Source: a virus. Taken from it: DNA of 64,000 nucleotides. A model generated the notes under the pieces. It was not told where the DNA came from. It saw nothing but the letters and a program-made list of their open reading frames with translations, and did not search any database. Numbering within the stretch: position 1 is the stretch's first letter; every line of letters begins with the position of its first letter. The position numbers and the translations under genes were made by a program. The stretch spans positions 1 through 64,000 of IMG/VR virus record IMGVR_UViG_3300036766_001014. One strand, given 5' to 3'. This document shows positions 1-64,000 of the stretch, one piece after another.

Positions 1-45
1 GCTACGAACGAAGTACATGCAGGTTCGAGTCCTGCCGAGGGTACC
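1..45 (+). tRNA. tRNA-Arg(ACG), 3' part only
   Basis: The window opens inside a tRNA gene. An anticodon loop CTACGAA (positions 2-8, anticodon ACG) is followed by a T arm with a GCAGG/CCTGC stem and TTCGAGT loop, a 3' acceptor strand and discriminator A at 43. The 5' half lies outside the window, so the acceptor pairing cannot be checked. It is the first visible member of a tandem + strand tRNA array. Confidence 0.65.
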
Positions 46-172
46 GTCCGCGATTGCGCTCGCGGAAGTCCAGGCATTCTGACGTCGCCTAGCTAGCGAC
101 GGAACAGGATGGCCTTCGACCAGCTAGGGTGAGCTGCGAATCAGGCGACGCGCTGTCGTCTGGTACCCACCG
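46..172. other. Spacer in tRNA array, no gene supported
   Basis: This spacer contains two strong hairpins: TCCGCG pairing with CGCGGA, and CGTCGC pairing with GCGACG around a CTAGCTA loop. The second resembles an anticodon arm, but no acceptor stem or T arm fits around it. A degenerate tRNA is possible but is not supported. Confidence 0.3.
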
Positions 173-244
173 GCCACCGACCGAGGGTCGGACGCGCCTC
201 TCATAAGGGCGTCGGAGACGTTTCGAGTACGTCCGGTGGCACCA
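173..244 (+). tRNA. tRNA with CAT anticodon (Met or Ile2), short D arm
   Basis: The acceptor stem GCCACCG/CGGTGGC is perfect, the T arm is GACGT-TTCGAGT-ACGTC, and discriminator A plus CCA are encoded. The anticodon arm is CGCCT-CTCATAA-GGGCG, giving anticodon CAT. Only 15 nt separate the acceptor and anticodon stems (18-22 is normal), leaving a D stem CCGA/TCGG with a 3-nt loop and no normal GG. Methionine or lysidine-modified isoleucine cannot be told apart here. Confidence 0.7.
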
Positions 245-245
245 C

Positions 246-320
246 GCGGCGGCCTCTGGGAAGGGCGCGGCCCTTACAAGGCTGCGCAGGCGGGTTCGAT
301 TCCCGCACGCCGTACCATCT
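246..320 (+). tRNA. tRNA-Val(TAC)
   Basis: The T arm GCGGG-TTCGATT-CCCGC and anticodon arm CGGCC-CTTACAA-GGCTG give anticodon TAC for valine. The acceptor pairs as GCGGCG with CGCCGT, with a G:A mismatch at pair 7, and CCA is encoded after discriminator A. As in the preceding tRNA, the stretch between acceptor and anticodon stems is only 15 nt, so the D arm is reduced. It begins two bases after the preceding CCA. Confidence 0.7.
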
Positions 321-333
321 GATATTGTCGCGC

Positions 334-411
334 GGCGGGCAGGGTCGTCCTAGTTTCCCAGAGCAGTCTCATAAGCTGTTTTAGCCTGGTGCAACACAGG
401 GCCCGCAACCA
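334..411 (+). tRNA. Initiator-like tRNA (CAT), degenerate
   Basis: The 3' end GCCCGCAACCA resembles initiator tRNAs. It pairs with GCGGGC while leaving base 1 opposite A72 unpaired, which is the classic initiator mismatch. The anticodon loop is CTCATAA (anticodon CAT) in a weak stem. The T loop is TGCAACA rather than TTCRANT, and the anticodon stem lacks the three G:C pairs of true initiators. It may be a diverged phage initiator-like tRNA, an elongator Met tRNA or a pseudogene. Confidence 0.45.
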
Positions 412-587
412 ACTTCATGCGAAAACGTCTGCAACACTTGCACGAACGTCTGCGGCCTTATGCCGATCCTGAGTGGCATTCCAAGCGGTTCATGTGGTGG
501 TGCTTGTTGGGCGACCTGGCCCACGGACGGAAACTGTCCCGAGCAGACTTCGTATTCTGGTTACGAACGCTCGCGAGCTAGTGCTCT
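412..587. other. Spacer in tRNA array, no gene supported
   Basis: No convincing tRNA or coding sequence is visible. The string AACGTCTGC occurs twice about 20 bases apart near the left end. Open frames that cross into the next tRNA have no ribosome-binding site. Confidence 0.3.
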
Positions 588-661
588 GGGGTTGTGGTCC
601 AATAGGCAGAGGCGGCCGACTTAAAATCAGCATGTTGCGGGTTCGAGTCCCGCCTTCCCCA
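588..661 (+). tRNA. tRNA-Leu(TAA), class I shape
   Basis: The anticodon arm GCCGA-CTTAAAA-TCAGC gives TAA, reading the rare leucine codon UUA. The D arm is normal, with a GG in its loop. The T arm is GCGGG-TTCGAGT-CCCGC, the discriminator is A and CCA is not encoded. The acceptor has two T:T mismatches and the anticodon stem one C:A mismatch. The variable loop is only 5 nt, although bacterial leucine tRNAs normally have a long variable arm. Confidence 0.65.
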
Positions 662-663
662 CA

Positions 664-818
664 AAGATGATGGCGGCGCAGCGAAGCGCGGGAATAGGCC
701 GCTAGCGAGCTGAATACCGACCGAGGCTGCGGAGCAGACGTGCTTGTCGCGAGGGCAGTGGCCGTTCGACTCGGCGCCGCGACCTATGCTGGCGCAAGCC
801 CAGCCCATCAGTTGTTTT
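664..818. other. Spacer in tRNA array, no gene supported
   Basis: A T-loop-like GCCG-TTCGACT-CGGC motif and a GTCGCG/CGCGAC inverted repeat occur near its right end, but no anticodon arm or acceptor fits them. Open frames here are shadows of the tRNA genes. Confidence 0.3.
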
Positions 819-894
819 GCTGTGCTAGCCCAACGGCAGGAGGCGCCTCGCTCAAAACGAGGACAGTCTGGGTTCGAGTCCCAGGCACAGCACC
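819..894 (+). tRNA. tRNA-Leu(CAA), class I shape
   Basis: All helices are well formed: acceptor GCTGTGC/GCACAGC, D stem GCC/GGC, anticodon arm CCTCG-CTCAAAA-CGAGG and T arm CTGGG-TTCGAGT-CCCAG. Discriminator A is followed by CC. The anticodon CAA reads UUG. The variable loop is 5 nt (ACAGT), so this is another leucine-anticodon tRNA without the long class II arm. Confidence 0.85.
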
Positions 895-896
895 GC

Positions 897-973
897 GGAC
901 GTGTTGCTCAATTGGCAGAAGCAATGGACTAAGGATCCATCCGGTGCGAGTTCGACTCTCGCCACGTCCACCA
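897..973 (+). tRNA. tRNA-Leu(AAG), class I shape
   Basis: The acceptor GGACGTG/CACGTCC is perfect, followed by encoded CCA. The D arm has a GG-containing loop, the anticodon arm is ATGGA-CTAAGGA-TCCAT and the T arm is GCGAG-TTCGACT-CTCGC. The anticodon AAG would read CUU. The variable loop is 5 nt. It starts two bases after the preceding tRNA, as in a processed polycistronic precursor. Confidence 0.85.
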
Positions 974-974
974 T

Positions 975-1050
975 GCCAGGGTCGCTCAACGGAAGAAGCA
1001 GCTGGTTCAGAACCAGTTCAGTGCGAGTTCGAGTCTCGCTCCTGGTACCA
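975..1050 (+). tRNA. tRNA-Leu(CAG), class I shape
   Basis: The acceptor GCCAGGG pairs with TCCTGGT with G:U at both ends, and CCA is encoded. The anticodon arm GCTGG-TTCAGAA-CCAGT gives CAG, reading CUG. The T arm is GCGAG-TTCGAGT-CTCGC and the variable loop is 5 nt (TCAGT). This is the fourth leucine-anticodon tRNA in a row and the last of the array, 47 bases before the HNH gene. Confidence 0.85.
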
Positions 1051-1097
1051 ATCAACATTGACGAAGCAGCCCTATCCGGTTACTAGGAAACAACCCG

Positions 1098-1715
1098 ATG
1101 ACAATCGCCGTCAGAACCCTCGTGCTCGATGCCAGCTATCAGCCGCACAGGCTTGTGAGCTGGCAGCGCGCCGCTCAGCTTCTGCACGACGGTCGCGCCG
1201 AGGTTGTTGAGCTGTACGATGGAACCATCAGGGCGATCTCGCGCGATGTCGCCAGGACGCTCGACATCAGCAAGCAGATGCTCGCATGGTTCGAGCTTGG
1301 CGTGGATGATGCGGACCCGGATGTCTACGTCGTGCGCATGCCAGCAGTCGTGCGCCTCCTGTCGAAGGTCGGCCGCAAGAAGGCGGTCAAGTTCAGTCGC
1401 ATCAACGTGCTCACGCGCGATCGGTGGACCTGCCAATACTGCGGCGACAAGAAGAAGATGGCCGAGCTGAACTACGACCACGTCATTCCGCGCTCACAGG
1501 GCGGCAAGACGGTCTGGGAAAACATCGTTGCGGCCTGTTACGCCTGCAATAGCCTCAAGCGCAACCGCACGCCTGCGGAGGCCGGGATGCACTTGCTCGT
1601 CCAACCGGTGCGACCAAAGTCGTTGCCGATCGCGGCCCTGCGCATGGATGGGCTCAAGGACATTCCAGAGTGTTGGCGCAGCTTTCTCTATTGGCATGTG
1701 GAAATTTACCCGTGA
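1098..1715 (+). CDS. HNH endonuclease
   Basis: This 205-residue protein has an HNH domain in its C-terminal half. CxxC pairs (C112/C115 and C147/C150) form a structural zinc site and the catalytic Asp-His (127-128) lies in NYDHVIPRS. The N-terminal 100 residues match the usual fold preceding HNH_5-type domains in phage and bacterial proteins. It likely nicks or cuts DNA, possibly in packaging or homing. It is the first gene after the tRNA array. Its last residues (SFLYWHVEIYP) are echoed just beyond the next gene. The function beyond nuclease is uncertain. Confidence 0.85.
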   Translation: MTIAVRTLVLDASYQPHRLVSWQRAAQLLHDGRAEVVELYDGTIRAISRDVARTLDISKQMLAWFELGVDDADPDVYVVRMPAVVRLLSKVGRKKAVKFSRINVLTRDRWTCQYCGDKKKMAELNYDHVIPRSQGGKTVWENIVAACYACNSLKRNRTPAEAGMHLLVQPVRPKSLPIAALRMDGLKDIPECWRSFLYWHVEIYP

Positions 1716-2338
1716 TCCAAGCAGGACAACGGATCGGAGACTGGACCGTTTTGGAGTCGGCGCCTGCCGATCGTCACGGCAATCGACGATGGTTATGTCG
1801 CTGCTTGTGTGGCGTTGAAAAACTGGTGTTTCAGAACGGGCTTCTGACTGGAAATACCACGCAGTGCTCCAAGTGTGGCAGCCGAGCCTCGGCTGCCCGG
1901 CGTGGCAAACGGCTCATTACGCACGGTTTATCTGGTGTGCCCGAGTACAAGGTCTGGTCTGAGATGACCAGGCGTTGTTTGAATCCTAACGATCCCGTGT
2001 ACGCCGATTACGGTGGCCGTGGCATTGACGTTTTTCCGGGCTGGGTTGGCAGTGGAGGATTCGCAGAATTCATTGCTCATCTTGGCCGACGCCCGTCGCG
2101 AGTCCACTCTGTGGACCGCATCGACAACTCTGTTGGGTATTGGCCTGGAAACGTGCGTTGGGCTACGCAGCAGCAACAGATGCGGAACACCAGAGGCAAC
2201 CGAGTGATCTCGGCGCTCGGGCAAACGCTTTGTCTGATGGAATGGGCGGAGCGCACAGGGATCAAGAGGGAAACGATCGCGATGCGATTGCGCCTTGGGT
2301 GGGAGCCTGATCGCGCGGTAAGTCAGGCCGTACGATGA
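1712..2338 (+). CDS. Homing-type HNH endonuclease with C-terminal HTH
   Basis: A GTG start overlaps the upstream stop (GTGA), giving 208 residues. The N-terminal half has Cys clusters (C29/C31/C33 and C52/C55). The middle shows the phage HNH signature GGRGI (101-105), VDRIDN (134-139) and NVRWAT (147-152). The end has an HTH-like segment (about 183-197), typical of homing enzymes that bind DNA with a C-terminal helix-turn-helix. Its place between the HNH gene and a repeated copy of that gene's last codons suggests it arrived as a mobile gene. Confidence 0.8.
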   Translation: MIQAGQRIGDWTVLESAPADRHGNRRWLCRCLCGVEKLVFQNGLLTGNTTQCSKCGSRASAARRGKRLITHGLSGVPEYKVWSEMTRRCLNPNDPVYADYGGRGIDVFPGWVGSGGFAEFIAHLGRRPSRVHSVDRIDNSVGYWPGNVRWATQQQQMRNTRGNRVISALGQTLCLMEWAERTGIKRETIAMRLRLGWEPDRAVSQAVR

Positions 2339-2376
2339 AGTCGTGGCTGTACTGGCACGTCGAGCTGGAGCCGTGA
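2335..2376 (+). pseudogene. Displaced 3' end of the HNH gene
   Basis: A 13-codon frame overlaps the upstream stop (ATGA) and encodes KSWLYWHVELEP. It matches the C-terminal SFLYWHVEIYP of the HNH protein at 1098-1715 at most positions, and both end in GTGA, where the next gene starts. I read it as the ancestral 3' end of the HNH gene, cut off when the second endonuclease gene inserted; the upstream copy carries a replacement end. It may simply serve translational coupling now. Confidence 0.55.
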
Positions 2377-2579
2377 GCGACGATAGATGCGTGGTGTGCG
2401 GGCGTACACGCAAGGAGCATCATGCGTTTGTGCCGACCAAAGTTCCAAGCGGTTGCAAGTGCGACCCTATGGACTGGCGCACGCCTGAAGATGTTCCCGC
2501 CATCTGCATGCTGTTCAACGGGGACGATTCATCCAGCGAATGCTTGTCGTGTGAGCACCTGGCGGAGTGCCACCAATGA
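2373..2579 (+). CDS. Small Cys-rich protein
   Basis: A GTG start overlaps the preceding stop, giving 68 residues. Seven cysteines occur, including CVVCGR near the start and a CLSCEHLAEC cluster at the end, so it probably binds zinc. No family is recognised. It is translationally coupled on both sides. Confidence 0.6.
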   Translation: MSDDRCVVCGRTRKEHHAFVPTKVPSGCKCDPMDWRTPEDVPAICMLFNGDDSSSECLSCEHLAECHQ

Positions 2580-2944
2580 GTAAGCCGCCAGCGACACGTC
2601 CAGATCGAATCCCGCTTCCCGGTCTTCCAACGGACGAGGAACGCAAGGCGTCCGCACGACATTACTTCTGGTACCAGGCGATTGAGTTCGGTCCCAGTTT
2701 ACTCGCTCTTGTCCTTTTGAGCGTCGCTACGGTGTGGGCGGTACACCGGGCTTGGGCAGAGCTTCAGGAAAAACAGAAGGCTGAAGCACAGCCGATGGAG
2801 TTGCTGGCTTTGAGAGTTCAGATACTCGGGCTTGAAGTGAAAGCGCTCAAAGCTGAAACGAAGCTTCTTCTTCAAGACGCGGCGCGGCTTCAGCAGGCTG
2901 CTGCTGGAGTACCCGTAGAGGATCCAAATGAACCAAAGCGCTAA
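2576..2944 (+). CDS. Single-pass membrane protein with coiled coil
   Basis: ATG overlaps the upstream stop, giving 122 residues. About 38 charged residues precede one membrane segment (FGPSLLALVLLSVATVW), and the rest is heptad-like with many Leu, Glu and Lys. This layout resembles inner-membrane spanins (Rz-like), but no lysis genes adjoin it, so that remains a guess. Confidence 0.65.
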   Translation: MSKPPATRPDRIPLPGLPTDEERKASARHYFWYQAIEFGPSLLALVLLSVATVWAVHRAWAELQEKQKAEAQPMELLALRVQILGLEVKALKAETKLLLQDAARLQQAAAGVPVEDPNEPKR

Positions 2945-3173
2945 TACAGGCGACCACATGAAAGGGGCGCTTCTCGGAGGCGTCTCTTTCGTTTCGCATG
3001 CCACGTTCCAGCTGCTTCCGACTGTCTACGTTCCCGGCCAAGTCTGGATCGGAGGCGAGCCTGTTTCTGGAGTCTGTACGTGCGGCAAAACTCTGATGGT
3101 GATCATGGACCGGTACAACGGGCCGCGAAGGTTTCGCTGTCCAGATCCTGTGTCAACCGGCTGCGCTTTTTGA
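2928..3173 (+). CDS. Small hypothetical protein
   Basis: This gene overlaps the membrane-protein gene by 17 bases and encodes 81 residues. It has a CTCGK motif and a later RFRCPD motif with a third Cys near the end, suggesting a small zinc-ribbon-like fold. The family is not recognised. Confidence 0.55.
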   Translation: MNQSANTGDHMKGALLGGVSFVSHATFQLLPTVYVPGQVWIGGEPVSGVCTCGKTLMVIMDRYNGPRRFRCPDPVSTGCAF

Positions 3174-3180
3174 GGTTCCT

Positions 3181-3423
3181 ATGAAAGCTCGTGATCACGG
3201 ATACGGGTTCTGCCCGGTCTGCGGGAAAGACAGCCCGCTGAAAACTGCGATGGAACGTCGGCCCAACGGAAACACCACGTGCGGAGGCTGCGGCCAGGCC
3301 ACGCCGTCCGCCAAATGGTTGCGGGTTGTGCTGCCTGCCGGTTTAGGAAGTCATGCCGACAAAGACATTGACCCGTCGAGGTCGAACCGATGCTTCGTTT
3401 CCTTGACGCTTTTTTCTGTCTGA
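3181..3423 (+). CDS. Small zinc-ribbon protein
   Basis: The 80-residue protein has paired CPVCG and CGGCG knuckles about 24 residues apart, the pattern of a zinc ribbon. GGTTCCT precedes the ATG as a weak ribosome-binding site. It may contact nucleic acid or protein; nothing more can be said. Confidence 0.6.
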   Translation: MKARDHGYGFCPVCGKDSPLKTAMERRPNGNTTCGGCGQATPSAKWLRVVLPAGLGSHADKDIDPSRSNRCFVSLTLFSV

Positions 3424-3572
3424 TCGGCGCGCATGCTTGGATTTATAACCAGGCGGAGCTGGACAGCTTGCGCCGACCCCTGATCCGATCTTGCGCGTGC
3501 TGTTCGAGGCAGCAGATCCGCGAGTACAACGGGTACGACCGCGGTGGCTTCGGGCCGTGGGTCAACCTGTGA
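3390..3572 (+). CDS. Small hypothetical protein
   Basis: The 60-residue frame overlaps the previous gene by 34 bases. It begins with a hydrophobic stretch (MLRFLDAFFCLIG) and has CACC in the middle. It continues the run of small overlapping genes, but coding is only moderately supported. Confidence 0.4.
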   Translation: MLRFLDAFFCLIGAHAWIYNQAELDSLRRPLIRSCACCSRQQIREYNGYDRGGFGPWVNL

Positions 3573-3661
3573 GCGGGACGCTCTGCCTCCTCGCCTAGTG
3601 ATGCGTCGGCAGTCGCGTGCCGGTGACGCACTGCGCCGCGTGACGTCGGCCGTAAGATGAG

Positions 3662-4039
3662 TCACTTCGGCGGCTCCGAGTCGCCAGGCAGGTCGGGTTT
3701 CTTCACGCCGAAGTGGTCGAGCGCGGCGCCCAGGGCCCAGACCGTGAACAGCGACAGCATGCCGCACACGACGCCTTGCTGAATCTGTCCCTGATAGGTC
3801 CCGATGAACCAGAGCCTTGGCGTCGAAGGGATCGCGCCCCAGAGGCCGCCGACCACAAGAGGATGAAAGGGCATCGAGCGCCGCAGCTCCAGCCAGAGCC
3901 GCGAGCGCTTGGCCATCTCGGGCGTCAGATATCGCGTCCGCATGACGTGGCCGACGAAGCTCAGGACAGCGATCTGGACCCAGGCTGGCATCCAAGGGAT
4001 GAGCACATGGCCGACGAAGAAATCGATCAGGTCGCGCAT
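3662..4039 (-). CDS. Small membrane protein, holin-like
   Basis: This is an isolated minus-strand gene of 125 residues starting at ATG 4039. Three hydrophobic segments can be seen (around IAVLSFVGHV, LVVGGLWGAI and VVCGMLSLFTVWALGAAL) and the tail is charged. Size and topology are compatible with a holin, but there is no endolysin partner and no clear Shine-Dalgarno. The opposite strand is open across it, so strand choice is moderately sure. Confidence 0.5.
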   Translation of the reverse strand: MRDLIDFFVGHVLIPWMPAWVQIAVLSFVGHVMRTRYLTPEMAKRSRLWLELRRSMPFHPLVVGGLWGAIPSTPRLWFIGTYQGQIQQGVVCGMLSLFTVWALGAALDHFGVKKPDLPGDSEPPK

Positions 4040-4129
4040 GGGGCAAAAATAGACTTTGCCGGATGCTCCTGTCACGATTCCGGCTGTCCAGAAGCTTGCG
4101 TCGCCAGAAGCGAACAGAATGGAGCCGAC

Positions 4130-4780
4130 ATGTTGATCACCGTCACGAACCTCACCGCTGGCTTGTTGAGCATTGGTTTTCCGATCGGCAGGGCGCTGGC
4201 CGCATCCGGCGACCCCGGCGATTCTGTGACGCTCGGCGTGTCGCCGGAGGATCTGCTGGAGGGCACGGACCGCGGAAACCCGGCCTTCAAGACGCTGAAT
4301 CTGCTTCAACAGCAGGGCAAAATCCTGTTCACGGCCGTTGACGATCCAAACGATAGGAGCGTCACCAGGGAGGCGGCTTCCGTGGGCGAAGCCGTGCATC
4401 TCAAGATCCCGGTTGGGTTCGCGCTGGCCGACGCGGCCACCTTGTACGAGGTTCCGGTCGGCAAGCGACTGCAAATTGAAATGATGCTTTGGGAGACCAC
4501 GGCGGACTGGACGGGCGGCGCAGCGAGCGCCGTTGGCGTGTCGAGCGATCAAGCCCCGTACTCCACCCAGGGCGATCTCTTGGGCGGCGCGGTCGGCGAG
4601 GTGGCTGCCGACATGCAGGCAGCGGATGGCGTGCACCAGGGCACGCTGGGTACGTCGTTCTCGGCGGCGCCCGCCTCAGCGTTCCTGGACGGCGGCTCGA
4701 TCCTGCGCTGGGATCGCATCACCAGCGCGTACCTGACTGGCGCCGGATTCGTGCACGCGATCGGTCGCTGGGTAAGCTGA
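4130..4780 (+). CDS. Putative virion-associated protein
   Basis: The start at ATG 4130 is supported by GGAG eight bases upstream; a longer frame to the left runs over the minus-strand gene and is rejected. The 216 residues are mildly hydrophobic, alternating and rich in Ala, Gly and Thr, as in beta-rich structural proteins. It recalls the style of the proteins at 37.2 and 42.6 kb without clear homology. No enzyme motif is visible. Confidence 0.6.
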   Translation: MLITVTNLTAGLLSIGFPIGRALAASGDPGDSVTLGVSPEDLLEGTDRGNPAFKTLNLLQQQGKILFTAVDDPNDRSVTREAASVGEAVHLKIPVGFALADAATLYEVPVGKRLQIEMMLWETTADWTGGAASAVGVSSDQAPYSTQGDLLGGAVGEVAADMQAADGVHQGTLGTSFSAAPASAFLDGGSILRWDRITSAYLTGAGFVHAIGRWVS

Positions 4781-4835
4781 CCTGATCAGCGGTGACGCTT
4801 GACGATTCGCGCGTGGTCATTGACCATGTCGATTC

Positions 4836-5561
4836 ATGCCAAAGCCACTCAAAGACCAGAAGGTTCTGTGCTTCGTCCCTGCAACGAACTCGCATCTGAA
4901 GGATGCGACGGGGGCATTTCACCCCGAGTCGGCGGCGTTTCTGAAGCAGGCCAAGGGCGGCCTGATCTGCAAGTTCGACAACGAGAAAGAGCTTCCGGGC
5001 CGTCGAGCTGAGATTCTCGCGCAGCTGAAGCAGCACACCGGCGAGGGCTTTACGACGGTTGCGTTCTTCTGTCACGGGTGGATGGATGGCATGCAGGGCG
5101 GCTTTCTGCGAAAGCATGTCGGAGAGCTGGCGGCGGCGATCCACGCCTGCGTCAGCTCGAAGCCGAGTCCGGTCATCCTGGATGTCGTGGTGCCGCTCTA
5201 CTGCTGCTCCACCGGCAAGGACCCGCAGGACGATCCGCTCTCGGCGATCGGCACCGGCGACGATAGCTTCGCCGACAAGTTGCGCGACGCTCTGTGCTCG
5301 GTTGGGCAGATCAACTGCCGCGTGATGGGGCACACCGTCGCGGCCCACACCACGATGAACCCGATGGTTCTGTTCATGGACGGCATGGGCGTGCCGAATG
5401 GTGGCGTCGGCGGCTACCCGCCCGTCAGCCCCAAGTCCGCGGACTGGAAGGCGTGGAAGGCGACCCTTGCCAATCAGAAGTCCACGCTTCGGTTTCGCAT
5501 GCCGTTCATGACACCGGCCGAGATCCACGCCGAACTCGCTGAGCCTCTCGGCGTTGCATGA
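4836..5561 (+). CDS. Caspase/CHAT-like (clan CD) protein, predicted
   Basis: The 241-residue protein has a core strand ending in a His-Gly dyad (FFCHGW, H80) and a second strand ending in Cys (LYCCSTG, C123/C124). That order and spacing match caspase-fold cysteine peptidases, where His follows one strand and Cys the next. A later SFADKLRDAL helix and MGHTVAAHTT motif complete an alpha/beta fold. It could be a protease acting on phage or host proteins, or a catalytically dead relative. Assignment is from motifs only. The next gene overlaps its end (ATGA). Confidence 0.55.
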   Translation: MPKPLKDQKVLCFVPATNSHLKDATGAFHPESAAFLKQAKGGLICKFDNEKELPGRRAEILAQLKQHTGEGFTTVAFFCHGWMDGMQGGFLRKHVGELAAAIHACVSSKPSPVILDVVVPLYCCSTGKDPQDDPLSAIGTGDDSFADKLRDALCSVGQINCRVMGHTVAAHTTMNPMVLFMDGMGVPNGGVGGYPPVSPKSADWKAWKATLANQKSTLRFRMPFMTPAEIHAELAEPLGVA

Positions 5562-5971
5562 CCTCCGAGCTGAAGGGGATCTTCATGCCGGTGAGCGCGC
5601 CGGTCGGCGGGCCGGTTGATGCGACCCTGCGTACGGATCCATGGGCGCGCACGATCGCGCCCGCGAGCGCAGAACAGTTCGCCCGCAATCGAGTCGAGCT
5701 GGTTGCCTCCGGCATGAAGGACTCGGCTATCCGAACGAACATCCCAGGCTCCGGCGAGTTGGCCAGGCAGGCGGCCGTGCTCCGAGGATGGCTGCTGAAT
5801 GGCCCCCAGGCACTGTCGGCCGCCGACATCGGGGTCGTTCGCGCCGCGCTCGTGATGCAGATTACCGAGCTGATCGATCCGCTGGAGACGCCGACCATGC
5901 GCGCCGAGCGCGCCAGTTACTTGCGTCAGCTCGACGGCGAGCTGTTGCTGCTACAGACCCAGCGCGGGTAA
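5558..5971 (+). CDS. Hypothetical protein
   Basis: ATG overlaps the stop of the caspase-like gene, so the two are translationally coupled. The 137 residues are mainly helical and end in an RQLDGELLLLQTQ helix. No family is recognised. Coupling suggests a partner or regulator of the upstream protein. Confidence 0.65.
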   Translation: MTSELKGIFMPVSAPVGGPVDATLRTDPWARTIAPASAEQFARNRVELVASGMKDSAIRTNIPGSGELARQAAVLRGWLLNGPQALSAADIGVVRAALVMQITELIDPLETPTMRAERASYLRQLDGELLLLQTQRG

Positions 5972-5979
5972 GCTGTGGC

Positions 5980-6213
5980 ATGGAACGCCAAACGGTTACC
6001 TGCTTGCATTGTCCCGCCAGCGGCATTGTCGAGGCGCCCGTCTCGACGCGCGGCTTGTTGCCGTCGGAGTGGATGTGGTGGACACGTCGAGCAGAAGGGC
6101 TTGATGCCGCGCCATGCTGTCCAGAGTGCTGGTCGAAGCTGTCGCCGGACCGCAATCTTCGTCGCGTAGGCGGGCCGCTCAGCCGAGCTGCGCGCGGCGG
6201 CACGCGCGGCTGA
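5980..6213 (+). CDS. Small zinc-finger-like protein
   Basis: The 77-residue protein has CLHC near the start and CCPEC further on, giving a likely zinc site. It starts nine bases after the previous stop. It ends just before the SLOG-domain gene. Function unknown. Confidence 0.55.
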   Translation: MERQTVTCLHCPASGIVEAPVSTRGLLPSEWMWWTRRAEGLDAAPCCPECWSKLSPDRNLRRVGGPLSRAARGGTRG

Positions 6214-6221
6214 GGCTGATC

Positions 6222-6932
6222 ATGAGGATCATCATCGCCGGTAGTCGGCGTTACGAGGACTATTCCGAGCTGGTCGCGAGCATCGAGGCTTCTGGCTTCG
6301 ACGTGACCGAGGTCGTGAGCGGGGGAGCGAAGGGGGCCGACTCGCTGGGTGAGCGCTGGGCCAGAGAGCGCGGCATTCCGATCAAGCGTTTCGATGCCGA
6401 CTGGGACGGGCTCGGTAAGCGCGCCGGGGCCGCTCGAAACGGAGAGATGGCGGCCTACGCCGAGGCGCTGATTGCATTTCCACTTGCTGACTCGCGCGGC
6501 ACCGCGCTCATGATCGAGCAGGCCACCAAGGCAGGCTTGCTGGTGTACGTCCATAAAGCCCGACACCGGTGTCACGCCAACGGGTGCCAGGCAGACGATT
6601 GCCACCCCGAGCTGCCGTTCTGTCGGCGGCACACCGGGATGCTGCCCCAATGGCTGCGCAAGGCCCTGTGGAGCGGCCGCAGGCTCGATGGCCGGTGCGG
6701 AGCCTGTGCCGATGCCGAGTCCATGCCTCTCGACGCCCGGCACCGTGCGGTGCCAGAGTGGCCAGTTCACTTCAACCTGGCCGTGGCCATCGCGCTCACG
6801 GCCGAGTTCGGCGACTGCGGAGCCCCGCCTGAGCTGCATGACGACCAGGGCTTCTGCTGGGGGTGCGGCGTGGCCGCGGCCGCCGACACCTATCGAATGG
6901 CACTGGTAGAGCTGGCTAAACATACCATGTAG
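6222..6932 (+). CDS. SLOG-domain (YspA/DUF2493-like) protein with Cys-rich tail
   Basis: The first 120 residues fit the YspA-type SLOG family: a strand ending in AGSRR (6-10), then VVSGGAKGADSLGERWA, a glycine-rich nucleotide or sugar-nucleotide binding loop. The remaining part carries several Cys/His clusters (for example CRRH and CWGCG), likely a zinc-binding extension. SLOG proteins bind nucleotide-derived ligands, and relatives occur in phages and defence systems. Start ATG 6222 was chosen because the domain begins at once (MRIIIAGS). Confidence 0.75.
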   Translation: MRIIIAGSRRYEDYSELVASIEASGFDVTEVVSGGAKGADSLGERWARERGIPIKRFDADWDGLGKRAGAARNGEMAAYAEALIAFPLADSRGTALMIEQATKAGLLVYVHKARHRCHANGCQADDCHPELPFCRRHTGMLPQWLRKALWSGRRLDGRCGACADAESMPLDARHRAVPEWPVHFNLAVAIALTAEFGDCGAPPELHDDQGFCWGCGVAAAADTYRMALVELAKHTM

Positions 6933-6996
6933 TACATGGCAATGTAGTGCAAAGCCGTGTATAGCCTCGCCATAGGATAGGCTCAGGTGCGTTGGC

Positions 6997-7161
6997 ATGT
7001 GGTTGATTTTGAGCGGCATGGCTGTGGCACTCGTGTCGGCAATGCGCCGAGATAGCCGCCTGACGCTTGCCCGACATGCTCCGCCCACCATCTACGATGG
7101 TCGGGGCGAGTGGCGTCGCGCGCGACTGGCGTTGGCCTCCTATCGGAGCAAGGCGGCATGA
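6997..7161 (+). CDS. Small membrane-anchored peptide
   Basis: This 54-codon frame begins with a short hydrophobic stretch (MWLILSGMAVALVSAM) followed by an Arg-rich tail. Its stop overlaps the ATG of the next gene (ATGA). A TAGGAT box lies about 20 bases upstream. It may be a leader frame used for coupling. Confidence 0.45.
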   Translation: MWLILSGMAVALVSAMRRDSRLTLARHAPPTIYDGRGEWRRARLALASYRSKAA

Positions 7162-7520
7162 CGTTTCTCTCCGCGCTGGAAGAACGTGGTCGAGCGCTGG
7201 CGCGGCGATACAGCGAGATTCGATCGATCGTTGCGAGCGCCGAGGCCGTGTTGCCCAACGATCCGGGCGTGACCAACGGCATCCGTGTGCCGTTCAGCAT
7301 TCGCGACCGCCTGACGGAAGTGCAGAGCCGTCATGGCATCGCCACAACTCGCGACACGATCTACAAGTGCATGATGCTCGGCCTCGTGACGCTTGAGCGC
7401 CTGGAGCCAGCGTCCGCACACGTGACGCCTCAGCGTCATCGCGCTCCAGGATCGTACAGAGTTCTGAGCGAGTCCGACGTATCGAGGATCCGTGATGAAG
7501 GATACAGTGACGGCCTATGA
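7158..7520 (+). CDS. Hypothetical helical protein
   Basis: The ATG overlaps the preceding stop. The 120 residues include long amphipathic helices, a segment (IRVPFSIRDRLTEVQSRHG) resembling ribbon-helix-helix or CopG-like proteins, and TRDTIYKCMMLGLVTLE, a pattern often seen in small phage repressors. That suggests DNA binding, but it is inference. Confidence 0.6.
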   Translation: MTFLSALEERGRALARRYSEIRSIVASAEAVLPNDPGVTNGIRVPFSIRDRLTEVQSRHGIATTRDTIYKCMMLGLVTLERLEPASAHVTPQRHRAPGSYRVLSESDVSRIRDEGYSDGL

Positions 7521-7837
7521 TGGCAGCGCGCATTCCGATCGCGACCACTGAGCGCGGAACGCCTGTCTACTCGATGGACGGCGAGCTGCCGGACAACCTG
7601 TTGCCTCGGCCATCCACGAAGGCCAGGGGCATTGGGGCGCCAGCTCCAGAGGGCCCGCTCGCGAAGTGGCTCGCCGAGCGATACCCGGCGCCGTGCTGCG
7701 TGATCATTCGATGGCGCAAGTACAGCCGCATCCTCAAGCTTTCCGAGCGCGGTGACGTCATCACGGTGTCGGCCCGCGCGATCCGCATCGAGGATCGCAG
7801 GCGCCTCGTCGAGGCCGGTCTCTTGAGCAAGACCTGA
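7517..7837 (+). CDS. Hypothetical basic protein
   Basis: ATGA overlap with the previous gene. The 106 residues end in a compact basic beta-rich region (CCVIIRWRKYSRILKLS) and an acidic/basic helix. No family recognised. Confidence 0.6.
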   Translation: MMAARIPIATTERGTPVYSMDGELPDNLLPRPSTKARGIGAPAPEGPLAKWLAERYPAPCCVIIRWRKYSRILKLSERGDVITVSARAIRIEDRRRLVEAGLLSKT

Positions 7838-7868
7838 TTCGCGGGCATTCTGGTTGCCGGAGGCGACG

Positions 7869-8318
7869 ATGAGAGTTCTGATCCACGTGTGCGCCATGGA
7901 CGAGGAGAACGGCATCAAGGCCACGCGCGAGGACGTCATCGACGTCCCCGGCAAGGTGGTCAAGTTGCACGAGATGATCGGCGGCGGCGATGAGCACGCC
8001 GTGTTGCGCCGGATCGGTGATTCGGTATTCGCGGCGGCCATGCGCGAGCTGCAAGCCGGGCGCGTGGACGTCAACAAGGCGCTGACCGCGGCGGGCGGCG
8101 GCCGAATCGGCGGCCGTGACCCAGCTCAGGCGGTGGCAGAGGCCACCGGAGAAGCTCCAGCTCGGCCAGCGGTGGACCTGGCCGCGACCTTGGGGCTGGA
8201 CCTCATCCAGGCCCAGGTCAGGAAAGAACGTGCGCAGCCCACAGCTCCTGGACGGCCGGTGGCGCCGCCGCAGCAACGGGCCGCCGGTCCTGGACCAGTC
8301 GGGTTCCCCAGGGGCTAG
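7869..8318 (+). CDS. Hypothetical protein with Pro/Ala-rich tail
   Basis: A GGAGGCG ribosome-binding site sits just upstream of ATG 7869. The first 100 of 149 residues are ordered, and the last 40 are Pro-, Ala- and Gln-rich and probably disordered. No recognised domain. It is the last + strand gene before the minus-strand block, with a convergent gap of about 45 bases. Confidence 0.65.
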   Translation: MRVLIHVCAMDEENGIKATREDVIDVPGKVVKLHEMIGGGDEHAVLRRIGDSVFAAAMRELQAGRVDVNKALTAAGGGRIGGRDPAQAVAEATGEAPARPAVDLAATLGLDLIQAQVRKERAQPTAPGRPVAPPQQRAAGPGPVGFPRG

Positions 8319-8364
8319 CCGACGGTCTCGCTCGCTTACCGAGTGACACAGGTCACGGGAGCGC

Positions 8365-8601
8365 TCACTCGGACATCGCAGACAGTTCCAGCTCGGACAT
8401 GTCCTCGGCATCGCTGAGCGTGCGCTTGATTTGATCTTCGGTGAGCCCGAGCCGTGCCAGTCGCTCGCTCGCAGCCTTGCGTGCTCCGCGAATGATGCGC
8501 CGAGAGTGTCCGCCGGTTTTGCTGTGCGACCAGTGCCACTTTGCAGAAGCGAACGCCGCTCCGTAGGAGTCTTGAATCCCGATGAGTGTGTTGTCGGTCA
8601 T
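8365..8601 (-). CDS. Small helical protein
   Basis: The 78-residue protein ends in an acidic helix; AAAGGGA precedes the start as ribosome-binding site. Its start overlaps the end of the upstream minus gene by four bases (ATGA). Last gene of the minus-strand unit. Function unknown. Confidence 0.6.
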   Translation of the reverse strand: MTDNTLIGIQDSYGAAFASAKWHWSHSKTGGHSRRIIRGARKAASERLARLGLTEDQIKRTLSDAEDMSELELSAMSE

Positions 8602-8831
8602 GTCGTTCCCTTTGTTCGGCTAGAGACGTGATTGGGCCAGCGTGCTTGGACATCCGCGACAACGCGATCGAGGTGGGCGAGATCGACTGCCTCACTCTCT
8701 GCTCTGGCGGCGCTTGTGTAGTGCTGCGACGAGCCCGTCGAGCACTGACACTCCCACGCCCCGTTGGTTTGTGCCTGCGCACACCAGCGCTTGCCGTCGC
8801 GTATAGAGAGTGGTTGGACGCGGTATTTCAT
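8598..8831 (-). CDS. Small hypothetical protein
   Basis: The 77 residues include a CQCSTG motif and an acidic C-terminal helix. It sits 11 bases after the upstream minus gene and is coupled to the downstream one. No family recognised. Confidence 0.6.
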   Translation of the reverse strand: MKYRVQPLSIRDGKRWCAQAQTNGAWECQCSTGSSQHYTSAARAESEAVDLAHLDRVVADVQARWPNHVSSRTKGTT

Positions 8832-8842
8832 TGGCGCATTCC

Positions 8843-9115
8843 TCAGTCGCGGAGCTTCATGTCCCCGTCCGCCTCGTAGCTGTCAGGGTCCGCGCCGGGA
8901 CAATCCCAGCCGAACATGGACCCGGCCCGCATCGCTTGGAGCTGCGGCGGGGTGACGCCTGCCTCGGCGTTCAGACGCTCGGCGTACCGCTTGGCCAGGT
9001 CCTCGTTCGGGAACTTGATGAACGAGTAGTACCCGCTCTCGCCTCGGCGGAGCGCGATGATGTGTCCAGGCTCGGTGCCCAGGGTTGCGTAGGCGATTTC
9101 GGGAAGATGCTTCAT
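8843..9115 (-). CDS. Small hypothetical protein
   Basis: A GGAAGGA ribosome-binding site and the repeated promoter cassette (9139-9167) lie directly upstream. The 90-residue protein has a beta-rich core (GHIIALRRGESGYYSFIKF) and an AKRYAERLN helix, compatible with a small alpha/beta fold. Function unknown. Confidence 0.7.
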   Translation of the reverse strand: MKHLPEIAYATLGTEPGHIIALRRGESGYYSFIKFPNEDLAKRYAERLNAEAGVTPPQLQAMRAGSMFGWDCPGADPDSYEADGDMKLRD

Positions 9116-9138
9116 GGTCGTTCTGTCCTTCCGCAGTC

Positions 9139-9167
9139 AATCTGACGTCTTATCTTGCGTTTGTCAA
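9139..9167 (-). promoter_or_regulatory. TTGACAAAC-type promoter
   Basis: Minus-strand -35 TTGACA and -10 CAGATT are 17 bp apart. The downstream TGCGGAAGGA leader is shared with the next promoter up. The TGA stop of the upstream gene lies inside the -35 hexamer. Confidence 0.8.
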
Positions 9168-9502
9168 GAGGTCGGCGAACTCGGCTCACTGGCTGCGAGA
9201 GAGAACGACGGGGCGCGGGCCGGTGCCATCCCGCAGCAGTAATATCGCGGTCCCATCCCTCGCGTGACACAGAGGGTTTTCTTGCTCACGCGAAGCAGTT
9301 CTTTGTCGTCTGACACGACGTGGTAGTAGGCCGCTGTTTCCGAGACGACCTCGTATCTCCGCTCGGCGGTGAAATGCGGAAGGCTGGCGTAGCTCCCTGT
9401 GGAGATGCAGACCAGGGCGCCGCCAGTGCCCGGCAGCGAACCACCGCTTTTCAGAACAGCCGCCAGGCTGCTAACGGTAGGGCGCTTCATCGACACGTCC
9501 AT
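9164..9502 (-). CDS. Hypothetical protein ending in PTS
   Basis: ATG 9502 follows a GGAAGGAGAG ribosome-binding site. The 112 residues include an SH3-like beta region (RRYEVVSETAAYYHVVSDDK), and the protein ends in PTS with its TGA inside the next promoter. Three other genes in this block end the same way. Function unknown. Confidence 0.65.
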   Translation of the reverse strand: MDVSMKRPTVSSLAAVLKSGGSLPGTGGALVCISTGSYASLPHFTAERRYEVVSETAAYYHVVSDDKELLRVSKKTLCVTRGMGPRYYCCGMAPARAPSFSLAASEPSSPTS

Positions 9503-9523
9503 CTGATCTCTCCTTCCGCAGTC

Positions 9524-9552
9524 AGTCTGATGGCTTATCTTGCGTTTGTCAA
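9524..9552 (-). promoter_or_regulatory. TTGACAAAC-type promoter
   Basis: -35 TTGACA and -10 CAGACT, 17 bp apart, on the minus strand. The region is nearly identical to the promoter at 9139-9167 from the PTS codons through the TGCGGAAGGA leader, so it is a duplicated intergenic cassette. Confidence 0.75.
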
Positions 9553-9761
9553 GAGGTCGGCGAACTCGGCGCGTCGCTGAGCGGCACCCTTGCAATATAG
9601 AGACGAGAAGCGCGCATCGAGTGAACCGCTCCCTCTGTAAAATACAGAGTGACCATCCCGGCGTCGCCATCGTCCATCGCGATGCAATGCTTCCCGTGAA
9701 GCTCATGCAGCGGTTGAAGCGTGGACGGCTGATTGATCCACGCCCTGCACGGTCTGTTCAT
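9549..9761 (-). CDS. Small hypothetical protein ending in PTS
   Basis: ATG 9761 follows GCGGAAGGAACAAACACA. The 70-residue protein carries a DDGDAGMVTLYFTEG hairpin-like core. A degenerate copy of the promoter cassette (ATGACA, 17 bp, TCAACC) precedes it. Function unknown. Confidence 0.6.
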   Translation of the reverse strand: MNRPCRAWINQPSTLQPLHELHGKHCIAMDDGDAGMVTLYFTEGAVHSMRASRLYIARVPLSDAPSSPTS

Positions 9762-9808
9762 TGTGTTTGTTCCTTCCGCGGTCGGTTGAATGGCCGAGCT
9801 TGTGCCTG

Positions 9809-10087
9809 TCATGAGGTCGGCGCCTTCGCGGCGGCCTTCAGAGGCATGCCCATCATGTCTGTAGTGGGCTCTTTGACTGGAACCTCGGCGTAGTAGCTAG
9901 CTTCGGTGGCGTTGCCCACGAGCATCGGCGTGTTGCCCCAGGCCCGCAGACTCACGTCCCCGGTTTTCATGACGTACATTTGGTACGCGCGACCGTCATC
10001 CATGATGACCTCTACGCACGCGCCAGGCTCATCCAGGCGGATGTCTTGATGGCCGCCTTGGGCCTTGTATATGCGTAAAGTGCTCAT
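9809..10087 (-). CDS. Small hypothetical protein ending in PTS
   Basis: The ATG overlaps the stop of the upstream minus gene (ATGA), which fixes the start. The 92 residues are beta-rich (CVEVIMDDGRAYQMYVM). It ends in APTS, where a degenerate copy of the promoter cassette begins. Confidence 0.65.
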   Translation of the reverse strand: MSTLRIYKAQGGHQDIRLDEPGACVEVIMDDGRAYQMYVMKTGDVSLRAWGNTPMLVGNATEASYYAEVPVKEPTTDMMGMPLKAAAKAPTS

Positions 10088-11052
10088 GAGGTCGGCGTCT
10101 CCGGGGCGTTGTAGAGAGCGTGGTATTTCGCTGGCGACGCGCCGTTGGATTCCACCCTTTCGCCTGGGCTGAGGCACGAGCGCCAGCCGCAGTATTCCAG
10201 GGCTCGATTGAGCGCCTTCGCGTCGAGGCCGAGCGCGGCCTTGAGTGTCTTGGCGGTTGCGTAGCCGCCGTTGGCCTTGAGCCACTCGAACACCCGTCGA
10301 GCATCGGCCTTCTCGATTTCGATCTTCGCGTGCTCGGCGCGAATCGAGGCCAACGACCTCACGCACCTGGTGCAGGTGACCTCGTCGGCGACCTCGCTGA
10401 TCTTGATGCCCCAGCTCTTGCTGCCGCACCAGGGCAGCCGCTTCTTGGGGTCTGGCCGGTAGTGCACCGCGGGCTTAGGAGTCGCGTACTCGTCGAGCGG
10501 CGCGAGGACCCACGCCTTGATCTTGGCGCTGCACATGGCCGCGTCGCGCTCGTACTCGGCCTTCATGAATTCTTGCCCGTGTACCGCCGAGTAGTGAGCT
10601 GACGAGTAGCTGAAGTCCAGGTCGCGGCTGTAGGAGTACGCGGTGGGCACTTCGATTGAAATGTCCTCGCCATCCAAGAGCCGCACGCCGACCGCTACCT
10701 CGGTGGTCCGATAGCTGCCGAGGCGGATATCGTACGATTTGGTGGCTACGAGGGCGGGGCGGGTGGCCAGCCGTTCCAGCTCTTTCGCGCAGGTCTTGAT
10801 TCCGCTCAGCTCGGTGAGCAGGCGCGCTGAGGTACCTGCCGCGCTGATCTCGTAGGGCGGGTAGCTCATGCCTGGGCAGTCGCCCGCGTGGAACACTCGG
10901 CCGTACTCGCCAGCTTTGCGACCACCGATCTCGCGCCAGCCGTGGCGGGTCGTGATCGCGCCTGCGTTGTCAGTCGCGTAGCTCTTGAAGCACCAGGCGC
11001 ACGTTCCGCGCAGGGTTTTCCCAGGAGGCGGCGTCGATGGTTTCTTGTCCAC
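10084..11052 (-). CDS. Multi-zinc-finger protein with winged-helix-like C-terminus
   Basis: GTG 11052 lies exactly where transcription should begin from the promoter at 11059-11087, so the message is predicted leaderless. The 322-residue protein has CAWC near the N-terminus, a CTRC pair in the middle, and a C-terminal segment (ARRVFEWLKANGGYATAKTL) resembling a winged helix. It may bind DNA and could regulate the small genes downstream of it. The family is not recognised. Confidence 0.65.
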   Translation of the reverse strand: MDKKPSTPPPGKTLRGTCAWCFKSYATDNAGAITTRHGWREIGGRKAGEYGRVFHAGDCPGMSYPPYEISAAGTSARLLTELSGIKTCAKELERLATRPALVATKSYDIRLGSYRTTEVAVGVRLLDGEDISIEVPTAYSYSRDLDFSYSSAHYSAVHGQEFMKAEYERDAAMCSAKIKAWVLAPLDEYATPKPAVHYRPDPKKRLPWCGSKSWGIKISEVADEVTCTRCVRSLASIRAEHAKIEIEKADARRVFEWLKANGGYATAKTLKAALGLDAKALNRALEYCGWRSCLSPGERVESNGASPAKYHALYNAPETPTS

Positions 11053-11058
11053 GTCATC

Positions 11059-11087
11059 AATCTAATGATGCCGGAATCGTCTGTCAA
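11059..11087 (-). promoter_or_regulatory. Leaderless promoter, divergent pair (minus)
   Basis: -35 TTGACA and -10 TAGATT are 17 bp apart on the minus strand. Six bases separate the -10 from the GTG start. It is back to back with the + strand promoter at 11114-11142. Confidence 0.8.
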
Positions 11088-11113
11088 GCGGCCTGGCTCC
11101 CCAGCGGCGACTC

Positions 11114-11142
11114 TTGACAAACCGACTACCTACCATTAGATT
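11114..11142 (+). promoter_or_regulatory. Near-leaderless promoter, divergent pair (plus)
   Basis: CTCTTGACAAAC, a 17 bp spacer and TAGATT, with the ATG nine bases after the -10. This leaves a leader of about 2-3 nt. Confidence 0.8.
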
Positions 11143-11151
11143 GACAGTGCA

Positions 11152-11349
11152 ATGATCAACCGCTCCCGAGAGACTGTCCCGCTGCGCGAGTCCCGCGCCG
11201 ACCGCGCCCACATGCTCGAAGCGCGCGCTCGTGACCTGGCAGAGCTGGACGGGTACCTCGCTGCGATTCGCGCGAGCGACCGGCCGGGTCGCCTGGCGGC
11301 CAAGGTGGAAGCGGACGAGAGCGGCGAGTACATGCCAAAGGCTGCTTGA
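11152..11349 (+). CDS. Small basic/acidic helical protein
   Basis: The 65-residue protein is strongly helical and rich in Arg, Ala and Glu, so it may be an oligomeric or nucleic-acid-binding helix bundle. Its TGA stop is inside the -35 of the next promoter. First gene of the + strand accessory operon. Confidence 0.6.
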   Translation: MINRSRETVPLRESRADRAHMLEARARDLAELDGYLAAIRASDRPGRLAAKVEADESGEYMPKAA

Positions 11350-11374
11350 CAAACTCATGTACTGTCATTAGGAT
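11346..11374 (+). promoter_or_regulatory. TTGACAAAC-type promoter
   Basis: TTGACA and TAGGAT, 17 bp apart, followed by a leader with AAGGAG before ATG 11395. The upstream stop codon overlaps the -35. Confidence 0.8.
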
Positions 11375-11394
11375 GATTGTGTAAGGAGATTCCC

Positions 11395-11919
11395 ATGACT
11401 CTGAAACCCGACCTGACTCCTGCTGTCCTCGCCGCGCTCGCGGCCGAGCTGGCCAAGTCCGCCAAGGACGGGCGCACCATGTTGGACGTCGGCGAGCACT
11501 CGGTGCATGCCGAGGTGACGCTCGCGATCGACGGCAGCGTGACCGTCTCAGAGGACGAGGTCTACACGCCGACAACCTCGATTCCGCTCAAGCTCGCGCT
11601 TGCCCTGACCATCCGTTACGCGGGCATCACTGGCCCCCTGGCCATGAACGCGCTCGTCCGAGCGATGACCGAGGCGCTCACGATTGACGCGCTCACGGGC
11701 AAGGCCAAGAAAACGGCCGAGGCCGCCATCAGCGAGCTGGCCGACCTCGACGCGGCTGAGGCGAAGGTGCTCGCCGGTCTCGCCGAGCTGCCGAAGAAGG
11801 CCCGCATGGGCAAGGTCAAGGTCGTCGCCAAGGTCGAGGTTCTCGCCGCCAGCGGGGACGCCCTGGTCGCCATCGCCAACGATGCCGCCGCGGCGTCTGA
11901 GGATTCGGAGGTCGCATGA
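11395..11919 (+). CDS. Hypothetical Ala-rich helical protein
   Basis: ATG 11395 follows AAGGAG. The 174 residues comprise a beta-rich first third and a long Ala-, Lys- and Glu-rich helical part. No enzyme motif is visible. It heads a run of coupled genes (11395-14575). Confidence 0.65.
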   Translation: MTLKPDLTPAVLAALAAELAKSAKDGRTMLDVGEHSVHAEVTLAIDGSVTVSEDEVYTPTTSIPLKLALALTIRYAGITGPLAMNALVRAMTEALTIDALTGKAKKTAEAAISELADLDAAEAKVLAGLAELPKKARMGKVKVVAKVEVLAASGDALVAIANDAAAASEDSEVA

Positions 11920-12236
11920 ACAGCGTGAAATCCAGCATCAAGAAGATGAAGCGCGACCCTCGCCTGGCAGATGCCCTGGCAACGGCTCGACGGACTGGAA
12001 GCGAGGCTTTCCACGCGGGCAAGATGCGCGTGCCAGCCATGGACCCGGCCGTGATGAAGCTGCTGGAGTTCTCCTGTGGCTTCGACGCCAGCGAGAAGAC
12101 GAGCGTGGTCATCGTCCTCTTGGACGCATGGCTCGCAGGCTGGACCGTTTCCAACCTGGCAGCGCCTGTGGATGGCATCATGGGCGCCAGGTCTGCGGCA
12201 ATCGCAGCGTCAAACGATTTGAAGGAGACTGCATGA
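11916..12236 (+). CDS. Hypothetical protein
   Basis: ATGA overlap with the preceding gene. The 106 residues start basic (SSIKKMKRD) and contain a hydrophobic helix (KTSVVIVLLDAWLAGW). Family not recognised. Confidence 0.65.
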   Translation: MNSVKSSIKKMKRDPRLADALATARRTGSEAFHAGKMRVPAMDPAVMKLLEFSCGFDASEKTSVVIVLLDAWLAGWTVSNLAAPVDGIMGARSAAIAASNDLKETA

Positions 12237-12454
12237 ACTACGACGAAATCAAGCGCGCGCTCGGTCGCGCAGACCGGCTCATCTCGGACAAGCGCTACGC
12301 CGAGGCTCACGAGCTGATCGCGGGGCTCCTCGCGAACGAGGGCCTGACGGTCAATGACATGCACGCCTCTGGGCGGATTCATCCAGGCAACATGAAAGCG
12401 ATGAGCGCCTGGGCTCGGCGCAACGGCAAAGGAAAGGTGGACGGTCCCTCATGA
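12233..12454 (+). CDS. Small helical protein
   Basis: ATGA overlap fixes the start. The 73 residues form an AEAHELIAGLLANEG-type helical pair, then a basic tail. Function unknown. Confidence 0.65.
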   Translation: MNYDEIKRALGRADRLISDKRYAEAHELIAGLLANEGLTVNDMHASGRIHPGNMKAMSAWARRNGKGKVDGPS

Positions 12455-12819
12455 TTACTCGAACAGCACACCTGGACGCGATGTCGGACGCCGACAACCA
12501 GTCGGCGAGGGATGCCCTTCATCGCGCGTACTACGCGCAGTTCGTCACGCCCGTGATTCGCAATCGCGTGGTCAAAGCAATCGGCATCGACCGGTTGTGC
12601 GCCGAGTTCCGGCGCGACGAGCACCTCAACGGTATCGAGCTGAAGGTCTGGGACTCGTTGACCACAACGGCCTCGCTCATGTCCAACAAACTCATGCGCG
12701 ACCGCGGCGACTACCCCACGACCGCGGGCCTCGTCTGCGTGCTCAAGGAAGCCGCGCGCCAGGCGATCGAGGAGCACGACTTCTCGTCGATGGTCGAGCA
12801 CAACGGAGCCAAGCCGTGA
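12451..12819 (+). CDS. Hypothetical protein
   Basis: Coupled by ATGA overlap. The 122 residues are mostly helical with no recognised motif. Confidence 0.65.
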   Translation: MITRTAHLDAMSDADNQSARDALHRAYYAQFVTPVIRNRVVKAIGIDRLCAEFRRDEHLNGIELKVWDSLTTTASLMSNKLMRDRGDYPTTAGLVCVLKEAARQAIEEHDFSSMVEHNGAKP

Positions 12820-13085
12820 GCGACAAGCCCAAGCTCGCGGACAGGCGGCCGGGAATGGACAGGCAGCTGGGAATCGCCATTGCTGCATTGGAGGCGATTC
12901 GCGATCGAAACTGCCCGCCCGGATGCACGGACCCTGGTCCGTGGGATCAGCACGATCATCCGCGCGCCGAGATCATGGCTCGTGACGCGCTTCGCGAAAT
13001 CACGGGGCGCATCGAGCCCGAGTCCGTTTGGGGCGATGGCACCGGCGGCCCGGCCAGTCACGCCCGCGGGAGAAAACACGCATGA
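12816..13085 (+). CDS. Small hypothetical protein
   Basis: The GTG start overlaps the upstream stop (GTGA). The 89 residues hold a CPPGC motif with nearby His residues, a possible metal site. Its stop overlaps the ATG of the GHKL-ATPase/metalloprotease gene. Confidence 0.6.
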   Translation: MSDKPKLADRRPGMDRQLGIAIAALEAIRDRNCPPGCTDPGPWDQHDHPRAEIMARDALREITGRIEPESVWGDGTGGPASHARGRKHA

Positions 13086-14575
13086 CCGCCAAGCCCATGT
13101 TCGAGGTTGATCGTCACGGCCTGGCGCAGATTCTTGCGCGACGTGGCGTCGAGTTCGCGGTGCTGGAGCTGATCCAGAACGCGCTCGATGAAAGCGGCGT
13201 CACGCGCGTGGCCGTCCAGGTGCGCCCAAGCGACGTGCGCGGCCATCAGATCATTGCCGTCACAGACGACGCCCCGGCCGGGTTCGGCAATCTCAGCCAC
13301 GCATACACGCTGTTCGCGCCGAGCCAAAAGAAAGCGAACCCGGAGCAACGTGGCCGGTTCAATCTTGGAGAGAAGCTGGTGATCGCTTGCAGTCGCTCGG
13401 CTCGCGTCACGACCACCACTGGCAGCGTGATCTTCCGAGGCTCAGAGCGCACGTCGAGTCGCGACCGCACGGAAGTGGGCTCGATCGTCGAGGTCGAGAT
13501 CAAGATGTGCCAGGCCGAGGTCGATGCCACTCTGGCGGCAATCCGGTCTGTGCTGTGTCCGCCCACAATCGAACTCTCGTGCAACGGCACGGCGCTCGCG
13601 GCTCGGCAAGCGTTGCGGTCGAAGACCATCAGCTTGCCCACGGAGCGCGCCGACAGCGACGGGTATCTGCGCGCCACGACGCGCGCCACGACGCTGTCGG
13701 TCTATGCGCCGGTCGGCGACGAGGTCCCGACGCTCTACGAGATGGGTATTCCGGTGGTTGCGCTCGACTGCGCCTGGCACGTGGACATCGCGCAGAAAAT
13801 CCCGCTCAACATGGACCGGGACAATGTCACGCCAGCGTATCGCCGGGCCGTGCTGACCGCGGTCGTGAACCTCATGCACGAGGAGCTGGCCAAGGACGAC
13901 GCCTCAGCTCCGTGGGTCGGCGAGGCATTGGCCTCGGCAGACCTCTTACCCGAGGCGGTCGATTCGGTGCTCACGGCGCGCTACGGCGCCAAGCGCGTGA
14001 TCGCGGATCCGAGCGACCCGGAGGGCACAAAGCTCGCGGTCAGCAAGGGCTACAACGTCATCCAGGCGGGAAGCTTCAACAGGGCTCAGTGGGCCACTAT
14101 TCGGTCGAGCGGGACCGTGCTGCCAGCGGGACAGGTCACACCGAGCCCGAAGCCATGGAGCAATGATCCTGATGCGCCCACGGCCAAGCGCATCGAGCGG
14201 GCCGACTGGACCGCAGGCATGGCGGCGGTGGCGGCCTACGTCGAGGCGGTCGGCGCGCGCCTGGTTCGGCCTGGCATCCGCGTGGAGTTTTACTCGACCA
14301 CCAACCCGTTCGCGGCCGCCTTCGGAGGTCTGATCTTCCAGTTCAACGCGAAGCACCTCGGGCGAGGCTATTTCGAGCGCGCGCTCGTTAGCGACTTCGA
14401 CTTCGACGACCTGAACCGCTTGGTGATCCACGAGTTGGGGCACTACTACAGCCTCGACCACCTCAGCGAGCGCTACCACGACGCTCTGTGCAAGCTGGGG
14501 GCGAAGCTCGCGCGCATTGCCCTCGACGAGCCAGGGTTCTTTGCCGAGCACCGCGCAACCAAAGCGATGGGGTAA
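13082..14575 (+). CDS. GHKL ATPase fused to HExxH metalloprotease (copy 1)
   Basis: The 497-residue protein begins with a GHKL (Hsp90/MutL/histidine-kinase type) ATP-binding fold: N box ELIQNALDE (29-37), TDDAPAGF (61-68) and GRFNLGEK (91-98). The C-terminus carries a zincin motif HELGH (450-454) in a helix. I infer ATP-dependent proteolysis or remodelling of a target protein. A second gene at 24783-26120 has the same two-part plan with little other similarity. It closes a chain of overlapping genes. Known ATP-dependent proteases use AAA+ rather than GHKL modules, so the pairing is unusual. The substrate is unknown. Confidence 0.75.
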   Translation: MTAKPMFEVDRHGLAQILARRGVEFAVLELIQNALDESGVTRVAVQVRPSDVRGHQIIAVTDDAPAGFGNLSHAYTLFAPSQKKANPEQRGRFNLGEKLVIACSRSARVTTTTGSVIFRGSERTSSRDRTEVGSIVEVEIKMCQAEVDATLAAIRSVLCPPTIELSCNGTALAARQALRSKTISLPTERADSDGYLRATTRATTLSVYAPVGDEVPTLYEMGIPVVALDCAWHVDIAQKIPLNMDRDNVTPAYRRAVLTAVVNLMHEELAKDDASAPWVGEALASADLLPEAVDSVLTARYGAKRVIADPSDPEGTKLAVSKGYNVIQAGSFNRAQWATIRSSGTVLPAGQVTPSPKPWSNDPDAPTAKRIERADWTAGMAAVAAYVEAVGARLVRPGIRVEFYSTTNPFAAAFGGLIFQFNAKHLGRGYFERALVSDFDFDDLNRLVIHELGHYYSLDHLSERYHDALCKLGAKLARIALDEPGFFAEHRATKAMG

Positions 14576-14620
14576 CAAAGATTCGCGCAGCATGCTAAGT
14601 TTACAGAAAGGATGTAACAC

Positions 14621-15991
14621 ATGACATCACGATGGGCGGGGTTGGTGGTTTTTGTGATCGGGTGCGCGGCTCCGGACCCGGCTCCGAAAGATGCGCTCAT
14701 GGCCGAGTCCTTCGGTGATTCTGGCGTAGCGGCGACGGACTCAGGACGGCCTGACGCGGGGCCCGGCGACGCTGGCGGCATCGCGTCTGACGACGGCGTG
14801 GCGGGCGACCCCGGAGGAGGCGGCCGGGGCAACGGGGCGGCGGGATTTGGTGGCTCGACTGGCTTGGCCGGTAGCACCGGCGGAAGCGTTGGAGCAGGCG
14901 GCACTGGCGGAAGCGTTGGAGCAGGCGGCACTGGCGGAAGCGGTGGAGCAGGCGGCACTGGCGGAAGCGGTGGAACTGGCGGCACTGGCGGAAGCGGTGG
15001 AACTGGCGGCACTGGCGGCACTGGCGGAAGCGGTGGAACTGGTGGCACTGGCGGCACTGGCGGAAGCGGTGGAACTGGTGGCACTGGCGGCACTGGCGGA
15101 AGCGGTGGAACTGGCGGCACTGGCGGAAGCGGCTCAGCTGGCTCGGGCGGCGGCAGCAATCCCGCGTGCACCAGCTCCGCCGACTGCGACGACGGCGACA
15201 TGTGCAACATCGAATCCTGCGTCGGCGGGATCTGTCAGCAGGCCGTCGCTCCCGTCATCAGCGTCTGCGGCGACGGCAACGTCTGCACCAAGGACCAATG
15301 CGCGAACGGCGCGTGCAGTTATCCGCCGGATATCGACGGCCCAAAGCCTGGCGGCGTCTGCCATTCGGGCCAGCTTTGCCAAGCCTGTTGGGACGGGATC
15401 GCGTGCCGAAGCGGCACATCGGTTGCCGCGTGCGGATACGGTGGCGCGGCGTGTTCAAGCTGTGATGACGGCAACGACTGCACGGTCGATACTTGCCCCG
15501 TTGTCGGTAACGGCGGGTCCTGTGCGCACAGCAATGCGGCCTCGTGGACCACGTGCGTGGACGTCGGCGCGCAGAACGAGCAGTGCTATGGCGGTAGTTG
15601 CTTGCCCGTTGGACAGGCTGGTCAACGATGCCGCAATGGCACCACGTGCGACGGCGTGGGCCTCGTCTGCAACAATCCTGGCCCGAACGGTCTTTGCCAA
15701 CCCTGCGGCGATCAGAGCGAGCTGTGCTGCGGCGGCGCGCAGAAGTGCAGCTCAGCTGACCTCATCTGCTCTAGCAATCGTTGCGCGGCATGTGGCGGAA
15801 GAAATCAGCCGTGCTGCGCGGGCAGCACCTGCGACAAGCTGTCTGACGGGATCACGATCGCCGCCTGCATCAGCGGAATCTGCAAGTGCGGCGCAGCGGG
15901 ACAACCGTGCTGCGAAGTCGTGGCCGGGAGTCGATTCTGCGATACCGGCAACTCGTGCAACCTCGGCTCGTTTACATGCGTGAAGCTATGA
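14621..15991 (+). CDS. Gly-rich stalk, Cys-rich lipoprotein
   Basis: The 456-residue protein starts with a lipoprotein-like signal (LVVFVIGC), implying acylation at Cys15 and export. Residues about 75-180 are Gly/Thr/Ser repeats, followed by 270 residues with dozens of cysteines in CSSADCDDGDxC-type modules. Such proteins are common in Myxococcota surface proteomes, so transfer from a host is likely (inference). It may act as a lysogenic-conversion or surface-modifying factor. AAAGGATG precedes the ATG. It is the only clearly secreted Cys-rich protein here. Confidence 0.75.
   Translation: MTSRWAGLVVFVIGCAAPDPAPKDALMAESFGDSGVAATDSGRPDAGPGDAGGIASDDGVAGDPGGGGRGNGAAGFGGSTGLAGSTGGSVGAGGTGGSVGAGGTGGSGGAGGTGGSGGTGGTGGSGGTGGTGGTGGSGGTGGTGGTGGSGGTGGTGGTGGSGGTGGTGGSGSAGSGGGSNPACTSSADCDDGDMCNIESCVGGICQQAVAPVISVCGDGNVCTKDQCANGACSYPPDIDGPKPGGVCHSGQLCQACWDGIACRSGTSVAACGYGGAACSSCDDGNDCTVDTCPVVGNGGSCAHSNAASWTTCVDVGAQNEQCYGGSCLPVGQAGQRCRNGTTCDGVGLVCNNPGPNGLCQPCGDQSELCCGGAQKCSSADLICSSNRCAACGGRNQPCCAGSTCDKLSDGITIAACISGICKCGAAGQPCCEVVAGSRFCDTGNSCNLGSFTCVKL
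14880..15135 (+). repeat. In-frame 15-bp tandem repeat array
   Basis: About 250 bp of imperfect 9- and 15-bp units built from GGCACTGGC, GGAAGC and GGTGGAACT encode the Gly-Thr-Gly-Gly-Ser stalk of the lipoprotein. Larger 39-bp repeats can also be seen. Such arrays change length by slippage. Confidence 0.85.
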
Positions 15992-15993
15992 GG

Positions 15994-16022
15994 TTGACAA
16001 ACGCTTACGATTGAGTAAGCGT
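15994..16022 (+). promoter_or_regulatory. TTGACAAAC element with hairpin
   Basis: TTGACAAAC occurs three bases after the lipoprotein stop, but no good -10 lies 17 bp further on (AAGCGT). ACGCTTAC (16001-16008) and GTAAGCGT (16015-16022) form an 8-bp inverted repeat over the spacer. It could be an operator-covered promoter or a decayed copy. Confidence 0.4.
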
Positions 16023-16090
16023 ACGCAGGCCACGGGCGCTTCACCGGGCATATTCAGAGCCCTGGACGCTCCCATCATCGTGACTGCACA

Positions 16091-16732
16091 ATGAATCAAT
16101 CTGTTCCAGCAATACCAGTTGTGACACCGGCGTCGGCCGTTGCACTGTTCAAACACCTGGAGGCCCAGGGCCGATCCAAGGGCGGCGTGGGGCAGCTCAC
16201 GCACATGCTCATCCGCGCGCTCGAACGCGCATGGGAGACCTCCGAGGCCAAGCGCTTCTCGGACCAGGATGGCGGCGGGTGGTTCGTCGATCTCTCCGAC
16301 TACTGCGACGGCGAGATGCTGTACGGGGTGGTGCGGAGCGGACCCGGCGGAAGCCGCACGCTTGACACAGTGGTGGACGCCGACACGATCGAGTCGTGGC
16401 AGCGCGGGAAGCCAGGCGCTCTCGCCGCGAGCTTGCCTGATGAGACGTCCGCAAGCGGGCCCGCCCGCTCCCATCCTCGCGAGGACGAGGGTCTTCGCGA
16501 AGACACGAAGCCAAGGTCGAGCCCGCTCGACCCGATGCTGGTGGTGATCGCTGTCCCTGAGTCCGCGTCAGGGCACGCCCCGCACGAGAAGATTATGCGA
16601 TGCACCAGGGCCGAAGCACCCGGACTGATCGCGAAGCTTCTTCGCCTGGGACTCAATGGAACTCCGTTGGCCGAGGACCAGATCGAAATCTGGTCGGCAA
16701 TGTCGAAACCGAAGTTGGAGATCACATTCTGA
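16091..16732 (+). CDS. Hypothetical protein
   Basis: The 213-residue protein has an ordered N-terminal 100 residues, a low-complexity middle (acidic/basic and Pro) and an ordered C-terminus. No recognised domain. No strong ribosome-binding site precedes the ATG. Confidence 0.65.
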   Translation: MNQSVPAIPVVTPASAVALFKHLEAQGRSKGGVGQLTHMLIRALERAWETSEAKRFSDQDGGGWFVDLSDYCDGEMLYGVVRSGPGGSRTLDTVVDADTIESWQRGKPGALAASLPDETSASGPARSHPREDEGLREDTKPRSSPLDPMLVVIAVPESASGHAPHEKIMRCTRAEAPGLIAKLLRLGLNGTPLAEDQIEIWSAMSKPKLEITF

Positions 16733-16746
16733 GAAGGAGAAGCAGC

Positions 16747-16947
16747 ATGAAAGTCGAACGAATTGGGACGACGGTTGAGCATTCCGCAGGGGTCGTGCTC
16801 ACCAACGCGCGCTTCAGGTGCACGCACTGTGGGCAGTGGAAACCGGCCAGCATGTTCGGTTTGCGCAAGATGGCGGACGGCCTGATTCGCAATCAGGCCC
16901 AGTGCAAGCCGTGCCGCAATCGGCTCGTGAAGGCGACCGGTGGCTGA
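16747..16947 (+). CDS. Small zinc-finger protein
   Basis: GAAGGAGAAGCAGC precedes the ATG, a ribosome-binding cassette reused at several genes here. The 66-residue protein has CTHCG and CKPCR knuckles spaced like HNH-type or zinc-ribbon proteins that lack catalytic residues. It overlaps the next gene. Confidence 0.65.
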   Translation: MKVERIGTTVEHSAGVVLTNARFRCTHCGQWKPASMFGLRKMADGLIRNQAQCKPCRNRLVKATGG

Positions 16948-17296
16948 CCGCCGGATTGACTGGCGAGCATTCCTTGATCGACTGAAGTTCTGCTACGGAT
17001 GCGGACGATTCGGGCTGCCCACCGGCAACCGTGTGCCCGCAAACTGGAAGGTGCTTTATCAGCCGCATCAGGATGCGCCGCCAGCTCTCCTCGTCTGCTC
17101 GTCGGCATGTTCCGAGGAGGTTCGGGGCGCAATCGCAAAGGGACCGGTACGACAGCCGCTGCGCGTCGCGACCGACGTCATGATGCCAGCCGAGCTACGC
17201 GAGACCATGATCTCGGAGGCAATGCAGCATGCTATCGACTCCGGGCGAGCCGATGACTTGTTTCTGGCCGCGCTGGATGATGACGACGAGGGGTAA
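16940..17296 (+). CDS. Hypothetical Cys-containing protein
   Basis: A GTG start overlaps the previous gene by eight bases. CYGCG near the start and a later VCSSAC suggest a metal site, and the tail is acidic (DDDDEG). 118 residues; family unknown. Confidence 0.6.
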   Translation: MADRRIDWRAFLDRLKFCYGCGRFGLPTGNRVPANWKVLYQPHQDAPPALLVCSSACSEEVRGAIAKGPVRQPLRVATDVMMPAELRETMISEAMQHAIDSGRADDLFLAALDDDDEG

Positions 17297-17328
17297 GCGG
17301 TGGCACTATGCCGCCAGGGAGACCAGGA

Positions 17329-18024
17329 ATGTCCGAGGCCGAAATTCATCAACTGACGAGCACGGGGTCGCCGCCAATCGCAACGATCCCCACGCGAGAG
17401 CGCCTGGGCGTATTGATGGCCAGGTATCGCACGGCCGCGGGCATGACCTCGGCCGATCTGGCCGAGCGCCTGGGCGTGTCCGAGGCCATCGTGCTCGACG
17501 TCGAACGGCATCAGCTCACCATGTCGGCCGGGATGCTCCAGTCGGCGGCGGCGGCAATGGGCGTCCGGTACGAGCCGCTGCTCGACGCCGCGCGAGACTG
17601 GCATCGGGCCGTGTGGGCAGAGAACGGACGGGCGCAAGGGGTGCAGCTGGAGTCTATGACGACCTCGACGCGGCCCCTCGGCGCCCGCGAGCGCGAGCTG
17701 GAGAACGCGCTGGAGCTGGAGCTGATTCAGTGCTCGGACGAGTTGGTGTTCTTGGGCAATGTGCTGCGCGAGGCATCCATCAAGGCCGAGGCCGCAGCCG
17801 TGCGCTCGCGCGAACTACTGGCCGCCCGTGGCGTCGAAGTGCCGGGCGTCGAACCGCTGGACGGTCCCACCGAGGTCGTGTGTGATGGGCCTCGGCACGG
17901 CGTGACCGCGCGCCACATGGTGCGAGGCCGTGACTTGGTGATCGTCTACCAGAGCGACGGCGGCGGCGACCGGAACTATTTCTGCTCTCATCGGTGCGGC
18001 CAGGAATGGGCGAACAGCCGATGA
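17329..18024 (+). CDS. XRE-type HTH regulator with Cys tail
   Basis: Residues about 20-75 match an XRE/Cro helix-turn-helix (RLGVLMARYRTAAGMTSADL, then VSEAIVLDVE). The rest contains a long helix and a C-terminal CSHRCG motif. It probably represses a phage promoter, perhaps one of the TTGACAAAC family (inference). The ATG at 17308 is an alternative start. Confidence 0.65.
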   Translation: MSEAEIHQLTSTGSPPIATIPTRERLGVLMARYRTAAGMTSADLAERLGVSEAIVLDVERHQLTMSAGMLQSAAAAMGVRYEPLLDAARDWHRAVWAENGRAQGVQLESMTTSTRPLGARERELENALELELIQCSDELVFLGNVLREASIKAEAAAVRSRELLAARGVEVPGVEPLDGPTEVVCDGPRHGVTARHMVRGRDLVIVYQSDGGGDRNYFCSHRCGQEWANSR

Positions 18025-18377
18025 CGCAGCCGCAGTCGTGGTCGTTTCGAGCCCGGTACGGAAGCTCTGAGTCCAAGGGCACGCTGTACGTGTCCGGCAC
18101 GGATCACGGTGGCTACCGCACGCGGTTCGTCGCCGACGGCAAAGCGGCCCTGGACGCCGAGTACGAGGTGGCGACGTTCGCGGATAAAGATGGCGCTGAG
18201 GTCGGCCTGCCAGATCCGGACAGCGCCGTCTCTCGCCAGCTCGGCCCGGTGACTCGGCTCGTCTTGCAGGCCGCCGCCGGGTCCGACTCATTCGAGCTGT
18301 TGCGTCGCCTGCCGTGCACGGGTGATATGATTCGTTCAGTGGTGGTTTCGGTTGCGGTCGGTCCAAGGATGGCGTGA
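18021..18377 (+). CDS. Hypothetical beta-rich protein
   Basis: ATGA overlap with the regulator gene. The 118 residues are predicted beta-rich. It overlaps the start of the 2H phosphoesterase gene. Function unknown. Confidence 0.6.
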   Translation: MTQPQSWSFRARYGSSESKGTLYVSGTDHGGYRTRFVADGKAALDAEYEVATFADKDGAEVGLPDPDSAVSRQLGPVTRLVLQAAAGSDSFELLRRLPCTGDMIRSVVVSVAVGPRMA

Positions 18378-18811
18378 CGATGACTCTTGCAGCCAGACTC
18401 AGCGAGGCCGCCGCGGTGACCAAGTACGTGGGGCTCATGCTGAACGTAGACAGCGTCAAGCGCTTGCGTGACTGGTGGGTCCAGGCGACTTCCCAGCCGC
18501 TGCTGCCAGTCGAGCGGCCCGACTTGCACGTGACGCTGCTGTACGATCCGACGCCGGACCAGATTGCCGGGTTCGAGATCAACGAGCGAATTTCCGTTCG
18601 AGTCATCGGGTGGGCGTCAAGCGACCGCATTCAGGCTGTTGTGGTGTCTGGGGTCGATGTCCCCGCCGGTCGCGTGGCACATGTCACGCTCGCCACGGCG
18701 CCGGGTGTCAAGGCGCAGCACGCGAGCGAGCTGATCAAGGCCGGTTACACGCGCGTCAGCGGCCCGACGCTGAATGGCACCGTAAATGTCATGCGTGCGC
18801 GGCCTCGCTGA
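18374..18811 (+). CDS. 2H phosphoesterase-like protein
   Basis: Two HxTL motifs (LHVTLLY and AHVTLAT), about 50 residues apart, mark the 2H phosphoesterase fold used by cyclic-phosphodiesterases, 2'-5' RNA ligases and the phage anti-CBASS enzyme Acb1. Length (145 residues from the overlapping GTG, 143 from ATG 18380) is close to Acb1. The substrate could be an RNA end or a cyclic oligonucleotide. The fold is well supported; the Acb1 role is speculation. Confidence 0.7.
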   Translation: MTMTLAARLSEAAAVTKYVGLMLNVDSVKRLRDWWVQATSQPLLPVERPDLHVTLLYDPTPDQIAGFEINERISVRVIGWASSDRIQAVVVSGVDVPAGRVAHVTLATAPGVKAQHASELIKAGYTRVSGPTLNGTVNVMRARPR

Positions 18812-18827
18812 TGCTATCGTGCCATCT

Positions 18828-19226
18828 GTGATAGCCGAGGATCTCCAGCTCGCGATTGACCCATTCGAGCTACCGCGCCAGGTGCTCGAATGGTTGGCCC
18901 TCGTTGAGCGCGAGGGCGGCGCCGACAAGGGCACGCTGAGCAAGCTCCTGTTCAGCCTGGAGGCGTTCATCGAGCGCGTCGGGCCGGAGCTGCGGAAAGA
19001 GGCGGAGAAGGGCGACCCTGGCTGGTGGCCCGCCGTGCACGAGGCCGAGAGGCTCATCCCGATTGGCCGCAGGCTCGGGCTGACCGACGTGAAGACGGAG
19101 CCCCCCGTCTACCGGGGCCGCTTCCTCCCAAAGCTGTTCACCGAGCTGCTTTCTCGAATCAAGTCGATGACTGACAGCGCGTCGCTCCGCACGGCCGCGG
19201 CCGACGCCATGGAGCTATCTCCGTGA
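18828..19226 (+). CDS. Hypothetical helical protein
   Basis: The 132 residues are mostly helical. The start is uncertain: GTG 18828 avoids overlap, while ATG 18786 would overlap the 2H gene by 26 bases. It overlaps the thermonuclease gene (GTGA). Family unknown. Confidence 0.6.
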   Translation: MIAEDLQLAIDPFELPRQVLEWLALVEREGGADKGTLSKLLFSLEAFIERVGPELRKEAEKGDPGWWPAVHEAERLIPIGRRLGLTDVKTEPPVYRGRFLPKLFTELLSRIKSMTDSASLRTAAADAMELSP

Positions 19227-19615
19227 CCGCATACATCTACGCGGGGACCGTTGCGAGGGTCATCGACGGGGACACCGTGGTCATGAACTTGGTTCGGGAG
19301 GTCGAGGTCAACGCCGACCTCGGCTTCAAGCTCTACCTCGACAAGCTTCCGCTGCGCACGCAACAGACGCTGCGCATCATCGGGATCAACGCGCCTGAGA
19401 CCCGTGGCGTTCCAGACCTCGAACCTGGCAAGGCCGCGAAGGCTGCGCTCGAACAGGTCCTGGGCATGGGCCCGATCACTGTCGAAACGATCAAGCCCGA
19501 CAAGTACGGTTCGCGCTACGACGCTCGCATCACAGTGCAGGCGCCAGACGGGCCACTGGATGTCGGGGCGTGGCTTATCGAGCACGGATACGCGCGGCCC
19601 TACCTCGTCGGGTAA
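19223..19615 (+). CDS. Staphylococcal-nuclease-like (thermonuclease) protein
   Basis: The 130-residue protein is a complete SNase fold without a signal peptide. VIDGDTV (13-19) supplies the metal-binding Asp residues, RIIGINAPE (51-59) the first catalytic Arg and Glu, and YGSRYDAR the second Arg. WLIEHGYARPY is the typical final helix. Being cytoplasmic, it could degrade host DNA or RNA or act in nucleotide recycling. GTG start overlaps the previous stop. Confidence 0.85.
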   Translation: MTAYIYAGTVARVIDGDTVVMNLVREVEVNADLGFKLYLDKLPLRTQQTLRIIGINAPETRGVPDLEPGKAAKAALEQVLGMGPITVETIKPDKYGSRYDARITVQAPDGPLDVGAWLIEHGYARPYLVG

Positions 19616-19647
19616 GGCGCCGGGCAGTTCGCCTGCCGGAGGTTGTC

Positions 19648-19947
19648 ATGCCCAGGTATCCGAAGCCGTCGGTCAGACGCATGGTGGACGCAATTCGCGA
19701 GCTGACCGCCCTCGGTTCGGATGAGCTGTCAGAGGTGATCGGCACGGTCACTTTTGACGCCGAGAGCATCCTCCGGCGCATCGTCACCCGCGCCGTCGAG
19801 CGCGGCGTCGAGCTTCAGCGGTCCGCCTGGCTGCTCGACAACGACGACGCGAACACGCCGCTGCGCCCGCCGCCGATGTCTGACGCCCCGAGCCAGGGCT
19901 CGACGGAACCCATTACCCGTAAAACACGGATGCCTCCGAAGCCATGA
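19648..19947 (+). CDS. Small helical protein
   Basis: GGAGG precedes ATG 19648. The first 65 of 99 residues are helical (VRRMVDAIRELTAL) and the tail is Pro-rich and basic. Function unknown. Confidence 0.6.
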   Translation: MPRYPKPSVRRMVDAIRELTALGSDELSEVIGTVTFDAESILRRIVTRAVERGVELQRSAWLLDNDDANTPLRPPPMSDAPSQGSTEPITRKTRMPPKP

Positions 19948-19990
19948 CGAAGAATTTGCCTGCGCGCGCCGTTCGCGTGACACTGCGGCC

Positions 19991-20935
19991 ATGCGCACGC
20001 GGACCCAAGCCACCAGCGGCCAGATGACCAGGGCTACACTCGTCGAGGCCGCCAGAGAGGCGGGCGCCGATCCGTTTCGGGTCTCTCGGGCCCTGACAGA
20101 GGCGAAAGGCAACCCGATCGAGGTGCTGAAGGCTGCTGTAACGGCGGCCAGTTCGTTCATGACAGTCGGTCACGAGCTGAAGAAGGCCGGACTGAAATAC
20201 ACCTTCGGCACAGAGCCTGTACCGGCATACATGGTCACCATCGGCGGCAAGCGCTACGGCATCGTGAATCGCAAGTATGCCGATGAGTACGACGCCCTGG
20301 TCGGCGACATTGCGCTTGGCAAGCTGACGGAGGCGAGCGGCGAGCGCGCCGAGTCGGCCTTGAGCGGCATGACTCGCGCCCGAGCCGAGACGTTCTTGCG
20401 GAAGCTGCTCTCCGAGGGGACCTCCGGAATCAAGCGGGACAACGGATGGAGCGCCATCAACGCCATCTTCGATCGCCTGCATCGCGCTGGCATCTCGATC
20501 GAAAATCTAAAGGCCGAGTATTACAAGGTCCCGAACTCATCAAACTTGAATGACGGCAAGCGGTGGCGCTTCGAGATCCCGTTCGCCAAGGGTGGTTGGC
20601 ACGTTACCATCACGGCGTCGTTCGCGGGCTCCGCGAAGGATCCGTCAGATGCCTACGACATCACCGTCAATCTCGACTACTCAGCGTCGATTCGCAGTGC
20701 GCAGGAGGCGAGCGGCGAGGGTGTCGAGGACGGTATCGTCGAGGACGCTAGCCACCTCCTGCACGCGCTCAGCAATGCCTCGGCTGGGTGGCACAACGTC
20801 GCCCAGCTCAGCGCCAGCTACCGTGGCCGCATGACCAGCTATGACTGGGACGCCGCCGCCAAGACGCTTGAGCGACAGGGCAAGGCCCAGCTCCGCAAGA
20901 AAGACGGCGTCACGCAGCTGCGGATGGCCGACTAG
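19991..20935 (+). CDS. Hypothetical 314-residue protein
   Basis: Start ATG 19991 is the first that gives an uninterrupted folded-looking sequence. The protein has a helical N-terminal 150 residues and a beta-rich C-terminal region, then a TLERQGKAQLRKKDGVTQL wing-like end. No family recognised. It ends tail to tail with peptide deformylase, overlapping by four bases. Confidence 0.65.
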   Translation: MRTRTQATSGQMTRATLVEAAREAGADPFRVSRALTEAKGNPIEVLKAAVTAASSFMTVGHELKKAGLKYTFGTEPVPAYMVTIGGKRYGIVNRKYADEYDALVGDIALGKLTEASGERAESALSGMTRARAETFLRKLLSEGTSGIKRDNGWSAINAIFDRLHRAGISIENLKAEYYKVPNSSNLNDGKRWRFEIPFAKGGWHVTITASFAGSAKDPSDAYDITVNLDYSASIRSAQEASGEGVEDGIVEDASHLLHALSNASAGWHNVAQLSASYRGRMTSYDWDAAAKTLERQGKAQLRKKDGVTQLRMAD

Positions 20936-21573
20936 CCCCGCTCGCCGCGAGCGATCTTCCCGATCTTCTTGAGCGCCATCCGCTTCTCCAGCCGACTCAC
21001 GCGGTCGAGCATGATCATGCCATCGAGGTGGTCAATCTCGTGCTGGACGATCCGGGCTGGCCAGCCGTCCAGCGGTCGCGCCTGCGCGTGACCTTTCAGG
21101 TCCTCGAAGACCACTGTGATGCGCTCGGACCGGGTCAGCGCCACCTTGGCCCCCGGCATGGACAAGCATGCCTCGGTCATCCGGATGAATCCGGACTCAG
21201 CTTCCACGCGAGGGTTCACCAGCACTTCGGCGGCCCCGCGCTTCTCGCCCCAGTCAGCCACGATCAACCGGCGCATGTCGCCGACCTGTGGAGCGGCCAG
21301 CCCAACGCCGCCGCACAAATACATCGTGAACAACATGTTCGTTGCCAGTGATTCCAGCTCGGAGTCGAACTCGGTGACGGCGACGCACTTCTGCTTGAGC
21401 CGAGCATCCGGGTGGAAGACAAGCGAGATCGCATGGCCGCTCCGGTAGCGCTCAGGAATGCGCTCTCGCGCCAGCTCGGCGACTCGATCGCGAGATGCCT
21501 GGAGCTGTTTGTCGGCCTCGACGACTCGTCGCCTCTCCTCCAGCTTCATCGCCTGGATGGGATCGATAGGCAT
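20932..21573 (-). CDS. def: Peptide deformylase
   Basis: All three motifs of metal-dependent deformylase are present: GVGLAAPQ (89-96), EACLS with metal ligand C136 (Ala replaces the usual Gly), and QHEIDH (177-182) with two His ligands and the catalytic Glu. It removes the N-formyl group from nascent proteins. A 50-residue helical extension precedes the catalytic domain and is not typical. Phage deformylases are known in marine phages. It overlaps the upstream minus gene (TGATG) and fits with the tRNAs and Pth2 in a translation set. Confidence 0.9.
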   Translation of the reverse strand: MPIDPIQAMKLEERRRVVEADKQLQASRDRVAELARERIPERYRSGHAISLVFHPDARLKQKCVAVTEFDSELESLATNMLFTMYLCGGVGLAAPQVGDMRRLIVADWGEKRGAAEVLVNPRVEAESGFIRMTEACLSMPGAKVALTRSERITVVFEDLKGHAQARPLDGWPARIVQHEIDHLDGMIMLDRVSRLEKRMALKKIGKIARGERG

Positions 21574-21908
21574 CAGTGCATCCTCGTGATGACCGAGTCG
21601 TTGCCGACCATTTCGGTGAGAGCATGCATCTGCTCCTCGGTCGCGCGGCGCAAGCGCATGAAGCGAATGCTCTGCGGTATGATGATCGCTTTCTGAATCC
21701 CGGCGTCTTCCAGCAGGCGTGACAAGCCTTGAAGGATGTTGCCCTGTTGGGCCGACGTCACGCCTTCGAGGTCAACCTGGACCACGGTGATCTCTCCGAC
21801 CGTGCCCCTGACCCAGACCTCTGGGTCGGTCCCAGGGAGCAGCTCTCCGCCGCTCTCGCGCAGAGAAACAATCTCGTACCATTCGTCTGTCAGGTTCTTG
21901 TTGTCCAT
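21573..21908 (-). CDS. Hypothetical protein
   Basis: The 111-residue protein is coupled to deformylase by TGATG. It has a beta-alpha-beta-like pattern (GEITVVQVDLEGVTSAQQGN, then KAIIIPQSI). Not recognised. Confidence 0.65.
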   Translation of the reverse strand: MDNKNLTDEWYEIVSLRESGGELLPGTDPEVWVRGTVGEITVVQVDLEGVTSAQQGNILQGLSRLLEDAGIQKAIIIPQSIRFMRLRRATEEQMHALTEMVGNDSVITRMH

Positions 21909-21922
21909 GGCCGCCAACTGTA

Positions 21923-22402
21923 TCAGAGGGTCCGCAAGTCGCCGATAGATGGCGGGGTTGGTTCGAGTGATCGACGCAGGCTTTTGTTCAGCCGATTGCG
22001 TGTGCGACTAGAGCCGATGACCAGTAGGCCGTCCTCCGTCGGCGGCGCGGCATCCGGCCCCTCCCATGGGCCAGAGTGCGAGTAAGCGAGACAAAATTGC
22101 TTGGCCTCCTCGGCCGTGTAAACCAGGTTGTTGCGGTAGTCGATTCTGCCAAGTGCGTAGAAGACGACTCGCGTGCCACGGAAGCCGGACGACGGATCGA
22201 ACACGTCGTTGCCGCGCTCCAGCCAGGCATGGCCGTACTCGATGCGCGGATGGCAGCGCAGTGTCGGTCGGCCGTGCACAACATTCCAGAGCGCGCGCTC
22301 TTTGGCCGGGATGGGCGACGACGGCAGAATCAGAGCGCTGATCACGTCGTGGTAGCAGGTCCCGGTCAGGAGCGCGTCGGCGGGGATGGTTTTGGTGGCC
22401 AC
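21923..22402 (-). CDS. Hypothetical protein, leaderless
   Basis: GTG 22402 sits six bases after the -10 of the minus promoter at 22409-22437, so a leaderless start is preferred over upstream codons. The 159 residues include conserved-looking CYHDVISALIL, RIEYGHAWLERGNDVFDP and NNLVYTAEEA segments, a compact alpha/beta domain. The pattern recalls small transglutaminase-like or NlpC-like folds, but the catalytic set is not clear. Confidence 0.6.
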   Translation of the reverse strand: MATKTIPADALLTGTCYHDVISALILPSSPIPAKERALWNVVHGRPTLRCHPRIEYGHAWLERGNDVFDPSSGFRGTRVVFYALGRIDYRNNLVYTAEEAKQFCLAYSHSGPWEGPDAAPPTEDGLLVIGSSRTRNRLNKSLRRSLEPTPPSIGDLRTL

Positions 22403-22408
22403 GTCCCG

Positions 22409-22437
22409 AACATGAGGAGGTTGACAGAGTTTGTCAA
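22409..22437 (-). promoter_or_regulatory. Leaderless promoter
   Basis: -35 TTGACA and -10 CATGTT, 17 bp apart on the minus strand, six bases before GTG 22402. It is divergent from the promoter at 22465-22493. Confidence 0.7.
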
Positions 22438-22464
22438 GAGCCGTTACGCCCAAAAACACCCCGC

Positions 22465-22493
22465 TTGACAAACCGTCCCAATAACACCATATT
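22465..22493 (+). promoter_or_regulatory. TTGACAAAC-type promoter
   Basis: GCTTGACAAAC, a 17 bp spacer and CATATT. GGAAGG lies in the leader before ATG 22514. Confidence 0.85.
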
Positions 22494-22513
22494 GGTGTCG
22501 GAAGGAATCCCCA

Positions 22514-22702
22514 ATGAGCTACGACTGGAGAAAGGACCCCGCTGCCTACCACGAATGGGAGCGCCGCAATCGCGGCTTGATCATCGTCCCGGCCGTGCCG
22601 ATTGAAACCGACTACGAAAAGGCGCACCGATACGAGCCCGCCCTGTGGGACATCGACGCCAACATCGGTCCCGCGACGAACGGCCCCGCGAGGAGCAACT
22701 GA
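22514..22702 (+). CDS. Small hypothetical protein
   Basis: The 62 residues are rich in Trp, Tyr and Arg at the start and acidic later. First gene of a promoter-driven unit with two small genes downstream. Confidence 0.65.
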   Translation: MSYDWRKDPAAYHEWERRNRGLIIVPAVPIETDYEKAHRYEPALWDIDANIGPATNGPARSN

Positions 22703-22704
22703 CC

Positions 22705-22923
22705 ATGGATTACCCGGCATACATCGAGTGGGACGGCCGTCGGCGGCCGTGCACGACGGTGATGGACTTCGCGGGGCATAGGACCGGCGATGTCCTGGAG
22801 GCCGATGGCTGGGAGCCACGGTGGTACTTCGCTGGCAAGACGGTGTTTCACCTGTCCAGGTTGGACGGTCTATTTTATCCGGCAACGCACTACGAGCGAG
22901 CGCCGGGATGGAGGAAGTCATGA
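22705..22923 (+). CDS. Small hypothetical protein
   Basis: GAGGAGCAACTGACC supplies a ribosome-binding site. The 72 residues are aromatic-rich and beta-like (DYPAYIEWDGRRRPCTT). Its stop overlaps the next ATG. Confidence 0.6.
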   Translation: MDYPAYIEWDGRRRPCTTVMDFAGHRTGDVLEADGWEPRWYFAGKTVFHLSRLDGLFYPATHYERAPGWRKS

Positions 22924-23210
22924 GTGGGTACACATATTGTGCGTGCAGGGACTGTATGGAAATCGCCATCGGCGAATCTGGCAAGGCGATGTGCCACGCC
23001 TGCGAGGACGCGGGTTGCGAGACCAACGAAGGCGAGTGCCTCGCTGACGGCGCCTACGGCGGCGACGAGTCCGAGGATGAGCCCGAGGAGGAGGATCATC
23101 CCGCCTGTCCTCTCGACGGCGGAGAGGGCATGCCGCTTGGGGGACTCGGCAATCTGATGCACTACCGCTGCCGAGCTTGCGGCATGAACTTCTCTCGCGA
23201 AAAGGAGTAG
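22920..23210 (+). CDS. Small Cys-rich acidic protein
   Basis: ATGA overlap. The 96 residues have three Cys-pair groups (CACRDC, CHAC and CRAC) around an acidic loop of Asp and Glu. A zinc-dependent adaptor is plausible. Family unknown. Confidence 0.65.
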   Translation: MSGYTYCACRDCMEIAIGESGKAMCHACEDAGCETNEGECLADGAYGGDESEDEPEEEDHPACPLDGGEGMPLGGLGNLMHYRCRACGMNFSREKE

Positions 23211-23212
23211 CG

Positions 23213-23244
23213 GCAGCCAGGTTGCCGGAGCGGTCGCTGGCTGC
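23213..23244 (+). terminator. 8-bp hairpin between operons
   Basis: GCAGCCAG and CTGGCTGC form a perfect 8-bp stem with a 16-nt loop, ending exactly where the next -35 (TTGACA, 23245) begins. There is no T-run, so termination would be weak or factor-dependent; an operator role is also possible. Confidence 0.4.
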
Positions 23245-23273
23245 TTGACAAACGATTACGGCGCTATTATCTT
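23245..23273 (+). promoter_or_regulatory. TTGACAAAC-type promoter
   Basis: GCTTGACAAAC, a 17 bp spacer and TATCTT, then a leader with GGAAGGAG before ATG 23296. Confidence 0.85.
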
Positions 23274-23295
23274 GGTTCTTGGAAGGAGAGAAGCC

Positions 23296-24021
23296 ATGAC
23301 CTCGGTTCGCACAGAGTCTGACGCGGTTGCCTGCCTGTCGGCCCTTGGGGTCGCGCTGGGCGCGTTGAACGTGGAGACCGCGGCCGATGGCGGCTCGGTG
23401 GTTGTCGAGTCGTTTTCATGCGGCCGCTGCGGCGGCGCCGGGCACCTTGGGCGCGGGCTTTACGATGTCCCCTGGGGCATCTGCTATCGGTGCGGCAACG
23501 GCCCCAAGTGCCGTGGCATCAGCCGCACGCCCCTGATCGAGTACGCTCGCAAGGCCAAGGCAACCGCCGCTCGGCGCGCGAGCGTGGCAGCCAAGCGGGA
23601 AGCCAAGGCCAATGCCCGCGTCGAACGTCGCCTCGAAGGCGAGCGAACCTGGTGTGAGGCCAACGGGTACGGTCGGGTGACCTTTGCTGAGCGCGACGCC
23701 AAGCGGGCCGCTGAGCGAGCTGCCGCGGACGCCAACAGGGGCCACGTGGGCGTGGTGGGCGAACGCTCGATGTTCACGGCCACTATCAAGGCCATCCCGA
23801 GCTGGGACGGCGCCTATGGCAGGACCTACCTGGTCATCATGGAGGATGCCGCCGGTAACTCCCTGGTCTGGAAGACGTCCAGCCCTGGCGAGGCCGAAGT
23901 CGGCGCGACGCTGACATTCAAAGCGACCGTCAAGGAACACGGCGACTACAAGGGCGTCGCCAGGACCATGGTTACTCGGGTCAAGCCCGAGGCCGCCGTC
24001 ACGGAAAGGATTGCTGCCTAA
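23296..24021 (+). CDS. Zinc-finger protein with OB-like C-terminus
   Basis: The 241-residue protein has a CGRCGGAGHLG/CYRCG pattern (about 35-75), like DnaJ-type or zinc-ribbon modules. A long basic Ala/Lys/Arg helix follows, then a beta-barrel-like end (MFTATIKAIPSWDG to MVTRVKPE). Nucleic-acid binding is likely. It overlaps the next gene by one base (TAATG). Confidence 0.65.
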   Translation: MTSVRTESDAVACLSALGVALGALNVETAADGGSVVVESFSCGRCGGAGHLGRGLYDVPWGICYRCGNGPKCRGISRTPLIEYARKAKATAARRASVAAKREAKANARVERRLEGERTWCEANGYGRVTFAERDAKRAAERAAADANRGHVGVVGERSMFTATIKAIPSWDGAYGRTYLVIMEDAAGNSLVWKTSSPGEAEVGATLTFKATVKEHGDYKGVARTMVTRVKPEAAVTERIAA

Positions 24022-24251
24022 TGGAAGCGGAGATCATTGTTGAGGTCGAGCGCGTGTGCTGCGGGGCACACAACTCCAGGCTCGGGACCGCGCGCATCAC
24101 AAGTGGCGAGCCCTACGTGCTCAGGCACTTCGAGGGAACCGACCTGTCGAGCCTGACCACGGCGCTGGCCGAGACCGGCCATGCGTTTCGAGTCGTAACC
24201 GTCAATCGCTTCGTCTCGTTTTTGGAGTGGTACGAAAGCGGGGTGGACTGA
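24021..24251 (+). CDS. Small hypothetical protein
   Basis: The 76 residues start beta-rich (AEIIVEVERVCCG) and end helical. TGATG overlap with the next gene. Unknown function. Confidence 0.6.
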   Translation: MEAEIIVEVERVCCGAHNSRLGTARITSGEPYVLRHFEGTDLSSLTTALAETGHAFRVVTVNRFVSFLEWYESGVD

Positions 24252-24754
24252 TGTTCGTTTCCTCTGGTCGTGGTGGGTACACCAGGTCTGGTGAGCAGCG
24301 CGCAAGCGGGCGCTTCCTGATGCTGTTCTGCGTCAAGCCAGGCGGCGAGCTGCGTGTGCTCGTGCGGCACGTCCGGATGCGCCAGTGCGGCCACTGGATG
24401 ATGGCCAACGTCACGGTCAAGTCCGCGGGCGCGCGCGAGGCGGCCGAGCCTGAGCCCGCGTACAAGTCGAGCTACTGGCGACGTCGAGTGTTCGACGGCC
24501 GGTTCGAGATCGGCCTGTCCGGAACCTATGGCTGCGACGGCTTGCCGATCAGCGCCGACGACTACCCAGGTCTCTGGGATCAGCTGCATCCCGTACCGGC
24601 CGAGCTGACCGAGGCGTGCTGGAAGGGCGGCGGACACAACAGCGCGGGCTCCGAGGGCCCGGCCATGTTCGAGTGGGCGAAGCTGAACGCCCGCACGCTC
24701 AGCAAACTTGTTTCTGTCAGAGCTGCGGATGTCGCAGCGTCTACGGAGAGATGA
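24251..24754 (+). CDS. Hypothetical protein
   Basis: TGATG fixes the start. The 167 residues include a basic beta-rich half (LRVLVRHVRMRQCGHW). Family unknown. It precedes the second GHKL/metalloprotease by 28 bases, which hold a 9- to 11-codon frame (KHALEKKS) echoing the start of the next gene. Confidence 0.6.
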   Translation: MFVSSGRGGYTRSGEQRASGRFLMLFCVKPGGELRVLVRHVRMRQCGHWMMANVTVKSAGAREAAEPEPAYKSSYWRRRVFDGRFEIGLSGTYGCDGLPISADDYPGLWDQLHPVPAELTEACWKGGGHNSAGSEGPAMFEWAKLNARTLSKLVSVRAADVAASTER

Positions 24755-24782
24755 TCATGAAACACGCACTGGAGAAGAAGTC

Positions 24783-26120
24783 ATGAAGCACGTCCTACCG
24801 ATTTCAACGAGTTACGTGTCGTCCTGGGGGATCTGGGAAGCCGTCCGAGAGCTGATTCAGAATGCAGCCGACGAGGCTCAGGAGCGGCCCGAGCATGTGA
24901 TGACCGTCGAGCACGTGGACGGCTGGCTCCACATCGCGAACAAGGGCGCTGACCTCGGCATCCAGGCGCTGCTGATCGGCGGCTCCGACAAGGCTGGCAA
25001 GCGCGGCCTGCGCGGCCAGCACGGTGAGGGCCTGGATCTGGCGCTGCTGTGTGCCGCGCGCGCCGGTGTCGAGGTCCGAGTCTCGACCAAGACCGATGTC
25101 TGGACGCCGTGCGCTGAGTACGCCGAGCAGTACGGCGCGCGATGCCTGGTGGTCAACACGCGCAAGCACGTCAAACCGCGCGATGGCGTCAAAATCTCGA
25201 TACACATCGACAAGGACTCATGGGAGTCGATGCGGTCGAAGTTCTTGTTCCTCGACCCGCCCAAGGAGCAGATCGAGTCGGACAGCGGAACGCTGATCCT
25301 CGACGCCAACCGCAAGGGCATGATCTACGTCAAGGGCATCTACGTGATGACCGGACACAACACCTCCTTCGGCTTCGACCTGCGCGACGTCACGCTGGAC
25401 CGCGACAGGCGCGTGATCGGCAGCTTCGACCTCCAGTGGGCATGCTCGCGGATCATCCAGAACGCGCTCTCGCGCAACCCGGACACTTACACCGAGCCGG
25501 TGATGAATCTGCTCGAACAGGGCTCGGACGACGTTCGGTTCCTGCATAGCCACCTGGAGACGGGCGGCGAAGCGCGCAAGAGCCTCGCCAAGGCGTTCCG
25601 AGCCAGGCATGGCGAGGACGCGATGGCCGTGCAGTCGCTTGCCGAGAGCCAGCAGCTGGCGCACTTCGGCGTGAAGGGCGTCGTGGTCAACGAGGCAACG
25701 GCCAACGTGCTGGCCTCGGAGTTGGGGAGCTACAGCGATGCCGCGGCCAGGTTGCGGCAGCGTCCGACCGCGCTCTACGGATGGGACGATTTGACCGACG
25801 CCGAGAAGGCCGTCTACGAGGACGGCGTGAGGCGCATGGCGCCGGTGGCTGGCGAACACATGGCCGAGGCGTGCAAGCTCAAGGTTTGCGACTTCGCCGA
25901 CAAGTCGATCGAGGGCACGTGCGACCTGGCTACCAGCGAGATCCATGTATCTCGTCGCTGCATGGGCAACGTATTCGACCTGGTCGAGGTCATGGTGCAC
26001 GAGCTGGCTCATGCCGTGAGCAGCGCTAACGACGGGACCGTGGGTCACATCCGGGCCATCGAGCGCATCTGGCGCAAGCTCTACGAGCACGCTTCCGCGC
26101 CAAAGACTGAGCCGGGGTGA
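24783..26120 (+). CDS. GHKL ATPase fused to HExxH metalloprotease (copy 2)
   Basis: The 445-residue protein has an N-terminal GHKL module (N box ELIQNAADE, 23-31; GQHGEGL lid, 78-84) and a C-terminal zincin with HELAH (406-410) plus a third likely ligand H422. The middle, about 150 residues, is a beta-alpha transducer-like region. It shares plan but little sequence with the gene at 13082-14575. I infer a regulated protease. GGAGAAGAAGTC supplies the ribosome-binding site. Confidence 0.75.
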   Translation: MKHVLPISTSYVSSWGIWEAVRELIQNAADEAQERPEHVMTVEHVDGWLHIANKGADLGIQALLIGGSDKAGKRGLRGQHGEGLDLALLCAARAGVEVRVSTKTDVWTPCAEYAEQYGARCLVVNTRKHVKPRDGVKISIHIDKDSWESMRSKFLFLDPPKEQIESDSGTLILDANRKGMIYVKGIYVMTGHNTSFGFDLRDVTLDRDRRVIGSFDLQWACSRIIQNALSRNPDTYTEPVMNLLEQGSDDVRFLHSHLETGGEARKSLAKAFRARHGEDAMAVQSLAESQQLAHFGVKGVVVNEATANVLASELGSYSDAAARLRQRPTALYGWDDLTDAEKAVYEDGVRRMAPVAGEHMAEACKLKVCDFADKSIEGTCDLATSEIHVSRRCMGNVFDLVEVMVHELAHAVSSANDGTVGHIRAIERIWRKLYEHASAPKTEPG

Positions 26121-26137
26121 GGCGCGTTGACGGTCTC

Positions 26138-26166
26138 TTGACAAACCGAAAACAACACACCATATT
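26138..26166 (+). promoter_or_regulatory. Near-leaderless promoter
   Basis: CTCTTGACAAAC, a 17 bp spacer and CATATT; ATG 26176 begins nine bases after the -10. Confidence 0.85.
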
Positions 26167-26175
26167 GCGTGTCGT

Positions 26176-26601
26176 ATGAAACAGCCGCTCTACAAGGCCA
26201 TCGCAGTCACGCTCCAGGCGCTCGTCAACTGTCGCGCGTCCGGCAACGCCGAGTGGGCCGAGCGCTGGCTCGATCGGCTCAAGCAGTTTGACAGCATGCT
26301 GCCGTCGGGCAGCGGCTTCGACAGCGGCTCGGTCATCCTGAAGACCGTGTCGTCGGCTCGCGAAATACTGATCGAGACCTCGTTCCATCACATGGACGAA
26401 AACGGCTCCTACGACGGCTGGACCGAGCACAGCGTGAAGGTGCGGGCGGACTTGGCGTGCGGCTTCGTGATCGAAGTCGGCGGACGCGACCGCAACGACA
26501 TCAAGGACTACATCGCGGACACATTCCACGAGGCGTTGTCGGCCGAGGTCGGCGAAGACGACGAAGTCGCCGAAAGCGCAGATCAACATTATCGCGTGTA
26601 G
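26176..26601 (+). CDS. Hypothetical protein, near-leaderless
   Basis: The 141-residue protein has a helical start and a beta-rich middle (LIETSFHHMDENGSYDGWTE) with an acidic end. No Shine-Dalgarno precedes it, in line with a 2-3 nt leader. Unknown family. Confidence 0.65.
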   Translation: MKQPLYKAIAVTLQALVNCRASGNAEWAERWLDRLKQFDSMLPSGSGFDSGSVILKTVSSAREILIETSFHHMDENGSYDGWTEHSVKVRADLACGFVIEVGGRDRNDIKDYIADTFHEALSAEVGEDDEVAESADQHYRV

Positions 26602-26631
26602 CTCGAACCAACCAACAGAAGGAGAAGCAGC

Positions 26632-27591
26632 ATGGCTCACGAAATTGAAAACATGTTCTCGGTTTCCGAGGTCCCCTGGCACGGCCTCGGGACGATCCTC
26701 GAAGACCCGCCCACGGTCGAGGACGCCATCCGGCTCGCGGGGCTCGACTGGAAGGTTGAGTGCCGACCGGTCTACGCCAAGCTCGACGGCCAGGAGATCG
26801 AAACCGATCACGTGGCCACGATCCGCGACAGCGACAAGAGCGTGCTCGGGGTGGTGGGCAAGAACTACAAGCCGCTTCAGAACGCGGACGCCTTCAAGTT
26901 CTTTCAGCCCTTTCTCGACAGCAAGGAAGCGGTGCTCGATACGGCTGGCAGCCTGCGCGATGGCAAGCGCGTCTGGGTGCTCGCCCGGCTCGCGCGTGAC
27001 CCCGTGGAGGTTGTGCCAGGCGACGCAATCCGCAAGTACGTGCTGCTGAGCAACGGTCATGACGGCTCGCTCGCGGTGCGGGTCGGGTTCAGCGGGATCC
27101 GGGTCGTGTGTGCAAACACGATGGCCATGGCTCACGATGACGCGGGCTCGAAGCTCCTGAGCATCCGGCACACCAAGCACGTCAACGACGCGCTCGACAA
27201 GGTGCGCGAGGCAATGGTCATGGCGGACCAGTCGTTCGAGGCCACCATCGACCAGCTCAAGGCGATGGCCCGCAAGGGCGTCGAGGTCGCCGACCTGAAG
27301 GCCCTGGTCACGGAGGTCTTCCGGCCCAAGGCGACGCTCAAGAACGCCGACGAGGAGGCAGCCGACTGCGAGCGGCTGATGGGCAAGATCATCCCCCTGT
27401 TCGAGCACGGCCGCGGCAACGACATGCCCGGTGTCGCCGGGACCGCCTATGGCGCCTACAACGCGGTTGTTGAATTCCTACAATACTACCGCGGAAAAGA
27501 CGATGGCGGCCGACTGGACTCGCTGTGGTTCGGCGATTCCGCCAGGCTCAACCAGAGGGCCTTTCAGGCTGCCATTAGGATGAGCGCGTAA
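26632..27591 (+). CDS. DUF932 phage/plasmid-like protein
   Basis: The 319 residues match the DUF932/TIGR03299 family, which is common in phages and plasmids: VPWHGLGT near the start, a VVGKNYKPLQN segment, and GIRVVCANTMAMA in the middle. The biochemical role is unknown; members are abundant early proteins. GAAGGAGAAGCAGC precedes the ATG. Confidence 0.85.
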   Translation: MAHEIENMFSVSEVPWHGLGTILEDPPTVEDAIRLAGLDWKVECRPVYAKLDGQEIETDHVATIRDSDKSVLGVVGKNYKPLQNADAFKFFQPFLDSKEAVLDTAGSLRDGKRVWVLARLARDPVEVVPGDAIRKYVLLSNGHDGSLAVRVGFSGIRVVCANTMAMAHDDAGSKLLSIRHTKHVNDALDKVREAMVMADQSFEATIDQLKAMARKGVEVADLKALVTEVFRPKATLKNADEEAADCERLMGKIIPLFEHGRGNDMPGVAGTAYGAYNAVVEFLQYYRGKDDGGRLDSLWFGDSARLNQRAFQAAIRMSA

Positions 27592-27605
27592 AGAGGCTCG
27601 AAAGA

Positions 27606-27725
27606 AAGTTCTCCATCTATCGCCAGGCCGTTCTGCTCAACGATTTGTTGGATCTGAGAATCAAGAAGCGTTCGTTGGCCGATGGCTTTTGGCCTGAAGC
27701 CGTGAGACTTGCAACGAAGGCGTAG
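27606..27725 (+). pseudogene. Possible remnant or unusual-start small gene
   Basis: A frame without ATG, GTG or TTG at its beginning reads LERKFSIYRQAVLLNDLLD and on to a TAG stop, with good coding character for about 40 codons. It could be a truncated gene tail, or a gene using a rare start. The opposite strand is also open, so this is tentative. Confidence 0.3.
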
Positions 27726-27739
27726 TAGCCTGCCGCGCC

Positions 27740-27979
27740 ATGCTGACCACCATCGGATATTGCTCCGGCTGCGCAGTGCACTGGCACTGGCAGCCGTCCG
27801 ATGGTCCGTCGCTGGCCGATGCGCGATGCCAGAACTGCATCAAGCAGCTCGTGGCTAGCTCGGCGTCGGCGCCTGGCTTGCACCAGCACGGTCACCCGGT
27901 CACGCTCGGCGCGCTGTCCGTTGCTCGTACAGACCGAGCAAAGACGAGGCAAGCTGCCCGGACAGCGACTCGCTCTTGA
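27740..27979 (+). CDS. Small Cys-containing protein, doubtful
   Basis: The 79-residue frame has CSGC and CQNC pairs in its first half, like other small zinc proteins here. The last 26 codons overlap the end of a minus-strand gene, and that part looks non-coding. Coding is uncertain. Confidence 0.35.
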   Translation: MLTTIGYCSGCAVHWHWQPSDGPSLADARCQNCIKQLVASSASAPGLHQHGHPVTLGALSVARTDRAKTRQAARTATRS

Positions 27980-28187
27980 TCTTGTCGCACCAGCGCTTGG
28001 TGTAGTGACAGTCGAGCTTGTACCAGGTCTGCAACGCCTCATCCCTGCTCGGGTAGCACCGAGGGCCAGCCTTGGTCTTGATGATCAGCTTGGTCGGCTC
28101 GTTGTGCACGCACCACTTGCCGTCTTCGCGCTGCTTCACGAAGCCTTCTGCCAAGCCCGAAGCGAATTCGAGTTGTCGCGAGAGCAT
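27900..28187 (-). CDS. Hypothetical protein with MLSRQL start
   Basis: The 95-residue protein has a beta-rich core (KWCVHNEPTKLIIKTKAGPRC) and a KRWCDKIK helix. Its first residues (MLSRQLEFASGL) closely resemble those of the gene just upstream (MLSRQLAASL), so a shared N-terminal tag is likely. Confidence 0.65.
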   Translation of the reverse strand: MLSRQLEFASGLAEGFVKQREDGKWCVHNEPTKLIIKTKAGPRCYPSRDEALQTWYKLDCHYTKRWCDKIKSESLSGQLASSLLGLYEQRTARRA

Positions 28188-28195
28188 GCGGCGCC

Positions 28196-28789
28196 CTACG
28201 GCTTCCCAGTCATGGCGAGGACGAGGTCGGCGTGAAGTCCGCTCGCGGACTCCGACTGCTCGGCGGTCTGCCTGGCCTCGATGTTCCCGCCCTTCGTCAC
28301 CACGTGCTTGAAGACCTTCTCGACCTCGGCGACGTAGCTCGCGAGCTTGCGGTTCTCCTGCCAGCCCTTCGTGGTTTCTTTGCCCTTGCCGGAGCCGTCG
28401 CCCTCGTAGACGGCGAAGTAGGCAATGCCATCCTGGCCGACGCGGTTGGCCGCCTGGCGGATGACCTTCAGGCGCTCCTCCGGCTCCTTGATGACGTTCA
28501 GCACGTTGGCGACCGTGGCCGTGTCGGCCTTGCCGTTCTTCGTTGCGGCGGCGGCGGCTGCGTTCTCCTTGCCCGACCTGTTGTACGGATCAGCGACGTG
28601 GTTCTTGACGCCCTTTTTGGCCAGGTACTTGGTGGCGGTGTCGTACTTTCCGCCGCCGATGTCGGCGTTGATGTCGCCTCGCTCGAACTCGGCAGTCTTG
28701 AACACCCTCGGCAGCATATTCACGCTGGTGGCGGCCGAGGTGTGCGCCTGCTTTTCGGTCAGGCTGGCGGCGAGCTGTCTTGAAAGCAT
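28196..28789 (-). CDS. SAM-methyltransferase-like protein with MLSRQL start
   Basis: The 197-residue protein has a Rossmann-like core: ADIGGGKYDTATKYLAKKG fits the SAM-binding glycine loop, VADPYNR the acidic residue after strand 2, and DTATVANVLNVI the strand 4 region. No target-recognition motif can be named. Many phage methyltransferases modify DNA or RNA; this one is unassigned. The -10-like TAGAAT sits five bases before the ATG, so it may also be leaderless. Confidence 0.65.
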   Translation of the reverse strand: MLSRQLAASLTEKQAHTSAATSVNMLPRVFKTAEFERGDINADIGGGKYDTATKYLAKKGVKNHVADPYNRSGKENAAAAAATKNGKADTATVANVLNVIKEPEERLKVIRQAANRVGQDGIAYFAVYEGDGSGKGKETTKGWQENRKLASYVAEVEKVFKHVVTKGGNIEARQTAEQSESASGLHADLVLAMTGKP

Positions 28790-28845
28790 GCGCCATTCTA
28801 CACCATGTAGCGCGACCGGATAGGCCGGTGGGCCTGGGCGATTGC

Positions 28846-29190
28846 TCAGGCAGAAAGCGCCAGACCGGCATTCGTGTGCCGGAGCAGGAGCGGCAGCTCG
28901 CGCATGAGGCGCTTGGCCTCCTTGCCGGTAAGCGCTATCGCGGTGACCTGGTCGCCGAGGTCCGGCTCCAGGTTGACCGCGAACGGCGCCCCCGCGTGTG
29001 CAGCCGCGCGCGCGAGCGCATGCACGGCAGCCTCGTCTGGCACTCCGACGAGCACGAGCGTCTTGGAGCGCTCGAACCACTCTTGGTCCAGGTCAGGGTG
29101 GCGAGCCGTGAACTCGCGCACGGCGTGACACGCTTGCGCCGCTTGCAGGCCAGGCGGGAGGTCTTCTCGAACTGCGACGTAGAGCTTCAT
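28846..29190 (-). CDS. Peptidyl-tRNA hydrolase, Pth2 type
   Basis: The 114-residue protein matches the Pth2 family, which is archaeal and eukaryotic and rare in bacteria: VAVREDLPPGLQAAQACHAV supplies the Arg, Asp, Gln and His of the conserved start, then KTLVLVGVPDE and EPDLGDQVTAIAL close the fold. It frees tRNA from stalled peptidyl-tRNA. It lies directly downstream of three minus-strand tRNA genes and probably shares their transcript. Confidence 0.85.
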   Translation of the reverse strand: MKLYVAVREDLPPGLQAAQACHAVREFTARHPDLDQEWFERSKTLVLVGVPDEAAVHALARAAAHAGAPFAVNLEPDLGDQVTAIALTGKEAKRLMRELPLLLRHTNAGLALSA

Positions 29191-29219
29191 TGGTTTTTTC
29201 TTTCTTGGTTGGTTGGGAA

Positions 29220-29296
29220 TGGTGGGGCTGCTTGGAGTTGAACCAAGAGTCGTCCAGGCTTTCGGCCCGGCCGCTCTACCGTTGAGCTACAGCCCC
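29220..29296 (-). tRNA. tRNA, probable anticodon GAA (Phe)
   Basis: Strong cloverleaf: acceptor GGGGCTG/CAGCCCC, D arm GCTC-AACGGTA-GAGC, T arm CTTGG-TTCAACT-CCAAG, discriminator A and encoded CCA. The anticodon arm CCGGG-CCGAAAG-CCTGG gives GAA but has C instead of U at position 33, and two bases instead of one follow the D stem. Decoding is therefore uncertain. Confidence 0.75.
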
Positions 29297-29301
29297 TGGA
29301 A

Positions 29302-29383
29302 TGGCGCGCAGGGCTTGTGCTGCCCAAGCTACCCCCCAAAGCCCTGGCGGGCCTTGGTCGCTCTGCTGTTGAGCTACCTGCGC
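29302..29383 (-). tRNA. tRNA-like gene, anticodon not assignable
   Basis: Acceptor GCGCAGG/CCTGCGC is perfect with encoded CCA (discriminator G), the D arm GCTC-AACAGCA-GAGC is normal, and a 5-bp T stem GCTTG/CAAGC holds an atypical GGCAGCA loop. The anticodon region folds into one long GC-rich hairpin with a 4-nt loop, so no anticodon is exposed. It may be decayed or may have another role. Confidence 0.5.
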
Positions 29384-29393
29384 AAGAAACGGG

Positions 29394-29466
29394 CGCGGTC
29401 GGGCGGAGTTGAACCGCCGCTTGCTGGATCATTACTCCAGCCGTGCTGCCATAACACTTCGACCAC
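29394..29466 (-). tRNA. tRNA-Ile(AAT)-like
   Basis: Acceptor GTGGTCG/CGACCGC, D stem GTGT/GCAC with a GG-bearing loop, anticodon arm CTGGA-GTAATGA-TCCAG (anticodon AAT) and T arm GGCGG-TTCAACT-CCGCC. Discriminator is G and CCA is not encoded. As in the tRNA at 29220, two bases follow the D stem. It is the first of three tandem minus-strand tRNA genes. Confidence 0.6.
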
Positions 29467-29635
29467 AAACGGTAAGCGGACCACGCTGGGCCTTGCGGCG
29501 CGGGGTCTTTGGCGGGCGCCTTCCCGGCGCAACGGTCAATGGCTTACGAGCATGAGCCACATAGTAAGCAGCCCTGGCAAGTCGTCAAGGGCTGCCGCCA
29601 GGCACACATTTGAGCACGTGGTGGACAGGGCCAGC
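29467..29635. other. Gap between tRNA genes and divergent + strand promoter
   Basis: No coding region or clear RNA is seen. It must hold the promoter for the minus-strand tRNA/Pth2 transcript, but no TTGACA-type element is evident on that strand. Confidence 0.3.
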
Positions 29636-29664
29636 TTGACAAACTGTGGCGGTACGATTAGATT
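29636..29664 (+). promoter_or_regulatory. Leaderless promoter
   Basis: GCTTGACAAAC, a 17 bp spacer and TAGATT; the ATG at 29673 starts eight bases after the -10. Confidence 0.85.
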
Positions 29665-29672
29665 GAACGTGC

Positions 29673-29915
29673 ATGGAAAAGCTTTCTGGAAGGATGATGG
29701 CGATTCTGGTTCACGCCCGCGACAACGGCGATCGCACCAGTTCTGGCCGAGGCGGATGGAGTGGGTCTTCGATGCGCGCGCTTGAAAGCCGCGGGCTCGT
29801 GCGGCTCGTGGCCAGGTACACGTGGGATGAAAGCTGGGCGCTGACCGACGCTGGCCGCGAGGCGGCCGACGCCGATATCCGAGACAAGATCGAGAATGGG
29901 CTTCGGACAAGATGA
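29673..29915 (+). CDS. Winged-helix DNA-binding protein
   Basis: The 80-residue protein fits a small winged helix: SSMRALESRGLVRLVARYTW followed by the wing and ALTDAGREAA, the pattern at the end of MarR/PadR-type domains. Likely a transcription regulator. Predicted leaderless; overlaps the next gene (ATGA). Confidence 0.7.
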   Translation: MEKLSGRMMAILVHARDNGDRTSSGRGGWSGSSMRALESRGLVRLVARYTWDESWALTDAGREAADADIRDKIENGLRTR

Positions 29916-30163
29916 GAGCCAACCATCTAACGCCGCGACGGGAGATTGGCACGGACGAGGCAGACAGAGCGTACGCCCTGGCGATCGAAAAGGCTGACCG
30001 CGAGTGGCTCTCCGCGAACGCTGCCGCATTCGCGAGAAGTCCCAAGGACTACGAGGCCGACGACCGCGGATATACGGCGCGAGCCGAGGCCCGAGTCGAG
30101 GCGCACCGCAAAGCACGAGCGGCGCTGACCAAGGCCGCGCCTGAAGGGGTGTTAGCGTCATGA
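29912..30163 (+). CDS. Small helical protein
   Basis: ATGA overlap. The 83 residues are highly charged and helical (Glu, Arg, Ala rich). Unknown function; coupled to the regulator gene. Confidence 0.6.
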   Translation: MRANHLTPRREIGTDEADRAYALAIEKADREWLSANAAAFARSPKDYEADDRGYTARAEARVEAHRKARAALTKAAPEGVLAS

Positions 30164-30237
30164 TCCCGAGCGCCGTTGCTCAAGCCAAGGATGACGCGAA
30201 CTACACAATCGATCCTGATTGGGAAGGTGGCTGCTGA
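30160..30237 (+). CDS. 25-residue coupled micropeptide
   Basis: ATGA overlap with the gene before and TGATG overlap with the gene after frame this 25-codon reading frame. The peptide starts MIPSAVAQAKDD. The precise overlaps at both ends argue that it is translated, perhaps only to carry ribosomes across. Confidence 0.5.
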   Translation: MIPSAVAQAKDDANYTIDPDWEGGC

Positions 30238-30911
30238 TGAGAATCAATAGCGTCAAGAAATCGCGAGACGACCAGGGCGCCTGCGGAAGATGTGGCGAAG
30301 CGCTCCCGGCTGGCAGCGCGTATCGCTGGATCAAGGGTAGGTACGGTCCGCGCAAGGTCCGCTGCACGAAGCATGAATGTAGCTTCCGGCCGAGCGAGAT
30401 GACCGAGAGCAAGATGGCGGACGTCTACGGGGCCCAGGAGTCGGTCGAGGACTTCATGGCCGGGTGGAGCCCAGACGCCGGTGTCGGCGACGTGCAGAGT
30501 GCGTGCAGCGATGCCGCGGAGGCAATCCGCTCGGTCGCGGAGGAATACCGCGAGGCGGCCGAGGCCATGGGCGGCGCTGGCAGTGAAATGGAGGACAAGG
30601 CCAGCGAGCTGGAGAGCTGGGCCGACGATGTCGAGAACGCGGCCAATGACTTCGAGGACTTTGAGCCGAGCTACGAGGCGGCAATCGAGTGCCCCAAGTG
30701 CCGGGACGGCGGCGCCAAAAACGCCGAGACCGCCGAGCTTCAGGAGCCGGTTGGCGGCGTCCCGGAGAGCGAGGGCAAGTACGTCTGCCGCGTCTGCGCG
30801 CACACGTTCACCTTGGATGAATGTGTGAATGCGGACGGCCAAACCATGGACGAATGGGCCGATGAAGTTCGGAGTGCGATCGAAGACGCCGTCGGCGACT
30901 GCCCGGTCTAG
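30237..30911 (+). CDS. Protein with two zinc ribbons and acidic coiled coil
   Basis: The 224-residue protein has an N-terminal CGRCG and later CTKHEC, a long acidic helical middle (many Glu, Asp, Ala), then CPKC and CRVC. It could be a zinc-ribbon adaptor or DNA mimic: the middle is strongly acidic. No family recognised. Confidence 0.65.
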   Translation: MRINSVKKSRDDQGACGRCGEALPAGSAYRWIKGRYGPRKVRCTKHECSFRPSEMTESKMADVYGAQESVEDFMAGWSPDAGVGDVQSACSDAAEAIRSVAEEYREAAEAMGGAGSEMEDKASELESWADDVENAANDFEDFEPSYEAAIECPKCRDGGAKNAETAELQEPVGGVPESEGKYVCRVCAHTFTLDECVNADGQTMDEWADEVRSAIEDAVGDCPV

Positions 30912-30971
30912 GTTGGCCGGACGACTGTCAGAAGGGACCGAGGCCGACCGTCTTGGGAGCAGGAGGATTCA

Positions 30972-31142
30972 ATGCCAGAGACCGAGATGCTGTTGTGGAT
31001 TGCCCTTGAGGGGGACGAGGTCGCCGGGCGCACCGAGACCGAGCTGACTACCAAGCGCGGCTGGCGCTTCGTCCGCTCTCGGAACGGGCTCGTGCTCGAC
31101 GGCAACGCCTGGAAGCCCAAGTACATCTGGAGCCGTGTTTGA
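30972..31142 (+). CDS. Small basic beta-rich protein
   Basis: AGGAGG lies just upstream of this 56-codon gene. The peptide has a Thr/Lys/Arg-rich core (ELTTKRGWRFVRSRNGLVL) that looks like a small beta fold. Its TGA lies in a TTGACA string, but no -10 follows that copy. Confidence 0.6.
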   Translation: MPETEMLLWIALEGDEVAGRTETELTTKRGWRFVRSRNGLVLDGNAWKPKYIWSRV

Positions 31143-31175
31143 CAAGAAGAAGGGCGCCGTAACGTCTGGCAGCTC

Positions 31176-31203
31176 TTGACAAACCATAACCAAGGCGTAG
31201 TGT
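31176..31203 (+). promoter_or_regulatory. Leaderless promoter
   Basis: CTCTTGACAAAC, a 16 bp spacer and TAGTGT, seven bases before ATG 31211. Confidence 0.75.
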
Positions 31204-31210
31204 ACGCAAA

Positions 31211-31960
31211 ATGAGCGATCTAGAGCATACCGAATTTGACCTGTCTAACATCGTCGATAGCCTGCAACGGGGGCGCGACGAACTGCTCGTGCGCCGGGAG
31301 GCCATCGTCGGGAGGCAAGCCTGGTTCGTCGCCGAGCTGGCCCGCATTGATGCAGACCTGGAGCGCATCGCCCTGATGCTGCCTGCTGGCTCCGCGCCGA
31401 CTTCGCCGGAGCCGGAGCCGGAGCCGGTGCGCAAGACACGCCAGATGGGCGTTCAGAGCTTGGTCGAGCAGTGCGTCCGGGATCTGCCGTCGCCAGGCGC
31501 CGCGTTCAGTCTCAACGCCATCGTGACTCGCCTGGTCTCTGCGGGAGCCAGTCCCGAGCGCTCCTCGGTGCTGTCAGCCCTCAACAGGCTGGCCGAGCAG
31601 GGATTACTGGTGCGCGTCACCGCGGCTCGCGGTCGCAACCCCGAATACAAGATGACCAACGTCGCCGCCCTCGCCTCGAAGATCGCTGGCGTCGTCCAGA
31701 ACCGGCCGGGCCCTGATGATGCACCGGCCGCCTCGGCCGCCGCGCCATCTGTCCCGCCAACGACGAACAGCGTGCGCGAGATGGTCGTGGCGCTGCTCAG
31801 GATGGCAGGGCAGGACGGCATGGCGCGCGTCGAGCTGGCGTGGCGCTTGGACGACGCATCGTTGCTCGATGACGCGCTCGCCGATCCTCGAATCATGAGC
31901 GCCGGTGCACCGGGCATGTTCAAGCTCTGTCCGGAGCAGGTGGAGTTGCCACTCACATGA
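31211..31960 (+). CDS. Coiled-coil/winged-helix protein
   Basis: The 249-residue protein begins with a coiled coil (residues 5-60), a Pro/Glu linker, and a winged-helix-like domain (FSLNAIVTRLVSAG to NPEYKMTN). A second helical domain ends it. It is a probable DNA-binding regulator, predicted leaderless and coupled to the next gene (ATGA). Confidence 0.65.
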   Translation: MSDLEHTEFDLSNIVDSLQRGRDELLVRREAIVGRQAWFVAELARIDADLERIALMLPAGSAPTSPEPEPEPVRKTRQMGVQSLVEQCVRDLPSPGAAFSLNAIVTRLVSAGASPERSSVLSALNRLAEQGLLVRVTAARGRNPEYKMTNVAALASKIAGVVQNRPGPDDAPAASAAAPSVPPTTNSVREMVVALLRMAGQDGMARVELAWRLDDASLLDDALADPRIMSAGAPGMFKLCPEQVELPLT

Positions 31961-32211
31961 CCGACCGAATCCGAACGCTGACCGTTACGGTCATCCTCGA
32001 CCGGGACTACCGCGATGACGACGTGCAGAACATCGTCACCGCCATCGGAATGGTCCGGGGCGTTGAGTCTGCAACGCCGCACGTCGTGACCGGCGCAGAT
32101 TTGATGAACCGAGAGGTGGCTCGCGGCGAGATTCGCCGAGAGATCATGCAGGCGCTGGAGCAGATGCTCCTGCCCGAGTGGCCAGGCCGCAAGGAAGGCG
32201 GACGTCGCTGA
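31957..32211 (+). CDS. Small beta-alpha-beta protein
   Basis: The 84 residues show a ferredoxin-like pattern (TLTVTVILDRDYRDDDVQNI, then VESATPHV). ATGA overlap with the regulator. This fold often binds small ligands or RNA. Unknown. Confidence 0.65.
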   Translation: MTDRIRTLTVTVILDRDYRDDDVQNIVTAIGMVRGVESATPHVVTGADLMNREVARGEIRREIMQALEQMLLPEWPGRKEGGRR

Positions 32212-32250
32212 CGTCTGGTACACTCGCCGGACGCGACAAGGAGCTTGTTT

Positions 32251-32988
32251 ATGAGCATTTCAGCACAGCTCGACTCAGCCGTTTCACCGAACTCCGTCCT
32301 AGAGTCGAGCCTTGGCCGTATTTGGCAGCACCATGGCAAGACCGGGTTCGCGATCCTCACGGCCTGGCTCGGTCATCGTCCGGGGGTGACGGATGCCGCC
32401 GAGCTGCGCGCCATGAACAAGAAGGCGATGGCCGAACTGCGCTCCGACATCAAGGCGGGCGGGTTTGGTTTCGTGCCCGTCGAAGGTGTCGGCCAAGAGG
32501 AGCGAGACGGCAAGATCGTCGAGGCGCCGGAACCGAGCTTCCTCGTGCCGAACAGCAAATCTTCCAAGTCCGGCAAAGCAGGCTTGCCAGCCGAACGTGA
32601 CGAGCTGCGCAAGCTCGTGATGCGCCTCGGCAAGAAGTACGGTCAGACGGCTGTGCTGGTCCACGACCCGGAGACGGGTTCTGAGATCGTCGCTCCGGAC
32701 GGCGAGGTCCTCGACAAGTACAAGTCGTTCGGTCCGAACACGGTCGCCAAGTTTTTTACCAGACTGAGCAAGGGCCGCGATGGTCGCGTGGATCGCCATG
32801 GCAACAAGGGCTTGGACCGCAAGGGCCGCACGTTTACGCTGGAGTCGCTGGTGTGGTGGGGACTGCGCTACGGCGACCCGCCTGGCGGCTGGCTCGAAGG
32901 CATGGCCCAGGACAGCCAGGGCCGAGTCAGGATCGCTGAGTGCAGCGATCGCGTCGAGGACTGGCTGGCCAAGATGGGGATTGCGTGA
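32251..32988 (+). CDS. Hypothetical 245-residue phage protein
   Basis: AAGGAG precedes ATG 32251. The segment ELRSDIKAGGFGFVPVEGVG followed by PSFLVPN and KKYGQTAVLVHDP resembles the DUF3293-like family found in phages (recalled, not searched). The end is basic and aromatic. Role unknown. Confidence 0.65.
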   Translation: MSISAQLDSAVSPNSVLESSLGRIWQHHGKTGFAILTAWLGHRPGVTDAAELRAMNKKAMAELRSDIKAGGFGFVPVEGVGQEERDGKIVEAPEPSFLVPNSKSSKSGKAGLPAERDELRKLVMRLGKKYGQTAVLVHDPETGSEIVAPDGEVLDKYKSFGPNTVAKFFTRLSKGRDGRVDRHGNKGLDRKGRTFTLESLVWWGLRYGDPPGGWLEGMAQDSQGRVRIAECSDRVEDWLAKMGIA

Positions 32989-33254
32989 AGTCGGACCAGG
33001 TCCGAGCGATCCTGGAAGACGAAAACCCCGAGGCATTGCTCGCCGACGGCTTCGAGGCCGCGCTCATCGGCGTTGCGCGGCGCTGCGGACAGCCGACGCT
33101 CGCGGTCTACGACTACGAGCTGGGGGTCAAGGTGCTCATAGAGCGAGACGGGATGACCTACGAAGAAGCCGTCGAGTACCTGGAGTTCAACACCGTCGGG
33201 GCCTGGGTCGGGGGGAACACGCCGATCTGGCTCGTGCGGCCAGAGGCGGAATAG
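32985..33254 (+). CDS. Small acidic protein
   Basis: GTGA overlap. The 89 residues are compact alpha/beta with a TYEEAVEYLEFNTVGAWVG segment seen in many small phage proteins of unknown role. Confidence 0.65.
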   Translation: MKSDQVRAILEDENPEALLADGFEAALIGVARRCGQPTLAVYDYELGVKVLIERDGMTYEEAVEYLEFNTVGAWVGGNTPIWLVRPEAE

Positions 33255-33270
33255 CCGCCGAGCCGGGCCG

Positions 33271-33624
33271 TCAGCGATCGCGGTCGAAGTTGTCCACGCG
33301 CTTGTGTACGGCGTCGATCTTCGCCGACATGCCGATCCAGTCGCGCGTGTAAGTTTCCTTGTCCACGAACTGCTTCGTGGCCATCAGCTCGATCTCGACG
33401 AACCGGCGGTCGAAGCTGCGCAGGTCGGACCGGATCTCGTCGAGCTTCTCATCGAGCCCGCCGACCTTGTCGTCTTGGGCGACGAGCTTGGTGTTGGTGC
33501 TGGCAACCAGCGTCTGAATCAGAAATCCGATTGATGCCACGAGGATGGCAACGATGCCGCCGACGGCGGATATGAGCCAGAGCGGTATTTCAATCATTGC
33601 AATGGCCGTGCTCAGCGTTCGCAT
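33271..33624 (-). CDS. Membrane-anchored coiled-coil protein
   Basis: The 117-residue protein has one N-terminal membrane segment (LISAVGGIVAILVASIGFLI) followed by a heptad-rich region (DDKVGGLDEKLDEIRSDLRS). It resembles inner-membrane spanins or XhlA-like proteins in reverse. It overlaps the end of the upstream minus gene; ATG for MIEIPLW is an alternative start. Confidence 0.6.
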   Translation of the reverse strand: MRTLSTAIAMIEIPLWLISAVGGIVAILVASIGFLIQTLVASTNTKLVAQDDKVGGLDEKLDEIRSDLRSFDRRFVEIELMATKQFVDKETYTRDWIGMSAKIDAVHKRVDNFDRDR

Positions 33625-34007
33625 GCCAGCCCATAGACCAGCTTCTCCAAGAAGTCTGGGCCGGGGTGAAGTGACCGGTCGAGAAACCGACTGGCACCAG
33701 CTCGAACCGCGGCCACTTCCAGCTCGTCCGAGTCGCCCACGACAATAACAGGCAGGTCCTGTTCGCTCCACTTTTCGCGCAGTTGCCCGAGCCACTCCAG
33801 CTTCGGGTCGGAGCCCTGCTCTAGGACAATCACATGGAATGGCGGTCGTACGCCGTTGACGTGCATCTCGTCCACGACGCTGACCTCGGCGCCGAGGCGA
33901 TGCCTTAGCCATTCGATAATTTCTATCGGTGTCTTGCGGTCGCGGTCGATGACTACGACGCGAATGCAGCCGGGGCGACTCGACATGGTTACCATGGAGA
34001 TCGTCAT
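33612..34007 (-). CDS. CheY-like pseudo-receiver protein
   Basis: The 131-residue protein follows the receiver fold: VVVIDRD strand 1, FHVIVLEQG strand 3, DLPVIVVGDSD strand 4, and AAVRAGASRFLDRS strand 5. The phospho-acceptor Asp is replaced (LEQG) and the conserved Lys position reads Arg/Asp, so phosphorylation is unlikely. It may imitate a host response regulator or act as a phosphorylation-independent switch. Confidence 0.6.
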   Translation of the reverse strand: MTISMVTMSSRPGCIRVVVIDRDRKTPIEIIEWLRHRLGAEVSVVDEMHVNGVRPPFHVIVLEQGSDPKLEWLGQLREKWSEQDLPVIVVGDSDELEVAAVRAGASRFLDRSLHPGPDFLEKLVYGLACER

Positions 34008-34261
34008 CGACTCTACGCGACCGGGCGCCGCGATGTCGAGAAGTCGGCCAGCGGCCTCATTGCCAGCAATCAGTCAAGCATTCGACAACCGTCGCGCACT
34101 TCTCGCTTGCAGGTCGCGCCGGGGAGTCTGTATAGCTCTCCGTTCACGCTTCCGGGCGGGAGCGCGCGTGACCAGTCCCGCGTGATCGAGAGCAGCAACT
34201 CTCAATCACGCAGTAGGGGGCGGCGCGCGCCCTGACTGGAAGCCACGGGACTGCAATCTCT
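34008..34261. other. Divergent intergenic region before the Rep-like gene
   Basis: No coding sequence is evident. It separates a minus and a + strand gene, so it must hold two promoters; TTGCAG-17 bp-GTATAG is a weak + strand candidate. CGCGTGA and its relatives recur, and a GC-rich palindromic GGCGCGCGCC lies near the right end. Confidence 0.35.
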
Positions 34262-35572
34262 GTGGCGGAACTCGATCTACGTCAAAATGACGCGGCACGC
34301 AACGTAGCGTCACGCAACGTCACAAGCGATGCCGTGCGCCGCGCGCGCCAGCGCACCGGCCGCGCCGCCCTCGACGGAATCGCCAACCCAAAGCGCCGTC
34401 CGCGGCTGCCCCTAGATCAAGAAGTAAAGAACAACACAACAGACCGGGATGATTCAAGAATCCAGTGGTCCATTTTCGGACCAGTTCCCTTCGGAGGTTC
34501 ATGGCTCTACCGAAGACGTCTATGGGAACGGTTGAGAGATGAGGCCGCCGAATTGCCCAAGCCGATGAGGTCAGCGATGTACAAGAGAGCCGAGACAATG
34601 CGTACCTGCGGATCGACAGTGGATGTTCGCCAGTGCGGAGACTGCGATATGGCCAGAAGCGGATCGGGCCGCTTTACCAAGACCTGCAAGAGCCGGTCAT
34701 GTCCCGTGTGTTCGCAGACCAGGTCCTCGAACATCGCGGACTTCCTTGAGCATGCCTACGACGAGGTCCCCGCCAGGGACGGCTACCGGTGGCAGTTCGT
34801 GGTGCTCACCACCAAGTACGATCCATCGGACACCGTTGACGTCGAGCCCGCCGCCCTCCGATCGCGTGCCCTGCTTGCCGCCAAGCTCGCCCGCGTGGCC
34901 TGGAAAGCGCTCGGCGTACCCGGCGCCGCGATGCTTCGGACGACCGAGGTCAGCGCCAGGGGAATGGTCCATGCCAACCTCGTGTACTACGGGCCGCTGA
35001 TCGATGACCCGGCCGCCCGCGTCACCAAGTTCGAGCTGGACGCCGAGCTGGCGGCAGTCGATTGCCGGGCAGGCCGGTGCAACGTCCAGATCCTCGACTC
35101 CGATCCGGTCATGGGACAGCCGGGTAAGCGCGTGAAGTCGGACGATCCACGTGGCTCGAAGTCGGCTGTGAAGCGCGCCGCGAGGTACGCCGCCAAGGGC
35201 GTTGCCGCCAAGCGTGCTGGCAAGACGACGTACGGTCCGACCGCGCCCGGCGAAGGCTGGCTCGGAGAGCAGGAAATGGCCGTCGTCATCGATCCGCGCC
35301 TGGCCGCCCGTTGGGAGATCGCGGCCTACCGCCTCCAGCTCACGCAGCGGTACGGCGCACTACGCAAGCTCGACCTCGTCGAAGACGCGCAGCCGCTGCC
35401 CGAGGATGATGCGGAGACGCCGTGCGGCGGTTGCGGCGTCGTTGGCCATTGGAAGTGGGCGCGCTGCGATACGGAGGCGTGGGTCAGGACGAACCACGAG
35501 CGCGGACACGCGGCCCTACAGGGATCGACCTGGGCGCCGCGAGCGCGATCGTGCCTAGAAGGAGACGGATGA
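34262..35572 (+). CDS. HUH-type Rep-like protein
   Basis: The 436-residue protein resembles rolling-circle Rep proteins. It has a Cys cluster (C125, C128, C142, C147, C150 in KSRSCPVC), a FVVLTTKY strand (179-186), a degenerate HUH motif GMVHANLVYYG (H237; the second His is Asn) and a Tyr motif RYAAKG (Y309, K312). Such enzymes nick an origin and hold the 5' end on Tyr. In a phage with a full DnaB/primase set it may start replication, or be captured from a plasmid. A second Cys group lies near the end. Confidence 0.6.
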   Translation: MAELDLRQNDAARNVASRNVTSDAVRRARQRTGRAALDGIANPKRRPRLPLDQEVKNNTTDRDDSRIQWSIFGPVPFGGSWLYRRRLWERLRDEAAELPKPMRSAMYKRAETMRTCGSTVDVRQCGDCDMARSGSGRFTKTCKSRSCPVCSQTRSSNIADFLEHAYDEVPARDGYRWQFVVLTTKYDPSDTVDVEPAALRSRALLAAKLARVAWKALGVPGAAMLRTTEVSARGMVHANLVYYGPLIDDPAARVTKFELDAELAAVDCRAGRCNVQILDSDPVMGQPGKRVKSDDPRGSKSAVKRAARYAAKGVAAKRAGKTTYGPTAPGEGWLGEQEMAVVIDPRLAARWEIAAYRLQLTQRYGALRKLDLVEDAQPLPEDDAETPCGGCGVVGHWKWARCDTEAWVRTNHERGHAALQGSTWAPRARSCLEGDG

Positions 35573-35586
35573 TGTAGGCTTGGTGA

Positions 35587-36441
35587 ATGTCGAAGCGGAT
35601 CAGCAAGTTTGTCATCAAGGGAACCGAAAAGGTCCGCGAGGGCACGTACAAATTCGACGTCGATTTGGGCAAGACCTCGATCAGAGTCATCGTCTACCCA
35701 AACAAAAGAATGCAGGTGCTTGGCAACGATTCTGTGCAGTGGCTTCAGTCGGATCTGACGGATGCCCAGCAACAGAAGCTGCTCGCCTTGGTGGCGAAAG
35801 CGGAGCGCGTGGTGAAAGAAGAATCGTTGGTTGTGGAAGAAAGCCTGCCGGAGGACCCCTGGAGGTACTTCGTCAAGACGCCGGGCGCGCTCCTCGTGCC
35901 GATCTGCATCGGCAATCAAGATCGCCCGCTGTGCCTGCACAATATCCGTGCTCGCCCCAAGGGGATCATGAACGCGGCCAAGTACATGCGCCTCGCGTAC
36001 GAGGGCAAGAACAAGAAGCGAAAACCGATCAGTCTACGCCTAAGCCGCGACGGCGAGTTCTCGATCGTCGATGGCAACAGCACGTTTGCGATCGCTGTCG
36101 CCAACGGCTGGAAGCATATCCCGGCCGAGGTGGATAGTTCCGCGCTCATAGGGCTGGCGAAGGAGAACCGCGAGAGCATGGCCGCGACGCTGGAGCACGC
36201 GGCGTTCAACGCATGCCCAGCCTGCGGCACCAGGCTCACGGAGATGTCCGCCCGTGAACTTAGGCAGAAGCTGCGCAAGGAGGGCTGCATCGAGCTGCGA
36301 CAAAAGGGCAGCCACCTGCAAGTGCAGTGCGGAAAGTGCCAGTCCACGATTCCGATGCACAAGGGTCGCGACATCAAGCGCGGGACACTGGGCGCGATCG
36401 AGCGGTCGTTGGAAGTCTGCCTCGGCGACGACTTCCTCTAA
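35587..36441 (+). CDS. ParB-like domain fused to HicA-like domain
   Basis: The 284-residue protein has an unknown first third, a ParB/sulfiredoxin-like segment (SIVDGNSTFAIAVANGW, 159-175) and a C-terminal HicA-type fold: LRQKLRKEGCIELRQKGSH (catalytic-type H243), IPMHKG and KRGTLGAI. HicA toxins are small mRNA interferases with a dsRBD-like fold, normally paired with HicB, and no HicB follows. CxxC pairs (210-213, 248-251) add a possible zinc site. It might be an RNA-targeting effector or an RNA-binding regulator. Confidence 0.65.
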   Translation: MSKRISKFVIKGTEKVREGTYKFDVDLGKTSIRVIVYPNKRMQVLGNDSVQWLQSDLTDAQQQKLLALVAKAERVVKEESLVVEESLPEDPWRYFVKTPGALLVPICIGNQDRPLCLHNIRARPKGIMNAAKYMRLAYEGKNKKRKPISLRLSRDGEFSIVDGNSTFAIAVANGWKHIPAEVDSSALIGLAKENRESMAATLEHAAFNACPACGTRLTEMSARELRQKLRKEGCIELRQKGSHLQVQCGKCQSTIPMHKGRDIKRGTLGAIERSLEVCLGDDFL

Positions 36442-36815
36442 CCGGCAGTCGTCTGCCGGTCACCGGTATCGAGCAGGCCCAAGTCCTTGGCCAGACTCTG
36501 AGCATGCCTGGCCGAGGCGATCTGGACGTCGGCGAACATCGTGGTCACTTCGGCGTTGGCGCGAGAGGTCGTTTTGCGAATCAGCTTGCGCTTGGCCTTG
36601 ATCGAGGCGTCGATTTCGACCTTCTGTTGCTTGATGAGTGCGGCGTAGTCGCTCAGCTCGGCGTCCAGCTTGAGCTTCGACGCCTCCAGCTCCACGACGT
36701 CCGCGTCGAGCTTGGACACGGTGCCGATGATTCCTCGGCCCCAGTCGCCGCCTCCGTTGGGCAGGCGCTCGATCCATGCGATGTCAGTGTTCGGGTTCGT
36801 ATTCGTGTTCGACAT
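36438..36815 (-). CDS. Coiled-coil protein
   Basis: The 125-residue protein is dominated by a helix with heptads (KLDADVVELEASKLKLDAEL). GAAGGAGAAGCAG precedes its ATG. It overlaps the end of the ParB/HicA gene on the other strand by four bases. Possibly structural or an antisense-located partner; unknown. Confidence 0.6.
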   Translation of the reverse strand: MSNTNTNPNTDIAWIERLPNGGGDWGRGIIGTVSKLDADVVELEASKLKLDAELSDYAALIKQQKVEIDASIKAKRKLIRKTTSRANAEVTTMFADVQIASARHAQSLAKDLGLLDTGDRQTTAG

Positions 36816-36892
36816 TCTGCTTCTCCTTCATGGGCGCTTTCCGCCTTGGGGTTGACCAGCGTACACTGTGCCGACGATAGGCTGATAGGACT

Positions 36893-37207
36893 ATGCGAAC
36901 CGTGCCAGTCGAAAAAACTCAACCCAACGTGCCAGTGCAGGAACTGGAGTCGATGCTGTACGCGATCGCTCGCGGAATAGTCGATCACCCCGACGAGGTC
37001 GTGATCTTCCCGGCGTCCGGCCACGGCTTCGTGCACTTTGAGCTGCGCTGCGACAATAGCGACGTCGGAACGCTGGTTGGCAGGCGCGGGATGCATGCCG
37101 ACGCCATCCGCACGCTCATGATGGCGGCCGGTGCCGTGAGAAAAATGAGAGTGACGTTGCAGATCCTGAGCCGCGACGGGGACGACCACTTTGCCACGGG
37201 TGGCTGA
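36893..37207 (+). CDS. KH-domain RNA-binding protein, KhpA-like
   Basis: The 104-residue protein matches the small KH proteins (KhpA/YlqC): IARGIVDHPDEVVI, then VGTLVGRRGMHADAIRTL with the GxxG loop GRRG (63-66). KhpA binds RNA and affects translation and cell division in bacteria. TTGACC with GATAGG 18 bp further may be its promoter. It overlaps the next gene (TGATG). Confidence 0.8.
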   Translation: MRTVPVEKTQPNVPVQELESMLYAIARGIVDHPDEVVIFPASGHGFVHFELRCDNSDVGTLVGRRGMHADAIRTLMMAAGAVRKMRVTLQILSRDGDDHFATGG

Positions 37208-37926
37208 TGTCCCGAAGACACCACTTCTCGCATGGGCTGCCAGGCATACTGGGCGTCATTCGCTCGAACCCGGAGGTCATCGCCGTGTTCCCTGAACTGA
37301 GCGCAACCATCATTCCACACGCCCAGGAAATTCGGATACGACGAGGAGACTCGGCCGATATCGGCGTGCAGTTCCAGAACGACGCCGACCCTCCGGACGC
37401 CTTCCAGATTCCCGGCGGTAGCGTTTTGCGCTGGGCGGCCAAGATTGGGTTCGGCCAGACCGAGCGCGAGGGCGTGGTCGTCGGCAACGACGGCGCGCTC
37501 CTGGTCAAGCGGAGCTACTCCGCCGACGAGATCGAGATGCCAACCTCCTCCAGGGCCGTGATTCACATTGGTCGAGAGGAGGCGCTTTCCCTGCCGCTGA
37601 CGTTCGCTGTATGGGACCTCGAAGCGACCATGCCCACGACCCCGCTGGCAATCCCGCCGGGGGCCACGGCCATGTTGCTGGCTGGCAGCGACGTGGTAAT
37701 TGCTGGCCCGATCACCAACTGGGAGGCGCTCGGGGCACGTGCCGGGTGCCTGATCACGATTCAGGGTCGGACGGTGCTCGTGTTGGAGCGGCTGAGCCAG
37801 GTGCACCTGCGCGTGGATTTCTCGGGCTGGATCACGGCGGCGGCTGCGATCTTCAGCCTGAGTCGATCGGTGACCAGGACGCTGGCCTCGGGGCCGTTCG
37901 TGGTCGAGGGCGACGTCGTGCTGTGA
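37207..37926 (+). CDS. Beta-rich protein, possible virion component
   Basis: The 239 residues look like tandem beta-sandwich material with many Val, Ile and Gly and no enzyme motif. TGATG overlap with khpA. A minor structural or baseplate protein is plausible but unproven. Confidence 0.6.
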   Translation: MSRRHHFSHGLPGILGVIRSNPEVIAVFPELSATIIPHAQEIRIRRGDSADIGVQFQNDADPPDAFQIPGGSVLRWAAKIGFGQTEREGVVVGNDGALLVKRSYSADEIEMPTSSRAVIHIGREEALSLPLTFAVWDLEATMPTTPLAIPPGATAMLLAGSDVVIAGPITNWEALGARAGCLITIQGRTVLVLERLSQVHLRVDFSGWITAAAAIFSLSRSVTRTLASGPFVVEGDVVL

Positions 37927-37939
37927 TCTTGTGTAAAAG

Positions 37940-37968
37940 TTGACAAACTTACGTATCGCCATCACAGT
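37940..37968 (+). promoter_or_regulatory. Leaderless promoter, weak -10
   Basis: TTGACAAAC with CACAGT 17 bp further; the ATG follows eight bases later. Confidence 0.65.
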
Positions 37969-37976
37969 TGATAAGC

Positions 37977-38210
37977 ATGGCAGACCTAACTAAGTGCCGA
38001 GGGTGCGGAAAGCCCCTGTTCGACACAAATGAGCGCAACAACCGAGCCGTGAGTATCCAGTTCGGTACTCTCGAAGGAGACAAGGAATCTCCGCAGTGGA
38101 GCAGCCCAGCCCCCATGAAGAACACATGGGGACGGATGCACGAGCGGTGTTTCCTGTTGGTCATCGGTGACCGCCGTGGTGTCGAGCTGGCGGCCCGTCA
38201 CGCAGGCTAG
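37977..38210 (+). CDS. Small zinc-knuckle protein
   Basis: The 77-residue protein opens with CRGCGKPLF and contains a later MHERCF, enough for a small metal site. Predicted leaderless. Function unknown. Confidence 0.65.
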   Translation: MADLTKCRGCGKPLFDTNERNNRAVSIQFGTLEGDKESPQWSSPAPMKNTWGRMHERCFLLVIGDRRGVELAARHAG

Positions 38211-38222
38211 TAACAACGGGTA

Positions 38223-38251
38223 TTGACAAACTCTTGTGACCCACTCATATT
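38223..38251 (+). promoter_or_regulatory. Leaderless promoter
   Basis: TTGACAAAC, a 17 bp spacer and CATATT, then seven bases to ATG 38259. A GTGACCCACTCATATTGTGGGTC inverted repeat (GACCCAC/GTGGGTC) brackets the -10, so a repressor site is possible. Confidence 0.85.
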
Positions 38252-38258
38252 GTGGGTC

Positions 38259-38768
38259 ATGGGAACCCGATTTGTAGACGTACCGGCTGACGCGATTCTG
38301 GGCGAGCTGCGAGCAATCGCGAGCGCTGTGCAGGGCAAGCGAGGCTACTCCAGCGAGGGCGTCGCGGGGCGCGAGATAGTGTTCGACATTGGGCCGCCGG
38401 GCGGCGTCGCAGTGGTGCGCGTGTATACGTCGCTCGCGCTCGGCGAGGACGCGGTGCGCGACTGCGGGGAAGACGCCGTGCGGCTGGTGTTGGGCGCGGT
38501 GATGCCCAGCGACACCGGGCTTCGCTTCAAGCCCCTGGGCGAGTCCAGGCGCATCTACCGGACGGCTCCCAAGGGCACGGCCGACGAGCGGGTTGCGGTC
38601 TTCATGAAGCGCCTGCGCGATGCCATCCGCGAGTTCTACGCGATGGCCCTGCGCGTGCCGTCATGCCCGAGCTGTGGGGGCCCGCTGGTCCGGCGCGAGA
38701 GCAGGGACGGGCGGGCCTTTCTGGGGTGCGCCAGGTACCCGGTATGTCGCGGAACGAGGCCCGCGTGA
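38259..38768 (+). CDS. Protein with topoisomerase-type zinc finger
   Basis: The last 35 of 169 residues match the C4 zinc finger found at topoisomerase I C-termini: CPSCGGPLVRR, then FLGCARYPVC. The rest is alpha/beta with GPPGGVAVVRVYTS. Such fingers bind single-stranded DNA. Predicted leaderless. Confidence 0.75.
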   Translation: MGTRFVDVPADAILGELRAIASAVQGKRGYSSEGVAGREIVFDIGPPGGVAVVRVYTSLALGEDAVRDCGEDAVRLVLGAVMPSDTGLRFKPLGESRRIYRTAPKGTADERVAVFMKRLRDAIREFYAMALRVPSCPSCGGPLVRRESRDGRAFLGCARYPVCRGTRPA

Positions 38769-38797
38769 GCCGGGTCATCGGGCGCTCAGTCAGCCTC

Positions 38798-38826
38798 TTG
38801 ACAAACTGCCCTGATGGCATCATATT
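38798..38826 (+). promoter_or_regulatory. Leaderless promoter
   Basis: CTCTTGACAAAC, a 17 bp spacer and CATATT, six bases before GTG 38833. TGATGGCATCATATTGATGGC repeats flank the -10. Confidence 0.85.
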
Positions 38827-38832
38827 GATGGC

Positions 38833-39141
38833 GTGGCAAAGGAACACATCAAGATGAAGATCACCGTGAGCTACTCCTCTATCGACCGGTGCTACAAGAC
38901 TCGGTCATTCGCGACCCTCGCGGGCGCGCGCAAGTTCGCGCACCGGTGCGTGGGCGCGCACCCAGAAATGGGCGGCTACTACGCCGTGTCCGGAGACGGC
39001 ATCGGCAAGATCACCGTGAGAGGGGACGCGAGCCTCAAGGACTTGTTCCCGGAGCCCGCTGAGGACGACGGCCCGGCCTTGGGCAGCGACGAATCGAAGT
39101 ACGACGATCGAGGCTGGCCCAAGTCGAACTCCTACCTGTGA
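38833..39141 (+). CDS. Small hypothetical protein
   Basis: A GTG start directly at the predicted transcription start suits leaderless translation. The 102 residues are basic at the start and acidic at the end, with KTRSFATLAGARKFAHR common in small phage proteins of unknown role. Confidence 0.65.
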   Translation: MAKEHIKMKITVSYSSIDRCYKTRSFATLAGARKFAHRCVGAHPEMGGYYAVSGDGIGKITVRGDASLKDLFPEPAEDDGPALGSDESKYDDRGWPKSNSYL

Positions 39142-39174
39142 CGATGATGCTCAACCCGAAAGGAATCCAGAGCG

Positions 39175-39366
39175 ATGAAGATCAAGATTGAAATCGGCAC
39201 CGGCAACGAGGCTTTCTCGGACGAGAATCTGTGTCCAGAGGTAGCACGCATCTTGCGCAAGCTCGCGGACAGCATCGAGCGCGACGGCAAGCTGGAGCCC
39301 GGCGATAGCAGTCGGCTCATGGATTTGAACGGCAACGCCGTTGGCTTTTCCAAGGTAACCCGGTAG
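39175..39366 (+). CDS. Small hypothetical protein
   Basis: GAAAGGAA lies upstream. The 63 residues (MKIKIEIGTGNEAF, then VARILRKLADSIE and DLNGNAVG) match a pattern common among small phage proteins of unknown role. Confidence 0.7.
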   Translation: MKIKIEIGTGNEAFSDENLCPEVARILRKLADSIERDGKLEPGDSSRLMDLNGNAVGFSKVTR

Positions 39367-39398
39367 CTCGCTGACCCGCCCAGAGAAGGAACAGAGCA

Positions 39399-40013
39399 AT
39401 GATTTACGGAAACAAGTATGACCGCTCCATCGACATCGTCGAGATTGCCAAGCGCGTGCGCGCCGACGTCAAGACCGCAGTGGCCGAGGGCAGGCTGCCT
39501 GCTCCGTTCGCGGTCGGCGTGCGCGTCCAAAAGTATTCGGGCGGCCGAAGCTTGCACGTGACCATCAAGGACATGCCCGGCGACATCTTCAGTTTGGACT
39601 TCATCGCCTGGTATGTCGCCAATCCGCACGAACCCTTCCACGACGCTCCGGCCAGGTACACGCCCGAGGCCAGGGCTGCGCTCGACTGCATCGAGGAGAT
39701 TGTGGGCGCGTACAACCACGACGGTAGCGACATCTCGACCGACTACTTCAACGTCAACTTCTATGAGCACATTTCGTTTGACGAGGCGCTCGAACAATCC
39801 AGTCGAGGGCGCATCCTCGCCCGGATGGCCGAGGCCGCGTCGGCCGGTCCCGAGCCGACGGTCGAGCCCGAAAAGGTGGCCGTGGGCGCCGAGCGCCCTG
39901 GCATGAACTTCACCGTCGGCGACATCGAGATCACCACGACGCTGCGCGATATCTACCCGAGCAACGTCATCCCGTTTCCGGTGGGCGGCCGACGTGGCAT
40001 GGCCCGTCGCTAG
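39399..40013 (+). CDS. LPD29-domain protein
   Basis: The first 140 of 204 residues fit LPD29 (a domain attached to large polyvalent phage proteins): IAKRVRADVKTAVAEGRLP, then RVQKYSGGRSLHVTIK. Stand-alone copies are common in phages and plasmids; function unknown. AGAAGGAA precedes the ATG. Confidence 0.75.
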   Translation: MIYGNKYDRSIDIVEIAKRVRADVKTAVAEGRLPAPFAVGVRVQKYSGGRSLHVTIKDMPGDIFSLDFIAWYVANPHEPFHDAPARYTPEARAALDCIEEIVGAYNHDGSDISTDYFNVNFYEHISFDEALEQSSRGRILARMAEAASAGPEPTVEPEKVAVGAERPGMNFTVGDIEITTTLRDIYPSNVIPFPVGGRRGMARR

Positions 40014-40017
40014 CCTC

Positions 40018-40046
40018 TTGACTAACGCAAGTCTCCCGCTTAGATT
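40018..40046 (+). promoter_or_regulatory. TTGACTAAC-type promoter
   Basis: CTCTTGACTAAC, a 17 bp spacer and TAGATT, then a GGAAGG-containing leader to ATG 40069. Confidence 0.85.
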
Positions 40047-40068
40047 GTGCTCGGAAGGACAAGGCATC

Positions 40069-42105
40069 ATGACCGATTTTCACCACAAGTTGCTCTCTGG
40101 GTTGAATCCCGAGCAACGCGAAGTCGTGCTCCACGACAAGGGGCCGTTATTGGTGGTCGCCGTCGCCGGGGCAGGCAAGACTCACGCCCTGGTCAACCGG
40201 TGCGGCTACCTAGTGCGCGTGCGCGGGGCTGACCCGTCGCGCATCTTGGCGGTCACATTCTCCAAGGCGGGGGCCTCGGAGATGCAAGAGCGACTCGAAT
40301 CGCTAATCGGCTCGTCCGGCGCGCGCATCGGCACGTTCCATTCGCTCGGACTGGAGATCGTCTTCTCTGAGCGGCCCGAGATGAAAAGCTGGAAGATCGA
40401 CGACTCCGACCGTTACCGGCTCTGCCTCAAGGACGCTGTCGGCTACAAGGAGATGGACTGGAAGGACCACGACATCACCATGCTCAGCTCGTTCGTCGGC
40501 CTGTGCAAGGCGAACCTGGCGCGGCCCGAGAGCGACGTGGCCAAGGCCATCGCCGAGGACATCTACAGGCGCGTGCGAAAGCCTTGCGCGCATCCAGGCA
40601 TGAGCCTGCGGGCGTACGCGCGCGCGGAGGAGCTGCGTCGGGAACGGCTGCTGCTGACCTTCGACGACATGCTCGTCGAGTCGGTCGAGCTGCTGCGTGA
40701 TAACGACGCCGTGCGCTCGCGCTGGGCCAGCCGGTACGACTACGTGCTCCAAGACGAGGCGCAAGATCAAAACCTGGCGCAGCTCCTGATGGGCGAGCTG
40801 CTGGCCCAAGACCACAAGAACTACATGCTGGTCGGCGATCCAGCGCAATGCATTTACACCTGGCGCGGGGCCAAGCCGGAAAAGCTGCTGAACTTCGAGT
40901 CCGCCTGGGGCGCCAAGGTGGTGCGGATGGGTCGCAACTATCGCTGCGGACAATCGATCATCGACGTGGCGAACGCCTCACTCGACTCGATGGACCCGAC
41001 CACCAAGCTCGATATCAGGATGATTGCGGAGCGTCGCGAGGCGGGTAGCGATGACGTGGTCGAAGGCGAGGTGACCTGTCGTCAGTACACGACCATCGAC
41101 GACGAGGGCTTCGGGATTGTCGATCAAATCCAAGCGCTGGTCGAAGACGGCCGCAAGCCCAAGGACTTCGTGGTGCTCTATCGCGTGAACGCGCAATCGA
41201 GGTCGCCCGAGGAGGCGCTGATCACGGCGCGCATTCCATACCGTGTCATCGGCGGCGTGAGCTTCTACGAACGTAAGGAGGTCAAGAACCTCCTGGCTTA
41301 CCTGCGACTGGCCAACGGCGGTGGCACTCTCGACGACGTCGGACGCTGCATCAACACGCCCTTCCGATATCTCGGCAAGGCATTCGTGGACAAGGTTCGC
41401 GAGGAGGCCGAGAAGCGCGCCGCGATGACCGGCCCAATCAACTGGTCCGATGTCGTTCGCGTTGTCGCGGATCGCGCAGGCATGCAAAGTCGGCAACGGC
41501 AAAGCGCGCTCGGTTGGGCCGACATCCTCGATCGCATGCACGCGCGGATCGCAAAGGGTGTGACCGCGACGCCTGGAACGCCCGCCTATGAGGAGTCGCT
41601 GCCCGCGGCCATCCTTGAACGAATCGTTCTCGAAACTAGGTACTCCGAGGCGCTGCTCAAAGAGGAGGGCGAGGAGAGCACCGAGAACAGCCGTGTGAGC
41701 AACGTGCGCGAGATGATTCGAGCGGCTGGCCGATTCAACTCGGCCGCCGACCTGCTCGACTACGTGGATGTCACCATCAAGGCCAGCAAGGCCAACTCGA
41801 AGGACAAGGACCCAAACCAAGTCACGCTGTGCACGCTGCACCGCGCCAAGGGCCTGGAGTGGCCCGTCGTGTTCCTGGCTGGCGTCTCGGACCTCATCTT
41901 GCCGCACGGCAAGGCTGAGGAGCCCGAGGAGGAGCGTCGGCTCTACTACGTCGGCGTGACGCGCGCGCGCGACATCCTGCACGTGAGCTGCGTGAGAACC
42001 ATCGCCTTCGGGAGCAAGCTCCGCGAAGTGGCCCCGAGCCCGTTCTTGGCCGAGTCCGGGTTGACCCCGGTTCCGGTGGGCGGAAAGGCCGCGATGGCAA
42101 GCTAG
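40069..42105 (+). CDS. UvrD/PcrA-family DNA helicase
   Basis: The 678-residue protein carries all SF1A helicase motifs: Walker A AGAGKT (33-38), TFSKAGASEM (Ia), DEAQD (229-233), GDPAQCIYTWRGA (III), YRVNAQSR (IV), TLHRAKGLEW (V) and YVGVTRAR (VI). It unwinds DNA 3' to 5' using ATP in repair or replication restart. It has its own promoter and a strong terminator behind it, so it forms a single-gene unit. Confidence 0.95.
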   Translation: MTDFHHKLLSGLNPEQREVVLHDKGPLLVVAVAGAGKTHALVNRCGYLVRVRGADPSRILAVTFSKAGASEMQERLESLIGSSGARIGTFHSLGLEIVFSERPEMKSWKIDDSDRYRLCLKDAVGYKEMDWKDHDITMLSSFVGLCKANLARPESDVAKAIAEDIYRRVRKPCAHPGMSLRAYARAEELRRERLLLTFDDMLVESVELLRDNDAVRSRWASRYDYVLQDEAQDQNLAQLLMGELLAQDHKNYMLVGDPAQCIYTWRGAKPEKLLNFESAWGAKVVRMGRNYRCGQSIIDVANASLDSMDPTTKLDIRMIAERREAGSDDVVEGEVTCRQYTTIDDEGFGIVDQIQALVEDGRKPKDFVVLYRVNAQSRSPEEALITARIPYRVIGGVSFYERKEVKNLLAYLRLANGGGTLDDVGRCINTPFRYLGKAFVDKVREEAEKRAAMTGPINWSDVVRVVADRAGMQSRQRQSALGWADILDRMHARIAKGVTATPGTPAYEESLPAAILERIVLETRYSEALLKEEGEESTENSRVSNVREMIRAAGRFNSAADLLDYVDVTIKASKANSKDKDPNQVTLCTLHRAKGLEWPVVFLAGVSDLILPHGKAEEPEEERRLYYVGVTRARDILHVSCVRTIAFGSKLREVAPSPFLAESGLTPVPVGGKAAMAS

Positions 42106-42112
42106 TAAGCGT

Positions 42113-42228
42113 GGCTTGTCCGCCCCCCCCCTGGACAAGCCGTGCTTCTGCCCGCTTCCCCGCCCATGTACGCCTGCCTTTCCTTCCAGTTTCGGTCAAG
42201 GCGTCATGCGGGGGAGCGGGGTCTTTTT
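42113..42228 (+). terminator. Tandem terminator with long inverted repeats
   Basis: A perfect 9-bp hairpin (GGCTTGTCC, 42113-42121, with GGACAAGCC, 42133-42141) encloses a run of nine C. Next, a long imperfect inverted repeat (CCCGCTTCCCCGCCCATG region with CATGCGGGGGAGCGGG) ends in TCTTTTT. Together they should stop transcription from the helicase gene. Confidence 0.7.
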
Positions 42229-42281
42229 ACGTTGTCGTCCAGGCCCAGGCGATTAGGCTGCTCGGGCACAAGGAGAAGTCG

Positions 42282-42572
42282 ATGCAGATCAGACCGCTCG
42301 GAGATCGCGTGCTCGTGTCCAGGATCGAAGCTGAGTCGGTGACGACTGGCGGCCTCCTGGTGCCAGACAACGCCAAGGAGAAGAAGGATCGGGCGACTGT
42401 GATCGCCGTCGGCGACGGCCGCGTGATGGACGACGGCGCGGTGATACCGCTCGACGTCAGAGCCGGAGACCTGGTGCTATTCGGCAGGTACTGCGGCACC
42501 GAGGTAGAGGTGGACGGCAAGAAGCTGCTGATGATTGGCGAGGACGACGTGCTCGCGATTATCGAGCCCTGA
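42282..42572 (+). CDS. groES: GroES-type co-chaperonin
   Basis: The 96-residue protein matches GroES along its length: IRPLGDRVLVSRIEAES, a mobile loop with GGLLVPDNAKEKK, GDGRVMDDG, GDLVLFGRYCGTEVEVDG and the terminal GEDDVLAII. It would cap host GroEL to fold phage proteins. AAGGAGAAGTCG precedes ATG 42282. A second GroES-like gene lies at 52326. Confidence 0.95.
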   Translation: MQIRPLGDRVLVSRIEAESVTTGGLLVPDNAKEKKDRATVIAVGDGRVMDDGAVIPLDVRAGDLVLFGRYCGTEVEVDGKKLLMIGEDDVLAIIEP

Positions 42573-42639
42573 CCGGACGAAAAGTAGACACGGGCCGAGT
42601 CTGGGCCCTATGCTGACCACCAGCGGAGGGTCTTCCCCC

Positions 42640-43164
42640 ATGTCGGTCTCACCAATCACGACTTTCGGTGTCTTCAAGAGCTTGCTCACGCAGGCCGTGA
42701 ACAACGACAGCACGCTGTCGAGCACGGTCAAGTCTTCGATGCTGGCGAGGCTCAACGAGCTGCCGCGCGAGGTCGGCATCGCGCTCGACTTCTCGACGGT
42801 GGAGAGCGTGGCTGGCTTCGTGTCGGTGAGCCAGATCACGCGCTCGGTCGAGGTCGCCATCGGCGCGTCCGGCTCGAACCGGGCGACCTGGGGACTACTG
42901 AGCTTCGGGGTGCCGCTGACCATCGGCGGCATGAAGACGGCTGCCGGGTTCTTCGCTGGCAACACTGGCGCGAGCGCCAACTCGCCGGTGGCCATCGCCG
43001 ACGTGGCCCTGGAGTACCGTCTGTCAGCGACCGACTCCTGGAAGTCGTTCGACCGCAACACCGTGCTGTATGGCGTGACCGCGATTCAGTTCGCGGCGAC
43101 CATTGCCGATCAGGTGGCGGCAGTCGCGTTGCCGGGGCTGCACCTGGGTGCCGTTCAGGAGTAG
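42640..43164 (+). CDS. Putative virion-associated protein
   Basis: GCGGAGGG supports ATG 42640 (42610 is an alternative). The 174 residues are beta-rich with repeated Ala/Ser/Thr/Val stretches and no enzyme motif, like decoration or minor structural proteins. It lies between groES and a predicted spanin. Confidence 0.55.
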   Translation: MSVSPITTFGVFKSLLTQAVNNDSTLSSTVKSSMLARLNELPREVGIALDFSTVESVAGFVSVSQITRSVEVAIGASGSNRATWGLLSFGVPLTIGGMKTAAGFFAGNTGASANSPVAIADVALEYRLSATDSWKSFDRNTVLYGVTAIQFAATIADQVAAVALPGLHLGAVQE

Positions 43165-43187
43165 ACCGCGAGACATCGGGGACTGAT

Positions 43188-44189
43188 TTGGGGCGCTGGC
43201 TGAGGCGATGGTGGTGGTTGCTGTGGCTGGTCGTATGTGCCAGCTGCATGCGCCGCGAGGCCATGGCTCCACATGCCGACCACGGCGTTGCCGACGCCGA
43301 TCGTGTGGAGCATCCAGCGAAAGCGGGACCCGTGGACGATCGCCTTGACCTGGACAGGGCAGTCGTTGAGAGAGAGATGTCAGGGGCGGAGTCTTCGGCG
43401 ATCGAGGGCACCGGAAACCTCGGCTCCGGCCACGGGCGTATGGGTGGCGGATCCGAGGGCTCCGGTTTCGGCGCAGGCCACGGGCGCCTCGGTGGCTCCG
43501 AGGGTCTCGGCCTCGGTCACCGGCCCACGCCGCCAACCACGGGGCTCGGTGCGCCCGCCGACCACGCCGCTGAAGACCCGGTCGAGAACCCATCGGCCAC
43601 GCCGACGACCGCGGACCCGCTGGCAACGGTTCAGTCTGTCGTGGACAAGTTCGGCTCGGCGAACATTGCGTTCAATCCGCCGAAGTCGATGATCATGGGG
43701 GACAAGAAGCTGGTCGAGCTGCTGCTATCACCGGCGGAAACCCAGGCTGCGCTACGGTCCGGGCTGCCAGCCGAGGACCAGGGCTCGGCCGAAACGGCTG
43801 CGGTCCAGGTTGCTCCACGCATGGAGGCGAGACTTACCGGTCTCGGCTTTGCGGTCGAGAGCCTGTCTCCGCCCGAGCAGGCTGTGGGCAAGTCGCAGCG
43901 CGCGCGTTGGTCGTGGCTCGTGGCGCCGACGGCGGAAGGAATCCAGTTCCTGCACCTGTCGCTGTCCGCTCGGATTAGCGTCGAGGGGCACGATACCCCG
44001 TTCGTGGTCAGGACATTCGACCGGGAAATCGCGGTGAAGGTGACGACGATGCAGCGGCTACAGACGCTGATCTCGGAGCACGGTGGCTGGGCTTGGGGCG
44101 CAATCGGCGTCCCGGTGTTTGGCTATCTATTGGAGCGGTACAGAAAGCGCCGCAAGCAACAAGGAAAGGTAGAGAGTGATCATGGGTAA
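43188..44189 (+). CDS. Predicted unimolecular spanin-like protein
   Basis: The 333-residue protein uses a TTG start, has an N-terminal Arg/Trp-rich lipoprotein signal (LWLVVCASC, lipidation at Cys20) and one C-terminal membrane segment (about 299-317) followed by a basic tail. A Gly-rich low-complexity stretch (about 75-120) and a folded periplasmic region lie between. An outer-membrane lipid anchor plus an inner-membrane C-terminal segment is the defining plan of unimolecular spanins, though most are shorter. Confidence 0.55.
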   Translation: MGRWLRRWWWLLWLVVCASCMRREAMAPHADHGVADADRVEHPAKAGPVDDRLDLDRAVVEREMSGAESSAIEGTGNLGSGHGRMGGGSEGSGFGAGHGRLGGSEGLGLGHRPTPPTTGLGAPADHAAEDPVENPSATPTTADPLATVQSVVDKFGSANIAFNPPKSMIMGDKKLVELLLSPAETQAALRSGLPAEDQGSAETAAVQVAPRMEARLTGLGFAVESLSPPEQAVGKSQRARWSWLVAPTAEGIQFLHLSLSARISVEGHDTPFVVRTFDREIAVKVTTMQRLQTLISEHGGWAWGAIGVPVFGYLLERYRKRRKQQGKVESDHG

Positions 44190-44592
44190 GAGGCTGTTCG
44201 TAGGAAACCTGGCATGGGGAACAACCGATCAAGACTTGGTTGATTTCTTCGGCGCCGGGACGGTGAGCGCGAAGGTCATCATGGACCGCGAGTCCGGTCG
44301 CTCGCGCGGATTCGCCTTCGTCGAGGCGGAGTCTGATGCGGACGCCGAGCGCATCATGCACACGTTCGCCGGAGCCGATCTCCAGGGGCGCGAGCTGCGC
44401 ATCAACGAGGCCGAGGAGCGGACGAGGTCGGATAGTCGGCCACGCTCAAGCGCCGGTGGCGGCGGCGGTTACAGCGGCGGCGGCCATGGCGGCGGCGGGC
44501 GTTATGCGCCTTCAGCAGCTCCGCCAGAGGTGCGACACGGCAAAGGCTCGCGGCGCCGCGGCCGAGGCGATCACGACGGCGACAGTTGGTAG
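44182..44592 (+). CDS. RRM-type RNA-binding protein
   Basis: The 136-residue protein has one complete RRM: RNP2 LFVGNL (5-10) and RNP1 RGFAFVEA (42-49), then a Gly-rich tail ending basic and acidic. Such proteins occur in cyanobacteria and Myxococcota and bind RNA, often under cold stress. A phage copy may act on host or phage transcripts. It overlaps the previous gene by eight bases. Confidence 0.9.
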   Translation: MGKRLFVGNLAWGTTDQDLVDFFGAGTVSAKVIMDRESGRSRGFAFVEAESDADAERIMHTFAGADLQGRELRINEAEERTRSDSRPRSSAGGGGGYSGGGHGGGGRYAPSAAPPEVRHGKGSRRRGRGDHDGDSW

Positions 44593-44656
44593 GTCGCTTG
44601 CCAAACCGATGCAGTCGTATTACTACAGCATGCGCATCGGAGTTTCGGGAGGCTGA

Positions 44657-45268
44657 ATGGCGTACACGGACAAGCAGGTCGAGTTCCTCCCAACGTCGGC
44701 GTGGGCCGTGCTGCGTTTCCTCGAAGAAGTAAATCTGCCAGGTGGTCGCTGGCTGGAGCCGTGCGTGGGCGGCGGCTCGATCATCAAGGCGGTCAACAGT
44801 GTTCGCGACGACATCGAATGGGTGACGGTGGACATCAAGAGTCGCCCTGAGTTTCCGGCGCAGCATGTTGGCGACTACACGAAGCTCTACCGGGAGCTTG
44901 GGGCTTTCGACGTGGCGATCTTCAATCCGCCATTCAGCAGGGCGCTGGAGTTCGTGCAGTGCGCTGTTCGGCAGGCTCGACACGTGTGCATGTTCCAGCG
45001 CCTCAACTGGATCGCCAATGGCACTCGCGCCCAGTGGCTCAGGCCGAGGATGCCGGGGCTACACATACTGCCCAATCGCCCAGGTCACTTTGCCGAAAAG
45101 GGCAGCACGGACATGCAGGAGTACGCCTGGTTTTTGTGGCCTCGCCAGTACGACGAGGTTCGGATCCTGTCAAACACCAGCAGCGCCACGCGCAAGCAAG
45201 ATCGACTGCTTGCGACGGCAGGGCAGGACTTGGCCGATCGACAGATGGCGCTGTTCCCCGATCTGTGA
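44657..45268 (+). CDS. DNA adenine/cytosine-N4 methyltransferase-like
   Basis: The 203-residue protein has LEPCVGGG (33-40, SAM-binding motif I) and NPPF (90-93, the amino-methyltransferase catalytic motif). The order FxGxG-like then NPPF suits N6-adenine or N4-cytosine enzymes, or small Dam-like phage orphans that protect DNA from restriction. The target sequence cannot be read from it. TGATG couples it to the next gene. Confidence 0.75.
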   Translation: MAYTDKQVEFLPTSAWAVLRFLEEVNLPGGRWLEPCVGGGSIIKAVNSVRDDIEWVTVDIKSRPEFPAQHVGDYTKLYRELGAFDVAIFNPPFSRALEFVQCAVRQARHVCMFQRLNWIANGTRAQWLRPRMPGLHILPNRPGHFAEKGSTDMQEYAWFLWPRQYDEVRILSNTSSATRKQDRLLATAGQDLADRQMALFPDL

Positions 45269-45591
45269 TGAACCCCGGAATCACAAAGACAGTTGCGCTG
45301 CTGAACGCGCACGGGTTCGACACCTGTGACTCGGGCGATGGGGAGACGCACGATTACTCATGCGATCGCGAGCGCGGGTACGTGGTCGTGCGCCTGCGCT
45401 CGGACCAGCCGCTGGAGGCGTCTGCGGATAGCGTTGCGGCGCTACTGAAGGCGCACGGAGCGCCAGTCGGCGAGCCAGTCAGCGACTCTGGCGGTGTCAT
45501 CATCCAGGCCAACTACTGCCCGCACGACGGGATTCGCCTCATAGACGTGGAAGGAATACACGATCGGATGCTCACGACGCCGCCTGCTTGA
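45268..45591 (+). CDS. Hypothetical protein
   Basis: The 107 residues begin KTVALLNAHGFDTCDSGDGE, a pattern seen in small phage proteins of unknown role, and contain a CPHDG motif. Its TGA is inside the -35 of the next promoter. Confidence 0.7.
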   Translation: MNPGITKTVALLNAHGFDTCDSGDGETHDYSCDRERGYVVVRLRSDQPLEASADSVAALLKAHGAPVGEPVSDSGGVIIQANYCPHDGIRLIDVEGIHDRMLTTPPA

Positions 45592-45617
45592 CAAACCGTA
45601 TCTACGTCATGGATAAT
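45588..45617 (+). promoter_or_regulatory. Leaderless promoter
   Basis: GCTTGACAAAC, an 18 bp spacer and GATAAT, eight bases before ATG 45626. Confidence 0.85.
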
Positions 45618-45625
45618 GTCGGTAG

Positions 45626-46180
45626 ATGGACAACTCAAACGCAAAAATCCTAGATGCAGCAGGCTTTGCGGCCGAGAAGCATGAGGGTCAATTCCGAAAG
45701 AATGCCGCCGGTAAGAAGGTTCCGTACATTGTTCACCCGCTGCGTGTAGCGGCCAGCCTCGCGCGCGCGGGCGCTCACGAGGATGTGATCGTTGCGGCCA
45801 TCCTGCACGACACGTTGGAGGACACGGACACGACGCGCGCGGAGCTGATCGACCGGTTCGGGCGGTGGGTTGCGGACACGGTTTTAGAGGTGACTGACGA
45901 CAAGATGTTGTCCAAGGACGAGAACAGAAATCGCCAAGTCGCCAAGGCTCCATACATGTCTGATGGAGCCAAGCTGATCAAGGTCGCGGACAAGGCCGAC
46001 AACGTGATGAGCATAGTCGAGTCGCCTCCGAGATGGAGCGACGAGAAAAAACTCCTGTATGTCGAGAGCGCGACTCGCGTAGTAATCGCGCTCGGGCTCG
46101 GGTTCGAGCACGCGGAGCTTGTGGGGAGATTCTGGTCTGCCGTAAGCGTGACCAGGGCGTCGATCGCCGCGGCCGCGTAA
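45626..46180 (+). CDS. HD-domain (p)ppGpp hydrolase-like protein (Mesh1/SpoT type)
   Basis: The 184-residue protein is a complete stand-alone SpoT/Mesh1 hydrolase domain: KHEGQFRKNAAGKKVPYIVHP (metal ligand H37), AAILHDTLEDTDTT (H61, D62, E65, D66), EVTDDK and AKLIKVADKADN (D122). These enzymes remove the 3' pyrophosphate of (p)ppGpp. No synthetase domain is attached. It may damp the host stringent response or counter alarmone toxins. Its promoter predicts a leaderless message. Confidence 0.8.
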   Translation: MDNSNAKILDAAGFAAEKHEGQFRKNAAGKKVPYIVHPLRVAASLARAGAHEDVIVAAILHDTLEDTDTTRAELIDRFGRWVADTVLEVTDDKMLSKDENRNRQVAKAPYMSDGAKLIKVADKADNVMSIVESPPRWSDEKKLLYVESATRVVIALGLGFEHAELVGRFWSAVSVTRASIAAAA

Positions 46181-46188
46181 CTCCAAAG

Positions 46189-46740
46189 ATGCCTGCTTCT
46201 ACGGACAGCGGCAGGACAATGGCAAGGTCGGCAGTCGCCGCGCTCTGCTTTGTCTCCTGGGTCTCTCTCGCGCTGGCGCAGTCTCCTGTCGCCGACGACT
46301 CGCGCAGCGAGTTGCTTCGAGTCCTGGTGGCCGAGTCTCGCTGGAACACGCCGCGCTCACATGCCGCGATGCTTCACGTTCTGCGTAGGTTCGCGGTCAG
46401 GCGTGGCGTGACAGCGGCGCAGGCCGCAGACAGGCTCGTGTGGGCATACAGTAACGCTCAATCGGATCACCCCTGGATCCGCTACCTCAATGGATCATGT
46501 GAACGACCTGACTACTACAAAGGCACATGGCCGAAGGACAAGTGCTTGAGAGTGGTTGATTTCATTGACTCATTCGAGTCTGGGAGGGTTGCAGATCCTT
46601 GCGCGGGCCAAGCAAGCGGGTGGCGTTCGCCAAGAAGCCAGGCTCTGCGCTACGCTTTGCGCCACGGGTTTCTGCGCGTGAAGTGCCGAGGGGGCACCTC
46701 GCTCGCCTTTGTGAAGGAGAAAAAGCATGGACGACAGTGA
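46189..46740 (+). CDS. Secreted protein, function unknown
   Basis: The 183-residue protein has a signal-peptide-like start (ARSAVAALCFVSWVSLALAQ) and an exported domain with VLVAESRWNTPRSHAAMLHV, WAYSNAQSDHPWIRYLNG and VADPCAGQASGWRSP. The style resembles exported proteins I associate with Myxococcota. The Glu in AESRWN could be catalytic in a lysozyme-like fold, but this is a guess. The ATG at the second Met is an alternative start. Confidence 0.6.
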   Translation: MPASTDSGRTMARSAVAALCFVSWVSLALAQSPVADDSRSELLRVLVAESRWNTPRSHAAMLHVLRRFAVRRGVTAAQAADRLVWAYSNAQSDHPWIRYLNGSCERPDYYKGTWPKDKCLRVVDFIDSFESGRVADPCAGQASGWRSPRSQALRYALRHGFLRVKCRGGTSLAFVKEKKHGRQ

Positions 46741-47185
46741 GCGCGCGAAACGCAGAGAGGCAATCAAAGCGTTGGGCAGAAACCCTCCGAGCAGCGCTGA
46801 AATCCGGGACAAACTTCGGCTAACACGCAAAGACTATGCGTTCCCGAAGATCAGATCCTGTTGGGGCCACGATTGTCGCACTGTTGTTTTCGGCGGCGGC
46901 CTCTGCACGTTCTGCTCTTTCACGCAGGCGGAGATTGAGATCGCGGCCGCCCATGCGTGGGTAGAAAGGGCTCAGATCACACCCGAGGCAGAGGTCGATG
47001 TTGCGCACGCGACTCGGGCGAGAGATGCGCAAGAGGTGAATGATCTGCCGAACAATCGCGGGCCGCGCGTGAGCCCGGTCGGACTCGCGGTCGTGTGCCT
47101 GATGATCGTGTTCTCGCTGGTCGCGGCATACGCGCAGAAGCACGAGGAATCGCGGGTATCTGCGCAGCAGATCGCCGGGGACTGA
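46727..47185 (+). CDS. Zinc-finger protein with C-terminal membrane anchor
   Basis: GAAGGAGAAAAAGC precedes the ATG. The 152 residues have SCWGHDC with CTFC, a possible metal site, and one membrane segment near the end (SPVGLAVVCLMIVFSLVAAYA). Tail-anchored; function unknown. Confidence 0.65.
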   Translation: MDDSERAKRREAIKALGRNPPSSAEIRDKLRLTRKDYAFPKIRSCWGHDCRTVVFGGGLCTFCSFTQAEIEIAAAHAWVERAQITPEAEVDVAHATRARDAQEVNDLPNNRGPRVSPVGLAVVCLMIVFSLVAAYAQKHEESRVSAQQIAGD

Positions 47186-47209
47186 CGGTGGTAAGCGGGA
47201 CAAAAGCCT

Positions 47210-47629
47210 ATGTTATTCGTTGAGCCAGACGAGATCGAAATCATCCCCGCCGGTCGCACGAAGTGCCAGGCGTGCGAGGGGCGCTACGCCTCGTGGCGCA
47301 TGGGCACGACCGAGGCGCCAATGATCAAGCGTGACCTGTGCGGATGGTGCGCGCTCTACGACCAGAAGACGGCCTGGGCGCACGACAACCGCGAGGAGCT
47401 GGCTCACGTGGGCGAGATGGTGCTCGGATACGCGCGCAGGTCGGTCAACAAGAAGGCCGTCATTCCCGAGCTGGACGATCAACATCGTCTCGATCCGGAC
47501 GCTGCCGATCGATTCTTCATGGGCGTGGTGTTCACCAGTCGGATGCTTGGTAGCGGGCCGCTCGGCCGAATGACCAAGGTCGGCGCAGCTGCGAGGGAGT
47601 TGCTTGATGACGACGAGCCCGCTGTCTAG
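47210..47629 (+). CDS. Hypothetical zinc-binding protein
   Basis: The 139 residues start with CQACEGRYAS and CGWCALY, a likely four-Cys zinc site, followed by a helical domain. It overlaps the next gene by 23 bases. Function unknown. Confidence 0.65.
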   Translation: MLFVEPDEIEIIPAGRTKCQACEGRYASWRMGTTEAPMIKRDLCGWCALYDQKTAWAHDNREELAHVGEMVLGYARRSVNKKAVIPELDDQHRLDPDAADRFFMGVVFTSRMLGSGPLGRMTKVGAAARELLDDDEPAV

Positions 47630-47894
47630 CTCGTGGCCGCGCGTGCGCGTGGGCCAAAGGGTTCGGCTACTGAAGAATGGCGCTGATGGCGAGGTCGTTG
47701 GGGTTCGCCTAGCGCGAGACGTGCTGCGCACGATGACCGAGATGGACGCGATATTGCTTGGGCCCAAGTGCCAGGCGCTATACGGCGTAGGCTGGATCGA
47801 CATCTACTACGAGGCGGACGTGAGGCTTGGAGAGGGCGCGCTCGTGACCGTGGGGCCGAATGGTATCGAGCGAGTGCTTCCCGATCGGCGTTGA
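47607..47894 (+). CDS. SH3/KOW-like small protein
   Basis: The 95 residues include RVRVGQRVRLLKNGADGEVVGV, a typical KOW/SH3-like barrel start, and further beta strands. It may bind nucleic acid or protein. Its TGA lies in the next -35. Confidence 0.6.
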   Translation: MTTSPLSSSWPRVRVGQRVRLLKNGADGEVVGVRLARDVLRTMTEMDAILLGPKCQALYGVGWIDIYYEADVRLGEGALVTVGPNGIERVLPDRR

Positions 47895-47918
47895 CAATCT
47901 AGGCTGATACGATAGGAT
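47891..47918 (+). promoter_or_regulatory. Leaderless promoter
   Basis: TTGACA, a 16 bp spacer and TAGGAT, six bases before ATG 47925. It lacks the AAC extension. It is the last clear member of the family before the replication genes. Confidence 0.7.
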
Positions 47919-47924
47919 GTTTTG

Positions 47925-48356
47925 ATGCAGTCCGATCGCGACAAGACACTTCGGGAGGCGATGGATGCAACCTCGGAGCGATCGAGGTCCGCAAGAGCTG
48001 GTAGACGATCCAAGATCCAGGTCACCAAGCCATGGCGTGTCCTGGAGGAGTCGTGGCACGAACAGATGCGGCTGACGTTCGGTAAGAAGTACCAGTCGTC
48101 GCCGTGGGGCGTGGCCGAGACGAGCCTCGCCAAGGCGCTGCTAAAGGAGGTCGATTTGGAGACGGCCACCAAGATGGTCCAGGCGTTCATCCCGGCCTGG
48201 AAGAAGGATGGGACGCCAGGGTTCGGCTACTTCTGGAAAGCGCGGGATTCGTACCGAGCCATCGCGCTCGGCCAGGTGAAATCGAAACGCGAGCGCATCA
48301 ACCAAGACGAGTTCAACGAGGCCAGGGACGGCCATTTACCCGATATAGGATGGTGA
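47925..48356 (+). CDS. Hypothetical protein beside the helicase loader
   Basis: The 143-residue protein is helical and basic at the start, with WHEQMRLTFGKKYQSSPWGV and a C-terminal DEFNEARDG. Its place just ahead of the DnaC-like gene suggests a replication-initiation partner, but no origin-binding motif is seen. Predicted leaderless. Confidence 0.65.
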   Translation: MQSDRDKTLREAMDATSERSRSARAGRRSKIQVTKPWRVLEESWHEQMRLTFGKKYQSSPWGVAETSLAKALLKEVDLETATKMVQAFIPAWKKDGTPGFGYFWKARDSYRAIALGQVKSKRERINQDEFNEARDGHLPDIGW

Positions 48357-48374
48357 GTTTGCACACGACGTGAC

Positions 48375-49052
48375 ATGGCGTTACACTACAGGCGTGGCAG
48401 GCAATACATGCGAGTCGAGGGATACAGAAACCGGCTAACTGCCGATCACTTCGAGCTGATGCGAATTCCGCGTCGCTTCTGGGGCGCCTCTGTCTCCGAA
48501 ATCGAGCCGCTGACCAGGAAAGTCATCGTCAGCTACCTCCGCCAGCTCGACGACATGCTCGACCGCGGTGCCGGTATCTTGCTCTGGGGCAGGAACGGTC
48601 GCGGCAAGACGAGCGCGGCGGTGTGCGTGGCCAAAGAGGCTCGCCGTCGCGGCGCATCCGTGTTGATGGTCACCGCAGCCGCCCTCATCGAGGCGGCCAG
48701 GGAACGGTCCACCGAGGATCGGCAACTTGTGGAGCGCGTGCGCGGCGTGGACTTTCTTTTGCTCGACGATCTCGACAAGGAGTACCCCGGCGACAGCGGG
48801 TACTCGGAGCGATTCCTGGAGAACCTGTTTCGCGAGCGCGGAGCGAACCGGCTCACGACCTGGATCACCTCGAACGCTGGGCGTGACGGTCTGATCGAGC
48901 GTTACAAGATTTCCATGATGGAAGTGCTCAAGGAGATGGTCGTGCCAGTGCGCATGAGGACGGGCATCGGCGAGAACGGTGACGAAGGCGAGAATCACCG
49001 CGACGACGAGCAGAAAAAACTGAGCGATCAGCTTCTGGCTAAGGTAGGTTAG
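48375..49052 (+). CDS. DnaC/IstB-type helicase loader ATPase
   Basis: The 225-residue protein is an AAA+ loader: Walker A GRNGRGKT (72-79), Walker B FLLLDDLD (127-134), sensor 1 TTWITSNAGRD and an Arg-rich end. DnaC-like proteins load the replicative helicase on ssDNA. It directly precedes the DnaB-type helicase gene. Confidence 0.85.
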   Translation: MALHYRRGRQYMRVEGYRNRLTADHFELMRIPRRFWGASVSEIEPLTRKVIVSYLRQLDDMLDRGAGILLWGRNGRGKTSAAVCVAKEARRRGASVLMVTAAALIEAARERSTEDRQLVERVRGVDFLLLDDLDKEYPGDSGYSERFLENLFRERGANRLTTWITSNAGRDGLIERYKISMMEVLKEMVVPVRMRTGIGENGDEGENHRDDEQKKLSDQLLAKVG

Positions 49053-49140
49053 GCAGTCCTGGGCCTGACGTGGCCGATGTGAATTCGGCTGGCAGCCACG
49101 TCGCTGTTGGTCCTGACTTGTCAGCAATAGGGGTGCGGAC

Positions 49141-51756
49141 GTGGACATTGATGCGGCAATCCTTTGGTGCGCGACGCGAGACGACAGCGCGTTGAAGATG
49201 GCCAAGTCGCTCGGCGTAACCGATCGGCTGCTGAACGGTAACGCCAAGGCGGCTTGGAAGTTCATCGGCGAGTACCAGGAAAAGTACGGCACGATCCCAA
49301 GCGTCGGACTCATCGTCGAGAACAGCGGCTGCGTCGTGAAGCCGCCGGACAGCGAGGAGGATCGCGTCGAGCTGCGATACGTTGTCGATCAGCTCTATGA
49401 TCGCTTTCAGTTCAAGTCGCTCAACTACGGCCTCGGCAAGTCGAGCGAGGCGCTTGAGAACGGTAACCAGCAAGAAGCTGTAGACGAGGTCCTCAAGCTA
49501 TCCGATCACCTACGCTCCGAGCGAAGGGATCAGCTTCAGATCCACTCGCTCGGCGACGTGGCGCCGGACGTGCTCGCGATGTACGAGCGCGTAAAGCGCG
49601 GCGAGACTGGCGTGCCGTTCCCGTGGCAGACCATGACCGACATGACTCTCGGCATGTGGCCAGGGACGCTGACGTTCTTCGTAGCTCGTCCTGGTGTCGG
49701 TAAATGCGTCCACGAAGACACCGAGATCATCGATCCGGTCACCGGCGTGCCGACCTCGATTCGGCAGGTATACGACAGTCGCGGCTTTGCTCGCGTGGCG
49801 AGCTGGTCGAAGGAGCGTGGCGTCCACGCCGTGCCGATCTCGGCCAAGGTGGACACCGGGAGAAAGGAATGCCTGCGGGTCACGTTTCGCACAGGGCGAA
49901 CGATCACGGTCACGCCAGAGCATCCATTCCTGTCGCCAGAAGGTTGGCTACGAGCCGACGCGATCAAAGTCGGAATGACCATGGCCTTGCCCGCCAGGAT
50001 GCCAACGCCGGAGCAGCCCGTGTCGCTGAGTCCGCTCGAAGTGGATCTGCTCGCCGTGCTTCTCTCGGAAGGCAGCTATACCGGACACCACACCGGGTTC
50101 ACCACGTCCGACGCGAGCATCCTTGAGATCGCGCGCGCGGCGGGCGAGTGGGCGGGTGCGCCGGTGAAGCATCGCAGTCGCTACGACTACGACTTTGTGC
50201 GTCCAGCTCAGTCTGCCGAACCGAACGCGGTCAGAGAGATTCTGCGCCGTCACGGGATCGCCGGAACGCTTGCCAAGCACAAGGTTTTGCCGGAGGCGAT
50301 CTGGCGATTGCCGCTTGAACAGCTGTCTCGTTTCTTGTCTGTGTTCTGGATGTGCGACGGGTACGTGGACGCGGCTCCAGGGGTCACGCTTGCATCTGAG
50401 AGGCTCGTTCGGCAGATCCAGTCGCTGCTGCTGCGTCTCGGTGTCCAGTCATCTGTCGGAGAAAGGACAGCAAAAATCGGAGAGGCTTCGTATCCGGCGT
50501 GGAGGCTGCGTGTTCACGCGGAGTGCTTCGAGGCGTTCGCGGCCGGGACGTCGCTCTGGGGAGACAAGAAGGACAGGCTCGACGCGCTTCTGACCATGGA
50601 GCGTAACCCAAACATCGGCTTTCCGAGGGTTAGCGACGAGACGATTGAGGCGTTGCGGCGAGTCTCCGACTCAGGGACTGGCCGATGGCAGGGCGGCAAG
50701 CATGAGATGGTGGCCGCGGCGCTTGACAGGGTTCAGTTTCAGTTCCGAGACATGTTCGGAGCCAGCAACAGCATCAAGAAGACGGCTTTCGTTGGCTTCG
50801 CAGAGGTGTACGGGATCGCCGATCAGTATGCATGGTGGTGGAACTCCGACATCTTCTGGGACGAAGTGGTGACGATCGACTCGGTGGGCGAGCAGAAGAT
50901 TTACGATCTCACGATCGCCGACACACACTGCTTCGTGGCCAACGATGTCATCGTTCACAACACTTGGACAGCGGTCATCATGGCCATGCACGTCTGGCAG
51001 GTGGCCAAGCTCAAGGTGCTAATCGTGTCGCCTGAGCTTGGCCGAGTTGAACTTGGCGAGCGGTGCGTGGCCAAGTACGGAGGGTTTTCGTACAAGGACA
51101 TGGTCAGCGCCGAGTTGGGCGTGTTCGCCGAGCCCAAGTTCTACCAAGTGATCGAGGAGTTGAAGACCAACGGCGATGGCCTCTACATCCTCGACGATGA
51201 GGATCGGTTGCAGCCCGACTACATCGAGCAAGCGGTGGAGGCGGTTCGGCCGGACCTCGTGATCATCGACAGCCTCTACATGCTGCGCGTCGAGCGCGGC
51301 AAGGTGAAGTCGGGCGCTGGCAGCAAAGGCGACCGCATGGAGCGCGTGGTCGAGACCATCAACTGGATGCGCGGATTGTCACGCAAGAAGCGCTCGTTCG
51401 CCCCGGAGGGATTGCCGGTGGTTGGCATCCACCAGCTCTCGCGAGACGGCAAGGTGCGCTCCGACGCCGCGAAGTCCATCAAGTCCGGGCGTGGCACCGG
51501 CGGCCTGGAGGACACCGTAGCCCTGTCGGACGCCCTGTTCTGGAACGCGCACAACCTGTTCGCGATGTACCAGGACCAGTACATGATGCAAGATCATCAG
51601 CTCATGTACGTTCCGCTCAAAGCGCGCCGTCAGACGAAGGTGTCGAGCCTCGTGATCAACTGGGACTTGGTCACAATGGACTTCAAGGAGTTGGGCACGA
51701 AGGTTGGCGATCAGACCGCGGCGTATCAGGATGAGGAGATGGAGGTTCCGTACTGA
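49141..51756 (+). CDS. DnaB-type replicative helicase interrupted by an intein
   Basis: The 871-codon frame holds a RecA-fold replicative helicase of about 452 residues after splicing. Walker A (PGVGK) is cut by a 419-residue intein (residues 189-607) and resumes as TWTA. Walker B (DLVIIDS), a VVGIHQLSRDG motif and an RGTGGLED Arg region are present downstream. The helicase cannot bind ATP until the intein is removed. GTG start behind AGGGGTG. It overlaps the next gene (TGATG). Confidence 0.9.
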   Translation: MDIDAAILWCATRDDSALKMAKSLGVTDRLLNGNAKAAWKFIGEYQEKYGTIPSVGLIVENSGCVVKPPDSEEDRVELRYVVDQLYDRFQFKSLNYGLGKSSEALENGNQQEAVDEVLKLSDHLRSERRDQLQIHSLGDVAPDVLAMYERVKRGETGVPFPWQTMTDMTLGMWPGTLTFFVARPGVGKCVHEDTEIIDPVTGVPTSIRQVYDSRGFARVASWSKERGVHAVPISAKVDTGRKECLRVTFRTGRTITVTPEHPFLSPEGWLRADAIKVGMTMALPARMPTPEQPVSLSPLEVDLLAVLLSEGSYTGHHTGFTTSDASILEIARAAGEWAGAPVKHRSRYDYDFVRPAQSAEPNAVREILRRHGIAGTLAKHKVLPEAIWRLPLEQLSRFLSVFWMCDGYVDAAPGVTLASERLVRQIQSLLLRLGVQSSVGERTAKIGEASYPAWRLRVHAECFEAFAAGTSLWGDKKDRLDALLTMERNPNIGFPRVSDETIEALRRVSDSGTGRWQGGKHEMVAAALDRVQFQFRDMFGASNSIKKTAFVGFAEVYGIADQYAWWWNSDIFWDEVVTIDSVGEQKIYDLTIADTHCFVANDVIVHNTWTAVIMAMHVWQVAKLKVLIVSPELGRVELGERCVAKYGGFSYKDMVSAELGVFAEPKFYQVIEELKTNGDGLYILDDEDRLQPDYIEQAVEAVRPDLVIIDSLYMLRVERGKVKSGAGSKGDRMERVVETINWMRGLSRKKRSFAPEGLPVVGIHQLSRDGKVRSDAAKSIKSGRGTGGLEDTVALSDALFWNAHNLFAMYQDQYMMQDHQLMYVPLKARRQTKVSSLVINWDLVTMDFKELGTKVGDQTAAYQDEEMEVPY
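49705..50961 (+). mobile_element. Intein with LAGLIDADG endonuclease in DnaB
   Basis: Splicing blocks are clear: N-terminal Cys with CVHEDTEI (block A), TVTPEHPFLS (block B), IYDLTIADTHCFVAND (F) and VIVHN (G), followed by extein Thr. Two dodecapeptides, LAVLLSEGSYTG and FLSVFWMCDGYVD, mark an in-frame LAGLIDADG homing endonuclease; catalytic acids in the first read Glu/Ser-Glu-Gly. Insertion in the P-loop is a known favoured site. Confidence 0.9.
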
Positions 51757-52169
51757 TGAATATAGAAACCATCATCGGCCTCGTCGGAGTGACGCTGGCG
51801 ATTACCGTTGGCGGCGTGATCGACGAGCTGAGAGGATGGCTCGTTGGCTTCGCCGTGCCGTACAACCCGCTAAGAGTGCTCGGCAACATGCTGTCATCGA
51901 CGATGATCGTTGGGTTCTTTTGCGGAGCCTTGTGGGCAGCGTTTGCCAGACACGACCCGGCGCTGTCGGGCGGCGTGGTGGCTATGGCCTCAGCTGTTGC
52001 CGATGAAGGACTCGCGCTGCTGCACGGCCTCGTCCGCAGGGTGATGCCGTATAGACCGCCGCAGCCGATGCCAATGCCTATTGAGATCCCGGCCAAGACA
52101 AGGGCGCCAAAAAACGAGGACGAGGCTCATGACGAAATGGACCGCAGGGACGCGGAGCGAGAAGGGTGA
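51756..52169 (+). CDS. Small membrane protein
   Basis: The 137-residue protein has about three hydrophobic stretches (IIGLVGVTLAITVGGVI; SSTMIVGFFCGALWAAF; GGVVAMASAVADEGLALL) and a charged Pro/Glu tail. Holin-like topology is possible, but it sits in the replication operon. TGATG start. Confidence 0.65.
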   Translation: MNIETIIGLVGVTLAITVGGVIDELRGWLVGFAVPYNPLRVLGNMLSSTMIVGFFCGALWAAFARHDPALSGGVVAMASAVADEGLALLHGLVRRVMPYRPPQPMPMPIEIPAKTRAPKNEDEAHDEMDRRDAEREG

Positions 52170-52345
52170 GCGGGCCATCGCGTGGCGCGGTGATCCTTTC
52201 TGCACTGCGGTGGCTTGTGCGGCGCGAGATGAGTCGCTTCCCGGCTCAGGACGAGGGCGGCAGCGAGGTACTCCACGTCATCGACGCGGAGCTGGAGTTG
52301 GAGAAACAGGAGCGAGGAGAAGCAGATGACAGCAAGGAGAGCTAA
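52166..52345 (+). CDS. Small coupled protein
   Basis: The GTG start overlaps the previous stop and the end overlaps the start of the GroES-like gene by 20 bases. The 59 residues are basic first, then acidic helical (VIDAELELEKQERGE). Coding is likely because of the overlaps. Confidence 0.5.
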   Translation: MSGPSRGAVILSALRWLVRREMSRFPAQDEGGSEVLHVIDAELELEKQERGEADDSKES

Positions 52346-52772
52346 AGGATTCCCGATCAGCCCCAGAGCGGATTTTGTGTTCGTGGCTGACTACGGCCAG
52401 CCGGACATGACGGAAGGCGGGCTCATGATCGGCGACAGTGGCACGGACTACTGGCGCTACAGAGCCAACGATTGGCGATTCGGGGAGGTGATCGCCATCG
52501 GCCCCGGTTCTTGGTCGGAGGACGGCAGTCGCCGACTGCCAATGCCTCGGATCGAAATCGGTGACGTGATCATGTTCAGCCGTAAGCACGGCACACGTCT
52601 GCCGGGAGACATGCGCTACAAGCATCCGCTGTACTCCAAGGGTCCCGCCGCCGACGGCTTGCTCATTCGCGTGCTCGATCCCATGAAGTGCCAGGCAGTC
52701 TGCGCCGACTTCAAGCCATGGTGGAACATCCACCTGAGCCAGCTCGAACCGTCCAACACGATGACGGGCTGA
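52326..52772 (+). CDS. Second GroES-like co-chaperonin
   Basis: The 148-residue protein has the GroES barrel order: PRADFVFVADYGQPDMTEGG with a loop ending in GGLMIGDS, GEVIAIGPGSW, and IEIGDVIMFSRKHGTRL. It is longer and more diverged than groES at 42282, like phage-type co-chaperonins such as T4 gp31. GGAGAAGCAG precedes the ATG. A role with GroEL is likely but not proven. Confidence 0.65.
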   Translation: MTARRAKGFPISPRADFVFVADYGQPDMTEGGLMIGDSGTDYWRYRANDWRFGEVIAIGPGSWSEDGSRRLPMPRIEIGDVIMFSRKHGTRLPGDMRYKHPLYSKGPAADGLLIRVLDPMKCQAVCADFKPWWNIHLSQLEPSNTMTG

Positions 52773-52773
52773 T

Positions 52774-53973
52774 ATGCAGGCCGACGAGCTGGCATCGCTG
52801 CTCCAGGGCGCGGGCGCAGAGCGCGTGCGCGTAATCTCTCACTCCAAGGTTTCGTGCGCGTGCCCGCTCGCGCGATGGACGCACCCCAAGGGAGCGGACA
52901 ATCACCCATCGTTTGTGGCCTTCACCGAGGGCAAGCACGGAGATCCGATCTACGCCTGCCAGGCGTGCCACGACGAAGGGTCGGTGCGCGACCTGTTGCT
53001 ATTCCTCTGGAGCAAGGGCGTAGAGGTGTTCCACTGGATCGAGGTGCTCGACGCTGGCAAGGCGGTTACCAAGCAGGAGGTTGCTGAGGCAACGAAACGA
53101 TCCGAGCGGCTGCTGGCGAGCGCTGCCAGGTCCGATGTCCAGGGGTTCCGTGTGATGGCGCCAGTACCGGCGCCGCTCACCCCGATCGTCGAGCGGCTTG
53201 CCACGGATAGGCCGTGGTACGACTACAAGTGCCTGGCCGAGGCCGATGCTGTGCCGGAGATTCCATGGGCCGAGTACGAGCCCTACGTCGGCAACGTGCC
53301 GCAGTACGCGCTGGATCGCGGATTGACCGAGGAGACGTGTCGCGTGTGGGAACTTGGACACGACGTCCAGGGCAAGCGCCTGCTCTTTCCGATTCGTGAT
53401 CGCCGAGGGCGACTGATCACGATCTCGGGGCGGCTCTACACCGAGCGCTGCCCGCGATGCGATGGCGGCTTTCGCACGGGCTGTGGACGGTGCGGGAAGC
53501 CGGAGGCCGATCATGCCGAGGGCGGCGACTGCGAGTTCAAATCCACCAGGCCGGTGTGCGAGAAGTGCGGACTCGGTGAGCCGCCGAAATACCTGCACCG
53601 CAAAGGTTTCCAGCGGAACTTCACGCTCTACGGTGAGCACCGCGACGACGACACTGATGGGCGCGTCTACGTGGTCGAGGGTCACCTGGACATGCTCAGG
53701 CTGTGGCAGGCCGGATACAGGCCGGTTGTGGCCGTGCTCGGAACCGGGGTTGGTGAAGCACAGATCGAGAAGATCGTAGCCAGGTGGTCGAAGGTCATTG
53801 TCGTGCCCGATGGCGACAAGGCTGGTCGAGACATGGGCGCTCGGATCAAGCACATGGTGGCCGACAGGATCGGCGTCACGGTCAAGGTCTTGCCAGAGGG
53901 CGCGGACCCTGGCGGGATGACCGATTTCGATCTGCAAGAGCTGCTCGGAAGGCCGCCAGCTCAGATAGCTTGA
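52774..53973 (+). CDS. DnaG-type primase
   Basis: The 399-residue protein has an N-terminal zinc domain (C28, C30, H37, H44, C62, C65), a central RNA-polymerase-like region, and a TOPRIM domain with E302 (VVEGHLD) and D346/D348 (VPDGDKAG). An inserted Cys-rich loop (CPRCDGG, CGRCGK, CEKCG) sits before TOPRIM. It makes RNA primers for the DnaB helicase. Confidence 0.9.
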   Translation: MQADELASLLQGAGAERVRVISHSKVSCACPLARWTHPKGADNHPSFVAFTEGKHGDPIYACQACHDEGSVRDLLLFLWSKGVEVFHWIEVLDAGKAVTKQEVAEATKRSERLLASAARSDVQGFRVMAPVPAPLTPIVERLATDRPWYDYKCLAEADAVPEIPWAEYEPYVGNVPQYALDRGLTEETCRVWELGHDVQGKRLLFPIRDRRGRLITISGRLYTERCPRCDGGFRTGCGRCGKPEADHAEGGDCEFKSTRPVCEKCGLGEPPKYLHRKGFQRNFTLYGEHRDDDTDGRVYVVEGHLDMLRLWQAGYRPVVAVLGTGVGEAQIEKIVARWSKVIVVPDGDKAGRDMGARIKHMVADRIGVTVKVLPEGADPGGMTDFDLQELLGRPPAQIA

Positions 53974-53998
53974 CAAAGGCTTGTGCATGAGTAACAAG
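53970..53998 (+). promoter_or_regulatory. Possible weak TTGACA promoter
   Basis: TTGACAAAG overlaps the primase stop, but the hexamer 17 bp on is only AACAAG. A CTTGT/ACAAG hairpin lies over it. Low support. Confidence 0.3.
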
Positions 53999-54066
53999 TC
54001 ACGAACATTGGTTCGCTAAAGCAAACCTTCAAGTTGTTCCAAGGAACACGACACAGGAGATTCAGC

Positions 54067-54828
54067 ATGAGTTGGATGGGCACCGGATACAGTGGTCTCG
54101 ACAAGGTTTACGAGGAGATGGGCGGCAAGGGCGGACCTCGCCGCGTGTGGATCCCGCCGGGGAAGACGAGCAGGTTCATGTTCCTGGATGACGATCCGTC
54201 GAAGTTCTTCGATCATCAGTTCTTCTACAACGGGAACTGGCGCAACTGGGAGCCGTGCATCGTGCGCAACAAGATCGGCCCGAGCTGCCCGATCTGCGAT
54301 GCATCCGACAAGAACTACGCCGCCTACGTCGGCCTGCACACCGTCATCAACATGACGCCGTGGTTCACGAAGAAGGACGTGGAGGTTTGCTTCAGTCGCG
54401 AAATCTTCGCGGCTCGGCTCGGCAGCGATGAGAAGCCGGGCGTGCTCAAGAAGCTGAAGAAGCTCTCCGAGAAGTACGGCCGACTGCGCGGCCTCGTGTT
54501 CGACGTTGAGCGCCCAGGCAAGAAGACCGAGGTCTGCGGTAGCGAGTTCGAGTTGGTCGAACAAGTCGATCCGAAGGGCATCCGCGAGTACGCGACGGCG
54601 CAGCTCAAGGACTACATCGATCGCGTGAACAAGAAGGCGCCGCCAGACAAGCAGCTCACGATGGAGCAGCAGTGGAAGCGCAACCCGTGGGAGCCGTACA
54701 CTTTCGAGGAGGTTATCAAACCTCGATCGTACGAGGAGCTGAAGGGAATGTTCGCCCGCGGCGCTGGAGGCGGACGCGGTGATGGCGATGGCGATACCGG
54801 CACCGGTGACGACGAGATCCCGTATTGA
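54067..54828 (+). CDS. Single-stranded DNA-binding protein
   Basis: The 253-residue protein has a CPICD zinc knuckle in an OB-like core, Lys-rich helices, and ends in a Gly/Asp-rich tail finishing DDEIPY, which imitates the DDDIPF tip of SSB that recruits partners. It lies between primase and the UvsW-like helicase. AGGAGATTCAGC precedes the ATG. Known relatives are phage ssDNA-binding proteins of gp32-like type. Confidence 0.8.
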   Translation: MSWMGTGYSGLDKVYEEMGGKGGPRRVWIPPGKTSRFMFLDDDPSKFFDHQFFYNGNWRNWEPCIVRNKIGPSCPICDASDKNYAAYVGLHTVINMTPWFTKKDVEVCFSREIFAARLGSDEKPGVLKKLKKLSEKYGRLRGLVFDVERPGKKTEVCGSEFELVEQVDPKGIREYATAQLKDYIDRVNKKAPPDKQLTMEQQWKRNPWEPYTFEEVIKPRSYEELKGMFARGAGGGRGDGDGDTGTGDDEIPY

Positions 54829-54838
54829 GCAGGCGGGA

Positions 54839-55036
54839 ATGATCTACCGGGCAAGCGCAAGATTCTTGGCGTGGTGGCAGAAGTTCGCTCACGACCGGCT
54901 CGGCTGGCCGGTCGTCACGCCAGGTCAGGCGGTCGGGTTCGACGGGTGTTCGCACATGACGAGATGCGAGGAGTGCGGCGCCCGCGTGCTGCAAGATAGC
55001 AACGGAGATTGGTTTCACGTGGCGGAGCAATGCTAG
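54839..55036 (+). CDS. Small zinc-knuckle protein
   Basis: The 65-residue protein follows AGGCGGGA. It has CEECG and a final HVAEQC, a short zinc site, after an aromatic helix. Unknown; between ssb and helicase genes. Confidence 0.6.
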   Translation: MIYRASARFLAWWQKFAHDRLGWPVVTPGQAVGFDGCSHMTRCEECGARVLQDSNGDWFHVAEQC

Positions 55037-55046
55037 TCTCCGCTGG

Positions 55047-55116
55047 CGCACCTACGCGGCCGAAGCGGCGGCGGTTTACCCCCCTAGATCGCCTCAACAT
55101 GCGGCCCGTAGGTGCG
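55047..55116 (+). promoter_or_regulatory. Long-range inverted repeat before the helicase gene
   Basis: CGCACCTACG (55047-55056) and CGTAGGTGCG (55107-55116) form a perfect 10-bp inverted repeat with a 50-nt loop, followed by TCTTTC. It could be a terminator for the ssb unit or a folded leader of the helicase mRNA, whose ATG is 24 bases later. Confidence 0.5.
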
Positions 55117-55139
55117 TCTTTCAATTTGGTCGATCGATC

Positions 55140-57968
55140 ATGAGGGTTCGCGTGTCCGGACTGGTCTGGGTGCCGAAGGCAGAGCTGGGAAACAGCCTGG
55201 CCCAGCTCAAGAAGGCGCTGACCATCGTGCCGAGAAAGTCGGCGTACGCGGATAGCGAGCCGCCGACGCCGGTACCGTGCTGGGCGGAGACGCTCGATGA
55301 GTTCGGGTTGCCGAGGGACTACTTTTTTGGGAGCGCCAAACAGCAGCACGACATCGTTTGGGAGCTGTCCGAGGGCAGCCCAATATCGATCCAAAGCAAC
55401 CTGCGACAGACGGGCGACTACGCCGAGCAGGCGCTCGCGCTGGATACGCTGGAGGCATGGTTTCGCGGCTTCGATACCGCGGCCGATCCTATTTCCGCCG
55501 GTCTGCATCTTGGGGCCATCCTCCAGGCTGATCCTGGATTCGGAAAGACCGCGTCCGCCCTGGAGCTGGCGCGCAGGCTCGGGCGCACGACCCTGATCAT
55601 CGTCCACAAGGAGTTCTTGCTGACGCAGTGGCAGCGACGCATCGAAGCGTTCTTTCCGGACGCCAAGATCGGAATCGTGCGAGAGGACGTGTGCGACTTC
55701 GAGGGCAAGGACATCGTGCTGGCGATGGTGCAGTCGCTGGCGCTCGAAGGGGCAGATGGCAAGCAGCGGTATCCGCTGGCGTTATACAGGCACTTCGGGC
55801 TGATCGTGATCGATGAGTGCTTCGTTGCCGGAACCATGGTCGAGACGCCCGGTGGGCCACGGCCGATAGAGGGCATTCGGCCAGGAGACGCTGTCCTAAA
55901 CGCCGTGGGGCTAGGTAGCGTTGACCGGGTTACGACCAAGCGCGTCGCCGTGGACCGGCTTGTCGTGGTTCGCATTGACGACGGCAGCGAGTTCGTTTGC
56001 ACGGATGAGCATCCGTGGCTGACCCCGCACGGGTGGACGAAGGCCGCAGAGCTTACTCCTGGGGACGCGCTCGTTGCATTCTCCGAGAGCACTGATACCA
56101 TGTCAAGACATGGATATAGCATGCGAGGTGTGCGGGACCCCTTGCAAACCGAGGCTCGACCGGCGTCCAAGGTTCTGCTCGCAGCGATGCTGCGGGTTGG
56201 CCAAGGCGAAGCGGCAGAGGCCATGCGAGGCGTGCGGTCAAGAGGTTGCGAGGAAGGGGAATCGGTTCTGTTCCGTTGTCTGTCAGAGGAGCTGTCACCA
56301 GCGGTTCATGGGAACGCCGGAGATGCGAGCGCGGATGTCAGAGAACGCGAGGCGCCAGCACGCGAAAGACCCAGGTCTTGCAAGGAGATCGTCGGAGCGC
56401 ATGGTCACGCAGAACCCAATGGCAGATCAGGCGACCAGGAGGCTTGTGTCGAGCAAGCTCAAGGCAATGAAGTATCGCCCGGTGAGCCGAGGCGGGAACG
56501 GACGCGGTCTTACGGTTCCTCAGCAAGCTCTGTTGGAGGCGCTGGGCCACGGCTGGGCGCCGGAACTGGCGGTTCCAACCAAGATGTCGCGGGGGAGCGG
56601 CTATCCGACGTCCTACAAGCTGGATTTGGGGAACACGGCGCTGAAACTCGGGATCGAGGTGGACGGGCCCTCGCACGACAGCCCGAGAGCGAGAGCGAAG
56701 GATGGGAAAAAGAGCGCACTGCTGGCCACGCTCGGGTGGCGAGTGTTGCGCGTGCGGAACGAAGCGATCTTGAGCGACGCGGCATCCGCGTTGGCGACGA
56801 TTCGCGTGTGGATGTCTTCAACCTGAGCGTCTCTGGCCATCCGTCGTATGTGTTGGCGAATGGCTTGGTGGTGCACAACTGTCACCGCATCGGGGCTCTC
56901 ACGTGGAGCCAGGTGCCGAAGATGTTCTCGGCGAAGTGGTTGCTCGGACTGACCGCGACGCCGAGGCGCAGAGATGGAGCGGACAAGGTGTTCTGGTGGA
57001 ACATCGGCCAGATCCGGTACGCGGCCAAGACCAAGCGGCCGGTCCTCAGCGTGCGCATGGTGATGGCGAACGTATCGGGCCCGGACATCCTGCGCAGGGA
57101 CGTCTCGCCGAGCATCATCGTCAACGTCCTGGCCAAGCTGTCTGGGCGCAACCGGATCATTGTGCAGGAGATCATCGGAGCGCTGAAGTCGCCGTCCGGG
57201 CGCAAGATCATGGTGCTGAGCGAGCGGCTCGAACATCTCCGTGAGCTTGACTCATTGCTGCGACAGGAAGCGGACAGGGCTGGGATCGAGGTCTCAACCG
57301 GGTTCTACACGGGCGAGTGGTTCACCGGCGATCGCAGCGAGAAGCTCGCGCAAGGCCACTGGGACATGAACAACGGCGGTCGCAAGAAGGCGGAGGACGC
57401 AATCTACACGTCTCTCTCCAGGCGGAAGCTGGAGTCAGACGAGGCCAGGGCCGTGGACAAGGATCAGGACGGGACGAAAGTGATCGTCTTCAACGGCGGC
57501 GAACGGGTGCCGCTGAGCGACTTGCCCGAGCAGGCGCTGTATTCCCTCGCGCGCAGCTATGACATCAAGCAGAAGGTGACCGAGAAGAAGCGTCGCAGGA
57601 CCGAGGAGGAGCTGGCCGAGGCTGAGCGAGCCCGCGTGATCTGGGCTACGTATCAGATGACTTCTGAAGGTATCGACATCCCGGCGGTGGACACGATCGG
57701 ATTCGCGACGCCAATCAGCGACGTCGAGCAGTCATACGGCCGCGGTCGGCGCGTCTGCGTGCCCGTGGCGCACGGCGGCGACAAGACTCCGGAGGCATGT
57801 ACGCGACTGTGTTCTTGGCGGGCGGCGACCTGCACCGGTAAGCCGGTTGGAATGGCATTTGACGTGGTAGACGTACAAGTCCCGCTCGCGACCAGGCGCA
57901 GCAAGTACCGGCGGGAGTTTTACGAGAGCGTAGGGGCTCGCGTCGTAGATATTGACACTCGCAAATAA
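55140..57968 (+). CDS. UvsW-like SF2 helicase interrupted by an intein
   Basis: The 942-codon frame encodes an SF2 helicase of about 588 residues after splicing. Walker A PGFGKT ends at 137. The DExH box is split: VIDE is followed by a 354-residue intein (residues 227-580) and resumes as CHRIGA, giving DECH. GLTATPRRRDG (III), MTSEGIDIPAVD (V) and QSYGRGRR (VI) follow. UvsW-type helicases reverse R-loops and forks in phages with recombination-dependent replication. Confidence 0.85.
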   Translation: MRVRVSGLVWVPKAELGNSLAQLKKALTIVPRKSAYADSEPPTPVPCWAETLDEFGLPRDYFFGSAKQQHDIVWELSEGSPISIQSNLRQTGDYAEQALALDTLEAWFRGFDTAADPISAGLHLGAILQADPGFGKTASALELARRLGRTTLIIVHKEFLLTQWQRRIEAFFPDAKIGIVREDVCDFEGKDIVLAMVQSLALEGADGKQRYPLALYRHFGLIVIDECFVAGTMVETPGGPRPIEGIRPGDAVLNAVGLGSVDRVTTKRVAVDRLVVVRIDDGSEFVCTDEHPWLTPHGWTKAAELTPGDALVAFSESTDTMSRHGYSMRGVRDPLQTEARPASKVLLAAMLRVGQGEAAEAMRGVRSRGCEEGESVLFRCLSEELSPAVHGNAGDASADVREREAPARERPRSCKEIVGAHGHAEPNGRSGDQEACVEQAQGNEVSPGEPRRERTRSYGSSASSVGGAGPRLGAGTGGSNQDVAGERLSDVLQAGFGEHGAETRDRGGRALARQPESESEGWEKERTAGHARVASVARAERSDLERRGIRVGDDSRVDVFNLSVSGHPSYVLANGLVVHNCHRIGALTWSQVPKMFSAKWLLGLTATPRRRDGADKVFWWNIGQIRYAAKTKRPVLSVRMVMANVSGPDILRRDVSPSIIVNVLAKLSGRNRIIVQEIIGALKSPSGRKIMVLSERLEHLRELDSLLRQEADRAGIEVSTGFYTGEWFTGDRSEKLAQGHWDMNNGGRKKAEDAIYTSLSRRKLESDEARAVDKDQDGTKVIVFNGGERVPLSDLPEQALYSLARSYDIKQKVTEKKRRRTEEELAEAERARVIWATYQMTSEGIDIPAVDTIGFATPISDVEQSYGRGRRVCVPVAHGGDKTPEACTRLCSWRAATCTGKPVGMAFDVVDVQVPLATRRSKYRREFYESVGARVVDIDTRK
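55818..56879 (+). mobile_element. Intein in the DExH box, with an out-of-frame nuclease gene
   Basis: Block A starts CFVAGTMVETPGG, block B is FVCTDEHPWLTPHGW, block F VDVFNLSVSGHPSYVLANG and block G VVHN, followed by extein Cys. Between roughly 56085 and 56810 the helicase frame stays open but encodes low-complexity shadow sequence, while the +1 frame encodes a zinc-finger nuclease. The intein would thus splice with a meaningless linker and carry a separate gene. Confidence 0.8.
56110..56826 (+). CDS. Homing-type DUF559/Vsr-like nuclease, nested out of frame in the intein
   Basis: This 238-residue frame is +1 relative to the helicase. It opens with Cys fingers (CEVCGTPC, CSQRC, CEACG, CSVVC), has a basic helical linker (MRARMSENARRQHAK), and ends in a PD-(D/E)xK fold of the DUF559/Vsr type (LGIEVDGPSHD, then LGWRVLRVRNEAI). 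It is likely the homing enzyme that spreads the intein. No clear ribosome-binding site precedes ATG 56110; it could be reached by reinitiation or frameshifting. The stop lies just inside block F. Confidence 0.75.
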   Translation: MDIACEVCGTPCKPRLDRRPRFCSQRCCGLAKAKRQRPCEACGQEVARKGNRFCSVVCQRSCHQRFMGTPEMRARMSENARRQHAKDPGLARRSSERMVTQNPMADQATRRLVSSKLKAMKYRPVSRGGNGRGLTVPQQALLEALGHGWAPELAVPTKMSRGSGYPTSYKLDLGNTALKLGIEVDGPSHDSPRARAKDGKKSALLATLGWRVLRVRNEAILSDAASALATIRVWMSST

Positions 57969-58011
57969 TGATGTAAGTTGGTGGGTAACAGCCAGATTCG
58001 GAGGTCGAGCG

Positions 58012-58557
58012 ATGCCGAACAAACCCGGCTATTTTGAAAAGTATTACGAGGAGAACAAGGGCAAGATCAGCTCCAATCGGAAGCGGAAGTACGAATCCGA
58101 TCCGGAGTACAGATCGCGCGTGATGGCGGCCTCGCGCGACTATCGCGAGACACATAGGTCAGAAGACCGCATCCGCATGCCGCGCTATCAGAAGCCGATC
58201 ATCGAGAAGGCTGGCGACGAAAGCGACGTTGTGCTGTTCAGCGTTGGCGCGATGGCGGTATACCTGGACCGCAGCGTTCAGGCGATCAACCACTGGGAGC
58301 GCGCTGGAATTCTGCCTCCGACACCGTACCGCGACGAGCGCGGCTTTAGGTTCTATACGACCGACATGATGGCGGCCGTGCGCGATGCCGTGGGCAACAA
58401 GCGCCGTCTGTTCCCGGTCGATCCGCAGATGAGGGAGAATGTGCTTAGGGCGTGGAAAGAGTGCGGCGTTCCGGTCAAGGCCCAGAGCATGAAGGCGGCC
58501 CTGGCGAACACGGTCGCTGTCCCGCAGCGTCGGCCCTCGCGCGCGACCGCGAAGTGA
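58012..58557 (+). CDS. MerR-type HTH protein
   Basis: GGAGGTCGAGCG precedes the ATG. Of 181 residues, about 75-125 match a MerR winged helix (FSVGAMAVYLDRSVQAINHW, then GFRFYTTDMM). The basic N-terminal 60 residues may add DNA contacts. A regulator of the recombination genes is plausible. Confidence 0.75.
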   Translation: MPNKPGYFEKYYEENKGKISSNRKRKYESDPEYRSRVMAASRDYRETHRSEDRIRMPRYQKPIIEKAGDESDVVLFSVGAMAVYLDRSVQAINHWERAGILPPTPYRDERGFRFYTTDMMAAVRDAVGNKRRLFPVDPQMRENVLRAWKECGVPVKAQSMKAALANTVAVPQRRPSRATAK

Positions 58558-58562
58558 ATGGC

Positions 58563-58907
58563 ATGGCAGAAGAAACAAAGAGCACGATCGCTGCGCCGAT
58601 CGTTGTGACCGTTGATCATCGGTTTGTGCGAGCCAATGGCAGCACGCTCTGCGTGACCAAGAGCGAGGATCTGTCGGAGACAAAGGAGTTCGCGACGAGG
58701 CCAGCGGTTGTGCGCCGCGCGTTCGGAGTGACCCTGAACCAGGGCAACTACGAATCGTCTCGCATAGACGTCAGCGTGGAAGTTCCTTGCTACTTAGAGG
58801 ATTTGGAGCGCGCCGATGAGTTCGCGCGTGACTTCTGTGAACAGCGTCTGCGCGCCGAGGTCATGCTCATCAAGCCAGAGAAGAAGTCCGCAGCAGGGCC
58901 GTTCTAG
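58563..58907 (+). CDS. Hypothetical protein before recA-like gene
   Basis: The 114 residues are alpha/beta with RIDVSVEVPCYLEDLERADE. It sits nine bases before the RecA-like gene. A recombination accessory (mediator) role is possible but not shown. Confidence 0.65.
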   Translation: MAEETKSTIAAPIVVTVDHRFVRANGSTLCVTKSEDLSETKEFATRPAVVRRAFGVTLNQGNYESSRIDVSVEVPCYLEDLERADEFARDFCEQRLRAEVMLIKPEKKSAAGPF

Positions 58908-58916
58908 GAAAACTCG

Positions 58917-60188
58917 ATGACGGCAACAAAGCTCACGCAGGTAGCCAAGACGCTACAGGCCAAGTATGGCAGCGGCGCCATTGGCCGTGGCGACACGACT
59001 CCATCCGAGGATCGCAGAATGACCACCGGGTCATTGCGGCTTGACGCAGTGCTGGGCGGAGGCATCCGGGTCGGATGGGTGACGTCGTTCTATGGGGAGA
59101 AGTCCGGCGGCAAGAGCACGACCGCCATCCGCTGCATGGGGATCGCGCAGAACCATTGCCGCAACTGTCTGCGGCCGGTCAAGGACGTGCAGGCGGCTCC
59201 GCCAGAAGGGGTCGCGTCGGAGGACGTCAAGACATCTCGGTGGGGCGCAACCGGAACGTGTACCTGCTATGCCGAGGGGCTCTATCAGCCAGATCCTCCG
59301 CCAAAGGAAACCGGCGAGTCGCCCAAGGTCTACCGCGAGCGGGTCGAAGCCTGGATAGAGAAGCTCAAGGACAACTCCTACGAGGAGATGGTCTGTGCCT
59401 GGATCGACATGGAGCACTCGTTCGACAAGGGTTGGGCGGTCAGGCTCGGCCTCGACACGCGCCGCTTGCTCTACGTGAGGCCGGAGTCGGCCGAGGAGTC
59501 GCTCGACATCATTGCTGCCCTGATTGGCACGATCGAAGTGGACATGCTGTGCATCGACTCGATCGCGAACCTCACTCCGACCAAGGAGCTGACGGACTCG
59601 ATGGAGCAATGGCAGCAAGGTCTCCAGGCGAGGCTGGTCAACAAGGGCATTCGCAAGCTCATCACCGGATCGTCATCGGTAGCCAACGCGCATCGGACAA
59701 TCACGCAAATCTGGATCAACCAGGTGCGTGACAAGATCACGATGTTCGGCGATCCGACCGTGAAGCCGGGCGGCAAGGGCCAGGAGTTTGCGGTTCATGC
59801 AGAGGTGAAGTTCAGCAAGTCCAAGATCGAAATGGACACCGAGCAGTACGGCGCGAAGGACGAGGTTATCAAGATCCCGCGCATGGAGACGTTTTCGTTC
59901 AAGTGCACCAAGAACAGGACGGCCGGTACGAAGGACTCGGAGGGATTCTACATACAGCGCGTGCGAGACACCGAGGCCGGGAAAGCTGGCGAGATCGTAG
60001 ATGGCGAGGAGGTCTACGCGCTTGCGATGCACTACCTCGTTGATTCGAGCAAGAAGGGCGCCTATCGGCTCGCCGATCGTGAGTACACGAGTCAGAAGGC
60101 CATTGCCGTCGATCTTCGAGATGACGCCGGTCTCTATTCGGCCGTACGCGCCGCACTGCTAGCCAAGCTGATCAAGGGCGCGCGGTGA
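58917..60188 (+). CDS. RecA/UvsX-like recombinase
   Basis: The 423-residue protein has Walker A GEKSGGKST (60-68), Walker B DMLCIDS, and an IWINQVRDKITMFGDP loop as in RecA/UvsX. After the P-loop it carries a Cys-rich insert (CRNCLRP, then CTCY) not found in ordinary RecA. It pairs ssDNA with homologous duplex to start replication forks and repair. Confidence 0.9.
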   Translation: MTATKLTQVAKTLQAKYGSGAIGRGDTTPSEDRRMTTGSLRLDAVLGGGIRVGWVTSFYGEKSGGKSTTAIRCMGIAQNHCRNCLRPVKDVQAAPPEGVASEDVKTSRWGATGTCTCYAEGLYQPDPPPKETGESPKVYRERVEAWIEKLKDNSYEEMVCAWIDMEHSFDKGWAVRLGLDTRRLLYVRPESAEESLDIIAALIGTIEVDMLCIDSIANLTPTKELTDSMEQWQQGLQARLVNKGIRKLITGSSSVANAHRTITQIWINQVRDKITMFGDPTVKPGGKGQEFAVHAEVKFSKSKIEMDTEQYGAKDEVIKIPRMETFSFKCTKNRTAGTKDSEGFYIQRVRDTEAGKAGEIVDGEEVYALAMHYLVDSSKKGAYRLADREYTSQKAIAVDLRDDAGLYSAVRAALLAKLIKGAR

Positions 60189-60191
60189 CAC

Positions 60192-60638
60192 GTGGTAGAT
60201 CGATCAAAACCACGGCACGTGCCGCCGCTGCTCCAGGATCCGGCTGCGGTCAGCAAGCGCGACTCGAACATCCGTAAGCCGAGCCGACAAGAGAAGTCCG
60301 TGGCCGTGGCCGTAGGCGGCAGACGTCAGCCTGGGTCCGGCGCCTTCTCTGGATTGAAGGGCGACGTTCGGCGCTCAGGCCGGTTTCCAATGCTTGTCGA
60401 GTGCAAGCGGGTATCCGGCCAGGAAAGCATCCGCGTCGAGCTGAAGCATCTGGCCAAGATCACCGCCGAGGCCCTCGACAAGGGAGCCAACCCGGCGCTG
60501 TCCATTCAGTTTGATGAGGATGTTACCAGGGCGCTCTCGCTAAGGCTTGGTTTTGCGCCAGCGAGCGCTGACTGGATCGCGGTGCCGCTGTCCGTGTTCA
60601 GAGCAATGCTCGAAACGCTTGGCGAGGAGGCGCTGTGA
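60192..60638 (+). CDS. PD-(D/E)xK nuclease, Hjc-like resolvase
   Basis: The 148-residue protein (GTG start) shows the Holliday-junction-resolvase-like core: an early Glu, KGDV (D58), MLVECKRV (E70 and K72), then a Gln/Lys helix (KHLAKITAEAL). It follows the recombinase directly. A branched-DNA resolvase or repair nuclease is likely. Confidence 0.75.
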   Translation: MVDRSKPRHVPPLLQDPAAVSKRDSNIRKPSRQEKSVAVAVGGRRQPGSGAFSGLKGDVRRSGRFPMLVECKRVSGQESIRVELKHLAKITAEALDKGANPALSIQFDEDVTRALSLRLGFAPASADWIAVPLSVFRAMLETLGEEAL

Positions 60639-61009
60639 GCACGCTGGTAGAAGACATGCTTGGCAAGGCCGTGAAGCGGGTAGGGCGCATCAAGAAGCCG
60701 GACTGGTTGGCCTACCATCTCCATGGCGACCACTGGGAACAGGTGTCGGCCGCAATGATGGTCGTGCTCGACGAGGCAAAGGGACATGGGGCGAAAAAAC
60801 CGCTCGCCCTTCTGCAAGAGCTGGCGTTTTCCAAGTCTCTTGAGCCGTCCGAGCGGGGGAGCGTGGCGCTGCAAACAGTTGCGCTGTGGCTCACGAGCAC
60901 GCGCATCCACGCCGAGTCGTACGCGAAAGACAAGAACGAAACCGATCGTCGAGTGCTTGAACAGCGCGGGCTGATCAAAAGGAGCGAGGATGCTGAAGGA
61001 CGTCCTTGA
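60635..61009 (+). CDS. Hypothetical helical protein
   Basis: The GTG start overlaps the previous gene. The 124 residues are helical and basic with a hydrophobic middle. It overlaps the Cas4-like gene by 20 bases. Unknown. Confidence 0.65.
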   Translation: MSTLVEDMLGKAVKRVGRIKKPDWLAYHLHGDHWEQVSAAMMVVLDEAKGHGAKKPLALLQELAFSKSLEPSERGSVALQTVALWLTSTRIHAESYAKDKNETDRRVLEQRGLIKRSEDAEGRP

Positions 61010-61862
61010 CGAGATCGCGGCTCACCGCGAGAACCATCGCTGGCTACTGCCGCCGCTGCTGGAATCGATCGCGCATAGCCGCGAGGTCCCGCCGCCTAAG
61101 CACGACTCCTGGTTCAGCGCATCACGAGTGCCGACTATGTGCCCGAAGGCATTGGTCCTGGCTGCCAGGATGGGCTTGCCGATGGCAGACAACACCGATG
61201 CTAAGGCCAGGTGGTTCATGGACCGCGGCTCGGCGTTGCACGCAATGTTCCAGAGCTACTGGCTTGGGCCGACCGGTTGGCTGCTCGGTGGGTGGGCATG
61301 TAGGGCATGTGCGAAGCTGCATGGCGGCTCCGGCGATGATCGTTGGTCAATCGTTCTGGAAAACGCTGTCGCCTTGCCCGAAAAGTGTGACAGGTGCGGA
61401 GCTGTGCCGCGTAGGCAAGAACCGTGGCAGTTCGTCGAGCCGTACGCGGCCGACAACGATCTGCGCGTGCGCGGCCGCACGGACGGGTTCCTGCGGATGC
61501 CAGGGCGCGGCTTCGAGGTCATGGACCTCAAGTTCATATCCCGGCTCGATCTGATTCGGGTCGCACCAAAGGCCGATCACGTAGCTCAGCTCCATTGGTA
61601 TCTCGATGCCTCGTCGCTGAAGACGGGTCGAATCGTCTACGTTGACCCTGGAGCAAAGAGCGTCGAGGAGGCTATGGTGGAGCATCTGGTGGCGTTCGAC
61701 GCGGCATTGATGCAACGGGAGAAGGAGAAAGTCCGTGCCACGCGCCAAGCGCTCAGCGACGAAAGAAGACCTGTCCCAGCTTGTCCGTATGGTGGAAAAG
61801 GCGCGTATGGGGAGTGCCCATGCGTCGAAGTGGCGGTGCTCTGGGCCCGTTCTCGGCGTTGA
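60990..61862 (+). CDS. Cas4/RecB-like iron-sulfur exonuclease
   Basis: The 290-residue protein has the RecB-nuclease core: H84 in GSALHAMF, RGRTDGF (D165), VMDLKF (D179, K181) and a QLHWYL motif. One Cys near the start (C51) and three near the end (C265, C276, C278) match the 4Fe-4S ligands of Cas4 and AddB. A central zinc-like pair (CRAC, CDRC) is extra. No CRISPR genes adjoin, so it most likely processes DNA ends for recombination. Confidence 0.85.
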   Translation: MLKDVLDEIAAHRENHRWLLPPLLESIAHSREVPPPKHDSWFSASRVPTMCPKALVLAARMGLPMADNTDAKARWFMDRGSALHAMFQSYWLGPTGWLLGGWACRACAKLHGGSGDDRWSIVLENAVALPEKCDRCGAVPRRQEPWQFVEPYAADNDLRVRGRTDGFLRMPGRGFEVMDLKFISRLDLIRVAPKADHVAQLHWYLDASSLKTGRIVYVDPGAKSVEEAMVEHLVAFDAALMQREKEKVRATRQALSDERRPVPACPYGGKGAYGECPCVEVAVLWARSRR

Positions 61863-62355
61863 CCTGGCGCTGGATTACACGGGCCTGTCGATCTACACGG
61901 CAGACGGGCACCACCAGCGGTGTCTGACAATCCAGGAGAAGCTGGCTCGGCGCACCAAGAACGATCCGCCAGTGGCGGAGGTCGAGCGCATCATGCGGAT
62001 GCTCCGCGTGGCCAACGAAATTGTCCACGTAGTAGAGATGTTCAAGATCCGGCACGTCGGCATCGAGGGACCGGCGCACAACGCCAGGTACCAGTCTCAT
62101 CAGCTCGGCGAGGTGGCAGGCATCGTAAAATCTCAGCTCTGGCTGAAGTTCAAGATCGTGCCGCGGATCGTCCCGCCGTCTAGCGCGCGCAAGCACGTGT
62201 TGGGTTATGGTGGCTCCATCCCGAAGGACCGGGTGACTGCCGCGGTTCGTGAGGGATTGGGAATCGCGGCTGCAAACGATCACGAAGCCGATGCCACCGT
62301 TGTCGCGCGCTATACGTTCGATTCGGTAGTGGCAGAGGAGAAGGAGCTGGAGTGA
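61735..62355 (+). CDS. RuvC-like Holliday junction resolvase
   Basis: The 206-residue protein (GTG, overlapping the Cas4-like gene by 128 bases) has the RNase H-fold acids: LGVDLAL (D43), HVGIEGPAH (E111), NDHEADA (D182/E184/D186). The end motif PKDRVTAAVREGLG matches RuvC. It resolves four-way junctions before packaging. The long overlap is open in both frames; a later internal start would lose the D43 strand only if beyond about 61850. Confidence 0.85.
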   Translation: MPRAKRSATKEDLSQLVRMVEKARMGSAHASKWRCSGPVLGVDLALDYTGLSIYTADGHHQRCLTIQEKLARRTKNDPPVAEVERIMRMLRVANEIVHVVEMFKIRHVGIEGPAHNARYQSHQLGEVAGIVKSQLWLKFKIVPRIVPPSSARKHVLGYGGSIPKDRVTAAVREGLGIAAANDHEADATVVARYTFDSVVAEEKELE

Positions 62356-63344
62356 TGGCAATGACCGATGGCGATGGGGACGACTTTTCTGGACTGGCTG
62401 TTGTGAGTGGCGGGGCGGCCGTGGTGGACATAGGCAGCGCGGCGCTGCGCAGGGGCGATTTGGACAAGCTGAGATCGCGCGTGCTCGTGCTGCGCGACGA
62501 GATGGGCGAGGCGTACTTCGAGCTTGGTCGCCTGCTGCACCGGATCAACAAGGACGGGCTCTACGTTCATTGGCTTGGGCCAGACAGCAAGCCGTACGAG
62601 AGCTTTCACGACTACGTCGAGCACGAGGTCGATTTCGAGTTCCGCAAAGCGAAGTACCTCATGTCGATCTGGTGGTGGTTCGCCGAGGAGCTTGGCGACA
62701 AAGAGGTCATGGAAAAGGTAAAGCAGATTGGCTGGACGAAGGCCGCGATGCTCGTGGGCGTGGTGGACAGCAAGAATGCTGACGTGTGGATTGGCAAGGC
62801 CAAGGCGCTGAAGGTCAGGGATCTGCGTGAGCAAACGCGCTTTGCGATCGAAGCGGCTCAGCGCGGCCGCAGGCCGGACAGGCTTCGCGACGCAGGGCAG
62901 ACCAATGGCGATCGGGAGCCTCTGCCGCTTCCGCAGCCTCTTGTCGCAGCTCCAGATCAGGCGAAGGACGAGCGCAGGGGCATCGATCCGCTGACGCCGG
63001 AGGAGGAGAAGGAACACACGTCGTTGTGGGCCGTGAAGGTCACCGGCGATCAGCGTGTGAACATCGAGTTGGCAATCGACGCCGCCCATCACATCGCGGA
63101 GAGCGATCCGGATACCAAGGGGTACCTGCTCGACCTCGTGGCTACGTCGTTTTTGGCAACGCGCGGCGGAGCGGTAGGGAACAACAACAGGGAGGACAAG
63201 ATCAACTTCCGCAACGACGTGCTGCGCGCTATCGAGCGGACGTTCGCAGTGGATCTGATCGCCGTGGAGCGCGGGACCGACAGGCCGCTGTTCGGCAAAG
63301 CCGTGATTGATCGACTGGCAGGCGGAGGCGACGATGCAAGTTAG
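62355..63344 (+). CDS. Hypothetical 329-residue protein
   Basis: TGATG overlap with the RuvC-like gene. The first 150 residues resemble DUF3102-like phage proteins (GEAYFELGRLLHRINKDG, then HDYVEHEVDFEFRKAKYL), the middle is Pro-rich, and the end is helical. Role unknown; it belongs to the same operon. Confidence 0.65.
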   Translation: MAMTDGDGDDFSGLAVVSGGAAVVDIGSAALRRGDLDKLRSRVLVLRDEMGEAYFELGRLLHRINKDGLYVHWLGPDSKPYESFHDYVEHEVDFEFRKAKYLMSIWWWFAEELGDKEVMEKVKQIGWTKAAMLVGVVDSKNADVWIGKAKALKVRDLREQTRFAIEAAQRGRRPDRLRDAGQTNGDREPLPLPQPLVAAPDQAKDERRGIDPLTPEEEKEHTSLWAVKVTGDQRVNIELAIDAAHHIAESDPDTKGYLLDLVATSFLATRGGAVGNNNREDKINFRNDVLRAIERTFAVDLIAVERGTDRPLFGKAVIDRLAGGGDDAS

Positions 63345-63576
63345 CCGGGAGTACGCGCTCAGGGAGCTTGAATCAATAGCAGCCACGCTCGCTGAGTGGG
63401 GCAGAGAGCTGCATTGTCCAGCCGAGCTGACGGCCGACGCCGTGGAGCGATCTGTCTACCCGGACGGAGTCCCCGCTGGGCTGAGCGTGGACGATGTCGA
63501 AGGCTTTCCGGGGACACAGTTTCGAGCAGAGCTGATGGCAATCGCGGGAAGACTCGAAGCGCTGGCCTCGTTCTGA
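63334..63576 (+). CDS. Small helical protein
   Basis: GGAGGCGACG precedes ATG 63334, which overlaps the previous gene by 11 bases. The 80 residues are helical and acidic. Last gene of the replication operon before a gap. Confidence 0.65.
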   Translation: MQVSREYALRELESIAATLAEWGRELHCPAELTADAVERSVYPDGVPAGLSVDDVEGFPGTQFRAELMAIAGRLEALASF

Positions 63577-63651
63577 GCCTTCGGTGGCTCGCTTGTAGGC
63601 GGTCCTTGCTATACCACTGTGTTTTGTCAACAATGGTGGTCAGGGAAGTAT

Positions 63652-64000
63652 ATGGCAAATGAGAAAGGTCCGCCCGCGTCCAGGGCTTCGGTGGCCAGGC
63701 TGATTGAAAGCCTGGACTGCCTCGATACCGTGGACACGATGCTGCTGGAGGGTACGCCCGCAATCGACGTGGCCAGGTTCATACAGCAGGATCAGGGCGA
63801 GCTGGCTCAGATCAACGAGAAGACCCTCGCAAACGCTCTGATTGCTAGGCGGCACCAGAAGCAAGAGGTGATCGGAATGGCCGGTCGCCATGACGTGACC
63901 GGGTCCGGGGCTGGAACGGCGGCGCCTCGGCAGGCGTCCAAGACACCGGGAACATTGATTCACAGCCTTTACAATCGAACCAAGGGCGGCATCCAGGAGA
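63652..64000 (+). CDS. Hypothetical protein, 3' end outside window
   Basis: A + strand frame starts at ATG 63652 after CAGGGAAG and stays open to the window edge (116 codons). It is helical (SRASVARLIESLDCLDTVDT) with a VEVAR-like VARFIQQDQGELAQINEK part, resembling phage proteins that carry a small HTH. The opposite strand is also open here; the ribosome-binding site favours this one. Truncated by the window. Confidence 0.6.
   Translation, partial: MANEKGPPASRASVARLIESLDCLDTVDTMLLEGTPAIDVARFIQQDQGELAQINEKTLANALIARRHQKQEVIGMAGRHDVTGSGAGTAAPRQASKTPGTLIHSLYNRTKGGIQE

What the first reader, a model, noticed from the sequence alone, without database searches (positions are those of the whole stretch)
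588..1050. Four leucine-anticodon tRNAs without a long variable arm
tRNAs with anticodons TAA, CAA, AAG and CAG all have 5-nt variable loops. Bacterial leucine tRNAs are class II with a long arm. Either the phage has class I leucine tRNAs accepted by host LeuRS through A73, or these tRNAs are charged with something else.
Basis: partly seen in the sequence, partly recalled or inferred. Interest (0 to 1): 0.66.

Follow-up and report, generated by a model that had tools for sequence, protein, structure and literature searches.

The report
Leucine tRNAs lacking the long arm
This phage carries four leucine tRNAs without the extra arm that textbook bacterial leucine tRNAs have, but they keep the marks by which the leucine enzyme knows its tRNA, and the same short form is common in other phages and is the only UUA-reading tRNA found in several actinobacteria.

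Summary
ARAGORN and Rfam find four tRNAs at 588-661, 819-892, 897-973 and 975-1050 with anticodons UAA, CAA, AAG and CAG, each with a 5-nt variable loop.

The premise that bacterial tRNA-Leu is always class II is wrong. In a sample of viral tRNAs not selected on leucine, 48 of 136 Leu-anticodon tRNAs are short-armed, against 1 of 105 Ser and 1 of 48 Tyr. Actinomycetota chromosomes carry the same form. In five such genomes it is the only Leu(UAA) tRNA found, so it should carry leucine there.

All four window tRNAs keep A73, A15-U48, G18G19 and A20a, the published E. coli LeuRS identity set. The A73/A15-U48/A20a triple occurs in 41/48 short Leu and 79/85 long Leu tRNAs but in 7/1113 other class I tRNAs.

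Best explanation: genuine class I leucine tRNAs charged by host LeuRS. Charging with another amino acid is unsupported. The kind is under-described rather than new: a 2023 review says bacterial tRNA-Leu always has the arm; one paper noted a short-looped tRNA-Leu in a phage-like cluster. Why the arm is absent is open; evasion of arm-cutting nucleases is an untested idea.

The parts
588..661 (+). class I tRNA-Leu(UAA); variable loop AUGUU; A73; CCA not encoded (CAA follows); U-U mismatches 5:68 and 6:67, C-A mismatch 29:41
   Evidence: ARAGORN; Rfam 47.1 bits; identity bases
819..892 (+). class I tRNA-Leu(CAA); variable loop ACAGU; A73; followed by CCG, so no full CCA
   Evidence: ARAGORN; Rfam 54.3 bits
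897..973 (+). class I tRNA-Leu(AAG); variable loop CCGGU; A73; encoded CCA; A at wobble position 34
   Evidence: ARAGORN; Rfam 53.9 bits
975..1050 (+). class I tRNA-Leu(CAG); variable loop UCAGU; A73; encoded CCA
   Evidence: ARAGORN; Rfam 48.3 bits
1..43 (+). probable 3' part of a further tRNA cut by the end of the record
   Evidence: Rfam partial match 20.7 bits (below cut-off)
167..244 (+). probable tRNA with CAU anticodon, missed at default settings; acceptor GCCACCG/CGGTGGC then ACCA
   Evidence: ARAGORN at 95% threshold; sequence
241..317 (+). weak tRNA-Val(UAC)
   Evidence: ARAGORN; Rfam 31.1 bits
1098..1715 (+). HNH endonuclease gene next to the array; its viral relatives also sit in or beside tRNA arrays
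   Evidence: PHROG 16726 E=4.8e-33; relatives

Best explanation
These are genuine leucine tRNAs of a short-armed (class I) type that is widespread in phages and also native to many Actinomycetota. Host leucyl-tRNA synthetase charges them with leucine, reading A73, the A15-U48 pair and the G18G19/A20a arrangement of the D loop, none of which needs the long arm. Together the four anticodons can serve all six leucine codons (UAA: UUA/UUG; CAA: UUG; CAG: CUG; AAG: CUU, and CUC/CUA if A34 is read broadly), so the phage brings a self-standing leucine decoding set. Shown: structure, anticodons, identity bases, occurrence elsewhere, and a short-armed tRNA as the only Leu(UAA) found in five actinobacterial genomes. 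Inferred: charging in this phage's host, which is unknown, and the benefit to the phage.
For: All four have A14, A15-U48, G18G19, A20a, A22 and A73; the window's own Phe and Ile tRNAs lack the triple. The triple A15-U48 + A20a + A73 is found in 41/48 short Leu and 79/85 long Leu viral tRNAs, but in 7/1113 other class I, 1/104 Ser and 1/47 Tyr. Published E. coli work, as reviewed in PMC9976931: A73, A15-U48, G18G19 and A20a are needed, and variants missing the anticodon arm and long arm stay active. Short-armed Leu(UAA) is the only Leu(UAA) found in the complete chromosomes of Mycolicibacter sp. MYC123 and Mycolicibacterium sediminis, in strain IMCC26103 (two copies), and in Kutzneria sp. 744 and Nocardia mikamii. 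Named phages with tRNA-Leu of this form include the T5-like STG2, Felix O1-like mistaenkt and Moogle, KVP40-like V09, cyanophages P-RSM6 and S-CRM01, Myxococcus Mx1 and phages of Streptomyces, Gordonia and Mycobacterium. Ser and Tyr tRNAs in the same arrays keep long arms, as expected if SerRS and bacterial TyrRS need the arm and LeuRS does not. No synthetase of the LeuRS family (PF00133) is in the virus record, so the host enzyme would have to charge them.
Against: No charging data exist for these tRNAs and the host is unknown. The identity rules are from E. coli; archaeal LeuRS reads the arm (PMC9976931). The UAA tRNA has mismatches in two stems and may be decaying. UUA is almost unused in the phage's own genes (2 of 340 leucine codons), so codon supply alone does not explain the full set.
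Confidence: 0.87

Rival explanations
1. The tRNAs carry leucine anticodons but are charged with another amino acid, recoding leucine codons in phage genes.
For: A class I body is expected for most other amino acids; A35 is shared with Val and Phe anticodons. [quoted passage not shown]
Against: The leucine triple is present in all four and occurs in fewer than 1% of other class I viral tRNAs; no G3:U70 for Ala (pairs 3:70 are G-C, U-A, A-U, C-G; acceptor strands) and no G73 for Ser. Helicase and recombinase genes of the phage match their families under the standard code. Nearest relatives are nearly all short-armed Leu tRNAs of phages and bacteria.
Confidence: 0.03
2. Some or all are decaying gene copies or decoys that are not used in translation.
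For: The UAA copy has two U-U acceptor mismatches, a C-A in the anticodon stem and no encoded CCA; UUA is nearly absent from phage genes; neighbouring tRNAs at 1-590 are weak.
Against: CAA, AAG and CAG copies have fully paired acceptor stems and scores of 48-54 bits; the identity bases are intact in all four.
Confidence: 0.08
3. About origin rather than function: the arm was lost many separate times by chance in phage genomes under pressure for small size, because LeuRS tolerates it.
For: LeuRS tolerates arm loss (PMC9976931); Leu but not Ser or Tyr tRNAs are short; the tree needs 19 changes between short and long.
Against: With arm and anticodon left out, 98 of 111 short-armed Leu tRNAs fall on one side of a single branch with 11 long ones (support 96), and 19 changes compare with a shuffled mean of 76: mostly shared ancestry rather than many fresh losses. 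Without the D arm the signal weakens to 38 changes.
Confidence: 0.25

Closest known systems
Canonical bacterial class II tRNA-Leu
   Same: Leucine anticodons, A73, A15-U48, G18G19, A20a, 3-bp D stem with mismatched 13:22
   Different: 5-nt variable loop in place of an arm of about 11-17 nt
Short-armed tRNA-Leu(UAA)/(CAA) of Actinomycetota chromosomes
   Same: 5-nt variable loop ending in U48, same D-arm layout, A73; sole Leu(UAA) found in five genomes
   Different: The nearest cellular copies differ from the window copies at 13-19 of 66 compared positions; the window also has AAG and CAG anticodons
tRNA-Leu(TAG) with short variable loop in the phage-like 32-tRNA cluster of a mycobacterium (PMC6582537)
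   Same: Short variable loop, tRNA array with an HNH endonuclease, likely phage origin
   Different: One anticodon, noted in passing; no identity analysis
Animal mitochondrial tRNA-Leu(UUR)
   Same: Leucine tRNA without the long arm, charged by LeuRS through A73 and A14 (PMC9976931)
   Different: Organelle, its own LeuRS, otherwise degenerate body

Membership tests
tRNA (Rfam RF00005) | Cloverleaf scoring above the curated cut-off | tested here: met
   47.1, 54.3, 53.9, 48.3 bits against 29
Leucine tRNA by identity (E. coli LeuRS set) | A73 | tested here: met
   All four
Leucine tRNA by identity (E. coli LeuRS set) | A15-U48 trans-Levitt pair | tested here: met
   All four
Leucine tRNA by identity (E. 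coli LeuRS set) | G18G19 with A20a in the D loop | tested here: met
   All four; 7 of 1113 other class I tRNAs carry the A15-U48/A20a/A73 triple
Leucine tRNA by identity (E. coli LeuRS set) | Charged with leucine by LeuRS | not testable with these tools
   Needs a charging assay
Class II tRNA-Leu | Long variable arm | tested here: not met
   5-nt variable loops
Short-armed tRNA-Leu of phages and Actinomycetota | Leu anticodon, variable loop of 4-6 nt ending in U48, leucine identity triple | tested here: met
   the four tRNAs fall with this group in the tree
tRNA-Ala | G3:U70 pair | tested here: not met
   Pairs 3:70 are G-C, U-A, A-U, C-G (acceptor strands)
tRNA-Ser | G73 and long arm | tested here: not met
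   A73 and 5-nt loop

The most novel reading that the evidence does not exclude
The short-armed tRNA-Leu set is an anti-defence device: host nucleases or toxins that grip or cut the long arm of class II tRNAs cannot disable it, so the phage keeps all six leucine codons readable when host tRNA-Leu is destroyed. [quoted passage not shown] the near absence of UUA from the phage's genes beside a full leucine set fits replacement rather than codon supply.
Probability: 0.12. Interest if true: 0.72.

Novelty: new member of a known kind. Interest (0 to 1): 0.45.

Why it matters
A 2023 review states that tRNA-Leu keeps a long arm everywhere but in animal mitochondria (PMC9976931). The counts here contradict that for phages and Actinomycetota, which matters for tRNA annotation (isotype models may flag such tRNAs), for LeuRS recognition rules, and for tools that treat bacterial tRNA-Leu as class II. 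It also gives a natural experiment: leucine tRNAs are free to lack the arm, serine and tyrosine tRNAs are not.

Tried and rejected
Recoding of leucine codons: rejected on identity bases and lack of Ala/Ser marks. UUA codon supply as the reason for the array: not supported, UUA is 0.6% of leucine codons in seven homology-supported genes. Phage-borne LeuRS: no PF00133 match in the record. Phage-borne deaminase for A34: one family tested (PF14437), no match; other deaminase families not tested. Near relatives to check conservation of the array: the only close one is a 41-kb fragment without tRNAs. Megablast of the first 12 kb against phages found nothing. Host: not identified; the helicases are at most 36% identical to those of phages of many hosts. 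The first numbering of D arms miscounted some tRNAs, such as the window's Phe; it was redone with pairing-based numbering and the conclusions did not change. Single-sequence folding does not give a full cloverleaf for all four, as is common for unmodified tRNA; not counted for or against.

Full report
What is there. The first 1.1 kb of the window is a tRNA array at the very start of an 80,840-base IMG/VR virus record. ARAGORN finds Leu(TAA) 588-662, Leu(CAA) 819-894, Leu(AAG) 897-973 and Leu(CAG) 975-1050, after a weak Val(TAC) at 241-317. Rfam's tRNA model scores the four Leu genes at 47.1 to 54.3 bits against a cut-off of 29, with no arm inserted between anticodon and T stem. Variable regions are five bases long. 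A relaxed run adds a tRNA with a CAU anticodon at 167-240, and bases 1-43 look like the 3' end of one more tRNA, so the array probably runs on beyond the record. An HNH endonuclease follows at 1098-1715; 17 of its 19 viral relatives lie in stretches with at least three tRNAs, several with 20 to 39.

Identity bases. The 2023 review of tRNA identity (PMC9976931, read) says that E. coli LeuRS needs A73, the A15-U48 pair, G18G19 and A20a, that the sequence and folding of the long arm do not matter, and that variants without the anticodon arm and long arm remain active. All four window tRNAs have every one of these bases, and also A14 and A22, with the mismatched 13:22 of leucine tRNAs; the window's own Phe and Ile tRNAs do not have the triple.

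Is that more than chance? I scanned viral contigs with patterns for ordinary non-leucine D arms, ran ARAGORN on all loci, removed the tRNAs that carried the scan pattern and duplicates, and kept 1,483 tRNAs from 235 loci. Leucine anticodons: 48 short, 85 long, 3 between. Serine: 1 short, 104 long. Tyrosine: 1 short, 47 long (Fisher p = 2e-16 for Leu against Ser+Tyr). The triple A15-U48 + A20a + A73 is in 41/48 short Leu, 79/85 long Leu, 1/104 Ser, 1/47 Tyr and 7/1113 other class I tRNAs. Short-armed leucine tRNAs therefore keep the leucine signature, and only leucine among the class II isotypes is free to lack the arm. Rows are dereplicated but related, so the p-value overstates independence; the contrast itself is large.

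Named phages. BLAST hits of the array in annotated phages are mostly labelled tRNA-Leu. Fetched examples with short variable loops and the triple: STG2 (T5-like), V09 (KVP40-like), P-RSM6 and S-CRM01 (cyanophages), Mx1, mistaenkt and Moogle (Felix O1-like, loops of 5 to 7), Genie2, Sixama and Douge. These ten were picked because they resembled the window, so they show breadth and not frequency. Where their arrays also hold Ser or Tyr tRNAs, those are long-armed.

Cells. In a spread of 296 Actinomycetota species 32 carry it. In five genomes, including two complete mycobacterial chromosomes, a pattern that would match long or short Leu(UAA) tRNAs found only the short form (tRNAs read). A sole UUA reader in a cell with the standard code has to carry leucine. 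This is the strongest argument that such a tRNA is a leucine acceptor. The search relies on TTAAAA and GTTCGANYC being present; a Leu(UAA) tRNA with an odd T loop would be missed.

Ancestry. Over 63 columns with arm and anticodon left out, one branch (support 96) parts 98 of 111 short-armed Leu tRNAs, with 11 long ones, from the rest; 19 changes of class against a shuffled mean of 76. Nearest neighbours outside the same contig share the class for 59 of 67 short and 79 of 89 long. The window tRNAs fall in the short-armed group. So the short form looks mostly like one old type shared between phages and bacteria rather than repeated fresh loss; part of that signal sits in the D arm (38 changes without it), and 63 columns cannot resolve details.

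Function. The four anticodons can serve all six leucine codons if A34 in AAG is read broadly. In seven homology-supported genes the phage uses CUG 40%, CUC 34%, UUG 12%, CUU 8%, CUA 4%, UUA 0.6%, so the UAA tRNA is not there for a UUA-rich phage. A full set fits replacement of host leucine tRNAs lost during infection. Defence nucleases that cut variable loops of class II tRNAs are known (Septu and retron-Eco7 on tRNA-Tyr; T5 tRNA-Tyr escapes by its variable loop, PMC13096335). That a missing arm protects leucine tRNAs is my inference and untested.

Known or new. I found no paper in the held library that describes short-armed bacterial or phage tRNA-Leu as a family; the library lacks most subscription papers, including older T5 work. 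PMC6582537 notes one short-looped tRNA-Leu(TAG) in a phage-like cluster; PMC11541572 names only tRNA-Leu-2, 3 and 5 of M. tuberculosis as long-looped, which suggests without stating it that the others are short; PMC9976931 states the opposite of what is counted here. The window's genes are new members of a kind that is in databases but hardly described.

Noticed in passing
29391-29467 (- strand): tRNA-Ile with anticodon AAU (A34), rare in bacteria, and G at position 73; with Leu(AAG) the phage has two tRNAs that start their anticodon with A.
   Followed up: no
1-590: Several weak or unusual tRNA-like genes (CAU at 167-240, Val(UAC) 241-317, a possible CAU tRNA at about 331-410) that default settings miss or score low.
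   Followed up: partly
1098-1715: HNH endonuclease family whose relatives in large phages lie inside tRNA arrays (L377-L395), suggesting an array-associated homing endonuclease.
   Followed up: partly
588-661: U-U mismatches at 5:68 and 6:67 and a C-A at 29:41 in the Leu(UAA) gene: early decay or repair after transcription.
   Followed up: no
L642-L647 (five Actinomycetota genomes): Short-armed tRNA-Leu(UAA) is the only Leu(UAA) tRNA found in these genomes; IMCC26103 has two copies.
   Followed up: yes
L578, L548, L529, L550, L526, L525, L630: Short-armed tRNA-Leu in contigs labelled Acidobacteria, Rokubacteria, Deltaproteobacteria, Planctomycetes and Cyanobacteria; not checked whether chromosomal or from phages.
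   Followed up: no
L241:10033-10100, L350:2948-3021: The single short Ser and short Tyr calls in the sample; the Ser one looks like a poor prediction.
   Followed up: no
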